From Clostridia bacterium (GTDB lineage: Bacteria; Bacillota; Clostridia; Christensenellales; Aristaeellaceae): a DNA stretch of 40,033 nucleotides. The position numbers and the translations under genes were made by a program. The DNA is taken from positions 1 to 40,033 of the forward strand of contig JAFRFY010000116.1 of the NCBI GenBank assembly GCA_017434085.1, read 5' to 3'. Of this stretch, positions 1-40,033 are shown piece after piece (the first letter of the stretch is position 1; every line of letters starts with the position of its first letter). Below the pieces are notes generated by a model. It worked only from the letters and a program-made list of their open reading frames with translations. It was not told where the DNA came from and ran no database searches.

Positions 1-1610
1 ACCGGCGCGTCGTTGATGCCGTCGCCCACGAACGCCAGCCGCTTGTTGCCCGTGCATTCCTTCAAAAGCTCCTCCACGCAGGCCACCTTGTCCTGCGGCA
101 GCAGTTCGGCCCGGTAGTCGGTCAGACCGACCTCCTTTGCCACCGCCTCCGCTACGGACTTCGCGTCGCCGGTCAACATGACCGTCTTTTCAATGCCCGC
201 CTTCTTGAGCTGGGCGACGGCCTCTTTCGCGTGCTCCTTCAACTCGTCGGCGATGACGATGTGCCCCTCGTATTCCCCGTTCACCGCCACGTGGATGATG
301 GTCCCCACGTGATGGCAGTGGTGGAACGGCACGCCCAGTTTGTTCATCAGCTTCTCGTTGCCCACGGCGACCTCGGTGCCGTCAACCTTGGCGATGACGC
401 CGTGGCCGCTGATCTCCTGCAAATCGCTCACCCGCTTGGGGTCGATGTGCTTGCCGTAGGCGCGCTTGAGGCTCAGGCTGATGGGGTGGCTGGAGTGGCA
501 CTCCGCCAGCGCGGCGTACTCCAGGAGCTTGGCCTCGTCGATCGGGCTGTGGTGCACCGCGGTGACCTCGAAGTTGCCCTTGGTGATGGTGCCGGTCTTG
601 TCAAAGGCCACCGTGGTGACCTCCGAGAGGGTCTCGAGGTAGTTGGAGCCCTTCACCAGTATGCCCTGGTTGGACGCCCCGCCGATGCCCGCGAAGAAGC
701 TCAGCGGTATCGAAATCACCACCGCGCAGGGGCAGGAGATCACAAGAAACGTGCACGCGCGTAGGACCCAGTCCCGCCACAGCGCGCCAACGGAGGCGTA
801 GCTTGACATGCCGATCTTCGTGATCATGATGAACAGCGGCGGCACGAGCGCCAGCGCCAGCGCCGCGTAGCACACGAACGGCGTGTAGACGCGGGCGAAC
901 TTCGATATGAAATTCTCCGATTTCGACTTACGCGAGGCGGCGTTCTCCACGAGGTCGAGGATCTTCGACGCCGTGGATTCGTCGAATTCCGCCGTGGTGC
1001 GGATCTTCAACACGCCGGACATGTTGATGGACCCCGACAGCACGTCGTCGTCCACCGCGACCTCCCGCGGCTTCGATTCGCCGGTCAAGGCAGCGGTGTT
1101 CAGCGCGGAGGAACCCTCCACCACGATGCCGTCGATAGGCACCTTCTCACCGGGCTGCACCACGATGATCGACCCCGCCTCCACCTCGTCCGGATCGACC
1201 CGCGTAAGCGAACCGTCCTCATTCTCGATGTTGGCATAGTCCGGGCGAATGTCCATCAATTCGGAAATGTTCCGGCGGCTCTTGCCCACGGCGTAGCTCT
1301 GGAACAGCTCGCCCACCTGGTAGAGCAGCATGACCGCCACGCCCTCGCCGTACTCCCCCAGCGCGATCGCGCCCACCGTCGCCACGGTCATCAGGAAGCA
1401 CTCGTCGAACACCTTGCCGTTCTTGATGCCCAGGAATGCCTTGCGCAGTATGTCCCAGCCCACCGTCAGGTAAGGTATCAAAAACAGCAGTATGATCGCC
1501 CATTTCGGCAGGTCGACGTGCACGTAGTCCTCCGAAATCAGATAAAGCGGCACGAAAAACACGGCGGCTACGATGATGCGCGTCAACAGGTTTTTCTGCT
1601 TTTTGTTCAC
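1..1610 (-). CDS. Heavy-metal translocating P-type ATPase (P1B, CPC type), 3' end outside window
   Basis: ATP-driven membrane pump expected to export a soft divalent metal (Zn, Cd or Co). About 536 residues are visible. Seen: Lys-rich N terminus followed directly by membrane segments, with no HMA metal-binding domain; TGES actuator loop; C293-P294-C295 in the ion-path helix; phosphorylation site D337 in FDKTGTITKG; the SSHPIS 'HP' motif of P1B pumps; and GDGINDAPV at the window edge. The last membrane helices lie outside. Start chosen as GTG at 1610, because GGAAGGGG sits 10 bases upstream and no better start is in frame. It begins 32 bases after the preceding binding-protein gene on the same strand, so it is probably the last visible cistron of the riboswitch-led operon. 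CPC pumps are mostly Zn/Cd/Pb exporters, some Co; the substrate is inferred from context only. Confidence 0.93.
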   Translation of the reverse strand, partial: MNKKQKNLLTRIIVAAVFFVPLYLISEDYVHVDLPKWAIILLFLIPYLTVGWDILRKAFLGIKNGKVFDECFLMTVATVGAIALGEYGEGVAVMLLYQVGELFQSYAVGKSRRNISELMDIRPDYANIENEDGSLTRVDPDEVEAGSIIVVQPGEKVPIDGIVVEGSSALNTAALTGESKPREVAVDDDVLSGSINMSGVLKIRTTAEFDESTASKILDLVENAASRKSKSENFISKFARVYTPFVCYAALALALVPPLFIMITKIGMSSYASVGALWRDWVLRACTFLVISCPCAVVISIPLSFFAGIGGASNQGILVKGSNYLETLSEVTTVAFDKTGTITKGNFEVTAVHHSPIDEAKLLEYAALAECHSSHPISLSLKRAYGKHIDPKRVSDLQEISGHGVIAKVDGTEVAVGNEKLMNKLGVPFHHCHHVGTIIHVAVNGEYEGHIVIADELKEHAKEAVAQLKKAGIEKTVMLTGDAKSVAEAVAKEVGLTDYRAELLPQDKVACVEELLKECTGNKRLAFVGDGINDAP

Positions 1611-1642
1611 ACCGTCACACCCCTTCCTTTGGGTTCGGCGCG

Positions 1643-2803
1643 CTAACCCCGCCGCGCCTGCACGGCCCGGTAGGAGCAGGCCTCGGCCAGCGCGCACAGC
1701 GCGTTCAGGTTGGCGTCCGGGTTGTAGATCTTCAATACGCGGGAGAGGTCGTCGAAGTTGTAGGCGTTCATGGCGGCGCTGGTGGACAGCGTGTACTTTT
1801 CGCTGTAGTCCTCGGCGCTGTCGGACATCCAAAAGCCCTGGGTGACCTGTATCGCCCTGCCGTTGTCCCGGAATTCCTCCGCGTAGCCGGTGACGGCGTT
1901 GAGCATCAGCGCGAACGCCGGGCCGATGATGGAGCTGTACTTGCCCACCACGAACTTAAGCGTGCCGTCGGTGACCAGCTGCAGATTGCGGGTGTTGTAG
2001 CTGTCCACCACGCCCAGCGGCGTTTTGCCGATGACGTTCACCATCTCCGCGGGCGGCAGCACGGACAGCACGGCGTCGTATTCCCCCGCCTCAAAGGCCG
2101 CTTTGGCGGTCTCAAAGAAATTTTCGCGGCTTATGTAGCCGGGGCACAGGGTCACGCGCACGCGGTCCGTCTCCACCGTCACGGGCGCATCCGAACGGGC
2201 CAGCGCCTCCCGCGGCATTGAAAACGTCGCCCCGTAGGCGCTGGAGAGGGTGTCCAGTATGCCCAGCGCGCGCTGGTAGTGCATCTCGTTGCCCAGCGGC
2301 GCGCCGCCGCTCAATACAAAGTAGCGGCTCCCGACCTTCTCCCGTATGAAGAAGCGCGCCATGTCCGCGCCGGCCTGGAACTCGAAGGGCTGGCCGGGCC
2401 CGAACATGCCCAGGAACCAGGGGTTCATTTCCACCGCCTCGAAGTCCTCGGCGGACACCGTGCCGGAGGCCAGCAGATAGTAGGCGCGGTTCTTCTCGCA
2501 CAGCGCCACCTCGGCCCTCAGGTCCTGGGACAGGAAGGACATGAAGCCCTCCACGCCCTGGTCGCAGGCGTTTTGTATGAAGCTGAGCTCCTCCTCACGG
2601 GAGGTGATGGAGCCCGAGTAGACGAACTTCACCATCTCGAAGTTCTGCTCGATGTAGCCCTTGAGGTAATCCTTGAAGCCCAGCACCTCGTCGTCGGCGG
2701 TGTTGTACACGATGACGCCGATCTTGTGCACGCCCTCCTCGGCCAGCGCCGGAAGGCACAGCGCGACGGCCAGCATCAGAAGCATTGCGATCAGCCGCTT
2801 CAT
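1643..2803 (-). CDS. Periplasmic binding protein-like (type 1 fold) secreted protein
   Basis: 386 residues with a clear Sec signal peptide (Lys-Arg, hydrophobic core, cleavage near LPALAEE). The mature part starts KIGVIVYNTADD, the usual first beta strand of type-1 periplasmic binding proteins. Later segments (VLSVLPPAEMVNVIG, LGVVDSYN) fit the alternating alpha/beta pattern of sugar or BMP-family receptors. No lipobox is obvious. Its ATG overlaps the stop of the upstream ATPase gene by four bases (ATGA), so it is translationally coupled to an Opp-type transporter that already has its own, structurally unrelated family-5 binding protein. That is unusual. It may be a sensor or accessory ligand trap, or serve a permease elsewhere. 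Specific family not recognised; ligand unknown. Confidence 0.8.
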   Translation of the reverse strand: MKRLIAMLLMLAVALCLPALAEEGVHKIGVIVYNTADDEVLGFKDYLKGYIEQNFEMVKFVYSGSITSREEELSFIQNACDQGVEGFMSFLSQDLRAEVALCEKNRAYYLLASGTVSAEDFEAVEMNPWFLGMFGPGQPFEFQAGADMARFFIREKVGSRYFVLSGGAPLGNEMHYQRALGILDTLSSAYGATFSMPREALARSDAPVTVETDRVRVTLCPGYISRENFFETAKAAFEAGEYDAVLSVLPPAEMVNVIGKTPLGVVDSYNTRNLQLVTDGTLKFVVGKYSSIIGPAFALMLNAVTGYAEEFRDNGRAIQVTQGFWMSDSAEDYSEKYTLSTSAAMNAYNFDDLSRVLKIYNPDANLNALCALAEACSYRAVQARRG

Positions 2804-3757
2804 GCGTCTTCCCCCTTTCCGAACAGGTGGCAGGCGACCTCGTGGCCAGGTTCGATCTCCTTGAGCGTCGGCCACACCTCCCGGCAGACCGGCATGCACC
2901 GGTCGCACCGGTCCCGGAACGGGCAGCCGGCGGGCACGTCCAGCGGGCTCGGCGGCTCGCCCTTGATGGGCTCGATCTTCTTTGAAAAGTCCATCCTCGT
3001 GTCGAACACGGCGTTCAGAAGCGCCCTTGAGTACGGATGGCAGCACACCTCGCTCAATTTGTCCCCCGGCATGACCTCCACGATGTTGCCCAAATACATC
3101 ACCGCGATCTGGTGGGAGAAGGACTGTATGAAGCCCAGGTTGTGGCAGATGAAGCCTATGGTGATGTTCTTCTCCCGCTGCAGCTTGGTGATGAGCTCGA
3201 TCACCGTCTCCTGCACCGACACGTCCAGCGCGCTGGTGGCCTCGTCCATCACGATGATCTCCGGCTCCAGCGCCAGCGCCCGGGCGATGGCCACGCGCTG
3301 ACGCTGGCCGCCGGACATGTTGTGGGGATAGCGGTCGGCAAAATCGCCGGGCAGCTCGACCATTTGAAGCAGCTCGCGGGCCCTGGCGTTCTTCTCGGAG
3401 CGTTTGATCCTGCCGTAGTTCAGAAGCGGCTCGCACACGATGTCCCTGATCTTCATCTTGGGGTTGAAGGACGTGGCGGGGTCCTGGAACACCATCTGGA
3501 TGTGCTGGCGCATCTCGTGAAGCTCGCGCCCCTGCAGCTTGGTGATGTCCCTGCCTTTGTAGATGATCTCGCCCTCGGTGGGCCGGTCCAGCCACACCAG
3601 AAAGCGCATGAACGTGCTCTTGCCGCAGCCGGATTCGCCCACGAGACCGAGGGTCTTTCCCCGGTACAGCTTCAGATTGACGTCGTTGCACGCCACCAGC
3701 TCCCTGCCATCATTGGTGGGAAAGCGCCGGGTGACGTGCCGCGCCTCAAGCAGTAGT

Positions 3758-3765
<8 letters not shown>
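2800..3765 (-). CDS. dppF: Oligopeptide/nickel-type ABC transporter ATP-binding protein (DppF/OppF)
   Basis: 321-residue cytoplasmic ATPase of an Opp/Dpp/Nik importer. Walker A GESGCGKST at residues 43-51, Q-loop VFQDP, signature MSGGQRQR near 150, Walker B IIVMDEATSALD near 170-181, and switch His208. The usual HD after the switch strand is HN here (ICHNL). The C-terminal oligopeptide-transporter extension carries the Cys cluster CPFRDRCDRC, typical of full-length OppF/DppF proteins. The start overlaps the end of the partner ATPase gene by eight bases, and the stop overlaps the next gene by four. It should heterodimerise with the product of 3758-4546. Family certain, substrate not. Confidence 0.94.
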
Positions 3766-4546
<781 letters not shown>

Positions 4547-4552
4547 GCGCCG

Positions 4553-5395
4553 TCACCTCCCCTCGTTGGTGCGGGGATCGAGGATATCCCGCAGGCCGTC
4601 GCCCAGCATGTTGAACACGACGACGGTCACGAATATCGCCAGGCCGGGATAGATCATCAGCCACGGCGCGGACTGCATGAAGTTGCGGCCCTCGTTGAGC
4701 ATGGAGCCCCACTCCGGGTTCGGCGGCTGCGCGCCGAAGCCCAGGAAGCTGAGCGCCGCCAGCTCCATCATCATGCCGCCGATGTCCGTGGCGGCGGTGA
4801 TGACCAGCGTGGTGATGGTGTTGGGCAGCATGTACTTCCACAGCATGTAGGGCGTCTTCGAGCCGGTGACCATGGCCGCGGCCACGAAGTCCGTGTGGCG
4901 TATCTTCATCACCAGGCTCCGGGCGAGGCGGGCGTACTTGGGCCAGGTCACCACGGCGATGGCGATGATGGCGTTCTTCGTGCTCGCGCCCAGTATACCC
5001 GCCACGGCGATGGCCAGCACCAGGCCCGGGAAAGCGATCATCATGTCCGCAAGGCGCATGATCACGGCGTCCACCCAGCCGCCGAAGTAGCCGGCAAGTA
5101 TGCCCAAAAACGTGCCGATCACGAACACCACGCCCACCAGTATGAACGTGGAGGACAGCGACGTCCGCGCGCCGTAGAGCACGCGCACGAATATGTCGCG
5201 GCCCATCTTGTCCGTGCCGAAGGGATGCTCCGCGCTGGGCGGCTTGATGGACTCCTTGAGGCTGCCCTTGATGGGGCTTACGTCCCCCGCGATCTGCGGC
5301 GCGAACACCGCCATCAGCACGATCAGCAGCGCCAGCACGGCGAATAGGACAAAGACGGGGTACTTCTGTATAAAGCGCTTCTTTTCCATCCTCAT
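4553..5395 (-). CDS. dppC: ABC transporter permease (DppC/OppC/NikC family)
   Basis: 280-residue inner-membrane permease. N-terminal cytoplasmic Lys/Arg stretch and one helix (OppC-type N domain), the conserved HPFGTDKMGRDIF segment, then about five helices with the cytoplasmic coupling loop AAAMVTGSKTPYMLWKYMLPN and the family-typical LSFLGFGAQPPNPEWGSML near the end. Start chosen at ATG 5395, whose A is shared with the TGA of the preceding permease gene (TGATG). A reading frame extends further upstream but only as out-of-frame overlap with that gene. It pairs with the DppB-type permease to form the channel. Confidence 0.94.
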   Translation of the reverse strand: MRMEKKRFIQKYPVFVLFAVLALLIVLMAVFAPQIAGDVSPIKGSLKESIKPPSAEHPFGTDKMGRDIFVRVLYGARTSLSSTFILVGVVFVIGTFLGILAGYFGGWVDAVIMRLADMMIAFPGLVLAIAVAGILGASTKNAIIAIAVVTWPKYARLARSLVMKIRHTDFVAAAMVTGSKTPYMLWKYMLPNTITTLVITAATDIGGMMMELAALSFLGFGAQPPNPEWGSMLNEGRNFMQSAPWLMIYPGLAIFVTVVVFNMLGDGLRDILDPRTNEGR

Positions 5396-6333
5396 CACCG
5401 CCTCAGCCGCATCCGCGGGTCCACGTAGTTGTAGGAGATGTCCACCAGCAGGTTGATGACCATGTAGATCACCGCCACCCACAGCACATAGCCCTGTATG
5501 AGATAGTAGTCATAGGAAGTGATGGCGGACACCGCCAGGTTGCCCATGCCCGGATAGGAGAATATGACCTCCACCACGCTGGTGCCGCCCAGCAGCGAGC
5601 CGACGGACAGGCCGAGCATGGTGATCAGCGGCAGAAGCGAGTTGGGAAACACGTTGCCCCACAGTATCTTCCACTCCGGCACGCCCCGCGCCCGCGCGCC
5701 GGTGACGTAGTCCGAGTGCAGCTCCTCCAGCACCGCCGTGCGCACCTGCCGGGTGTACTTGGCGGACATGGCCACCGCCAGCGTCGCCGCGGGCAGTATC
5801 ATGTCCTTGAACGTGCCGCCGGAGGACACCACTGGCAGCAGCCGAAGCTGCACGCAGAACACCAGTATCAGCAAAAGCCCCACCCAGAAGTTGGGTATGG
5901 ACACGCCGAAGAAGGTGATGGCCCGGACGATGTAATCGATGGGCTTGTCCTGATACACCGCCGACAGCACGCCCAGCGGCACCGCCACGATCAGCATCAG
6001 CACCATGCTCATCAGCGCCAGCTTGAGCGTCGGCCACAGCCGCGCCGCCAGCAGCGTCACCACCGGCTTTTGCAGCGCGAAGGACGTGCCGAAGTCCCCG
6101 TGCAGGCAGTTTCCCAGCCAGCGGAAGTACTGCGCCAGGAACGGGTCGTTCAGCCCCATCTCCTCCCGAAGCACTGCCACCTGTTCCTCGTCGGGCATCA
6201 GGCCCTGGGCGAGGTACATGTTCCGCACCGGGTCGCCGGGCGACAGATAGGTCAGCAGGAACGTGATGATGCTGATGCCGATCAGCACGATCAGCATCTG
6301 CAACAGCCTGGACAGTATTTGCTTTTTACCCAA
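5395..6333 (-). CDS. dppB: ABC transporter permease (DppB/OppB/NikB family)
   Basis: 312-residue permease with six predicted helices. First helix near residues 7-30, the family segment SPGDPVRN, the periplasmic loop with LGNCLHGDFGTS, the coupling loop YVTGARARGVPEWKILWGNV, and a C-terminal helix ending at DPRMRLRR. Start is TTG at 6333, about nine bases after a GAGG ribosome site; no in-frame ATG or GTG fits the family N terminus better. Separated from the binding-protein gene by 70 bases holding a strong hairpin, which may lower permease dosage relative to the receptor. Confidence 0.93.
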   Translation of the reverse strand: MGKKQILSRLLQMLIVLIGISIITFLLTYLSPGDPVRNMYLAQGLMPDEEQVAVLREEMGLNDPFLAQYFRWLGNCLHGDFGTSFALQKPVVTLLAARLWPTLKLALMSMVLMLIVAVPLGVLSAVYQDKPIDYIVRAITFFGVSIPNFWVGLLLILVFCVQLRLLPVVSSGGTFKDMILPAATLAVAMSAKYTRQVRTAVLEELHSDYVTGARARGVPEWKILWGNVFPNSLLPLITMLGLSVGSLLGGTSVVEVIFSYPGMGNLAVSAITSYDYYLIQGYVLWVAVIYMVINLLVDISYNYVDPRMRLRR

Positions 6334-6360
6334 GCAAATCGCCTCACTTGTAAGTTGAAT

Positions 6361-6392
6361 AGGGATTTAGCGCGCAAGCGCGCTAAATCCCT
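6361..6392 (-). promoter_or_regulatory. Perfect 15-bp intercistronic RNA hairpin between receptor and permease genes
   Basis: AGGGATTTAGCGCGC and its exact reverse complement are separated by AA. No U-run follows on the minus strand, so it is probably not a full terminator. A hairpin placed directly after a binding-protein gene in an ABC operon usually stabilises the upstream mRNA or causes partial termination, giving an excess of receptor over permease. The structure is seen; the role is inferred. Confidence 0.7.
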
Positions 6393-6403
6393 CAAATCCC
6401 CGC

Positions 6404-7957
6404 TTATTCCGCGGGCACGATCTCCGTCGACAGCCAGTAGTAGTCGGCGGTATGGATGTGCGCGTGGCCCACGTTCTTGGAGTAGGCCATGGAGCTGTTG
6501 TAGTAGCCGTCGATGATCACGGCCGCGTCGTCGATCAGTATCTGCTGCATCTCCTGCAGAAGCGCGGCGCGCCCCTCGGCGTCGGGGGTCTCCAGGAACT
6601 TCTCATAGGCGGCGTCGTAGGCGTCGTTCTGGTAGCCGCAGTAGTTGGAGCCGCTCTTGCCGTACCAGTTGGCCATGTACTCGGTGGGGTCGCCGTTGCC
6701 CACGGTGGTCCAGTTGTTGTTGTCGAGGTCGTAGTTGAAGGTGACCAGGTCGTTCCAGCAGTCGTCGGATGAGCCGTAGGCGGGGTTGACGCCGATGCCC
6801 AGCTCCGCCATGTGCATGGTGTTGGCGTCGGAGAAGTCGTTCAGCAGGCGGTTCTCATAGGAGGAATAGCGAAGGAAGATGGGCTGGCCGTCCAGCTCGC
6901 GCACGCCGTCGCCGTCGCTGTCCACGATGCCCGCCTCGTCCAGCATGGCCGCCGCGGCGTCGGGATCGTAGGCGTAGGGATCGTTCAGATTCTCGTAGCC
7001 GTAGGCCAGCGTGCTGGGCAGCACGGAGAAGCCCGTGGTGTACAGGCCGCCGATGGTGTTGGATTCGCAGATGGTGGGATTGTCGATGCCCATCACGATG
7101 GCCTTGCGCAGCACATCGTTGCCCAGTATGCCCTTGAAGTTGATCCAGCTGAAGCCGCAGCGCACGCCGGAGGCGATGTCCACGGTGTAGTTGTCGTCCG
7201 CCTGGAGGCGCTGGAGGTCGGAGACGTTGGTGATGTTCTCCACCAGGTCCACCTGCCCGGCCATCAGCGCGTTGGCCTTCGCGGAGGCGTCGCCCATGAA
7301 TATGATCTCCACCTTGTCGTAGGGCACCTCGCCGCCCCAGTAATAGGGATTCGCGGCCATGGTGTAGCCCACCAGGTCGGCGTGGGATTCCGCCATGTAC
7401 GGGCCGGTACCGATGACGCCGTGGTCAAAGTCGGTGGTGTCGGCGACGTTGATGATGGCCATGACCGGGTAGGCCAGGTTGCCGGGCAGGTTGTAGTCCG
7501 GCTTGGGCAGCGTAATGGTGATGGTGTTCGCGGCGTCGTCCGCGACGACCTCGGCCTCGAAGGGCAGGTAGTTCTGCGGGTTGGAGGAGCCGTCCGGGCC
7601 GTGCTCACGCACGCTGTCCAGGGACTCCTTGACCTTGGTGGCGGTCATGTCCGCGCCGTTGGAGAACTTCACGCGGTCGCGCAGCACAATGGTCCACACG
7701 GTGGAATCCGCGTTGGCCTCCCAGCTCTCGGCCAGCCAGGGCTCGATCTCCATGTTGTCGTTGAACTTGAACAGGCCCTCGCTGATGCCGTAGCGCATGC
7801 AGTTCCAGGCGCAGTTGATCTGGGCGGCGGGGTTGACCAGGCCGTCGGAATACATCTGGCAGCCGAAGGTGAGCACCTTCTCCTCCGCCAGCGCGGGCAC
7901 GGCGCACATTGCCGCGACCATCGTCAGTGCCACTAAAAACGCGATAAACTTCTTCAT
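6404..7957 (-). CDS. Family-5 extracellular solute-binding protein (Opp/Dpp/NikA type)
   Basis: 517 residues. Sec signal peptide MKKFIAFLVAL...ALAEE, then the family-5 hallmarks: EGLFKFNDNMEIEPWLAESWE near residue 60, the WTIVLRDRVKFSNG strand pair, GTGPYM, and ALMAGQVDLV. No lipobox Cys at the signal end, so it may be released or held by the permease. The end (SKNVGHAHIH...LSTEIVPAE) lines up by eye with the NikA C terminus but contains a His-X-His-X-His cluster. The start is ATG 7957 after AGGAGAGGAG; longer in-frame upstream sequence has no signal peptide. It captures ligand for the downstream BCDF transporter. Under riboswitch control the ligand could be cobalt, a cobalt chelate, a corrinoid precursor or a peptide; sequence alone does not decide. 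Confidence 0.92.
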   Translation of the reverse strand: MKKFIAFLVALTMVAAMCAVPALAEEKVLTFGCQMYSDGLVNPAAQINCAWNCMRYGISEGLFKFNDNMEIEPWLAESWEANADSTVWTIVLRDRVKFSNGADMTATKVKESLDSVREHGPDGSSNPQNYLPFEAEVVADDAANTITITLPKPDYNLPGNLAYPVMAIINVADTTDFDHGVIGTGPYMAESHADLVGYTMAANPYYWGGEVPYDKVEIIFMGDASAKANALMAGQVDLVENITNVSDLQRLQADDNYTVDIASGVRCGFSWINFKGILGNDVLRKAIVMGIDNPTICESNTIGGLYTTGFSVLPSTLAYGYENLNDPYAYDPDAAAAMLDEAGIVDSDGDGVRELDGQPIFLRYSSYENRLLNDFSDANTMHMAELGIGVNPAYGSSDDCWNDLVTFNYDLDNNNWTTVGNGDPTEYMANWYGKSGSNYCGYQNDAYDAAYEKFLETPDAEGRAALLQEMQQILIDDAAVIIDGYYNSSMAYSKNVGHAHIHTADYYWLSTEIVPAE

Positions 7958-8007
7958 GATACTCTTCTCCTCTCCTGTTGTATCGCAAGCCCTCGCGGGC
8001 GTTGTGA

Positions 8008-9024
8008 TCATTTTTCCTCCGAATCCGCCACGCCGTAGGCGATCAGGAATTCGCCCCTCGGCGCGGCGAGGCCGGTGTAGACGTACAGCACATGCCCGTC
8101 GCATCGGGCGCGGACCTCTCCAATCGAATCGCCGTAGAGGTCCTGAAGCGTCCCGAGAAGCTGGCCCTTTTGGATAGGCTGATCCTTCCCCACCGCGGGA
8201 TACCACAGGCCGTCCCACTCGGAATCGACATACACCGCCTCTTTAAACACGCGGCGCTTCAACGCCTCATCCCGCAGGCCCGGCGTCTCCGGGATGATGC
8301 CCAGGTGCGCAAGCAGCAGCAGTATGTCCCTGCGGTTCGCCTCGACGAGCTCCGCGTCGCAGATATACCCCTCGCCGCGCTCCACCAGCAGCCCGGGGAT
8401 GCCCAGCGCGGACGCGGCGTAGCTGTACTGGCCCTTTGTCGCCTGCGATTCGACCAAACAGCCCAGGTTCAGTGCCTTCGCCGCTTTAAGCGACGCCTCC
8501 CGCGCCCCCGGGTTGGTGGGAAAGAACGCCAGCGGCGTCATGCGCTCGCCGCGGCTGCCGCCGTGGAGGTCCAGTATGAAGTCGGCCTGCGGCAGGATCT
8601 CCCGGACGAAGAAGTCCGCGACGCGCTCCCCGACGGTGCCGTCGGGCCTGCCGGGATATCCGGCGTTTAAGTTGTAGCCGTCCTCGGGCAGCATGCGCGG
8701 GTGCATCGTCCAGAAGCCGCTGGTGTTCACGCAGGGCATGAAGATCGCCCGCCCGGACATCTCCGACGGCTCCAGCGCCCGCGCGACCCTGATCGCCGCC
8801 GGCGTGCCGTTGAACTCCCCGGCGTGCATGCCCGCGGTGACCAGCAGCGTCCTGCCGGGCCGCGCGCCGTTTATGAGTATCACCGGCATCTCATAGCCGT
8901 CGCCCCGTCGCCCGCCCGGGGACACCTCGCCGGCGTTGGCCAGGCCGCCAACGGGCACGCGAAGGACCGTCTGACGCTTCTCGCCCGGGGCAATCGTCTC
9001 CCCGAATATCCGCCAATTACCCAT
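8008..9024 (-). CDS. M14-like succinylglutamate desuccinylase/aspartoacylase family protein
   Basis: 338-residue zinc amidohydrolase or carboxypeptidase-like protein. Zinc ligands H67 and E70 in GMHAGEFNG and H154 in LDLHGG; likely catalytic Glu in LLVERGEG; a C-terminal beta domain (IQKGQLLG...DGHVLYVYTG) as in aspartoacylases. No signal peptide, so cytoplasmic. The start is ATG 9024 with a GCAGGTG site upstream; it is the first cistron after the riboswitch and terminator, 50 bases before the binding protein. Such proteins often accompany peptide-type transporters and would cleave an acyl or amide bond of the imported ligand. Here the placement suggests it processes whatever the B12-controlled importer brings in. 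The substrate is not known. Confidence 0.88.
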   Translation of the reverse strand: MGNWRIFGETIAPGEKRQTVLRVPVGGLANAGEVSPGGRRGDGYEMPVILINGARPGRTLLVTAGMHAGEFNGTPAAIRVARALEPSEMSGRAIFMPCVNTSGFWTMHPRMLPEDGYNLNAGYPGRPDGTVGERVADFFVREILPQADFILDLHGGSRGERMTPLAFFPTNPGAREASLKAAKALNLGCLVESQATKGQYSYAASALGIPGLLVERGEGYICDAELVEANRRDILLLLAHLGIIPETPGLRDEALKRRVFKEAVYVDSEWDGLWYPAVGKDQPIQKGQLLGTLQDLYGDSIGEVRARCDGHVLYVYTGLAAPRGEFLIAYGVADSEEK

Positions 9025-9049
9025 AGCAACACCTGCTTCAGTATAAATA

Positions 9050-9087
9050 AAACGGTCCGCCCCGCGACATGCGGCAGCAGACCGTTT
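9050..9087 (-). terminator. Intrinsic terminator of the cobalamin riboswitch expression platform
   Basis: On the minus strand AAACGGTCTGC pairs over 11 bp (one G.U) with GCGGACCGTTT, followed by TTTATTTAT-like sequence. It lies between the riboswitch B12 box and the first gene start, where a transcription-attenuation platform is expected: ligand bound, terminator forms, operon off. Confidence 0.8.
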
Positions 9088-9139
9088 TTTTGCAGCCAAA
9101 AACAAGCCATCCGTCCTTCAGTGATCCGTGAAGCGAATG

Positions 9140-9322
9140 TATCTCAGCTACAGGCAAGTCTTCTGACTCAGGTTCACAGCGTTCGCCGTCTTCCCGGTTT
9201 AAAACCAGTGACATTATGGCGTTCGCTCCCCAATACAGCGGCGGCCCCGTGCGGGATTCTCACCCGCTTCCTTATTCAGCCCCTCCCGTGGGAGAGGTCA
9301 CCTGCGCCGGTTATTTATTTTT
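9140..9322 (-). promoter_or_regulatory. Cobalamin (B12) riboswitch
   Basis: Read on the minus strand, it holds the conserved aptamer blocks in order: GGAAGCGGGTGAGAATCCC (plus 9253-9271) followed by a CCGCCGCTGTA block, a GGGAAGACGGCGAAC segment, and a B12 box GAGTCAGAAGACTTGCCTG (plus 9151-9169). It is directly followed by an intrinsic terminator and the hydrolase-transporter operon, so that operon should be turned off when cobalamin is plentiful. Aptamer identity is very secure from the conserved blocks; outer boundaries are approximate. Confidence 0.95.
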
Positions 9323-9329
9323 CGATACC

Positions 9330-9359
9330 ATGATAACATATATCCGTTACACAAGTCAA
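9330..9359 (-). promoter_or_regulatory. Sigma-A-type promoter for the riboswitch operon
   Basis: Minus strand: -35 TTGACT (plus 9354-9359), 18-bp spacer, -10 TATCAT (plus 9330-9335). Predicted transcription start near 9323, just ahead of the aptamer, so the riboswitch is the 5' end of the transcript. Confidence 0.8.
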
Positions 9360-9402
9360 GCGTCATGTTCTTATTAGTTTAATTAAACTTTGTTATAGCA
9401 GG

Positions 9403-9453
9403 GCGGCAGGTATTTCTCATGGCGTTTAAGCCGCCATGAGAAATACCTGCCGC
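9403..9453 (-). terminator. 22-bp perfect hairpin after metY
   Basis: GCGGCAGGTATTTCTCATGGCG at 9403-9424 is the exact complement of 9432-9453, with a 7-base loop. It lies 29 bases past the metY stop and before the riboswitch promoter, so it probably insulates the two units. No strong U-run follows on either strand, so termination may be imperfect. Confidence 0.65.
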
Positions 9454-9481
9454 GTTTGCATTTTGATATATATAATTGCGT

Positions 9482-10786
9482 CTACTTTATGGCCTCAAAG
9501 GCGGTGTCCAGCGCCGCGATCAGGTCGTCGATGTTCTCCACGCCGATGGACAGGCGGATGGTGTTGGGCTTGATGCCCTGCTGCAGCAGCTCCGCCTCTG
9601 TGAGCTGGCTGTGGGTGGTGCTGGCGGGGTGGATCACCAGGCTCTTGACGTCCGCCACGTTGGCCAGCAGCGAGAATATGGGCAGGTGGTCGATGAACCT
9701 CTGCGCCGCGGCGGCGTCGCCCTTGACCTCAAAGGTGAATATGCTGCCGCCGCCGCGGGGCAGGTACTTGGCGTAGAGGGCGTGGCTGGGCTCCGAGGGT
9801 ATGGACGGGTGGTGCACCGCCTCCACCTGGGGATGGCTCGACAGGTACTTCACGATTTTCAGGGCGTTTTCGGTGTGGCGCTCGACCCGGAGGGACAGCG
9901 TCTCCAGCCCCTGCAGGAACAGGAAGGCGTGGAAGGGCGAGAGCGTCGCGCCGGTGTCCCTGAGCAGTATGGCGCGGATGTAGGTGACGAAGGCCGCCGG
10001 GCCCACCGCGTCGGCGAAGGATATGCCGTGATAGCTGGGGTTCGGCGCGCTGATCCAGGGGTATCTGCCCGAGGCCTTCCAGTCGAAGCCGCCCCCATCC
10101 ACGATCACGCCGCCGATGGCCGTGCCGTGGCCGCCGATGAACTTGGTGGCGCTGTGCACCACGATGTCCGCGCCCCACTCCAGCGGGCGCACCAGGTACG
10201 ACGTGGCGAAGGTGGAATCCACCACCAGCGGCAGGCTGTGCCGGTGGGCGACCCGGGCGACGGCCTCAATGTCGATCAGGTTCGAGTTGGGGTTGCCCAG
10301 CGTCTCGATGAATATGGCCTTGGTGCTGTCGGTGATGGCGGCCTCAAAGCTGCCGGGGATGTCCGGGTCCACGAAGGTGGTGGTGATGCCGGAGGTCAGC
10401 GGCAGCGTGTGCGCCAGCAGGTTGTAGGTGCCGCCGTAGATGGTCTTGCTGGCCACGATGTGCTCCCCCGCCTTCGCCAGCGCCTGGAAGGTGTAGCTGA
10501 TTGCCGCCGCGCCGGAGGCCACCGCCAGTGCCGCCACGCCCTTCTCCAGCGCCGCGATGCGCCTTTCAAAGATGTCGTTGGTGGGGTTGGTCAATCGGCC
10601 GTAGATGTTCCCGGCGTCCCGCAGGCCGAAGCGGTCCGCGGCGTGCCGGCTGTCGTGGAACACAAAGGACGTCGAAGCGTAGATCGGCACCGCGCGGGCG
10701 TCGGTGGTGGGGTCGGCGGCCTCCTGGCCGACGTGCAGCTGCTTGGTTTCAAAGGCCCAGTTGGCCGAATTGCGAATATCAGACAT
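9482..10786 (-). CDS. metY: O-acetylhomoserine sulfhydrylase / aminocarboxypropyltransferase
   Basis: 434-residue PLP enzyme of the Cys/Met metabolism family. It makes homocysteine from O-acetyl-L-homoserine and sulfide in direct-sulfhydrylation methionine synthesis. Seen: N terminus FETKQLHVGQ, YGRLTNPTN cofactor/substrate region, SGAAAISYT phosphate-binding stretch, VVDSTFATSYLVRP, and PLP lysine K215 in VVHSATKFIGGHG. The length (about 430) and the PNPSYHG insert favour MetY over the shorter MetB/MetC. ATG at 10786 with AGGAGG seven bases upstream. It has a long leader with a small peptide gene, and stands alone on its strand. Confidence 0.93.
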   Translation of the reverse strand: MSDIRNSANWAFETKQLHVGQEAADPTTDARAVPIYASTSFVFHDSRHAADRFGLRDAGNIYGRLTNPTNDIFERRIAALEKGVAALAVASGAAAISYTFQALAKAGEHIVASKTIYGGTYNLLAHTLPLTSGITTTFVDPDIPGSFEAAITDSTKAIFIETLGNPNSNLIDIEAVARVAHRHSLPLVVDSTFATSYLVRPLEWGADIVVHSATKFIGGHGTAIGGVIVDGGGFDWKASGRYPWISAPNPSYHGISFADAVGPAAFVTYIRAILLRDTGATLSPFHAFLFLQGLETLSLRVERHTENALKIVKYLSSHPQVEAVHHPSIPSEPSHALYAKYLPRGGGSIFTFEVKGDAAAAQRFIDHLPIFSLLANVADVKSLVIHPASTTHSQLTEAELLQQGIKPNTIRLSIGVENIDDLIAALDTAFEAIK

Positions 10787-10806
10787 GATCCGATCCTCCT
10801 GTTCGT

Positions 10807-10844
10807 GTGTCGTATGATGCGCTCTGTTTCTTCATCACCGACAC
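10807..10844 (-). promoter_or_regulatory. Hairpin overlapping the end of the metY leader peptide
   Basis: Minus strand: GTGTCG then GATG pair with CATC and CGACAC, with small internal loops. The 5' arm contains the Cys and Arg codons of the leader peptide, so a ribosome stalled there would open the stem. No U-tract follows, so any effect would be on translation or on an alternative fold. Seen: the pairing. Inferred: attenuation. Confidence 0.45.
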
Positions 10845-10900
10845 ATTCGATCGAGGCTCAGCACCGCCGGCAGCGGATGGATGCTCGCGCGCTTGCTCAT
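10835..10900 (-). CDS. 21-residue leader peptide upstream of metY
   Basis: ATG at 10900 follows a good ribosome site (GGAAAGGAAAG, about six bases away). The peptide starts MSKRASIH and ends LDRMCR before TGA. It lies between the predicted metY promoter and metY, 48 bases before the metY start. The Met-Cys-Arg end just before the stop fits sensing of sulfur amino acid supply through ribosome stalling. It has no transport or enzyme features. It is real if the ribosome site and position are meaningful; homology could not be checked. Confidence 0.6.
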   Translation of the reverse strand: MSKRASIHPLPAVLSLDRMCR

Positions 10901-10933
10901 ATCGGTCTTTCCTTTCCCTCAGGCGTTGGCAAA

Positions 10934-10963
10934 AGCATACACCGAGACAGGGGATTTGTCCAA
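10934..10963 (-). promoter_or_regulatory. Candidate metY promoter
   Basis: Minus strand -35 TTGGAC (plus 10958-10963), 18-bp spacer, -10 TATGCT (plus 10934-10939). Moderate match. It would start transcription about 25 bases before the leader-peptide ATG. Confidence 0.45.
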
Positions 10964-10987
10964 TACCCCATTATTATGATAGGGTAT
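10963..10987. promoter_or_regulatory. 25-bp imperfect palindrome in the metY-hydantoinase divergent region
   Basis: ATACCC-C-AT ... AT-A-GGGTAT, touching the -35 of the predicted metY promoter. Its size and AT-flanked CCC/GGG arms resemble operators of Rrf2- or LysR-type regulators of sulfur metabolism, but no regulator gene is in the window. Candidate operator only. Confidence 0.4.
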
Positions 10988-11031
10988 AGATATATTCTAT
11001 ATGATTGCGCCAGGTATCCGACAACCCCGCC

Positions 11032-11069
11032 CATTGCCTGTTGCAATGCGATTCCCGACGGAGTATAAT
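11032..11069 (+). promoter_or_regulatory. Promoter and overlapping dyad for the hydantoinase-family gene
   Basis: -35 TTGCAA (11041-11046), 17-bp spacer, perfect -10 TATAAT (11064-11069). A CATTGC...GCAATG inverted repeat (11032-11048) covers the -35, as expected for a repressor site. Confidence 0.65.
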
Positions 11070-11106
11070 GGGAATGAACTACGCTTCCTCCGAAAGGAAA
11101 TGGGCC

Positions 11107-13107
11107 ATGATAGCGATCGGCATAGACACGGGCGGCACCTGCACGGACGCCGTGATTTACGATACGGATACAAAGGCGATCCTGGCGACCGGCAAGACCC
11201 TCACCACGAAGGCCAACCTGGAGATCGGCATAGCCAACGTGCTCGACCGGCTCCCGGACGAATGGCTGAATAAGGCGGAGAGCCTCGCCCTGTCCACCAC
11301 CCTTGCGACGAACGCCTGCGTGGAGAACAAGGGATACCGGGCTAAGCTGCTCGTCATCGGCGCCAGGCAGGACATCATCGACAGCCTGAGAAAGGAGCTG
11401 TCCGAGCACGGGATCAGCGATATCTCCCAGCTGATCGTTATAGACGCCCGGCCGGAGAACATGTTCTCCGAGCCCTACGATCCCGACTGGGACGCGCTCG
11501 AAAAGCGCATCCCCGAGCTGTTTTCGGACTGCGAGAGCGTCGGCGTCGTACAGGCCTATTCGGCGGCAAACGGCGGGCGCTTTGAGCTGACCGCCCTGAG
11601 GCTGCTCAAGAAGCGCCTGACCATCCCTGTGACGATCGCCTATGACATCTGCAAGGAGGTCAACTTCCTCAAGGTCTGCGCAAGCACGCTGCTCAACGCG
11701 CGGCTGATGCCGCTGATCTCCGAGTTTTTGCAGGCCATACACAACGTGCTGTCCCGCCGCGGGCTGGACATTCCCGTGCTGATCGTCCGGAGCGACGGCA
11801 TACTCATGTCGGAGGAGATGGCGCGAAGCTGCCCCGTGGAGACCCTGCTGTGCGGCCCCGCGGCCAGCATCATCGGCGGGCTTGCACTCGCGGACGCCGA
11901 GGACGCCGTGGTGCTCGATATGGGCGGGACGACCACGGACATCGCCATGATCAAGGGCCACGATCCCGTCATGGCGGCGGACGGCATCATGATCGGGCCC
12001 TACCGCACGACGGTCAGGGGCGTGGACGCCCGGGCCATCTCGCTGGGCGGCGACACCGCCGTCCGCTACGACAGCGACGGGCTCTACCTCGATACGGTGC
12101 GCATCATCCCCATCTCCGTGCTGGCGGATTCAGACCCCTCCGTCGCGCGGGAGCTCAACGCGCTCGCCCGGAGCGAACGCCCGCAGACGCGGATGAGCCA
12201 CGAGTTTTACGTATTGCAGAAGGATATCTCCGGGAAGGCCGGTTTCACACAGCAGGAGCATGCCATCTGCGACGCTTTGAGGAACGGGCCGTTGATCGCG
12301 GCCAGGCTGGCGCAGGCCGTCGGCATCGATCTCTACGCCATCAACACAAAGCGCCTCGAGCAGGAGGGCGTCGTCATCAAAAGCGGCGTCACGCCTACCG
12401 ACATGATGGTGCTCAAGGGGGATTTGACGCTGTTCGATCCGTCCGCCGCGGCGGAGGCGCTAAAGTGTGTGTCAAAGAAAACGGGCATCCCGGCGGAGGA
12501 TATTCCGGATATAGTCTATGAGATGGTGGTCCGGGCGATGTACGTACACCTCGGAGCCTTTCTGCTGCATCAGCAGTATCCCGGGCGGAAGAGCCCCTTT
12601 GCCCCGGAGCGCACGGACGCCCTGCTTCAAGCCTTCTACGACCAGGCGCGCCGCCGGAAGGGCACCATCGCCGGGCTGTCGCTGCGCACGCCCCTGCCGC
12701 TCGTCGGCATCGGGGCGCCGATCCACGTGTTTCTGCCCAGGGTCGCCGCGCTGTTCGGGACCCGGGCGATACTGTCCGACTATTCCCACGTCGCCAACGC
12801 CCTCGGCGCGGCGCTGGCGCAGAGGGTTGCGCGGCTGGACGTCAACGTCTGCGTGAACTCCATGGAGGCCGCCACGGGCGGCTACTATGTCGTCGCGGAC
12901 TGTAAAAAGCACCTCTACCGGGACCTGGAGGAGGCCATCGCCTTCGCCAAAAAGACCGCCGAAGCGGAGGTCATAAAAAAGGCCGTCATTCAAGGTCTCG
13001 GGAGGGACCCCGAGATCGAATTGACGGTCGAGCACACCATATTCGACAACAAGGTGCTGCTGGGGTGCGTCGTCCACGCGGAGGCCCGTCCGCGCAGGCG
13101 GCGTTAA
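11107..13107 (+). CDS. Hydantoinase/oxoprolinase family protein (HyuA-like, ASKHA fold)
   Basis: 666 residues. Family members hydrolyse hydantoins or 5-oxoproline with ATP. Seen: N-terminal phosphate loop GIDTGGTCTDAV, STTLATNACVE, LLCGPAASIIGG, and the second phosphate motif DMGGTTTDIAM near residue 280, followed by RAISLGGDTAV. The family's usual signature region VGGG is VRGVDARAISLGGD here. Start chosen at ATG 11107 because it gives MIAIGIDTGG, the normal family N terminus, with AAGGAAA upstream; an in-frame extension starts upstream of the predicted promoter. No HyuB partner follows, and both flanks are unrelated, so it acts alone or with a distant partner. Its stop overlaps the stop of the opposing EAL remnant. 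Confidence 0.87.
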   Translation: MIAIGIDTGGTCTDAVIYDTDTKAILATGKTLTTKANLEIGIANVLDRLPDEWLNKAESLALSTTLATNACVENKGYRAKLLVIGARQDIIDSLRKELSEHGISDISQLIVIDARPENMFSEPYDPDWDALEKRIPELFSDCESVGVVQAYSAANGGRFELTALRLLKKRLTIPVTIAYDICKEVNFLKVCASTLLNARLMPLISEFLQAIHNVLSRRGLDIPVLIVRSDGILMSEEMARSCPVETLLCGPAASIIGGLALADAEDAVVLDMGGTTTDIAMIKGHDPVMAADGIMIGPYRTTVRGVDARAISLGGDTAVRYDSDGLYLDTVRIIPISVLADSDPSVARELNALARSERPQTRMSHEFYVLQKDISGKAGFTQQEHAICDALRNGPLIAARLAQAVGIDLYAINTKRLEQEGVVIKSGVTPTDMMVLKGDLTLFDPSAAAEALKCVSKKTGIPAEDIPDIVYEMVVRAMYVHLGAFLLHQQYPGRKSPFAPERTDALLQAFYDQARRRKGTIAGLSLRTPLPLVGIGAPIHVFLPRVAALFGTRAILSDYSHVANALGAALAQRVARLDVNVCVNSMEAATGGYYVVADCKKHLYRDLEEAIAFAKKTAEAEVIKKAVIQGLGRDPEIELTVEHTIFDNKVLLGCVVHAEARPRRRR

Positions 13108-13232
13108 GAGGCCCTTTTGCTCAGGTACTCCTTCAAATCCACGATGGGCGCGGGCCTCGAATACTTGAAGCCCTGCAGGTAGGTCGCGTCCATGTCCTTG
13201 CACATGACCTCGTCCGTATCCTTCATCATACT
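13104..13232 (-). pseudogene. C-terminal remnant of an EAL-domain phosphodiesterase
   Basis: About 43 codons ending ATYLQGFKYSRPAPIVDLKE...KRAS. The QGF.(Y/F)S(R/K)P block is the hallmark of the last strand of EAL domains, and the tail length is normal. Nothing EAL-like lies upstream: at about 13230 the sequence turns into a GGDEF tail on the other strand. The stop shares the TTAA with the hydantoinase stop. No start codon for a full domain; non-functional. Confidence 0.7.
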
Positions 13233-13446
13233 GAAGCAGACGGATTCCGCGGACGGCTTGTCCCCCTATCTGGAGCGGGTCGAGCGCGGACTGGCCGAAT
13301 ACAATCGCGGAGGCAGGCCCTATCCCCTCTCCATATCCTACGGCGTGAGCTTCTTTAATCAGGGAAGCGTCGATGCCTTCCTGAGGGAAATGGACGAGAA
13401 GATGTACGCTATGAAGGCGGGACATCATCAGGATACGGCGCGCTGA
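13233..13446 (+). pseudogene. C-terminal remnant of a GGDEF (diguanylate cyclase) domain
   Basis: The sequence reads DGLSPYLERVERGLAEYN, then PYPLSISYGVSFF, then FLREMDEKMYAMK. This is the post-GGDEF half of a diguanylate cyclase: the SISYG strand and the D..MY..K end. The GGDEF active-site half is missing. The frame can be opened from 13192, but those first residues have no domain similarity. It meets the EAL remnant of the opposite strand head to head. Confidence 0.7.
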
Positions 13447-13481
13447 CCGCCCGCCTCATAGGCAGCCGCGCGGCATCGCCT

Positions 13482-14414
13482 TCAACCGCCCTGCTCCGTC
13501 AGTTCAGTCCCGCCCCATTCGACCGCGGTAAAGCCGTTCCTGGCGGGTCGCTCCGGCAATCGCTGCTGCGGGATCTCCACACTGTCCTCCAGCCCCTTAT
13601 AGACCATGAAAACCCGTATGACGGTGTCCGGCTCGACGGAAAACGCCAGCGGCATCATAGCATCGATCTCCGCCGCGCTCAAAAAGCGGATCAGATTGTA
13701 CGGATTGTCCCGCATATTCGGCAGCCAGTAGACGATGAACTCCTCCGCCTCCCTCTCCGACAGGCCGAGAAGGTCGAGCTTTTCCTCGAGGAACGCCGCC
13801 GTGTCCGCTCCCTCGACCACGAATCCCTCTGAGATATCCTCAATTCCCTCGGACCGCCCCTCCCAATAGAGCGCATAGAGCGCCCTGCCGGTCGTCATGT
13901 CCGTCAGCGTGCCGTCGGGCTTTGCCGTGACATGCCATCCGTCCGCGTACACAGGGTATGAAGCGGTGAGCTTCTCCGGCATACCGAGCGTGACCGTGAC
14001 CTCGGTCTCCGCCTCCGGATAGAGGTAGATAATCGGCTTTTTCAAAACGACGATGGAGTCGGTAGGCATGACCGGCGTCGTTTCGGCGCTCACCGTCACC
14101 CGGCATTTCAGCTTCTTTTTGCCGACCTTCGCCGTGATGACGGCCTCCCCCGGCTCCAGGGCGGTCACCAGCCCCTTTTTGTTCACCTTCGCTATACACT
14201 TGTTTGAGCTGGACCACTTGGCCTTCTTCTTCGTGCCCTTGACCTTCAACCGGACCGTATCGCCGACGGTGAGCGCGACGTCGGTCTTGTTCAGCTTCAC
14301 CTTCGACGCCGCCCGGGCGGTATGGAGAAAACACGGCCGCGCCGGGAACGGGGATTGCATGGGCAGCATGGAAACCAGCGCAAGGCATAGCGCGATCATA
14401 ATCTTCCGTACCAT
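13482..14414 (-). CDS. Secreted Ig-like (BIG2) surface protein with KPIIYLYPE domain
   Basis: About 310 residues. Signal peptide (MVRKIMIALCLALVSMLP), then a bacterial Ig-like group 2 domain near residues 38-110 (KVKLNKTDVALTVGDTVRLKV, WSSSNKCIAKVNKKGLVTA, PGEAVITAK). A second domain starting KKPIIYLYPEAETEVTVTL is found in many uncharacterised Firmicute surface proteins. No sortase motif or anchor helix is visible. Start uncertain: ATG 14414 or TTG 14420, both near GAGGAGG. Likely an exported, wall-associated protein; function unknown. It lies downstream of the decayed chromate transporter gene. Confidence 0.8.
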   Translation of the reverse strand: MVRKIMIALCLALVSMLPMQSPFPARPCFLHTARAASKVKLNKTDVALTVGDTVRLKVKGTKKKAKWSSSNKCIAKVNKKGLVTALEPGEAVITAKVGKKKLKCRVTVSAETTPVMPTDSIVVLKKPIIYLYPEAETEVTVTLGMPEKLTASYPVYADGWHVTAKPDGTLTDMTTGRALYALYWEGRSEGIEDISEGFVVEGADTAAFLEEKLDLLGLSEREAEEFIVYWLPNMRDNPYNLIRFLSAAEIDAMMPLAFSVEPDTVIRVFMVYKGLEDSVEIPQQRLPERPARNGFTAVEWGGTELTEQGG

Positions 14415-14501
14415 ATTCAACGCTCCCTCCTCGTCCGCAGTTCCTTTGATAAACAGCTCCCTGCCATACAGCCCGCCGCCCCTTCCGTTCCCAGTTCGTC
14501 G

Positions 14502-14763
14502 TCAAAACTTGAAAACAATGCCCGCCGCCGCGGAGATCATGGCGATGGACGCCGGCCGTCTTGAAACCGGCGTAGGTGGACATATTGATGCCGATCGCCC
14601 CGGGCGTGGATTCGGACACGGCGATCATGTCCGCGATATCCGCGTGTGAAAACCATCCCGTGGCGTCCGACATCTCATACAGGAACGGCAATGTCGCCAG
14701 TCCCCCGCCCACGGAAAACAGGCCCGTTTTGATGAACTCAATTATCAGTCTCAGGAGGGTCAT
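14502..14763 (-). pseudogene. chrA: Chromate transporter second subunit, internally deleted
   Basis: Begins as a normal short-chain ChrA subunit (MTLLRLIIEFIKTG, SVGGGLATLPFL, SESTPGAIGINMSTYAGFKTAG, about 70 residues). It then breaks at about 14550 and resumes in another frame as IAMISAAAGIVFKF and a stop, the usual end of such subunits. About 100 codons, including the later membrane helices, are gone. The start overlaps the stop of the intact partner by four bases (ATGA), as in working two-gene chr operons. Non-functional unless the sequence is misassembled. Confidence 0.78.
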
Positions 14764-15329
14764 TGGCTGTCGCCTCCCCTCTTCGCTCTGCGCAGGCTGA
14801 TGAGGATTCCCGTCGCGCCGGACAACAACACCAGTACCGCGGCGGGGATTTTCAGGGGCAGCATCCCTCCGAAGGCATTCAGTATAAAGATAAGTATGTA
14901 CAGCGCCAGCGAAAACCCGTCCACCACGCTGCCCTTCCACAGCCTGAGCACCGCCTGGACGATCAGCACGCACACGCATACGCGGATTCCGGCAAAGGCG
15001 TGCTGCACGACCGGCAGGTCGGCGAAATTGGTCAGGAAGGCGGCGATGATCAGGATTATAACGATGGGCCCTGTGAGGAAGCCGCAGGTGGCGGCCAGGG
15101 CGCCGGGAATTTTGCCGCGCTTCTCGCCGATGAAGGTGGATACGTTGAGCGCGATAATGCCGGGCGTGCACTGGCCTATGGAGAAGTAATCGCGCAGATC
15201 CTCCATGGTGGTCCAGTGCCTCTTGTCAACCAGCTCCCGCTCCAGGATCGGGAGCATGGCGTAACCGCCGCCGAACGTCACACAGCCGATCCTGGCAAAG
15301 GTCAGGTACAGTTTGAGGAGATTGTTCAT
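14760..15329 (-). CDS. chrA: Chromate transporter, short-chain subunit
   Basis: 189 residues, the normal size for one half of a split CHR-family transporter. Conserved FGGGYAMLPILERE and GQCTPGIIALNVSTFIG blocks, with about five to six membrane segments. Its partner half is decayed, and split CHR proteins usually work as pairs, so activity is doubtful even though this frame is intact. Preceded by a strong promoter. CHR transporters move chromate out or sulfate-like anions; the substrate is not shown here. Confidence 0.88.
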   Translation of the reverse strand: MNNLLKLYLTFARIGCVTFGGGYAMLPILERELVDKRHWTTMEDLRDYFSIGQCTPGIIALNVSTFIGEKRGKIPGALAATCGFLTGPIVIILIIAAFLTNFADLPVVQHAFAGIRVCVCVLIVQAVLRLWKGSVVDGFSLALYILIFILNAFGGMLPLKIPAAVLVLLSGATGILISLRRAKRGGDSQ

Positions 15330-15369
15330 GGTGCTGCCTCCGGTAACTATTCATTCCCACTGCGATCCT

Positions 15370-15398
15370 ATTATAAAAGATATCCGGCGGCCAGTCAA
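15370..15398 (-). promoter_or_regulatory. Promoter of the chromate transporter pair
   Basis: Minus strand -35 TTGACT (plus 15393-15398), exact 17-bp spacer, -10 TATAAT (plus 15370-15375). One of the best promoters in the window. Confidence 0.8.
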
Positions 15399-15408
15399 TA
15401 CAGCAAAG

Positions 15409-15449
15409 ACCCCGGCAGGCCAAATCCTTGGGGGAAGGCCTGCCGGGGT
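15409..15449 (-). terminator. Hairpin terminator after the amidohydrolase gene
   Basis: ACCCCGGCAGGCC (15409-15421) pairs perfectly over 13 bp with 15437-15449, with a 15-base loop. On the minus strand CTTTGCTGT follows. It lies between the amidohydrolase stop and the chromate promoter. Confidence 0.65.
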
Positions 15450-15505
15450 GTAAGGCATGTGAAAATCAACCGGTTATGAATGAATGGGCACCTGTGCCGG
15501 CGGGA

Positions 15506-16414
15506 TCATGAAAGCGGGTAGGCGTTGAAGGCATTATTGTAATAAATGTCTTTAAGCTCGCCCTCATCGAACAGCTTCCCGGTTTGCAGATAGTCCCACA
15601 GGTGGACGTAGCTGTCCCGGGTCAGCGGGCTGGGCAGGTCGCTGCCCCAGAGCAGCTTGTCGTGCCCCACCGTATCCCGCGCCATGGCGACATAGCGCAC
15701 GGCAGTGGGAAAGGGATAGACCTCCGGGTCCACATTCCACGGCACGGCGGAGATGTCGAACCAGACGTTCGGCAGCCTCAGCATCCCGAGGGCCCGCGCG
15801 AAGGGCGCTTCATCGTTGAGGGTCGGCGCCAGCAGGTGGCACACGACGATGCGCATATTCGGGTAGCTCTTTGCGATGTTGGCGATGGCGTCGGGCTGGA
15901 AGCTGTCCATGCCGGGGCCGCCGACGTCCAGCACCAGCGTGCAGCCGTTGTCCGCCGCCAGCCGGATCTGCTTTTCCAGCCGGGGGCCGTCGATGCGGAA
16001 GGGCTCGTGATAGCCCATCATGCCGCCGTCGCTGACCTCGAACTTGATTACCCGCACGCCCTCCCGGCATACGAAGCGCTCCAGGATCTGCATGGACCCC
16101 CGCGCGAAGGGGTCGGCGGTGCAGGCGGAGATGAACATGTCGGGGTATTTGCGGGCGACCTCCAGCGAATACTCGTTGTGGAAGCCGTAGAAGCTGCCCT
16201 GCAGGAGCACCGCGCGCTCGACGCCCTGCGCCTTCAGGAAGGGATAGAGCCTCTCGCCCCGCACGTCGTATTCGCCCAGCTCCGGCGGGATCAGGGCGGT
16301 CTCCTCCCCGTTGGCCCAGCGTGCGCGGCCGCCGCCGATGGCGCGGAACTCGCCCCTGCGGGCAAAGCCATGCAGCGTTTCCACCACATGTACGTGTACG
16401 TCAACCAATTTCAT
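15506..16414 (-). CDS. Amidohydrolase-2 family protein (TIM-barrel metal hydrolase)
   Basis: 302 residues. N-terminal metal-binding VDVHVHVVE, RVIKFEVSDGG, TLVLDVGGPG, IVVCHLLAP with the expected His, WFDISAVPW, and LLWGSDLPSP with the conserved active-site Asp near the C terminus. These fit PF04909 enzymes such as sugar-lactone or aromatic-acid decarboxylase/hydrolases. The ATG at 16414 follows the decayed sugar-permease gene by six bases, so it was once in its operon. With an alcohol dehydrogenase next door, a role in catabolism of a sugar acid or lactone is plausible but not shown. Confidence 0.83.
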   Translation of the reverse strand: MKLVDVHVHVVETLHGFARRGEFRAIGGGRARWANGEETALIPPELGEYDVRGERLYPFLKAQGVERAVLLQGSFYGFHNEYSLEVARKYPDMFISACTADPFARGSMQILERFVCREGVRVIKFEVSDGGMMGYHEPFRIDGPRLEKQIRLAADNGCTLVLDVGGPGMDSFQPDAIANIAKSYPNMRIVVCHLLAPTLNDEAPFARALGMLRLPNVWFDISAVPWNVDPEVYPFPTAVRYVAMARDTVGHDKLLWGSDLPSPLTRDSYVHLWDYLQTGKLFDEGELKDIYYNNAFNAYPLS

Positions 16415-16419
16415 AGTGC

Positions 16420-16757
16420 TCACCCTTTCCCGGTCCGGCGGCGCATGCCCTTCAACAGGGAACGCCCGAGGCCGCTGTCCTTGTTCTTTCCGTAGACATC
16501 CATGGCCATGGCGCAGATGATGATGACGCCCTTGACCAGCGTGTGGTAGGTGGAGGGCACGCCCATCAGCCGTATGCCGTTGTTGAGCACGCCCACCAGC
16601 AGCGCGCCGAACAGCGCGCCCTGTATGGAGCCCTCGCCGCCCGCTGCCGATGAAGGTGAAGCTCGCAGGCTCCATGGCCGCGATGGTCTGGTTGCCGGTG
16701 GTCAGCTGCGCCACGCCGTTGATGATGCTCTGGGTGGACAGCCAGAGTTTTCTTCAT
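16420..16757 (-). pseudogene. Chimeric remnant of a ribose-type sugar ABC transporter
   Basis: The first codons (MKKTLA, after an AGAGGA site) look like the start of a binding-protein signal peptide, then the frame fails. A second frame gives STQSIINGVAQLTTG...ASFTFIGSG, from the N-terminal half of an RbsC-type permease. A third gives SIQGALFGALLVGVLNNG...GVPSTYHTLVKGV, the permease C terminus, to the stop at 16420. At least two deletions have fused these parts, removing the ATPase, most of the permease and the receptor. Non-functional. Confidence 0.78.
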
Positions 16758-16829
16758 AAGATATCCTCTTCTTCTTTATTGGCGTTCGTCGGTCCGCAAG
16801 CCCGCTGTATCCCCCCGGCGCACCGGACA

Positions 16830-17850
16830 GTGTATCCGTATTCTATCCGGGAAAGGCGCGTGGGATGGGTGATGACTCCGGAGAAAAAAGCCGGTCATCG
16901 GCAGGGATGAAGCGCTGCTCAAGCCCCTCTACGGCGGCATCTGCAGCAGCGATCTGAACTCCTACCGGGGCAACAACGCCTATATGGCCTATCCCCGCGT
17001 CCCCGGCCACGAATTCTCCTGTGAAATTGTTGAGATCGGCGAGAATGACCGCGGCTTCAAGGTGGGCGATATCGTCACCGCCAATCCCTGCTTCAACTGC
17101 GGCAAGTGCTATTCCTGTCGGCGCGGGCTGGTCAACGCCTGCATGTCCAACCAGACCATGGGCGTGCAGCGCGAGGGCGGCTTTGCCGAGTACATCGCCA
17201 TGCCTATAAGCCGCCTGATCGACGGCAATGGTTTGGACGCAAAGACGCTGGCGCTGATCGAGCCCTTCTGCATCGGCTATCACGGCATACAGCGCGCCGG
17301 CGTGAAGGACGGCGACAGGGTGCTGGTGGTGGGCGCGGGCACCATCGGCGTGCTGGCGGCCATCGCGGCGAAGTCCCGCGGCGCGAAGGTATGGATCTGC
17401 GACGTCGCGCCGAAGAAGCTGGAGTACGCGCTGCGGTTCGGGCTGGAGGGCACCGTTTTAAACGACGGCCCCGAGGCGCTGAAAAAGGCGGTGGACGATA
17501 TCACCGACGGCAACGGCTTCGACGTGACCGTGGAGTGCGTCGGCCTGCCCTCCACCCTGCAGAGCTGCCTGGACGCCGCCTGCTTCGGCGGCCGCGTGGC
17601 GGTGATCGGCGTGGGCAAGCACAACATCGACCTCGACTTCACCATCATACAAAAGAAGGAGCTCAACATCTTCGGCTCCCGCAACGCCCTGACCCGCGAT
17701 TTCGAGGAGCTCATCGACATCGTGAAGACCCAGAACCTGAAGCTGGACGAGGTCGTGACCAATATCTACGATTTTGAGGATGCCGCGAAGGCGTTTGAGG
17801 ATTTCGACAGGAACGCCGGCAGCATGCTCAAGGTCATGTTCAAATTCTGA
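16830..17850 (+). pseudogene. Zinc-binding medium-chain alcohol dehydrogenase with a frameshift
   Basis: From 16876 one frame runs to the stop: PVIGRDEALLKPLYGGICSSDL (catalytic Zn Cys), GHEF, the structural Zn cluster CFNCGKCYSCRRGLVNAC, and the Rossmann stretch VLVVGAGTIGVLAAIAAKSRG. Upstream the expected N terminus continues in another frame (GTG 16830, RERRVGWVMTPEKK). One extra A in the A6 run at 16884-16889 would explain the shift. With five A the protein is 339 residues, a normal length. If translation began at ATG 16984 the catalytic Cys would be lost. This is either a real null allele or a homopolymer sequencing error. Likely substrate a polyol or sugar acid, from its neighbours. Confidence 0.75.
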
Positions 17851-17879
17851 CGGGCGCTCCACAGGTTTCTCCTGTCACG

Positions 17880-18323
17880 TCACCGCCGCTTCACCGTCTC
17901 CCCCGCGGCGCTGATCTTGTCGGCCATGCACACGATCCATCCCTCTTTGGTCCTGGGCGGGGTCGGCACGACCGGAAACATGTGACAGCCGATGATATCC
18001 GCCTCGATATCGTTGATATCATAGTCCCGCCGCGCGTTTTCAAGCGCCAGCCGCGCATGGTGGAGGGCATGGTTCGGCCTGCTTTTATCCTTCACATGCC
18101 AGTCGTAGAGGAAGTAGTCGTGAAGCAGCGCGCCGCGGACCAGGGAACGATAATCCACGGCGCCCGGCATGCGCTCGGCAATGCGCAAAGCCAGCGCGGC
18201 GACGCTGACGCTGTGCGCATAGACGCTGTGCCGGCCATGCTGCGTAAACTGCCGGAGCCGCGCGTAATTGCCCACGGCCTCGAGCTCGGCGAGGGTTTCC
18301 CGTATCAGTTGATCGTTGCTCAT
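17880..18323 (-). CDS. Small HD-domain phosphohydrolase
   Basis: 147 residues, a single HD domain. Metal ligands H37 (in SVYAHSVSVA), H68-D69 in LLHDYFLYDW, and a late Asp in CMADK (D135). The pattern fits the HDIG-like small hydrolases common in Clostridia, which may act on nucleotides; no substrate is visible. ATG preceded by AAGGA only a few bases away. It lies 95 bases after the clostripain gene in the same direction and may be cotranscribed. It converges with the dehydrogenase remnant. Confidence 0.82.
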   Translation of the reverse strand: MSNDQLIRETLAELEAVGNYARLRQFTQHGRHSVYAHSVSVAALALRIAERMPGAVDYRSLVRGALLHDYFLYDWHVKDKSRPNHALHHARLALENARRDYDINDIEADIIGCHMFPVVPTPPRTKEGWIVCMADKISAAGETVKRR

Positions 18324-18418
18324 TCCTTTATACCGCCGTATCTGCCGTGTTCGTTAACCTGTGAACGGGAGCGCGCCTTTCAGCCGGGCGGCTGTCAGCC
18401 ACTCGGGAGGGCGGGGTT

Positions 18419-20353
18419 TCAGACGACCTCGAAGCTCATGTCCTCGCCTTCGACCGTGACGATCACCTCGTCGGCGTAGGTCGTCTCGCCGCGGCCGTCG
18501 GTCAGCGTGAACAGCAGCGCGAACTGTCCGTCGCCCAGGTCCATCTCACCGAAGGACGTATAGCGGTTCACCACCAGCGTATCGTACTCATACCACTCGA
18601 ATGTATCGTCTCCGGTGGTGGTGGCGGCCTTGTGCAGCGTGGTGATCACGTCGCCCGCGCGCAGCCGCGCCATGCTGCGGTCGGCCATGCCATAGTCGTC
18701 CAGGCCCTTCTGCGCGCCGAGGATGCAGTAATCCTCGTCGTTGTAGTCATACGCCACCTTCAACTGGGAGGGCACCCCGTTCAGCAGCACGGGCACGTTG
18801 TACAGGTTGTAGTCGTCGCCCTGGTAGACGATCTCCATGTGGCACAGGCATCCGTCGATGCAGCCCCAGACGCCGCGGAAGTTGTCCCTGAACACGCCGT
18901 TTTTCCAGTCCTGGTCGAGGTCGTTGTCGCTGCCGAGGAACAGCATCATGTCGCTTTCCTCATCCAGATAAGCCAGCTGGAAGGTGACCTCCGACACCGT
19001 GGCCAGCGTGTCCCTGTCCAGCGTCAGCACGGCGTACCCTTCGTCGTCGATGGTCGTCTTCCAGCCGTTGACGGAGAAGTTGTTGAGGGTATCGAGCTCC
19101 TCGATGGTCTCGCCGTAGCCCAAATCCTCCATTATATAGGACTGCGCCTCCTCATCCAGCCTGCCGGTGAGCATATAGTCGTAAAACACCTTGAAGCTCT
19201 TGCTCGCCCCGGCGCTGGCGTAGAGGTTGTACAGCTTGAGGTTGGGGTCGTAGGCGTAGTAGCAGGACAGCCCGGACGCCCGGGAGCGGTACTCGCCGTT
19301 GACCTTGTAGACGACGCAGTCCTCCAGGGCCCTGATCACGGCCCCGGAAACGGAGGGCATCAGCGATGCGTTCTGCCTGGCCAGGTCCCCGAGGTCCACC
19401 ATATTGGTGTAGCCCGTCTTGGGGGTGTTGCCGCCGTAATTCTCCGCGGCCTTTGCGCCCCGGCCAAACGCCGCGAAAAAGTTGGAATCGTCGCAGGCTT
19501 CCAGCACGGCCCGGCTGCCGAAGCGATTGTACGCCGTCAGCAGAGGGTCGAGCTTCGCCAGATCCACCACGGACAGCGTGGCCTCGCCGTCCAGCCTGGC
19601 GGCCCTGCAGCCCGCCATGTAGGTGTCGCAGATGGCTTTGCCCAGCGATTCGCCATCCATGCCTGGATATCGCCGCATACGGTTCAGCAGGCCGTAGTAA
19701 TTCCATCCGCAGCCGGGCTCGGTCTCCTCGCTGGCGACCATATAGCGGGCATAGCCGTTGACGGCCGCGGCGGTATCCACCGTCGCCATGAGGCAGCAGT
19801 CAAAGCCGATCAGCTCCAGCGGCGGCTTCTGGGGATCGGCGGTAAAGACCCGGTCAAACGCGCTGTGCAGCTCGCCAAGGCTCAGACTGTCCTTTTTGAA
19901 CTGCTCGTCGATCACCAGTCCCCCCGCGCTGCCGCCGCCGTGGTCCCAGAGGATCACCGCCTCATGCGCCGCGGGGAAGTATTTGTGACAGAAGCCGAGG
20001 AAGTCGGCCAGCGTTTCGGCATCGCCCATGCTCCTTTTTTCGCCGCGCCACACGCGGGCGAGCTGGTCGCCCTTGAGCGCATAGCGCTCGTGATAATTCG
20101 CGTTCACGATGCTGTTGTGCCACTTCCTTGCGCCGCCGGTCTGAACGACCACCGTGACGCCGTCGGGCAGGGATTGATTGACAAGCTCCATGAGATCGGC
20201 CGTTGCGGCGCCGACGCCGGTCTCCAGATCCGTGCCGCACAGATACAGGTAGATCGCCCAGTCGTCCCGTGTGGCGGAGGCTCCCGGCGTCGGCGGGCAC
20301 AGCTGCGACAGTATCAGCACCGCGAGGCATATTGACATGAGCTTCTTTTTCAT
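18419..20353 (-). CDS. Secreted clostripain-family (C11) cysteine peptidase
   Basis: 644 residues. Signal peptide MKKKLMSICLAVLILSQL then cleavage near ASA. N-terminal YLYLCGTDLE is typical of C11. Catalytic His138 in ILWDHGGGSAGG and catalytic Cys187 in LIGFDCCLMA (usually FDACLM). The second half is a large beta-rich region with an extra sandwich near the end (YDTLVVNRYTSFGEMDLGDG). The family cleaves after Arg or Lys and often self-activates. No cell-wall anchor is seen, so probably secreted. Start ATG 20353 after GGAGGAG; a longer frame lacks a signal peptide. Confidence 0.88.
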   Translation of the reverse strand: MKKKLMSICLAVLILSQLCPPTPGASATRDDWAIYLYLCGTDLETGVGAATADLMELVNQSLPDGVTVVVQTGGARKWHNSIVNANYHERYALKGDQLARVWRGEKRSMGDAETLADFLGFCHKYFPAAHEAVILWDHGGGSAGGLVIDEQFKKDSLSLGELHSAFDRVFTADPQKPPLELIGFDCCLMATVDTAAAVNGYARYMVASEETEPGCGWNYYGLLNRMRRYPGMDGESLGKAICDTYMAGCRAARLDGEATLSVVDLAKLDPLLTAYNRFGSRAVLEACDDSNFFAAFGRGAKAAENYGGNTPKTGYTNMVDLGDLARQNASLMPSVSGAVIRALEDCVVYKVNGEYRSRASGLSCYYAYDPNLKLYNLYASAGASKSFKVFYDYMLTGRLDEEAQSYIMEDLGYGETIEELDTLNNFSVNGWKTTIDDEGYAVLTLDRDTLATVSEVTFQLAYLDEESDMMLFLGSDNDLDQDWKNGVFRDNFRGVWGCIDGCLCHMEIVYQGDDYNLYNVPVLLNGVPSQLKVAYDYNDEDYCILGAQKGLDDYGMADRSMARLRAGDVITTLHKAATTTGDDTFEWYEYDTLVVNRYTSFGEMDLGDGQFALLFTLTDGRGETTYADEVIVTVEGEDMSFEVV

Positions 20354-20467
20354 CCGTATTCTCCTCCATCCCCAGTGCGATTCGTCCAAATCCCCATCCA
20401 CCGGGATGCATTCCGGCTATATTATTCCATGCCGCTGTTGAAAAGTCAAGATCATGGCGAAAGGCCG

Positions 20468-20496
20468 TAGACGAAACGCTAATTTTATGTTATAAT
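20468..20496 (+). promoter_or_regulatory. Promoter of the C69 dipeptidase
   Basis: -35 TAGACG (20468-20473), 17-bp spacer, perfect -10 TATAAT (20491-20496), followed by an AT-rich stretch. The same unusual TAGAC(G/A) -35 recurs at 26738 and 29754. Confidence 0.7.
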
Positions 20497-20551
20497 ATTA
20501 ATATATTAACATTACGACGAGCGCCACCGGACCTTAGAGGAGGTTGTAACC

Positions 20552-22135
20552 ATGAAGAAGCCCTTGTGTCTGCTGATCTGCACGATGATCTGCCTTTTGT
20601 CCACCTGCGCGTCCGCCTGTACCGGCGTGTACATTGGAAAGGACATGAGCACCGACGGCGCCTACATACTCGCCCGCTCCAACGACAGCCAGGGCGTATT
20701 TCCCGCCCGCCTGACGGTCGTGCCCCGGATCGAGCGGGACCCGGGCCGACAGATGCCCGTGGACACCGACCATTCCAACTATCTCGATCTTCCCGCGACC
20801 ACCTTCAAGTATACCGGCACGCCCTTCATGGATTCCGGCATGGCGGAATACGGCACCGGCATGGACGACGCGGTCTGCGTCAATGAGTACGGCGTGGCCA
20901 TGACCATGTCCGTGACGGCCTTCTCCAACAAGGCCGCGAAGGCGGCGGACCCGTGGGTCCCTGTGGGCATCACGGAGTTCACCACGAACCAGATGGTCAT
21001 CTCCACCAGCAAGAGCGCGAAGGAGGCCGTGCAGACCCTCGCGGGCCTCATCGACCAGTACGGCAGCTCCGAGACGAACATCGCCCTGATCGCGGACCAG
21101 CAGGAGGCGTGGTACGTGGAGATGTACACCGGCCACCAGTACGCCGCGGTGAAGCTGCCCGACGACCGGGTGTCCGTGTTCGGCAACGAGTTCAGCCTGG
21201 AGTACCTCTCCGATTACGCGGAGAGCATCGCCTCCCCGAACCTGGAAAAGCTGGCGGTGGACAACGGCTTCGCGGTCTACGGCGACAATGGCGAGCTGAA
21301 CCTGCTGGACACCTACGCCGGGCCGGAGACCGTGGAGAATTACAGCCACATGCGCACCTGGATCGGCCATAAGGTGCTCTCCCCCTCCGCCTACGGCGAC
21401 TACGACAAGCTCGACCGCTACCCGCTGACCTTCGTCCCCGACAATCGCGTGTCCCTGCAAACCGTGATGGAGCTGATGCGCAACCGCTACGAGGGCACCC
21501 CGTACAGCCCCGACGAGACCGGGCGCATCGACATGCGGGTGATCGGCACGGACACCTCCATGAGCGTCCACATCGTACACCTCCGCCCCGACCTGCCGCC
21601 CGCCATCGCCGGGACCACCTGGGTGTGCATGGCCCCGTCCGTGTACGGCGTGTTCGTGCCCTTCAACATACTCTGCGCCGAGCCCTCCGAATCCTACGCG
21701 GCCAACCAGCCGGAGGGCGTGTTCCATCAGCTTGAGTCCGACAAATACCCCTATTTCGCCTTCAAGGACCTGAACACGCTGTGCCTGACGGATTACAAGA
21801 TCTACGGCGCGCCCGTGCGGGCCTACTGGCACAGCGCGGAGATGCACATGATCGACGGCATGACCGCCCAGCTCCAGGAGGTCAACGCGCTTTTGAACAG
21901 CGACCCCGCGAAGGCGCAGCGGCAGATGACGGAATACTGCGCGCGCCTCCAGGAGCAGGCGTTCGCGGACGGCAAGGCGATGCTCAACCAGGTGCGCTGG
22001 GCTTTGAGCGCCAACTCCAACACCATGAAGATGGGCATGAACCCGGAGACCGACGAGCTCTACACCACCGAGCGCGTGCTGGACCCCATCAAAATCGAGC
22101 TTGACGCAAGTCCCTACGCCAAATTGGAGGATTGA
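20552..22135 (+). CDS. Secreted C69-family dipeptidase (U34, Ntn-hydrolase)
   Basis: 527 residues. Signal peptide MKKPLCLLICTMICLL...CASA with cleavage exposing Cys23, the expected N-terminal nucleophile (CTGVYIGKDMSTDGAYILAR-N-D). Later conserved ITEFTTNQM, IADQQEAWYVEMYTGHQYAAV and FGNEF match PepD-type dipeptidases, which hydrolyse a wide range of dipeptides. Strong AGAGGAGG ribosome site; own promoter. It ends 13 bases before the convergent MBL gene, with no hairpin between them. Together with the neighbouring clostripain-like protease it suggests extracellular peptide feeding. Confidence 0.92.
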   Translation: MKKPLCLLICTMICLLSTCASACTGVYIGKDMSTDGAYILARSNDSQGVFPARLTVVPRIERDPGRQMPVDTDHSNYLDLPATTFKYTGTPFMDSGMAEYGTGMDDAVCVNEYGVAMTMSVTAFSNKAAKAADPWVPVGITEFTTNQMVISTSKSAKEAVQTLAGLIDQYGSSETNIALIADQQEAWYVEMYTGHQYAAVKLPDDRVSVFGNEFSLEYLSDYAESIASPNLEKLAVDNGFAVYGDNGELNLLDTYAGPETVENYSHMRTWIGHKVLSPSAYGDYDKLDRYPLTFVPDNRVSLQTVMELMRNRYEGTPYSPDETGRIDMRVIGTDTSMSVHIVHLRPDLPPAIAGTTWVCMAPSVYGVFVPFNILCAEPSESYAANQPEGVFHQLESDKYPYFAFKDLNTLCLTDYKIYGAPVRAYWHSAEMHMIDGMTAQLQEVNALLNSDPAKAQRQMTEYCARLQEQAFADGKAMLNQVRWALSANSNTMKMGMNPETDELYTTERVLDPIKIELDASPYAKLED

Positions 22136-22148
22136 TGATCGTTACGGG

Positions 22149-22832
22149 TCATTCGCCTTCCATCATGATCCCTATGACGTCCTCCGTGGAAAGCGGGGGC
22201 AGATGACCGTGCACGCATAGCTTCGGATCGACGCTCCGCATGGTCTGAGCCAGCTTTTCCGCGCGCTCAAAATCCATCGTCCACTCGGGAAACACGCCGG
22301 ACGTGGCGTCTCCCAGGAACAGAACGCGCTCCCCGGGCGCCTCGATCAGGGTGCTGTCGGACGTGTGCGGCGCCTCCGCCTGAAACAGCCGGATCGGACA
22401 GTTGCCGGCATCGAGCAGGAGCTCCCCGCTGAAAACCAGGTCCGCCGGCGTGACGGTGACGGGCTTGCCGTCGGCATATTCCCGGCGGATGCTCTCGTCC
22501 ATCCCGAAAAAGAAGCCCGTCCCCTCGTCCTCCAGCCGCCCGCGGAAGTCCGACAGATATTGGTTCGTGCGCCTGTTTGCGACGCTCAGGCCGTGAATCG
22601 CGCCCGTTCCGAACGTGTGATCCCAGTGCCAGTGGGTCAGCACCGTGAGCCGGGGCAACGGCAGGCCGGCCGCCTTGAGCGCGCCGTAAAAATCCCGGAC
22701 GTGGTCCGCGGAATGCCCGGCGTCCACCGCGACGCTCCATCTGTCCCCGCGGATATAGCCGAGGTTCGGGCGGTCGCGCGCCTCCTCGAAGGGATATATC
22801 CATACCCGTTTCGTCAATCTGTTCAGCTTCAT
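22149..22832 (-). CDS. MBL-fold metallohydrolase
   Basis: 227 residues. The metal motif H67-W-H69-W-D71-H72 (THWHWDH), a further His in EAPHTSD, Asp in LFLGDA, and a last His in CVHGHL complete a two-metal site. No signal peptide. ATG with AAGGAAAG upstream. Belongs to the broad beta-lactamase-like hydrolases; substrate not predictable. Monocistronic. Confidence 0.87.
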   Translation of the reverse strand: MKLNRLTKRVWIYPFEEARDRPNLGYIRGDRWSVAVDAGHSADHVRDFYGALKAAGLPLPRLTVLTHWHWDHTFGTGAIHGLSVANRRTNQYLSDFRGRLEDEGTGFFFGMDESIRREYADGKPVTVTPADLVFSGELLLDAGNCPIRLFQAEAPHTSDSTLIEAPGERVLFLGDATSGVFPEWTMDFERAEKLAQTMRSVDPKLCVHGHLPPLSTEDVIGIMMEGE

Positions 22833-22976
22833 GCTTTCCTTGCCCCCCTCATCCCATGATCTGTCGGCACCTCCACGTCGTCATCCACGTCCACGACCCA
22901 GCGGCGGATCACTTTCCAAAATCCATTATATCAGAAACCCCGGAAGGCATCAACCGAAAGAGACCCGACATACAAA

Positions 22977-23003
22977 AAGGGCCAGCCCGAAAGGCTGGCC
23001 CTT
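22977..23003 (-). terminator. Intrinsic terminator of the Gly/His-rich gene
   Basis: AAGGGCCAGCC / GGCTGGCCCTT, 11-bp perfect stem with a 5-base loop, then TTTTTG on the minus strand. Textbook terminator, 45 bases past the stop. Confidence 0.9.
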
Positions 23004-23048
23004 AAACCTTGATGAACCTTATTGTATATCGATCTTCTCAACGCGCCC

Positions 23049-23270
23049 TTATCTCCTGCCCCGGCCGGCGCCGCCGCCGAAGGTGTGGCCACCGCCGAAC
23101 GCGCGCCCGCCGCCGAAGCCGCCGTGGCCGCCGAAGCCACCGAAGCCGCCCATGTGCATGCCGCCCATCGGATGATGCCACCTGCCCATCGGAGGACGAT
23201 GATACCAGTAACCATACCGCGGACGGCAGATTGCCCAAAAGATCCAAACGAGAATGATCAGAGTCAGCAT
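23049..23270 (-). CDS. Small membrane protein with a Gly/His/Met/Arg-rich tail
   Basis: 73 residues: one N-terminal hydrophobic helix (MLTLIILVWIFWAI), then RPRYGYWYHRPP, HHPMGGMHMGG and repeated GGFGG/GG(H/R) units ending GRGRR. Start at ATG 23270 after a GGGGGA site; a longer frame has no support. It has its own terminator and a plausible promoter (23358-23386), which supports a real gene. Low-complexity His/Met tails may bind metals or nucleic acid; no function can be assigned. The Gly coding is repetitive (GGC-rich), so alignment hits will be unreliable. Confidence 0.7.
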   Translation of the reverse strand: MLTLIILVWIFWAICRPRYGYWYHRPPMGRWHHPMGGMHMGGFGGFGGHGGFGGGRAFGGGHTFGGGAGRGRR

Positions 23271-23357
23271 TTCATGGTCCCCCTTTCCCTGCGAATCCTT
23301 CAATAGAGAAGTCGGTCCTGCGGCTTTGCCCGTCAGTCGTTGTTTGACTGTGAGGGT

Positions 23358-23386
23358 AGTGTACCACAGGGCGCGCGAGCGCGCAA
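23358..23386 (-). promoter_or_regulatory. Candidate promoter of the Gly/His-rich gene
   Basis: Minus strand -35 TTGCGC (plus 23381-23386), 17-bp spacer, -10 TACACT (plus 23358-23363). Moderate match, about 90 bases before the start codon. Confidence 0.4.
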
Positions 23387-23640
23387 CGGAAAGCCGCTGA
23401 ATTGTCGGGGGACGTGCATAAAATGTCGCGGCGGGACGCCGTATCGCGGCAGGCAACCGCCAGTGTAATCTGATGATCTTGCCCTGGCCGTTGTACCGAT
23501 CGCGCCAGGTTTTCCATATAAATCAGCCCTTTCCGCGCCCTGCGGCACATGAATGTCCTGCTGGATTCCTTGAACGACACAGACCCGACGTTCATCGAAA
23601 TATATCGCAGAGCGCTCGCGGAAGGGCCCCATATTTACGA

Positions 23641-23678
23641 CGAATCCGCCGCCACCTACAGTGGTGACGGCGGATTCG
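23641..23678 (-). terminator. Hairpin terminator after the secreted flavoprotein gene
   Basis: CGAATCCGCCG and CGGCGGATTCG pair perfectly, with an inner CCAC/GTGG extension and a 3-base bulge. It lies 30 bases beyond the flavoprotein stop. Confidence 0.7.
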
Positions 23679-23708
23679 CGTTTCAGGAGCCTGTGATCAG
23701 GCGAAGCA

Positions 23709-25604
23709 TCACTGTTCGTTGGAAGCGTTCGTACCGGCTTTCTTGCCGTTGACCACGAAGTCCACGATGGCGTTGCCGCCCAGGCGGTTCGCGCCGTGGA
23801 TGCCGCCGGTGACCTCGCCGGCCGCGTACAGGCCGGGGATGATATTGCCCTCGGTATCCAGCACATGGGTATCCGCATCAATGTTGATGCCGCCCATGGT
23901 GTGATGGACGCAGGCCACGCGGGGGCAGGCGATCCAGGGACCCTTGGTCAGCTTGGTGGAGTACAGCTTGCGGCCGAACTCGTCCTCGCCGGCGTCGACA
24001 GAGGCGTTGAAGGCGTCGACGGTGGCCTGCAGGTCCTCATAGGAGCAGCCGATCTTCTCCGCCATCTCCTCGAGCGTATCCGCGATCAGCAGATAGCCCT
24101 CGGCCTCGGCTTCGCGGGCCGGATAGCCGTCGCCGGTCATCAGCTCGTCGGGGTCGGTGGCGTTGCCGTCGCCGGACTCCAGGATGTACATGAGGCCGTC
24201 CGTCTGCTCGATCAGCGCGCAGCAGATGACGTCGCGGCGACCGTCCTCCTGGACGAAGCGCTTGCCTTCCTTGTTGACGAATATGATCTGATCCGTGCCG
24301 GACAGGTCGCGGGGGGTGTAGCGGGTCATGCCGCCGTTGAAGGGATTGCCCAGGTAGAGCAGCTGGATCTGCTCCATGTCCACCAGGTTCGCGCCGATCT
24401 CGGAGGCCATGACGATGCCGTCGCCGGTGATGCCCGCGGCGTTGGTGGTCATGACGTTCTCGCCCAGCACCGGCCACTTGCCGGAGGTGTTGTACTTCTC
24501 GCGCATCTCGACGTTCGCGGAGAAGCCGCCGGTGGCGATGACGACGCCCTTGTTAGCGTGCAGGGTCAGCTCGGAACCGTCGGGATTGGCAGCCACGACG
24601 CCCACCACGCGGCCGTTCTCGTCCTGGATCAGGTGCTCGCCCTTGGTGTTGAGCAGCACGTTGTCGGCGCCCACGACGTTGGAGAACACCTTGATGTAGC
24701 CGGTGCCCATGGAATCCAGGGAGGAGTGGGTCCTCTGGTACAGAGAGCCGGCGCCCTGGCCGATCTTGTCGGCAAACTCCATGCCCAGGCTCTTCAGCCA
24801 GCCCAGGTCCTCGTAGGCCTGGCCCGTCAGCGCCTTGACCAGCGTCAGGTTGCCCACCTTGTCGCCGCCGTTCCAGGTCTGCAGGGCGAACCAGTTCGGG
24901 CTGTCGAACAGGCCCTTCGCGCCGTCGGCCTGCCAGGCTTCATAATCGGCCTTGACCGCTTCGATGAGGGCCGCGTGCTCGTCGCTGACGGGCGCCTCGG
25001 CGATGGCGGTCTCCACCAGGGACTTCACGCTGTCGGTCATCTCCACCTGGCTCTGCAGCTCCTCGTCGGGGCAGTTGTAGATGCCGCCGCAGATGATGGA
25101 GTTGCCGCCGATGGTGCCCATCTTCTCGATGACGATCACGCTCGCGCCGTTCTGGGTCGCGGCGGTGGCGGCGGACAGGCCCGCGCCGCCCGCGCCGACG
25201 ATGACCACGTCCGCGGTCAGCTCGGTCGGGTAGGTCGCTTCCGCGCCGCCCTCGGCGGGCGCGGCCTTCATGGCGTCCACGTCCAGGCCCGCGGCAGCGG
25301 CGGCGGCCTCGACCGCGGCCAGAATGCCGTTGGAGGAGTTGGTCGCGCCGGTCACGGTGTCCACGGCCAGGGACTGGCTGGCGATGATGGCCTCGGGGAT
25401 CTGCGCGAACGCGGCGTCGCAGATGCCGGGGGTCTCGTTCTGCTCCAGCACGTCGATGCCGGTGATCTTGCCGTCCTCCACCGTGACGGAAACCTTGATG
25501 TCGCCGCCGTTGCCGGTGCCGACGCCCTCAAAGGTCTCCGCCATCGCGCCGATCAAGGTCATCAGCAGCATGAATACCAACAGGATACTTGTGATCTTCT
25601 TCAT
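23709..25604 (-). CDS. Secreted FMN/FAD flavoprotein reductase (fumarate/urocanate reductase-like)
   Basis: 631 residues. Signal peptide MKKITSILLVFMLLMTLIGAMA. FMN-binding domain near residues 25-105 with DTVTGAT (T88), the flavin-attachment motif normally loaded by ApbE. Then a FAD domain starting ADVVIVGAGGAGLSAA, with GGxSxxxGGI, GVVIATGGF, HHTMGGI and the end motif LYAAGEVTGGIHGANRLGG. Family members reduce fumarate, urocanate or related enoates outside the membrane. There is no cytochrome domain, so electrons probably come from another flavoprotein donor. Start ATG 25604 (GGAG seven bases before) or ATG 25610. It lies 137 bases downstream of the ArsR-NifX gene. Confidence 0.92.
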   Translation of the reverse strand: MKKITSILLVFMLLMTLIGAMAETFEGVGTGNGGDIKVSVTVEDGKITGIDVLEQNETPGICDAAFAQIPEAIIASQSLAVDTVTGATNSSNGILAAVEAAAAAAGLDVDAMKAAPAEGGAEATYPTELTADVVIVGAGGAGLSAATAATQNGASVIVIEKMGTIGGNSIICGGIYNCPDEELQSQVEMTDSVKSLVETAIAEAPVSDEHAALIEAVKADYEAWQADGAKGLFDSPNWFALQTWNGGDKVGNLTLVKALTGQAYEDLGWLKSLGMEFADKIGQGAGSLYQRTHSSLDSMGTGYIKVFSNVVGADNVLLNTKGEHLIQDENGRVVGVVAANPDGSELTLHANKGVVIATGGFSANVEMREKYNTSGKWPVLGENVMTTNAAGITGDGIVMASEIGANLVDMEQIQLLYLGNPFNGGMTRYTPRDLSGTDQIIFVNKEGKRFVQEDGRRDVICCALIEQTDGLMYILESGDGNATDPDELMTGDGYPAREAEAEGYLLIADTLEEMAEKIGCSYEDLQATVDAFNASVDAGEDEFGRKLYSTKLTKGPWIACPRVACVHHTMGGINIDADTHVLDTEGNIIPGLYAAGEVTGGIHGANRLGGNAIVDFVVNGKKAGTNASNEQ

Positions 25605-25741
25605 GTCCATTCTCCATTTCCGCACTTCTCTGTGAAAGCGCTGTCGTCATTGCGCAACGCTGGGTTGCCGTGGTTTCCGGGTTACGAAGAATATCTACAA
25701 TCCGAAAGGCCCACCTCCTCGTTTCGCGCCGTTGACGTTCG

Positions 25742-26488
25742 TCATTGGCAGCAGGTACCGTCGCGTCCGCAATCCCCGCCGGAACACTCCCCGCGGCGAT
25801 TGCAGACGGGATTTTCCTCATAGGCCAGCTTCCCGGCGACCAGCATGTCCGCCGCGGCGTCCGCATCGCCCTGAACGCCGGCATAGAAGCGAATGCCCGC
25901 GTCCGCCAGTGCGGCCTGCGCGCCGCCGCCGATGCCGCCGCAGATCAGGGCGTCCGCCTGGCACTGACGCAGAAAATCCGCCAGCGCGCCGTGGCCGAAG
26001 CCCTCCGCGCTGACGACCTGACTGCTCCGCACCGCGCCGTCCGCCACGTCGTAGAGCTTGAACTGTTCGGTGTATCCGAAGTGCTGGAACACCTGACCGC
26101 CCTCGTAGGTGACCGCGATCCTCATGACGCCGGCTTCTTTTTCCTTGATTTCAAACGGTATCCCGCCCTCCCGCTGCTGCCGGAATTCGCACTGGCAGGC
26201 GATGCCGTCCCGGTCCAGCGCCTGTGACGCCCGGCGCATCTCCTCGATGGAGGCGGCCATGAAGTCCAGCGCGACCTGGGCGGGGAGGTGGTGGGTGTGA
26301 TAGCCATACTTCACGCTGTACACCAGGCCCGCGTCCCTCAGCACCTTGATGTGCTGGGATACCGCCGATTCGGAGATCCCCAGCTTCAACGAAAGCGAGC
26401 GCGTGCAGTGCCTTCGCGCCAGTATCTGCTGGAATATCGCCATGCGCATCGGTTCTCCCAATGCCTTCAGACACGCGGACAGCTCCAT
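25742..26488 (-). CDS. ArsR-family regulator fused to a NifX/NafY-type domain
   Basis: 248 residues. Residues 1-90: winged helix (LKALGEPMRMAIFQQIL, SLKLGISESAVSQHIKVLRDAGLV) as in ArsR repressors. Residues about 118-225: dinitrogenase iron-molybdenum cofactor binding fold (MRIAVTYEGGQVFQHFGYTEQFKLYDV, ADALICGGIGGGAQAAL, GVQGDADAA). The end is a Cys-rich tail with six Cys (CNRRGEC, DC, TCC). Such fusions are known in Firmicutes and are thought to sense metal or redox clusters. It sits behind a strong promoter with an inverted repeat just downstream of the -10, so it is probably autoregulated; the flavoprotein gene downstream is a likely target. Confidence 0.9.
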   Translation of the reverse strand: MELSACLKALGEPMRMAIFQQILARRHCTRSLSLKLGISESAVSQHIKVLRDAGLVYSVKYGYHTHHLPAQVALDFMAASIEEMRRASQALDRDGIACQCEFRQQREGGIPFEIKEKEAGVMRIAVTYEGGQVFQHFGYTEQFKLYDVADGAVRSSQVVSAEGFGHGALADFLRQCQADALICGGIGGGAQAALADAGIRFYAGVQGDADAAADMLVAGKLAYEENPVCNRRGECSGGDCGRDGTCCQ

Positions 26489-26511
26489 GCTCGATCCCTC
26501 ATCGTATTTAT

Positions 26512-26570
26512 TTTAGCAATCGCTAAATTAATTTCAGTTATAGTATAGCACCGAAATTCAATGAAGTCAA
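26512..26570 (-). promoter_or_regulatory. Promoter and operator of the ArsR-NifX gene
   Basis: Minus strand -35 TTGACT (plus 26565-26570), 17-bp spacer, -10 TATACT (plus 26542-26547). The inverted repeat TTTAGC-GATT-GCTAAA (plus 26512-26527) lies over the predicted start region, an expected place for an ArsR repressor to block transcription. Confidence 0.7.
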
Positions 26571-26737
26571 TACTAAAATAAACAGGGGCCGGGGCAGCGT
26601 CATCGGATGACAATACTGTTGCTGAGGCTTCGAATCCCATCGCAGGGCCGCCATTCATCGTCCCCACGGTGGTTTTGCAGGTCCTGCAACGCTTCTGTGA
26701 TCCGATGAAGACCCCCGGAAAGCGGCAGATTTTCCGG

Positions 26738-26766
26738 TAGACGGGGACCGATTTACATGATATAAT
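26738..26766 (+). promoter_or_regulatory. Promoter in front of the PAS remnant
   Basis: -35 TAGACG (26738-26743), 17-bp spacer, -10 TATAAT (26761-26766). It now drives only a domain fragment. Confidence 0.55.
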
Positions 26767-26771
26767 GTTAA

Positions 26772-27218
26772 ATGTATTGGCATGTTTTGGGGGAATGCCC
26801 CATATGCACTAATGTCACGAAGGGCTACAAGAGGAAGGCCGATGGCAAGGCCGGGCAGCTGCGATTCCGTGAAATGATACGAAAAGGTCTCGTCTCCGAG
26901 ACATTGCTCGACAATATCATCCGTGCCGCCGCGATATTCAGGGAGGAAGGCAGCTGTATCACCGTCGTGCAGATCAACGACCGGTATGCGTCGCTTCTCG
27001 GGATCGATAATGAAGCGCGCTTCATGGAGCATCTGGATGAGGCGTCCCGGCAGAAGTTCCGGGAGCTGCTGGACAAAGCAAACATGCATGCTCTGGGTGG
27101 CAGCGAGGGCATCATCCATTACATCAGGAAGGACGGAAGCGCTATCGCGCTGAACATGCGCGTATTCCTGCTGTATACCCTCGATAACCATCGCCTGTAT
27201 CTCGTTACGCAGAACTGA
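26772..27218 (+). pseudogene. PAS-like domain fragment of a c-di-GMP signalling protein
   Basis: Up to 148 codons. The part from LRFREMIRKGLVSETLLDNIIRA onward, with VVQINDRYASLLGIDNE, IIHYIRKDGS and LYLVTQN, fits a PAS sensor of the sort found C-terminal to EAL domains in Clostridia proteins. The upstream 25 residues (with ECPICTN) look unrelated. The first ATG coincides with the predicted transcription start, and no ribosome site is seen, so translation is doubtful. It is probably what remains of a larger multidomain gene, though a stand-alone PAS protein cannot be excluded. Confidence 0.55.
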
Positions 27219-27351
27219 TGCCGCAACGGAGGCATGATCGAACGCCTTCATCAATACCCAGCCGGCGGATGCGCTGGCGGGGCGGTTTTGCCGGAAGAAG
27301 CAGGATCAGAGGATGTTTCAAATTACGGAGAATACCAAGGAGGCGACCAAA

Positions 27352-27978
27352 ATGATCCACCTGATGCACAAATCTATCGAACCTGACGCGATGCCGATCC
27401 TCTACGACACTCCCTTCTCCCCCGCTTCCTTTAATGCGGACTTTGAGATCCGCGATGGCAGCTGGCATGTCGAAGACGGCTGGCTGATCGGCGAAAGCCG
27501 GCGGAACTTCGCCTCCATGGCGATCATGCGCCGTTCCTTCTTCGGTCCCGTCTGCCTGGATTTCCGGGCCCGCGTGCTCCCGCCCTGCACCCATGACATC
27601 AACTGCATGTGGTCAGGATCGTGGGATGAAGCCACCAACACGCGCGCCCTGGCCTACGTCGCGGGCATCGGCGGCTGGTGGGACAGCAAGGTCGGGTTTG
27701 AGAAGAGCCCGGAATACAAGCTGAACTGCGGGACGAAGCTGCTGGATTTCGAGCCGGGAAGGACGTATCACATGCAGTGCGGCAGTATCGGCGGGCATGT
27801 GTTTGTGATCGTCGACGGAAAGCTGGCCATTGAGGCGACCGATCCCGACCCCATCGACCAGGAGAAGTATGGGCGCGTTGGATTCGAGGCGTACTGCACC
27901 CGGGTGGCCGTGACCGATTTCAAGGTGAGAAGGGCCATCTGGGAGGAAGTCAGCGAAATGTACGAACCGGAGTATTAG
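27352..27978 (+). CDS. Jelly-roll (concanavalin-like) domain protein, function unknown
   Basis: 208 residues, no signal peptide. The pattern (FNADFEIRDGSWHVEDGWLIGE, LDFRARV, CMWSGSW, HMQCGSIGGHVFVIVDGKLAIEA, GRVGFEAYCTRVAVTDFKV) is that of LamG/DUF1080-like beta-sandwich proteins that bind or cleave sugars. Start at ATG 27352, eight bases after AGGAGG; upstream in-frame codons have no support. It could be a cytoplasmic glycosidase-like protein. It precedes the M20 gene by 220 bases. Confidence 0.7.
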   Translation: MIHLMHKSIEPDAMPILYDTPFSPASFNADFEIRDGSWHVEDGWLIGESRRNFASMAIMRRSFFGPVCLDFRARVLPPCTHDINCMWSGSWDEATNTRALAYVAGIGGWWDSKVGFEKSPEYKLNCGTKLLDFEPGRTYHMQCGSIGGHVFVIVDGKLAIEATDPDPIDQEKYGRVGFEAYCTRVAVTDFKVRRAIWEEVSEMYEPEY

Positions 27979-28198
27979 ATGCCGCCTGCCGTACCTGCTG
28001 CGGAGCCCGTTCCATCCGCTGCTGCACGGATTCATCATGGCGCCGTCGTCCTTTACCACGCACCCTGCTGTGGCAGGCGAACCGATCGCCCACTATGGCG
28101 GATATCGGGAACAGTATGGCGTAGATGACGGACCTGGGGCAAAGGAGTAACCATGTGCAAAAAGCCAGCGCTGAAAAAAAACAAAGGCAGGTGTGGTT

Positions 28199-29281
28199 AT
28201 GCAGGACGCCATTCGCAACCTCCGCGCGCAACTGAACGCCTGTGCGGAGCTTTCCGGCCATGAGCAGGGCACCCTTGCCTTGCTGCGAGCATTTCTTACG
28301 GAGAACACCGCCCTCTCCGTCATCCCCATGGACGGCTGGCTCTTGGCGACGCATCGGGAAGGGGATGCCTGTCCCACTTACGCACTGCGCGCGGATATGG
28401 ACGCCCTGCCCGGCGCGGACGGCCCCTGGCACGGCTGCGGGCACGACGGGCATTGCGCGATCCTATGCCGGGTCGCCACGATGCTGGAGGGGCGCGTCCT
28501 AAACAGGAATGTCCATTTCATCTTCCAGCCGGCCGAGGAGACGGGAGCGGGCGCCAGGCGCATCTGCGACACATGGCCCGGGTTGGGAAATGTCGAGCGC
28601 ATATTCGGATTTCACAATCTTCCGGGGTATCCTATAGGGCACCTGCTGACCCGTCCCGGCTGCTTCGCCTGCGCGTCCGAGGGCCTGTCCATATCGGTGA
28701 CCGGCTCTCCCGCGCACGCCGCCTATCCTGAGCGCGGTGAGAATCCTGCGGACCTGCTGTGCGGTGCGGTATTGCGTCTGCCAGGGATGACGGAAGACAT
28801 ACTGCGCGGGGATGACAGGCTTCTGATGGCCACCGTCACAGGCATGAAGCTCGGAGATGAAAACTACGGCCTTTCCGCATCTGACGGGCGGCTGTGGCTG
28901 ACCTTGCGGGCGCACAGGGATGAGGATCTGCGGCTCCTGGAAACCGCGATAAAGGACTGTATACGGGCCGGCTGCCGCGAAAGGAATATGACCTGTCGTT
29001 TTGAAATGCGGGACGTATTTCCGGATACCGTCAATGATCCGATAATTACGCGGGAATGCGAGGACCTCTGGCGCGAATCCGGCAGGATCGTCCAGCGGTT
29101 AACGGAGCCCATGCGCTGGTCGGAGGACTTTGGATGGTATTTAAAGCGCGTACCGGGCATGTACTTCGGCATCGGTATGGGGCGCGAATGCGCGGACCTT
29201 CATACATCGGGTTATCGGTTCGATGATGATGTGACAGAGCCTGCCGCCGAGGCAATCCTTCAACTGTTGGGAAACGGATAA
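28199..29281 (+). CDS. M20-family amidohydrolase (N-acyl amino acid hydrolase-like)
   Basis: 360 residues. Metal ligands C80 and H82 in HGCGHDGH, E113-E114 in QPAEETGAGA, a His in FGFHN and the last His in DLHTSGYRFDD. The dimerisation-domain block SVTGSPAHAAYPERGENP is present. This matches the M20D peptidase branch (aminoacylase, AmhX, IAA-amino acid hydrolase type), which removes N-acyl groups in the cytoplasm. Start ATG 28199 preceded by AGGCAGG; GTG 28193 is an alternative. It is followed 11 bases later by the DUF3592-like gene in the same direction. Confidence 0.9.
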   Translation: MQDAIRNLRAQLNACAELSGHEQGTLALLRAFLTENTALSVIPMDGWLLATHREGDACPTYALRADMDALPGADGPWHGCGHDGHCAILCRVATMLEGRVLNRNVHFIFQPAEETGAGARRICDTWPGLGNVERIFGFHNLPGYPIGHLLTRPGCFACASEGLSISVTGSPAHAAYPERGENPADLLCGAVLRLPGMTEDILRGDDRLLMATVTGMKLGDENYGLSASDGRLWLTLRAHRDEDLRLLETAIKDCIRAGCRERNMTCRFEMRDVFPDTVNDPIITRECEDLWRESGRIVQRLTEPMRWSEDFGWYLKRVPGMYFGIGMGRECADLHTSGYRFDDDVTEPAAEAILQLLGNG

Positions 29282-29292
29282 GGAGTGATACT

Positions 29293-29748
29293 ATGCTGAG
29301 CGTACTTCGGGACAACAATCTGTTAGGCGTTGCCCTTGCCTGTCTCCCCGGCTTCATCTTCATATGTATGGGCATATACGAGATCATCATCATGCGCAGG
29401 AAACAGAAGCGGGAGACCGCCCGGGCGGTCGGCAAGGTGATATCCTTCGAAACGCGCGTGAGCCGGACCGGCAAGTATCGCAATGTCGTCCGCGTGCATG
29501 ATTCCCCGGTGGTCGAATTCAGCGCCGACGGGACCACGGTGCGACACAAGAGCGATATTGAATACAAGGAGAACACCTTCAAAGTTGATGAGATCGTCCA
29601 CCTTTTCTATGATCCGAACGACCCGTCTCACTTCCATCTTGAGAAGGGATTTCGCCACATCCTGTCCTTGGGAGCGTCGCTGATCGCGGTGGGGATCGGG
29701 TGGATTGTGATTATCTGCGCCTTCGTTCAAAGAAGCAAAGAATGTTAG
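29293..29748 (+). CDS. DUF3592-like membrane protein
   Basis: 151 residues with an N-terminal helix (residues about 11-32) and a C-terminal helix (about 123-145). Between them is a beta-rich soluble part (GKVISFETRVSRTGKYRNVV, PVVEFSADGTTVRHKSDIEYKENTFKVDEIVHLFYDPNDPSHF). The 'KxGDxVxVxYDPxxP' style is typical of DUF3592. ATG with GGAGTGA upstream. Function unknown; probably cotranscribed with the M20 gene. Confidence 0.75.
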   Translation: MLSVLRDNNLLGVALACLPGFIFICMGIYEIIIMRRKQKRETARAVGKVISFETRVSRTGKYRNVVRVHDSPVVEFSADGTTVRHKSDIEYKENTFKVDEIVHLFYDPNDPSHFHLEKGFRHILSLGASLIAVGIGWIVIICAFVQRSKEC

Positions 29749-29753
29749 AGTGG

Positions 29754-29783
29754 TAGACAACAACCGCTTTAATATGGTATAAT
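29754..29783 (+). promoter_or_regulatory. Promoter of the signalling operon
   Basis: -35 TAGACA (29754-29759), 18-bp spacer, -10 TATAAT (29778-29783), 84 bases before the HD-GYP gene. Confidence 0.7.
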
Positions 29784-29866
29784 ATGGCCATGGGCGAAGG
29801 AAAATGATCGTCAATGATCCGCTTTGAAAGCAGCCTGTACACGACCGCCGAGGGGAGGCTGGGCAG

Positions 29867-31717
29867 ATGAACTGGATCGTCGTGGCGGACAACAGCATTG
29901 AAGTATTGCAGGACGCGGGGCACATTCTCTGCAAGCGCAAGATGCGCGTGACCGGGTTCAGATCCGGGCAGGCGCTTATGGAGTTTTTGAAGGACAACCG
30001 GCCGGATCTGATCCTGCTGGGCAGCGTGCTGTGGGAAATCGGCGGTTTTGAGGCGATTTCCGCCTTAAAGAGCGCCCGCAAGACGGACAGGGGGATCCCC
30101 GTTTTGCTGATGGCGGAACAGGGAGAGCCGGATCTGGAAGCGCGTGCGCGGACCATGGGCGCTGCCGGCGTGGTGGGAAAGCCGCTCGTGGCGGCGGAGC
30201 TGACGGCGCGCGTGCTCGACATCCTTGCGTCGGTCCCGCAGCCGGGCGCTGACGGGAACGCTCCGATCCGCAATACGCTGGAGGAAATCGCCAACGCGCT
30301 GGAGGAGCGCAACGAATCCACCACCGGCATGTGGATGGGCAGCGAGGCGTTCGGCAACGTCTACCGCCACATGCTCCGTTACCTGGAACGCTATCACGGT
30401 GTCGCGTTCCAGGTTTTGTTTACGGTGGAGATGTCAAAGTCGTATGACGCGCGCCAGCGCTCGGAGATCATGACGCAGTTCCGGCGCAGGCTGCAGATTT
30501 CGCTGCGCAGCAGCGACATGATGATGGAGAGCGGCGAGAACCAGGTGTTCCTGCTGCTGCCGGAGGTGGGAGAGGCCGACATCGGCCACGTGATCTCTCG
30601 ATTGATCGAGGACTGGAAGCAGACGGAATACGGCCCCAGCACCGATATCATCTCCGAGGTGCGGCAGGCGAATCTGAATCGCGGCGCGGCGCAGGAGGAG
30701 ATCAAGCCCCGGACGGATTGGGTCGTCGTGGTGGATGACGACGTCGCCAATCTCAAGATGGCCGGGCTGATACTGAGCCGGCAGCACATGCGCGTGACGG
30801 CGCTGCGATCCGGGCGCGCGCTGCTGGAGTACATCCGCAGCAACAGCCCAGACGTGATCCTTCTGGACGTGCGGATGCCGGAGATGGACGGCTTTGAGAC
30901 GATGCGGCTGCTCAGGCAGGAAATGACGCCGGGGAAGGAGATCCCCGTGATCTTCCTGACCGCCGACGACAATGCCGAGTCCGAGATGATGGGCCTGAAC
31001 CTGGGCGCGATGGACTTCATCAAAAAGCCCTTCGTGCCGGAGGTGCTGACCGTGCGCGTGAAGCACATCATCGAGCTCTCCCGGCTTCAGAGAAACCTGG
31101 CCGAGGAAGTGGCGCTGAAGACCCAGGAGAACGAAAACCTCTCCATGCGCGTGGTGCAGACCCTGGCGGAGACGATCGACGCCAAGGACACCTACACCAA
31201 CGGCCACTCCGGTCGGGTGGCCGAATACGCCCGACAGATCGCCCGGCGCTTCGGCTACGGCCGCAACCGGCAAAATGAGATCTACATGATCGGGCTTCTG
31301 CACGACGTGGGCAAGATCGGCGTGCCGGACAGCGTGATCAACAAGCCCTCGCGCCTCACCGAGGAGGAGTACGCCCAGATCAAGATCCACCCCGTACTGG
31401 GCGACAAGATATTGAAGAAAATCCAGGAGCGCCCCAAGCTGGCCATCGGCGCGCGCTGGCACCACGAGCGCTACGACGGCACGGGCTATCCCGACGGTCT
31501 TGTCGGGGAAAGCATCCCGGAGGAGGCGCGGATCATCGCCGTGGCCGACGCCTACGACGCCATGACCAGCCGGCGCAGCTACCGCGGCATACTGCCGCAG
31601 GCCGCCGTCCGCAGCGAGATCGAGCGGGGCAAGGGCACGCAATTCGACCCCGTATTCGCCGACATCATGCTGGAGATCATCGACGAGGACACGGAATACA
31701 AGCTAAAGGAAAACTGA
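29867..31717 (+). CDS. REC-(degenerate GGDEF)-REC-HD-GYP c-di-GMP phosphodiesterase/response regulator
   Basis: 616 residues. REC1 (1-120) keeps the fold but has Gly52 where the phosphoryl Asp should be (LILLGS) and ADN instead of DDD. The middle (about 155-265) looks like a GGDEF domain without its motif (DMMMESGENQVFLLLPEV). REC2 (about 283-400) is canonical: VVDDD, D334 in VILLDVRMPEMDG, LTADD, KKPF. HD-GYP (about 415-610) has H479-D480 in LLHDVGKIG and HHERYDGTGYPDG (H532). It should hydrolyse c-di-GMP when D334 is phosphorylated, presumably by the Hpt domains of the two kinases just downstream. SD GGGGAGG. REC1 and REC2 are alike enough to suggest duplication. Confidence 0.92.
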   Translation: MNWIVVADNSIEVLQDAGHILCKRKMRVTGFRSGQALMEFLKDNRPDLILLGSVLWEIGGFEAISALKSARKTDRGIPVLLMAEQGEPDLEARARTMGAAGVVGKPLVAAELTARVLDILASVPQPGADGNAPIRNTLEEIANALEERNESTTGMWMGSEAFGNVYRHMLRYLERYHGVAFQVLFTVEMSKSYDARQRSEIMTQFRRRLQISLRSSDMMMESGENQVFLLLPEVGEADIGHVISRLIEDWKQTEYGPSTDIISEVRQANLNRGAAQEEIKPRTDWVVVVDDDVANLKMAGLILSRQHMRVTALRSGRALLEYIRSNSPDVILLDVRMPEMDGFETMRLLRQEMTPGKEIPVIFLTADDNAESEMMGLNLGAMDFIKKPFVPEVLTVRVKHIIELSRLQRNLAEEVALKTQENENLSMRVVQTLAETIDAKDTYTNGHSGRVAEYARQIARRFGYGRNRQNEIYMIGLLHDVGKIGVPDSVINKPSRLTEEEYAQIKIHPVLGDKILKKIQERPKLAIGARWHHERYDGTGYPDGLVGESIPEEARIIAVADAYDAMTSRRSYRGILPQAAVRSEIERGKGTQFDPVFADIMLEIIDEDTEYKLKEN

Positions 31718-31719
31718 CT

Positions 31720-34341
31720 ATGTTTTTGGAATACGCGGAAAATATCGTGCAGCTCATGGCGTGCCTGATCGCCCTTTTGTTCTGCCTGTTTCAATACATC
31801 AGCGGGAAGCAGAAGGGATGGGTCTACGCGACGGCGGTCTTCCTGTGCAGCCTGATGAGCAGCTATTACTGGACGGCTTACCTGGTCATCATGGGCGACT
31901 ACCCCAACGTGTCCAACCTCTTCTCCTATATGGGCTGGAACGTCGCATTTGTCTTTTTGCTGCTCCTGGTGCTTCACATGCGATGCGCCGAATCCCGGCG
32001 ATTCTTTCACCCGCTGATGCTGCTGCCGGTCCCGCTGAATGCCTGGCAGCTCACCCTTTACCTGCAATACGGCGGCGTGCTGAACAACCTCATTCAGGTC
32101 TCCGTCACGACGGCCATCGCCTGTTTCAGCCTGCAAAGCATCCTCTGGTATCGAAGGCATCGGAAGCGTGGCGCCACCCGGCCCTACGTGGCGATGGTGG
32201 CGCTTATGTATGTGTGCCTCGAATACGGCATGTGGACGACATCCTGTTTTGCCGCGCCCATCGGGACGTTGTACTATCCCCTGTCCTTCCTCAACAGCAT
32301 TGTCTTCCTGAGCCTGACGTGGGCGCTGGCGCTGACGTACCGATCCGGGCGCAGTCCCGTGCGGGACGGCATGATCCGCAGGTACCAGGCGATCCTCAAG
32401 GCCGTGTACTTCGCCGTCGTGCTCGTGTGCAGCGTCGGCGGCATCATGCTGGGCATCTGGATGCGCGACACGATGCGGGCGGGGCTGCGGCAGGCCTCGG
32501 AGAACAACCTGTACGGCATCATCCACGTGGTGCTGTTCGTCATATCGCTGTTCCTGGTGGCGTTCGCCGGGGCGATCATCTACGTGGTGCGCTTTTCGGA
32601 GAAGGTGGCGGAGAACAACGCGCTGAACGAGGCGCGGCAGATCGCCGAGCACTCCAACGCGGCCAAGAGCGAATTCCTGGCGAACATGTCCCACGAGATC
32701 CGGACGCCCATCAACGCGGTGCTGGGCATGAATGAGATCATACTCAGGGAGAGCCGGCAGGCGCGGGATCGGCTGCCGGAGCCGCGGGAGGCCGTCCGGG
32801 ATGTCTTTGCCGACATCTGCAGCTATGCCGTGAATATCCAGAGCGCCGGCAACAACCTGCTGTCCATCATCAACGACATCCTCGATTTCTCCAAAATCGA
32901 GGCGGGCAAGCTGGAAATCGCGGAGGGTCAGTACCGGCTGAGCTCCGTGCTCAACGACGTCAGCAACATGATCGCCTTCAAGGCCCGTGACAAGGGGCTG
33001 GACTTCCGCGTCGACGTGGACGACACCCTGCCGGACTGCCTGTACGGGGACGAGGTGCGCGTGCGGCAGATCGTGACCAACGTGCTGAACAACGCCGTGA
33101 AGTACACCCGGGAGGGGCGCGTGTCGCTGACCGTCCGCGGCGCCCGGGGCGACGCGGCGCGCCCGGGCGGCGCGATCGACATGAAGATCGTCGTGGAGGA
33201 CACCGGCGTCGGCATCCGGCAGGAGGACATCGGGCGGCTGTTTGAAAAGTTTGAGAGGGCCGATCTGCGCCACAACAGCACGGTGGAGGGCACGGGCCTG
33301 GGCCTTGCCATCACCCGCAGCCTGCTGGACATGATGGGCGGGAGCATCGACGTGCGCAGCGTGTACGGCGAGGGCTCCGCCTTTACGATCATTCTGCCCC
33401 AAAAGGCCGTCGGCACGGAGCCCATCGGCAACTTCCGCGAAAAGTTCATGCGGACCCAGGAGCAGGCGACGGTTTACAGGGAATCCTTCCACGCGCCCGA
33501 GGCGAGCATACTGGTGGTGGACGACACCCGGATGAACCTGACGGTCGTCGTCAATCTGCTAAAAAAGACGGGCATCAACATCGACACGGCAGACAGCGGC
33601 GAGGAGGCCGTCAGGCTTTCCCTGTCCCGGCGCTATGACCTGATCCTGCTGGACCAGCGCATGCCGGGGATGGACGGCACGGAGGCCATGCGCCGCATCC
33701 GCGAACAGCGCGACGGCGCCAACCGTGATACGCCGTTCATCTGCCTGACCGCCGATGCCGTGAGCGGCGCGCGGGAGCGCTACCTGGCGGAGGGCTTCAC
33801 GGATTACCTGACCAAGCCCATCGACAGCCTCGCCCTCGAACAGGCGCTGATCAGGCACCTGCCCGCCGGGAAGGTGCAGATCGTGGATCAGCCGGTCGAA
33901 GGCGAAGCGGAGGGCGCGCTTCGGAACGATCCCTTCGAGGCCCTGCGCGCCGCGGGGGTCGATACCCAGGTCGGCGCGCGATACAGCGGGGGCGACCCGG
34001 AGCTGTACCGGACGATGCTGCGGGAGTACGCCGGCGACGCTCGGGAGCGGGCGCGCGCGCTGCGGGAATCCCTGGACGCCGGGGACTGGAAGAATTACGC
34101 CGTGCTCACACACGCATTAAAGAGCACCGCCCGCATGATCGGGGCCGCGGCGCTCTCGGAGACGGCCGCGCGGCTGGAGGCGGCGGCGGACGCGGGGCAG
34201 GCGGAGGTCATACTGAAGGCGCACGACGACTTGATCGAGCGCGACGCGGCGCTGGCCGGGATCATCGAGGAGAACCTGGGGACCCAGGCCCATTCGGCGG
34301 CGGACGACGAGATACTTGAATTTCTGCCGGAGGGGGAATGA
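31720..34341 (+). CDS. Hybrid sensor histidine kinase (multi-TM sensor, HisKA-HATPase-REC-Hpt)
   Basis: 873 residues. Residues 1-295 hold about eight hydrophobic segments forming a membrane sensor with no large extracellular loop. A short coiled coil leads to HisKA with H325 in MSHEIRTPINAVLGM; HATPase motifs NNAVKYT, DTGVGI, GTGLGLAI; REC with D645 in LLDQRMPGMDG; Hpt with H798 in THALKSTARM. Starts two bases after the HD-GYP gene, with its SD inside that gene, so they are coupled. Phosphoryl flow H-D-H to a response regulator is expected; the neighbour HD-GYP REC2 is the obvious target. Paralogue of the next gene over the kinase core and Hpt, down to the shared last residues (I-L/M-EFLPE). 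Confidence 0.93.
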   Translation: MFLEYAENIVQLMACLIALLFCLFQYISGKQKGWVYATAVFLCSLMSSYYWTAYLVIMGDYPNVSNLFSYMGWNVAFVFLLLLVLHMRCAESRRFFHPLMLLPVPLNAWQLTLYLQYGGVLNNLIQVSVTTAIACFSLQSILWYRRHRKRGATRPYVAMVALMYVCLEYGMWTTSCFAAPIGTLYYPLSFLNSIVFLSLTWALALTYRSGRSPVRDGMIRRYQAILKAVYFAVVLVCSVGGIMLGIWMRDTMRAGLRQASENNLYGIIHVVLFVISLFLVAFAGAIIYVVRFSEKVAENNALNEARQIAEHSNAAKSEFLANMSHEIRTPINAVLGMNEIILRESRQARDRLPEPREAVRDVFADICSYAVNIQSAGNNLLSIINDILDFSKIEAGKLEIAEGQYRLSSVLNDVSNMIAFKARDKGLDFRVDVDDTLPDCLYGDEVRVRQIVTNVLNNAVKYTREGRVSLTVRGARGDAARPGGAIDMKIVVEDTGVGIRQEDIGRLFEKFERADLRHNSTVEGTGLGLAITRSLLDMMGGSIDVRSVYGEGSAFTIILPQKAVGTEPIGNFREKFMRTQEQATVYRESFHAPEASILVVDDTRMNLTVVVNLLKKTGINIDTADSGEEAVRLSLSRRYDLILLDQRMPGMDGTEAMRRIREQRDGANRDTPFICLTADAVSGARERYLAEGFTDYLTKPIDSLALEQALIRHLPAGKVQIVDQPVEGEAEGALRNDPFEALRAAGVDTQVGARYSGGDPELYRTMLREYAGDARERARALRESLDAGDWKNYAVLTHALKSTARMIGAAALSETAARLEAAADAGQAEVILKAHDDLIERDAALAGIIEENLGTQAHSAADDEILEFLPEGE

Positions 34342-34345
34342 TGGC

Positions 34346-37063
34346 ATGAAGGCGCATGGCCGGGAAAAGGGCAGGTTCAACCTGTTCGTGCCGATGATCG
34401 TCATATTCTGCCTGATGGTGGTGATGGTGCTGTACACCTCCCGCGTCATTCAGGATGTGGCGACGGGCAACATCCACGAAATGGGCGAGGACAGGATCTC
34501 CGGCGTGGCGGCGCAGCTCGAGAACTATCTGGAGCGGACCAAGAGCGCGCTGTGGGTTTCGGCGGACACGGTGGATTACATGATCCGCAACGGCGCGTCC
34601 ACGCAGTACATACTTGACTACATCATGGAGGAGACGGACCGCCAGAGGGAGCATTACGATGCGAACATCACCGGGCTCTACGGCTATATTCAGGGCGAAT
34701 ACCTGGACGGACTGGCCTGGGTACCGCCGGAGGGCTACGACCCCACCCAGCGGGACTGGTATAAGATCGCCCTTGACGCGCGGGGAGAGATCACCATCGT
34801 GCCCCCCTATCTGGATGCCCAGACCCACGACATCGTCATCTCCATCTGCCGCATGCTCTCCAACGGGTCTGACGTCATCTCCATTGATCTGACGATGAAC
34901 CACATCCAGGAAATCGTCACCGATCTGCACATCATGGAAAAGGGCCATGGCTTTGTCGTCAACCAGGACGGCATGATCATCGCCCATCAGGACGCGGCGC
35001 AGCGGGGAGCCAATCTGGCGGAGGACGCGGCGCAGCGCGCGCTGCTGGACGCGATACTGGAAAAGCAGAACGGCATCTTCGAGATGACGATGGGCGGCGA
35101 AAAGCAGACGGTGTTCGTCAAGGAGATCGTGGACCAGTGGTATGTGGTCATCGCGGTCGGCAACCGGGAGCTGTTCGCCGAGGCCCGGCAGCAGACGGCC
35201 GTCAACGTGCTGATCTGTATCGTCATATTCGCGCTGATCGCGTTCTTCTACGTGATCGGGCACAAAAACGAGCAGAGCTATTCCCGCCGCATCGAGGAAA
35301 TGCGGGCCGAGGAGCAGAAGCAGGCTTATGAAGCACGGGCACTGAAGCTGGAGAAGGAAGCCGCCGACCGGGCCAACCAGGCCAAGAGCAGCTTCCTGGC
35401 GGAGATGTCCCATGAGATCCGCACGCCCATCAACGCCGTGCTGGGCATGAATGAGATGATCCTGCGGGAGAGTACCCGCTCTCGCGGCGCGGAGGCCGCC
35501 GCGCCTGACGTCCGGGACGCATTTGCCGGCATCACCGCCTGCGCCCGCAACATCGAGAGCGCTGGGAACAACCTGCTGGCCATCATCAACGACATCCTCG
35601 ACCTCTCGAAGATCGAGGCGGGCAAGATGGACATCGTCGAGGGTGGATACCGGCTCAGCGCCATGCTCAATGACCTGAGCAATATGATCCTCTTCAAGGC
35701 CCGCGAAAAGGGGCTGGATTTTGACATCGACGTGGATGAGGCGCTCCCCGACAGCCTGTTCGGCGACGAGGTGCGGGTGCGCCAGATCATCACAAACATA
35801 CTCAACAACGCCGTGAAGTACACCGAGAAGGGCTTTGTCCGGCTGACGCTGCGCGGCGACATGCCGGAGGCGGCGGCCGGGCAGACGGTGCGCCTCGTCA
35901 TCACCGTGCAGGATACGGGCGTGGGCATCCGGCCGGAGGATGTCGACAAGATGTTTGACAAGTTCCAGCGCCTGGATCTTGAGCAGAACAGCACCGTGGA
36001 GGGCACCGGCCTGGGGCTCGCCATCACGCACCGGCTGCTGGACATGATGGGCGGCAGCATCGAGGTGAAGAGCACGTACGGCAGGGGCTCCGTGTTCACG
36101 GTGACCATTCCGCAGAAGATCGTGTCGCCCGAACCCATCGGAGACTTCCGAAAGGGGCTTCGCGCGCATGCGCCGGCGTCTGGGGACTACTGCGAGAGCT
36201 TCCGCGCGCCGGAGGCCCGCGTGCTGATCGCGGACGACACGCGGATGAACCTGACCGTCGCCGTCGGCCTGCTGAAGGGCACGCAGATACAGATCGACAC
36301 GGCCACGGGCGGCGAGGAGGCCATCGCCCTGGCGGCGGAGAGGCCCTACGACCTGATCCTGATGGACCAGCGCATGCCGAGGATGGACGGCACCGAGGCG
36401 CTGCGCCGCATCCGCGCGCAGGCGGACGGCGCGAACCGGGATACCCCGGTCATCTGCCTGACGGCGGACGCGGTCGTCGGCGCGAAGGAGCGCTACATCG
36501 CCGACGGCTTCACGGATTACCTGACCAAGCCTATCGACAGCCAGGCGCTGGAGCGCATGCTGATGGCCTATCTGCCAAAGGAAAAGATCATTCCCATGCC
36601 CAGAACGGACAGCCCGTCGAAGCGGGGCGCGGAGCCGTCCGACCCGCGCGAACGGGACGCCTATGCCCCGCTGCGCACGGCGGGCATCGACCCCGGGATC
36701 GGGCTCGGCTATTGCCAGGGCGACGAGAACCTCTACCGATCCCTGCTGCAGGATTACCTGCAATGCGCCGGGGAGCGGGCGGAGGGCCTTGTCAGGCAGT
36801 ATGACGCGCGCGACCTGAAGGTCTACGCGATACTGGCGCACACGATCAAGAGCGCGTCCAAGACGATCGGCGCCACGGCGCTTTCCGATATCGCCGCGAC
36901 ACTGGAGGCGGCGGCGGACGCGGGCGACCTCGCCGCGCATCAAGACGACCATCGGCGATTGCTGGAGCAATACGGCGCGACGGTCGCCGCGATTCGGTCC
37001 GTAATCCCGTTGCCCGAGCAGAAGCCCGACGATGGGGAAATCATGGAGTTTCTGCCGGAATAG
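34346..37063 (+). CDS. Hybrid sensor histidine kinase with extracellular Cache sensor
   Basis: 905 residues. One N-terminal helix (about 11-33), an extracellular double-Cache-like domain (about 34-285; YDPTQRDWYKIA and VPPYLDAQTHDIVISI are typical), a second helix, a coiled coil, HisKA H356 in MSHEIRTPINAVLGM, HATPase (NNAVKYT, DTGVGI, GTGLGLAI), REC D674 in LMDQRMPRMDG, and Hpt H832 in LAHTIKSASK. Start ATG 34346, four bases after the previous stop. The Cache domain binds small ligands such as amino or organic acids, so this kinase hears outside signals while its twin has a membrane sensor; both probably phosphorylate the same target. Confidence 0.94.
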   Translation: MKAHGREKGRFNLFVPMIVIFCLMVVMVLYTSRVIQDVATGNIHEMGEDRISGVAAQLENYLERTKSALWVSADTVDYMIRNGASTQYILDYIMEETDRQREHYDANITGLYGYIQGEYLDGLAWVPPEGYDPTQRDWYKIALDARGEITIVPPYLDAQTHDIVISICRMLSNGSDVISIDLTMNHIQEIVTDLHIMEKGHGFVVNQDGMIIAHQDAAQRGANLAEDAAQRALLDAILEKQNGIFEMTMGGEKQTVFVKEIVDQWYVVIAVGNRELFAEARQQTAVNVLICIVIFALIAFFYVIGHKNEQSYSRRIEEMRAEEQKQAYEARALKLEKEAADRANQAKSSFLAEMSHEIRTPINAVLGMNEMILRESTRSRGAEAAAPDVRDAFAGITACARNIESAGNNLLAIINDILDLSKIEAGKMDIVEGGYRLSAMLNDLSNMILFKAREKGLDFDIDVDEALPDSLFGDEVRVRQIITNILNNAVKYTEKGFVRLTLRGDMPEAAAGQTVRLVITVQDTGVGIRPEDVDKMFDKFQRLDLEQNSTVEGTGLGLAITHRLLDMMGGSIEVKSTYGRGSVFTVTIPQKIVSPEPIGDFRKGLRAHAPASGDYCESFRAPEARVLIADDTRMNLTVAVGLLKGTQIQIDTATGGEEAIALAAERPYDLILMDQRMPRMDGTEALRRIRAQADGANRDTPVICLTADAVVGAKERYIADGFTDYLTKPIDSQALERMLMAYLPKEKIIPMPRTDSPSKRGAEPSDPRERDAYAPLRTAGIDPGIGLGYCQGDENLYRSLLQDYLQCAGERAEGLVRQYDARDLKVYAILAHTIKSASKTIGATALSDIAATLEAAADAGDLAAHQDDHRRLLEQYGATVAAIRSVIPLPEQKPDDGEIMEFLPE

Positions 37064-37093
37064 ACGATATTTTCCAATGCCTTCCCCGCGCCG

Positions 37094-37122
37094 TTGCCCC
37101 GCAGCGCCGCCTGTGGTATAAT
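37094..37122 (+). promoter_or_regulatory. Promoter of the EAL-HD gene pair
   Basis: -35 TTGCCC (37094-37099), 17-bp spacer, -10 TATAAT (37117-37122). Confidence 0.6.
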
Positions 37123-37157
37123 GGCGTCGGACATAGCATTCCGGGAGCGGAAATGGC

Positions 37158-37781
37158 GTGACGCAAATGAGCAGACAGTACCTGACCGGCGACGTTCTGG
37201 CCGCAATGGAGCGCCGGGAGATAAAAGTATGCTATCAGCCGAAATACGACGCGACGACGAATCGCCTGAAATCCGCGGAAGCGCTGGCCCGGTGGGTCAG
37301 GAAGGACGGAAGCGTCGTATTGCCGGAGCAGTTTTTGACCTCCATGGAACAATCTGACGTCATCACGGTGCTGGATTGGTTTATGGTGGAGCAGGTTTGC
37401 GCCTTCCTCGAACGGCTGAAGGCGGAGGGCATCCGGCTTCGCCCCGTTTCCGTCAACTTTTCGAGATGGCATCTTCACGAGGAGGACATGGCCCAGCGCC
37501 TGGCCGACATCGTCGATTCCCATCATCTGGAGCACAGTCTGATCGTCGTGGAGATCACCGAATCGGCCATGATCAATGAAGAGGACCGCATGCGTGAAAT
37601 GGTCGCGGAGCTGCACGGACATGGCTTTGAGTTTTCCATCGACGATTTCGGCAGCGGCCTGTCTTCGCTGAGCATGGTGGCCGATACCCTTCCGGATGAG
37701 ATCAAGATCGACCGCTCCCTGCTCAGGAAAAACTGTGAGGATGTGCTGGTCATCAGCCTGTGCAACAATATCGGGGAATGA
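37158..37781 (+). CDS. EAL-domain protein lacking the C-terminal part of the domain
   Basis: 207 residues, stand-alone EAL fold. Present: Q27 in YQPKY, E41-A42-L43, N100 in VSVNFS, E132 in EITES, D162-D163 in IDDFGSG, K183 in IKIDRS. Missing: the last roughly 45-50 residues with the EGVE glutamate and the QGF..SRP block, so c-di-GMP hydrolysis is unlikely. It may still bind the nucleotide. Start GTG 37158 (GGAG ten bases before), ATG 37167 possible. The stop overlaps the potential ATG 37778 of the HD gene, so either the truncation was followed by coupling or the gene is a degraded remnant. Confidence 0.8.
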   Translation: MTQMSRQYLTGDVLAAMERREIKVCYQPKYDATTNRLKSAEALARWVRKDGSVVLPEQFLTSMEQSDVITVLDWFMVEQVCAFLERLKAEGIRLRPVSVNFSRWHLHEEDMAQRLADIVDSHHLEHSLIVVEITESAMINEEDRMREMVAELHGHGFEFSIDDFGSGLSSLSMVADTLPDEIKIDRSLLRKNCEDVLVISLCNNIGE

Positions 37782-37783
37782 TC

Positions 37784-38764
37784 ATGCGCCTGTGGGATAT
37801 CTACGCGCCGACGGTGCCTGACTTCATATTGCAGGCCATGGAATCGCCGGAGATGCGCCGCCTTCAGAACGTCGGCATGAACTGCGGGTGCGAATACACG
37901 TCGTTCCCGCTGTTTCGGCGCATCCATGCGCCGTATTCGCGCTTCGACCACAGCGTGGGCGTGGCGCTGCTCGTATGGCGCTTCACGGGAGATATCCGCC
38001 AGGCGCTGGCCGGGCTCTTTCACGATATCGCCACGCCCTGCTTTGCGCATGTGGTCGATTTCATGCTGGGCGACAGCATGACCCAGGAGGCGACGGAGGA
38101 CGGAACCGGGACCGCGATCGCGCAATCCGAAGGTATCCGGGCGCTCCTGCGGGCACATGGCCTGTCGACCGGCGACGTCGCCGATTATCACAGGTATCCC
38201 ATCGCCGATAATGACAGCCCGCGCCTGTCCGCCGACCGGCTGGAGTACACGCTCGGCAATCTGGTGAACTATGGATTCGTTACCCGCGACCGGGCGAAAT
38301 GGATGCTGGACGCGCTTACCGTGCTGCGCGATGAGAAGGGTCAGACAGAGTTGGGCTTTACCGGTATGGAGGAAGCCGTGGCCTTCGCCAACGGCGCGAT
38401 GGAAATGGGCAGGATATACGTCTCCGAGCCGGACCGCTTCTCCATGCAGATGCTGGCGGCGCTGCTGGCCGAAGCCAGGGACGCGGGCGTCATTACGATG
38501 TCGGATCTCTGGCGCGACGAGCCGTACCTGATCGACAAGCTGTGCCGGGATGCGCGATTTGCGGAGGAATGGCGCCGTTACAGGCGGTACAGGGGCATCA
38601 TCCACGGGGAAGGCGGGATCGTCGTCCACGCGAAGAAGCGCTTCATCGACCCGCTGGTGCAGGGGCGTGGCCGTGTCAGCCGTCTGGATGCCGATTTCAA
38701 AAACCGCATGGATGCGTTCCTTCGAGAGCCTCAGAACGAACCGATGATCGGGATTCTGTCCTGA
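37784..38764 (+). CDS. HD-domain phosphohydrolase (dNTPase-like)
   Basis: 326 residues. N terminus MRLWDIYAPTVPDFI is typical of a Clostridia HD family that also carries NVGMNCGCEYTSF. HD ligands H56 (RFDHSVGVA), H80-D81 (LAGLFHDIATPCF), and Asp in LSADRLEYTL. The architecture (long helical C terminus, SADRLEY) resembles SAMHD1/YdhJ-type phosphohydrolases, so a nucleotide substrate is likely but untested. Start chosen at ATG 37784, seven bases after GGGG; ATG 37778 would overlap the EAL stop by four bases. Probably translated from the EAL transcript. Confidence 0.85.
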   Translation: MRLWDIYAPTVPDFILQAMESPEMRRLQNVGMNCGCEYTSFPLFRRIHAPYSRFDHSVGVALLVWRFTGDIRQALAGLFHDIATPCFAHVVDFMLGDSMTQEATEDGTGTAIAQSEGIRALLRAHGLSTGDVADYHRYPIADNDSPRLSADRLEYTLGNLVNYGFVTRDRAKWMLDALTVLRDEKGQTELGFTGMEEAVAFANGAMEMGRIYVSEPDRFSMQMLAALLAEARDAGVITMSDLWRDEPYLIDKLCRDARFAEEWRRYRRYRGIIHGEGGIVVHAKKRFIDPLVQGRGRVSRLDADFKNRMDAFLREPQNEPMIGILS

Positions 38765-38841
38765 TTCTGGTTAACATCAATAAATCATTCAAACTCTGCA
38801 AGCAGGTCATCACGGTTCCCATAACCAATGCCATCAAGAAC

Positions 38842-38979
38842 ATGGATAAGAAAGAAAGAAATCAATATCTATATTTGTTTATCGTCTTGGTTATAATATA
38901 TTCTTATTTCGCTATTTTCCTTCTTTTCCATCTCTTTCTCATGGCATTCCTAACATTCCTTCATTTCTTTTGCACTTGA
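38842..38979 (+). CDS. Possible 45-residue single-pass hydrophobic peptide
   Basis: MDKKERNQYLYLF then an almost unbroken hydrophobic stretch (IVLVIIYSYFAIFLLF, FLMAFLTFLHFF) to the stop. A charged N terminus plus a long helix is the layout of membrane-acting small proteins, including type I toxins. Against it: no clear ribosome site, and T-rich DNA always yields such codons in one frame. Listed only as a candidate. Confidence 0.25.
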   Translation: MDKKERNQYLYLFIVLVIIYSYFAIFLLFHLFLMAFLTFLHFFCT

Positions 38980-39020
38980 TATTCTATCTCATATGCGCTA
39001 TAATTGTTAGCGTTAACTAA
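38976..39020 (+). promoter_or_regulatory. Promoter and candidate operator of the methyltransferase remnant
   Basis: -35 TTGATA (38976-38981), 17-bp spacer, perfect -10 TATAAT (38999-39004). Just after it TTAGCGTTAACTAA (39007-39020), an imperfect palindrome around GTTAAC at the expected start site, reminiscent of DtxR-type boxes; a repressor site is likely but the regulator is unknown. Confidence 0.55.
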
Positions 39021-39053
39021 TCATACTGTTCAGAAGGAGGGTTGTGAAGTCCC

Positions 39054-39490
39054 ATGTCCAAGTACCATATCGAGAAGAGCACCGTGCAGGAGACGCTGAT
39101 TATTCCCCTGTATGGGCGCAAGGTGTGTTCGGAGAAGTTTCCGCACCTGTTCAAGGACCCGGAGGCGGAGCGCATCTGCGACGGGCTGGACTATGATTTC
39201 TCGGAAAAGGGCAGGAAGATGGAGTCCGCCACGGCGCGAGGATGATGACCCGGACATGGCTGAAGGAAGCGGGCATTACGGACGTCGGGGCGTTCTTCTC
39301 GCTGGAGCGCTCGTCGGAGCTGGAGAGCTGGAGCGCGGATTTCGCGGAGGTATCTTCAAAGAGCTATATGCGCGGATACCGGGACATCTACCGCGACGTG
39401 AACCTTTTGCACAAGCTGATGATCCGCTTCTGCGACAGCCTCGTGAAGATGGTCATCGTGAAGATACGGTTCAGGGAAGACGCAACATGA
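39054..39490 (+). pseudogene. LCM-type class I SAM methyltransferase, internally deleted
   Basis: The first about 55 residues (MSKYHIEKSTVQETLIIPLYGRK..., FPHLFKDPEAERICDGLDYDF) match the N terminus of bacterial leucine-carboxyl-methyltransferase-like proteins. From about 39215 the frame changes, and only the C terminus follows (WLKEAGITDVGAFFSLERSSELESW, YMRGYRDIYRDVNLLHKLMIRFCDSLVKM). About 130 residues with the SAM-binding core are missing, so it cannot be active. Good promoter and an AAGGAGGG ribosome site 12 bases before the ATG remain. Confidence 0.78.
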
Positions 39491-39523
39491 TCATTGGTAA
39501 TGGAAGCCTTCCTGCTCTTTTCA

Positions 39524-40033
39524 TTAGGCAGACAGCTTCCCGCCGTCCATGACGTATACTTCATCAGCGAACTGTGCAGCTTCGTTTTCGTGGGTCACCA
39601 GCAGCACTCCCGCGCCGTCGTCCGCCGCCTTGCGCAGAAGGCCGAGCACGGCGAGGGTGTTTTCGTTGTCGAGACCGGCAGTGGGTTCGTCGGCCAGCAG
39701 GATGCCCGGTCGCATCAGCATGGCGCGGGCGAAGGCCATGCGCCGCAGTTCGCCGCTGGACAGCTCGTTGGGCTTCGCGGTCATCAGCGCTTCGAGACCT
39801 ACGTCCACAAGCAGCGCGTTCGCCCTGTCCACAGGTGGGTTTTGCCTGTTGTACAGGATGGCGGGAAGCAGCACGTTCTCCAGCACCGTCAGGCTCAAAA
39901 GCGCCGTGTGCCCCTGCGGGATCAGACCGATCTTTTCATTGCGCAGCCGGGCCAGCGATTTTTCATCCAGCGCATAGAGATCAGTATCGTCCAGCAGCAC
40001 TTTGCCGGAGGTAGGCGTCAGCATACCTGCCAG
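39524..40033 (-). CDS. ABC transporter ATP-binding protein (MacB/LolD type), 5' part outside window
   Basis: The last 169 residues. Seen: LTPTSGKVLLDDTDLYAL, Q-loop LIPQGHTALLSLTVLENVLLPA, signature LSSGELRRMAFARAM, Walker B ILLADEPTAGLDNEN, switch LLVTHENEAA. The Walker A region is beyond the window edge. The style fits FtsX/MacB-coupled ATPases that serve lipoprotein or peptide export and resistance permeases; the permease is not in view. It runs convergent to the methyltransferase remnant, with about 33 bases between. Confidence 0.9.
   Translation of the reverse strand: MAGMLTPTSGKVLLDDTDLYALDEKSLARLRNEKIGLIPQGHTALLSLTVLENVLLPAILYNRQNPPVDRANALLVDVGLEALMTAKPNELSSGELRRMAFARAMLMRPGILLADEPTAGLDNENTLAVLGLLRKAADDGAGVLLVTHENEAAQFADEVYVMDGGKLSA

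Follow-up and report, generated by a model that had tools for sequence, protein, structure and literature searches.

A cobalamin-riboswitch operon of corrin-making Clostridia as a candidate route of cobalt uptake

Cobalamin riboswitches have been described as controlling B12 synthesis, the uptake of B12 and its precursors, cobalt uptake, and B12-independent isozymes (available part of PMC3766115). According to the accessible portion of PMC2667541, NikABCDE lies behind a cobalamin riboswitch in Clostridium tetani and Desulfitobacterium hafniense, as exceptions to nickel specificity, and the cobalt column for NikABCDE includes two Clostridia. The same source uses the retention of NikA nickel-ligand residues as a criterion. 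For Sporomusa ovata, the partial text of PMC9600662 describes a tested nikA riboswitch as promiscuous toward corrinoids.

Here, we analyzed a 40,033-nucleotide stretch of clostridial DNA (the window) with an operon related to these systems. We tentatively read it as a B12-repressed operon for the uptake of probably chelated cobalt for B12 synthesis in corrin-making Clostridia, and rate this reading a little short of an even chance. An uptake role in cobalt or B12 supply leads because of the riboswitch linkage, the Nik-type permeases, and the corrin-making nature of the genomes that carry the operon (carriers). The original prediction had proposed a cobalt, cobalt-chelate, or cobinamide acquisition route; uptake was retained from it as the leading reading, while the ATPase is not of the cobalt-exporting type and the hydrolase is not universal.

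Architecture and conservation of the operon

Downstream of the riboswitch lie eight co-directional genes with gaps of 6–70 nt and overlaps of 1–8 nt (Table 1), and the coordinates thus confirm the predicted run of eight same-strand genes behind a B12 aptamer. The first base of the window is also that of its contig (G000:C101), so the ATPase gene is cut and any genes downstream are out of view.

Table 1. Features of the riboswitch-linked operon in the window, in order of transcription
Feature	Position	Strand	Supporting evidence
Promoter-like TTGACT-18-TATCAT, TG before second hexamer	9330..9359	minus	10/12 matches
Cobalamin riboswitch aptamer, RF00174	9136..9320	minus	102.8 bits, E 8e-25, gathering score 31.5
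Expression platform: P13-like stem and intrinsic-terminator hairpin	9046..9135	minus	hairpin about 9088-9049
AstE/AspA-type (M14-like) deacylase	8008..9024	minus	PF24827, 92 bits
SBP5, family-5 receptor, NikA/Opp type	6404..7957	minus	PF00496
NikB/OppB permease	5395..6333	minus	NF045470 Opp2B, 391.6 bits, cut-off 350
NikC/OppC permease	4553..5395 (start approximate)	minus	NF045474 Opp2C, 331.1 bits, cut-off 300
NikD/OppD ATPase	3758..4546	minus	family-model matches
NikE/OppF ATPase, oligo_HPY tail	2800..3765	minus	family-model matches
BP2, second receptor	1643..2803	minus	
P1B-type heavy-metal ATPase, CPC motif, 3' end beyond contig	1..1610	minus	TIGR01525, TIGR01512

A covariance-model search matched RF00174 over its full length (positions 1–189 of 189), well above the gathering score. 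The expression platform contains a P13-like stem, CTTCA...TGAAG, identified by eye, and a terminator hairpin with a folding energy of −27.3 kcal/mol, which has a bulged stem and was absent from the output of a simple terminator-pattern scan. Each of the 10 relatives examined has a like hairpin 3' of its aptamer, with energies for window and relatives of −22.6 to −28.7 kcal/mol. The promoter-like site is suggestive only, as one was found against 0.5 expected by shuffling. The predicted aptamer and terminator are therefore upheld, with the promoter at that lower grade. Judging by this anatomy, the riboswitch would let transcription through the terminator when cobalamin is scarce.

The predicted linkage of riboswitch and operon also extends to relatives. 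The riboswitch stands upstream in 11 of the 12 genomes in which the 5' end of the operon is visible in the locus (the window and 10 relatives), and within the extent of each contig the gene order SBP5-BCDF-BP2-P1B ATPase is conserved. The sole exception, L019, has the operon without a riboswitch, which counts against our cobalt-uptake reading. The upstream flanks are hardly common to the relatives.

The importer, its receptors, and the deacylase

Both permeases exceed the NCBIfam cut-offs for the nickel-type families Opp2B and Opp2C, in agreement with the Nik/Opp-type importer originally proposed. They are PF00528 (BPD_transp_1) proteins and not FecCD-type, which argues against a BtuFCD identity. 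SBP5 falls far below the NikA equivalog cut-offs (183 against 600 for Opp5A_nikA and 138 against 393 for nickel_nikA), and this weighs against cobalt uptake. Its best solved relative is the nickel-binding protein 3t66, and a structure search places the heme-binding HbpA (3m8u, 1e-22) and many peptide receptors in the same family. In one weak phmmer alignment (79 bits, hand-counted numbering), His416 of E. coli NikA, which we take to be a nickel ligand, falls on Gly/Ser in SBP5. On our reading, the OppBCDF importer and its two extracytoplasmic receptors (NikA-like SBP5 and type I-like BP2) would bring in cobalt, most probably complexed with a small organic ligand.

BP2 had no match in Pfam or NCBIfam and represents an uncatalogued receptor family, by sequence probably a diverged type I (Peripla_BP_4-like) binding protein. 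This fold class rests on sequence profiles: the joint BP2 profile matches the sugar-binding protein 4yo7 in the PDB at 2e-4, and profile A1 alone gave chance-level matches only (best E 0.51). The Peripla_BP_4 search matched the remote relatives L033 (2e-8, 34.3 of 35.1 bits) and L034 (8e-6, 26 of 35.1 bits), both below the Pfam cut-off, and did not match BP2 itself or the remote relatives L028, L029, and L030. The BP2 copies of relatives are 69–92% identical to that of the window, and in the five distant loci (L014, L017-L020), mean identity is 73% for BP2 vs 58% for SBP5. Visual inspection found a lipobox in 10/16 relatives; the window copy has none.

We considered BP2 as a common clostridial protein and rejected the idea, as its close form occurs in 2/150 family genomes (the window's own and G060) and 1/291 class genomes (the window's own), with only remote relatives in a further six family genomes and one class genome. 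Seven remote loci that were fetched (L028-L034) gave no Rfam match above the gathering score. Sugar-type ABC genes are present in two of these, L028 and L030, and L028 also has rhamnose-type genes, as judged by inspection and by Pfam on two L028 genes.

The deacylase is well above the PF24827 cut-off of 25 bits, and its metal-ligand motifs, HxGE...H and (L/M/F)D(L/F)HGG, are kept across the alignment of relatives, in which the L006 and L130 frames are cut short. Its nearest solved relatives are the N-acetyl-diaminobutyrate deacetylase structures 6twl/6twm, and it scores below the cut-off of the corresponding DoeB equivalog (104.6 vs 402.7). The ATG at 9024 is the likelier start because the longer frame from TTG 9105 runs through the terminator, and no signal peptide was seen by eye. 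The enzyme is present in 8 of the 12 operons with a visible 5' end and missing in the other 4, so import itself cannot depend on it; the M14-like hydrolase of the original prediction is an AstE/AspA-type deacylase and an optional component. Where present, the apparently cytosolic deacylase would, from its family, act on the imported ligand by cleaving an acyl or amide bond.

Could the operon instead import peptides or N-acylated amino acids when B12 is short, for instance sparing B12-dependent methionine synthesis, with the deacylase acting on the import? Many peptide receptors belong to the SBP5 family, the deacylase is nearest to a deacetylase of N-acetyl-diaminobutyrate, and cobalamin riboswitches also control B12-independent isozymes (available part of PMC3766115). 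We nevertheless consider such an importer unlikely, given permeases above cut-off in nickel-type families, the association of the operon with corrin makers, its conserved metal-efflux neighbor, and the four operons that have no deacylase.

The adjoining P1B-type ATPase

Even as a fragment, the window ATPase scores above both family cut-offs (460.7 bits for TIGR01525; 395.8 for TIGR01512, cut-off 313.5), and that of L009 reaches 502.8 bits against TIGR01512. All 12 full-length relatives have CPC plus a DVG motif near the end, and none of the 12 has either SPC or HEG(S/G)T. We take CPC with a late DxG motif to be the P1B-2 (Zn/Cd/Pb) pattern. The cobalt-exporting P1B-4 pumps have an SPC/HEG(S/G)T pattern (PMC7689651, in the part available). 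Judged by its full-length relatives, the window ATPase is of the P1B-2 (Zn/Cd) type and not of the cobalt type, a point against our cobalt-uptake reading, and the CPC pump of the original prediction belongs to a metal-efflux cassette.

In relatives, the ATPase sits within an HMA/(ArsR)/ATPase/(MATE) cassette, with MATE following the ATPase in 8 of 12 relatives examined. The ATPase gene comes after BP2 in 15/15 relatives with sufficient downstream contig; L007 and L010, whose contigs end within 0.35 kb of BP2, were left out of this count. We put at about even odds the possibility that the eight genes are not one functional system, and that the ATPase belongs to a separate zinc/cadmium resistance cassette joined to the operon by loss of intervening genes, a view compatible with any import reading. 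Several relatives show the cassette as an apparent unit of its own. In L008, L009, and L013, the stretch from BP2 to the ATPase contains ArsR and a promoter-like sequence, and visual inspection of this stretch in several others showed promoter-like sequences without ArsR. A further ATPase-plus-MATE copy is encoded on the opposite strand of L016. The window has no HMA, so that the ATPase abuts the import operon, 32 nt from BP2. However, adjacency in all 15 relatives, with upstream flanks so little shared, suggests that the neighborhood is selected or mobile as a unit. The distance from BP2 to HMA is also only about 31–39 nt in L005, L006, L012, and L016, and a scan of window positions 1500–1900 found no promoter-like site. 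Within the cobalt-uptake reading, the P1B-2 ATPase/HMA/MATE cassette would expel unwanted accompanying metals, such as zinc or cadmium.

Cobalt supply and comparison with known systems

The carriers are gut and rumen Clostridia that, by gene content, make corrins. CbiC is found in 16/17 carrier genomes and CobS in 15/17, and strong CbiC (>200 bits) is found in 29/148 non-carriers of the family sample (Fisher 1.3e-9, uncorrected for kinship). Carrier G446, with CbiM and neither CbiC nor CobS, counts against our reading. NicO (NiCoT) was found in 0/17 carriers, and CbiM was over the cut-off in 5/17 and not in 12/17, figures that come from draft genomes in which absence is not proof. The operon as a CbiM replacement in corrin makers was unsupported by the counts, as CbiM is commoner in carriers (strong CbiM, 5/17 vs 7/150 family genomes; at the Pfam cut-off, 5/17 vs 23/150); 29 of the 31 family genomes with strong CbiC have no strong CbiM. 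In the window's own genome, which is 76% complete, the riboswitch sites found number four: the operon itself, a set resembling BtuFCD, an exported CbiK, and an orphan. No other riboswitch-linked candidate cobalt importer was seen there.

The main rival is import of a corrinoid, cobinamide, or a tetrapyrrole or lower-ligand precursor, which we find possible though doubtful. The tetrapyrrole would be the ligand of SBP5 and a part resembling a sugar or nucleoside, for example an alpha-ribazole, that of BP2, and the deacylase would trim amide side chains. The riboswitch logic is the same, and both HbpA in the SBP5 family and the type I sugar-class receptors that are the nearest recognizable kin of BP2 agree with it. 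In carrier G443, another B12 riboswitch precedes a set that is more NikA-like, and G442 has a set of the same type (by permease likeness), which suggests a different substrate for the window-type operon, a point against cobalt uptake and in favor of this rival. However, a separate riboswitch in the window's genome already precedes a BtuFCD-like (FecCD-type) importer, the operon permeases are nickel-type, a metal-efflux cassette is unneeded for corrinoids, and alpha-ribazole binding is speculative.

Returning to cobalt, we also offer, as a long shot, a two-receptor importer in which type I BP2 and the family-5 receptor would serve one OppBCDF pore under B12 control and bring in an organic cobalt complex, such as a cobaltophore or a half-built cobamide part. 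The deacylase would free the metal or part inside, and P1B-2/MATE would send the wrong metals and used ligand back out. The operon bears on the cobalt supply of B12-making gut and rumen bacteria without detected CbiMNQO/NiCoT (12/17 carriers, draft genomes), and it yields a few proteins that can be tested, one of them from an uncatalogued receptor family. Because ruminants rely on B12 from their microbes and on cobalt in the diet, the route is of practical interest.

B12 control of a Nik/Opp set is not unique to the operon, as eight others lie behind 120 riboswitch sites that were fetched: L071 and L075 among 60 sites (of at least 67 above cut-off) from 29 corrin-making non-carriers, and L125, L127, L150, L155, L172, and L181 among 60 (of at least 100) from carriers. 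They were found by tblastn with window-genome proteins and one L018 receptor, by which remote transporters would be missed; L108, with Opp genes in the opposite direction, and lone OppD/OppF-type ATPase matches (L094, L102, L153, L163, L169, L180) were not counted. The L071, L125, and L155 sets share the RNA switch and transporter class of the window operon, and their OppB proteins are 46–50% identical to the window's and stand closest to it in the OppB tree (support 86/95). They differ in their B-C-A-D-F order, and neither BP2 nor the deacylase was found by tblastn in the fetched stretches; the L155 receptor is closer to NikA than SBP5 is (364.8 vs 183 bits).

Staphylopine CntABCDF, which we take to be an Opp-type importer for metal bound to an organic ligand, resembles the window-type loci in its transporter and in having an exporter gene nearby (MATE in these loci), but the window receptor reaches 75.8 bits against the CntA cut-off of 800. 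The relatives' loci have ArsR, HMA, and a CPC...DxG ATPase in common with ArsR/CadC-type P1B-2 (CadA/ZntA) cassettes; unlike those, they place the ATPase cassette beside an importer under B12 control, with the two partly joined. A literature search, with most subscription journals outside its coverage, found this gene composition undescribed in titles and abstract openings. The published NikABCDE sets likewise have a cobalamin riboswitch before a NikABCDE/Opp-type ABC importer, whereas the diverged receptor, BP2, the often-first deacylase, and the P1B-2 cassette are unmentioned in the available parts of those sources (PMC2667541, PMC9600662). With these sets in print and eight more here, the suggestion of an undescribed kind of system was too strong: the principle is known, and it is the combination that looks new.

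Conservation of the riboswitch and operon

The import operon is genuine, conserved and linked to B12. A promoter-like site, a cobalamin aptamer and a terminator-type hairpin stand ahead of its eight genes, all on the minus strand (see table), and the B12 aptamer of the original prediction was recovered by the covariance model. The window and all 10 relatives with an aptamer located in their locus share the hairpin (−22.6 to −28.7 kcal/mol); its end lies ~80–90 nt past the aptamer in nine and ~117–134 nt past it in L017 and L020 (L numbers denote fetched loci). By eye, a P13-like stem 3′ of the aptamer covaries (CTTCA/TGAAG, CTCCA/TGGAG, TTCCA/TGGAA). The hydrolase likely starts at the listed ATG because the long TTG frame passes through the terminator.

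Coordinates of the operon features (window) and of side observations in fetched loci and the window's own genome (G000)
Feature	Position	Strand	Bits
Promoter-like site	9359-9330	minus	
Cobalamin aptamer	9320-9136	minus	102.8
Hydrolase start, ATG (likely)	9024	minus	
SBP5, family-5 receptor	6404-7957	minus	
BP2, second receptor	1643-2803	minus	
BtuF-like protein	L023:5136-6155		
CbiK (PF06180)	L024:9350-8226 (G000 C150)	minus	231
Second CbiC-like protein	G000:C184:29235-29765		121
NiCo (nickel/cobalt) riboswitch RF02683	L013:5695-5777	plus	63
Second P1B ATPase and MATE pair	L016:520-3788	minus	
Orphan cobalamin riboswitch	L022:6518-6341 = G000:C121:37517-37340	minus	108

A pattern-based genome scan returned 17 stretches encoding BP2 relatives (69–92% identical), comprising 16 near full-length copies (L005–L020) and a fragment at a contig start (L021). 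OppF matches lie immediately upstream of BP2 in 16/16 of the former. The operon's 5′ end is visible in 12 genomes (the window, L005, L006, L008, L009, L010, L012, and L016–L020), and a riboswitch lies upstream in 11, so its predicted linkage to the operon is conserved among relatives; L019 has none ahead of the operon, even at a permissive threshold. Three more loci (L128, L130, and L142, from the genomes of L007, L013, and L015) carry riboswitch and hydrolase, with SBP5 too in two. We infer that these 5′ ends join the operon remainder on other contigs; having been located via their riboswitches, they do not count as independent cases of linkage. The L011 and L014 contigs begin too late to show the 5′ end.

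Among the 12 visible 5′ ends, eight include the hydrolase (reading frame broken in L006), which was not found in L016, L018, L019, and L020. Where it is missing, the riboswitch stands immediately ahead of SBP5 in L016, L018, and L020; L019 has neither. We compared flanking ORFs of at least 100 aa, covering 3–5 kb on the upstream side in most of 12 loci and the downstream side in 12. Upstream, common genes were limited to a weak L012/L016 match and the L016 MATE gene; downstream, the loci had in common the MATE gene plus, in L014/L015, a small number of others.

Receptors, importer and hydrolase

The hydrolase is a PF24827 AstE/AspA catalytic domain with its metal-ligand motifs retained, and N-acetyl-diaminobutyrate deacetylases are its closest solved structures; no signal peptide was seen by eye. 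SBP5 belongs to PF00496 and is NikA-like, yet scores far under NikA cut-offs. The permeases exceed the cut-offs of nickel-type Opp2B and Opp2C, and the importer ATPases are of OppD/OppF type.

BP2 matched neither Pfam nor NCBIfam. Remote relatives (25–29%) occur in 6/150 genomes sampled from the window's family and 1/291 from its class. Two of these seven match Peripla_BP_4, both under the Pfam cut-off (2e-8 and 8e-6), while three others tested matched no family, and the joint profile matches a solved sugar-binding protein at 2e-4. Judging by these matches, BP2 is likely a divergent member of the type I receptors.

By eye, a BP2 lipobox is present in 10/16 copies (L008, L009, L011, L013, L014, L015, and L017–L020). 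Judged in the same way, SBP5 and BP2 of the window and its closest relatives have none; more distant relatives have one. In the window's genome, CbiK and the BtuF-like protein likewise begin with signal sequences that have no lipobox. A lineage-wide shift in receptor anchoring may underlie this pattern.

The metal-efflux cassette

The P-type ATPase matches heavy-metal and cadmium families above cut-off, and its gene lies downstream of BP2 in 15/15 relatives whose sequence reaches far enough. All 12 full-length copies carry CPC and DVG, and none carries SPC or HEG(S/G)T. By these motifs it is a zinc/cadmium-type pump, which corrects the original prediction.

Between BP2 and the ATPase, a 72-residue HMA-like protein occurs in 13/15 (absent in L011 and L013; Pfam-tested for L005, L009, and L017), an ArsR regulator in three (L008, L009, and L013), and a promoter-like TTGACA/TATAAT, by eye, in several others. 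Of 12 loci examined, eight have a MATE gene behind the ATPase (family-tested for L009 and L017). The cassette often looks like a unit of its own. In the window the HMA gene is missing, 32 nt are left between BP2 and the ATPase, and a scan of 1500–1900 found no promoter.

Two neighboring features were also observed. A NiCo riboswitch lies ~240 nt past the MATE gene following the L013 operon ATPase, and L016 carries an additional P1B ATPase–MATE pair, its ATPase 82% identical to that of the window, encoded on the other strand a short way ahead of the riboswitch.

Corrin synthesis and known systems

The 17 carrier genomes are the window's own and those of L005–L020. They are MAGs filed as Clostridiales, Clostridia, Oscillospiraceae, Ruminococcaceae, Blautia or Bacillota; rumen or duodenum is named for several, and RUG denotes rumen genomes. 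All 17 have at least one cobalamin riboswitch, 16 have CbiC, 15 CobS, and none NicO. G446 is the exception, with CbiM and without CbiC or CobS. In the 150 family genomes, CbiC is above cut-off in 49 and strong (>200 bits) in 31, including two carriers; the association of operon and strong CbiC is large (Fisher 1.3e-9, kinship not corrected for). Our best, tentative reading is that the operon imports cobalt, probably chelated, for corrin synthesis; uptake of a corrinoid or precursor comes next and is rather unlikely. CbiM is above cut-off in 5/17 carriers and in 23 family genomes (strong, >170 bits, in seven). With CbiM, if anything, more frequent among carriers than across the family, the operon is no simple replacement for it. 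Separately, the window's genome encodes a weaker second CbiC-like protein beside the true CbiC, recurring through the family sample at ~90–150 bits.

Carriers have at least 100 riboswitch sites above cut-off, and six of 60 fetched have Nik/Opp sets distinct from the operon. In 29 non-carriers with corrin synthesis (at least 67 sites, 60 fetched), two such sets were found (L071 and L075). The B-C-A-D-F sets (L071, L125, and L155) are nearest to the operon (OppB 46–50% identical), and the L155 receptor resembles NikA far more strongly (364.8 bits) than SBP5 does. Riboswitch-linked sets split into several OppB branches, some forks poorly supported; given this and the L155 receptor, it seems that among these bacteria B12 riboswitches have gained control of Nik/Opp-type importers more than once.

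Two other riboswitch sites of the window's genome stand out. CbiK cobaltochelatase matches lie behind many riboswitches in related genomes; the L024 copy, which matches from residue 105 and seems by eye to begin with a signal peptide, is apparently a chelatase exported from the cell. The L022 riboswitch has no gene seen behind it; ~200 nt of largely conserved, apparently non-coding sequence finish, by eye, with a GC-rich, stem-like segment and a run of T, and a convergent RluD-like gene follows. Similar sequence occurs in five other genomes (G440, G441, G442, G443, and G447), and the stretch had no further Rfam match. It looks like a B12-controlled small RNA, a class that includes Rli55/EutX.

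Among the papers found by literature searches, no title or abstract beginning describes this composition, and the uncatalogued BP2 and the recurrent P1B-2 (often MATE) cassette neighborhood look new. An importer behind a B12 riboswitch is, as a kind, already known: NikABCDE members of C. tetani and D. hafniense that have a B12 riboswitch have been singled out as exceptions to nickel specificity (PMC2667541), and the S. ovata nikA riboswitch, tested experimentally, is termed promiscuous (PMC9600662).
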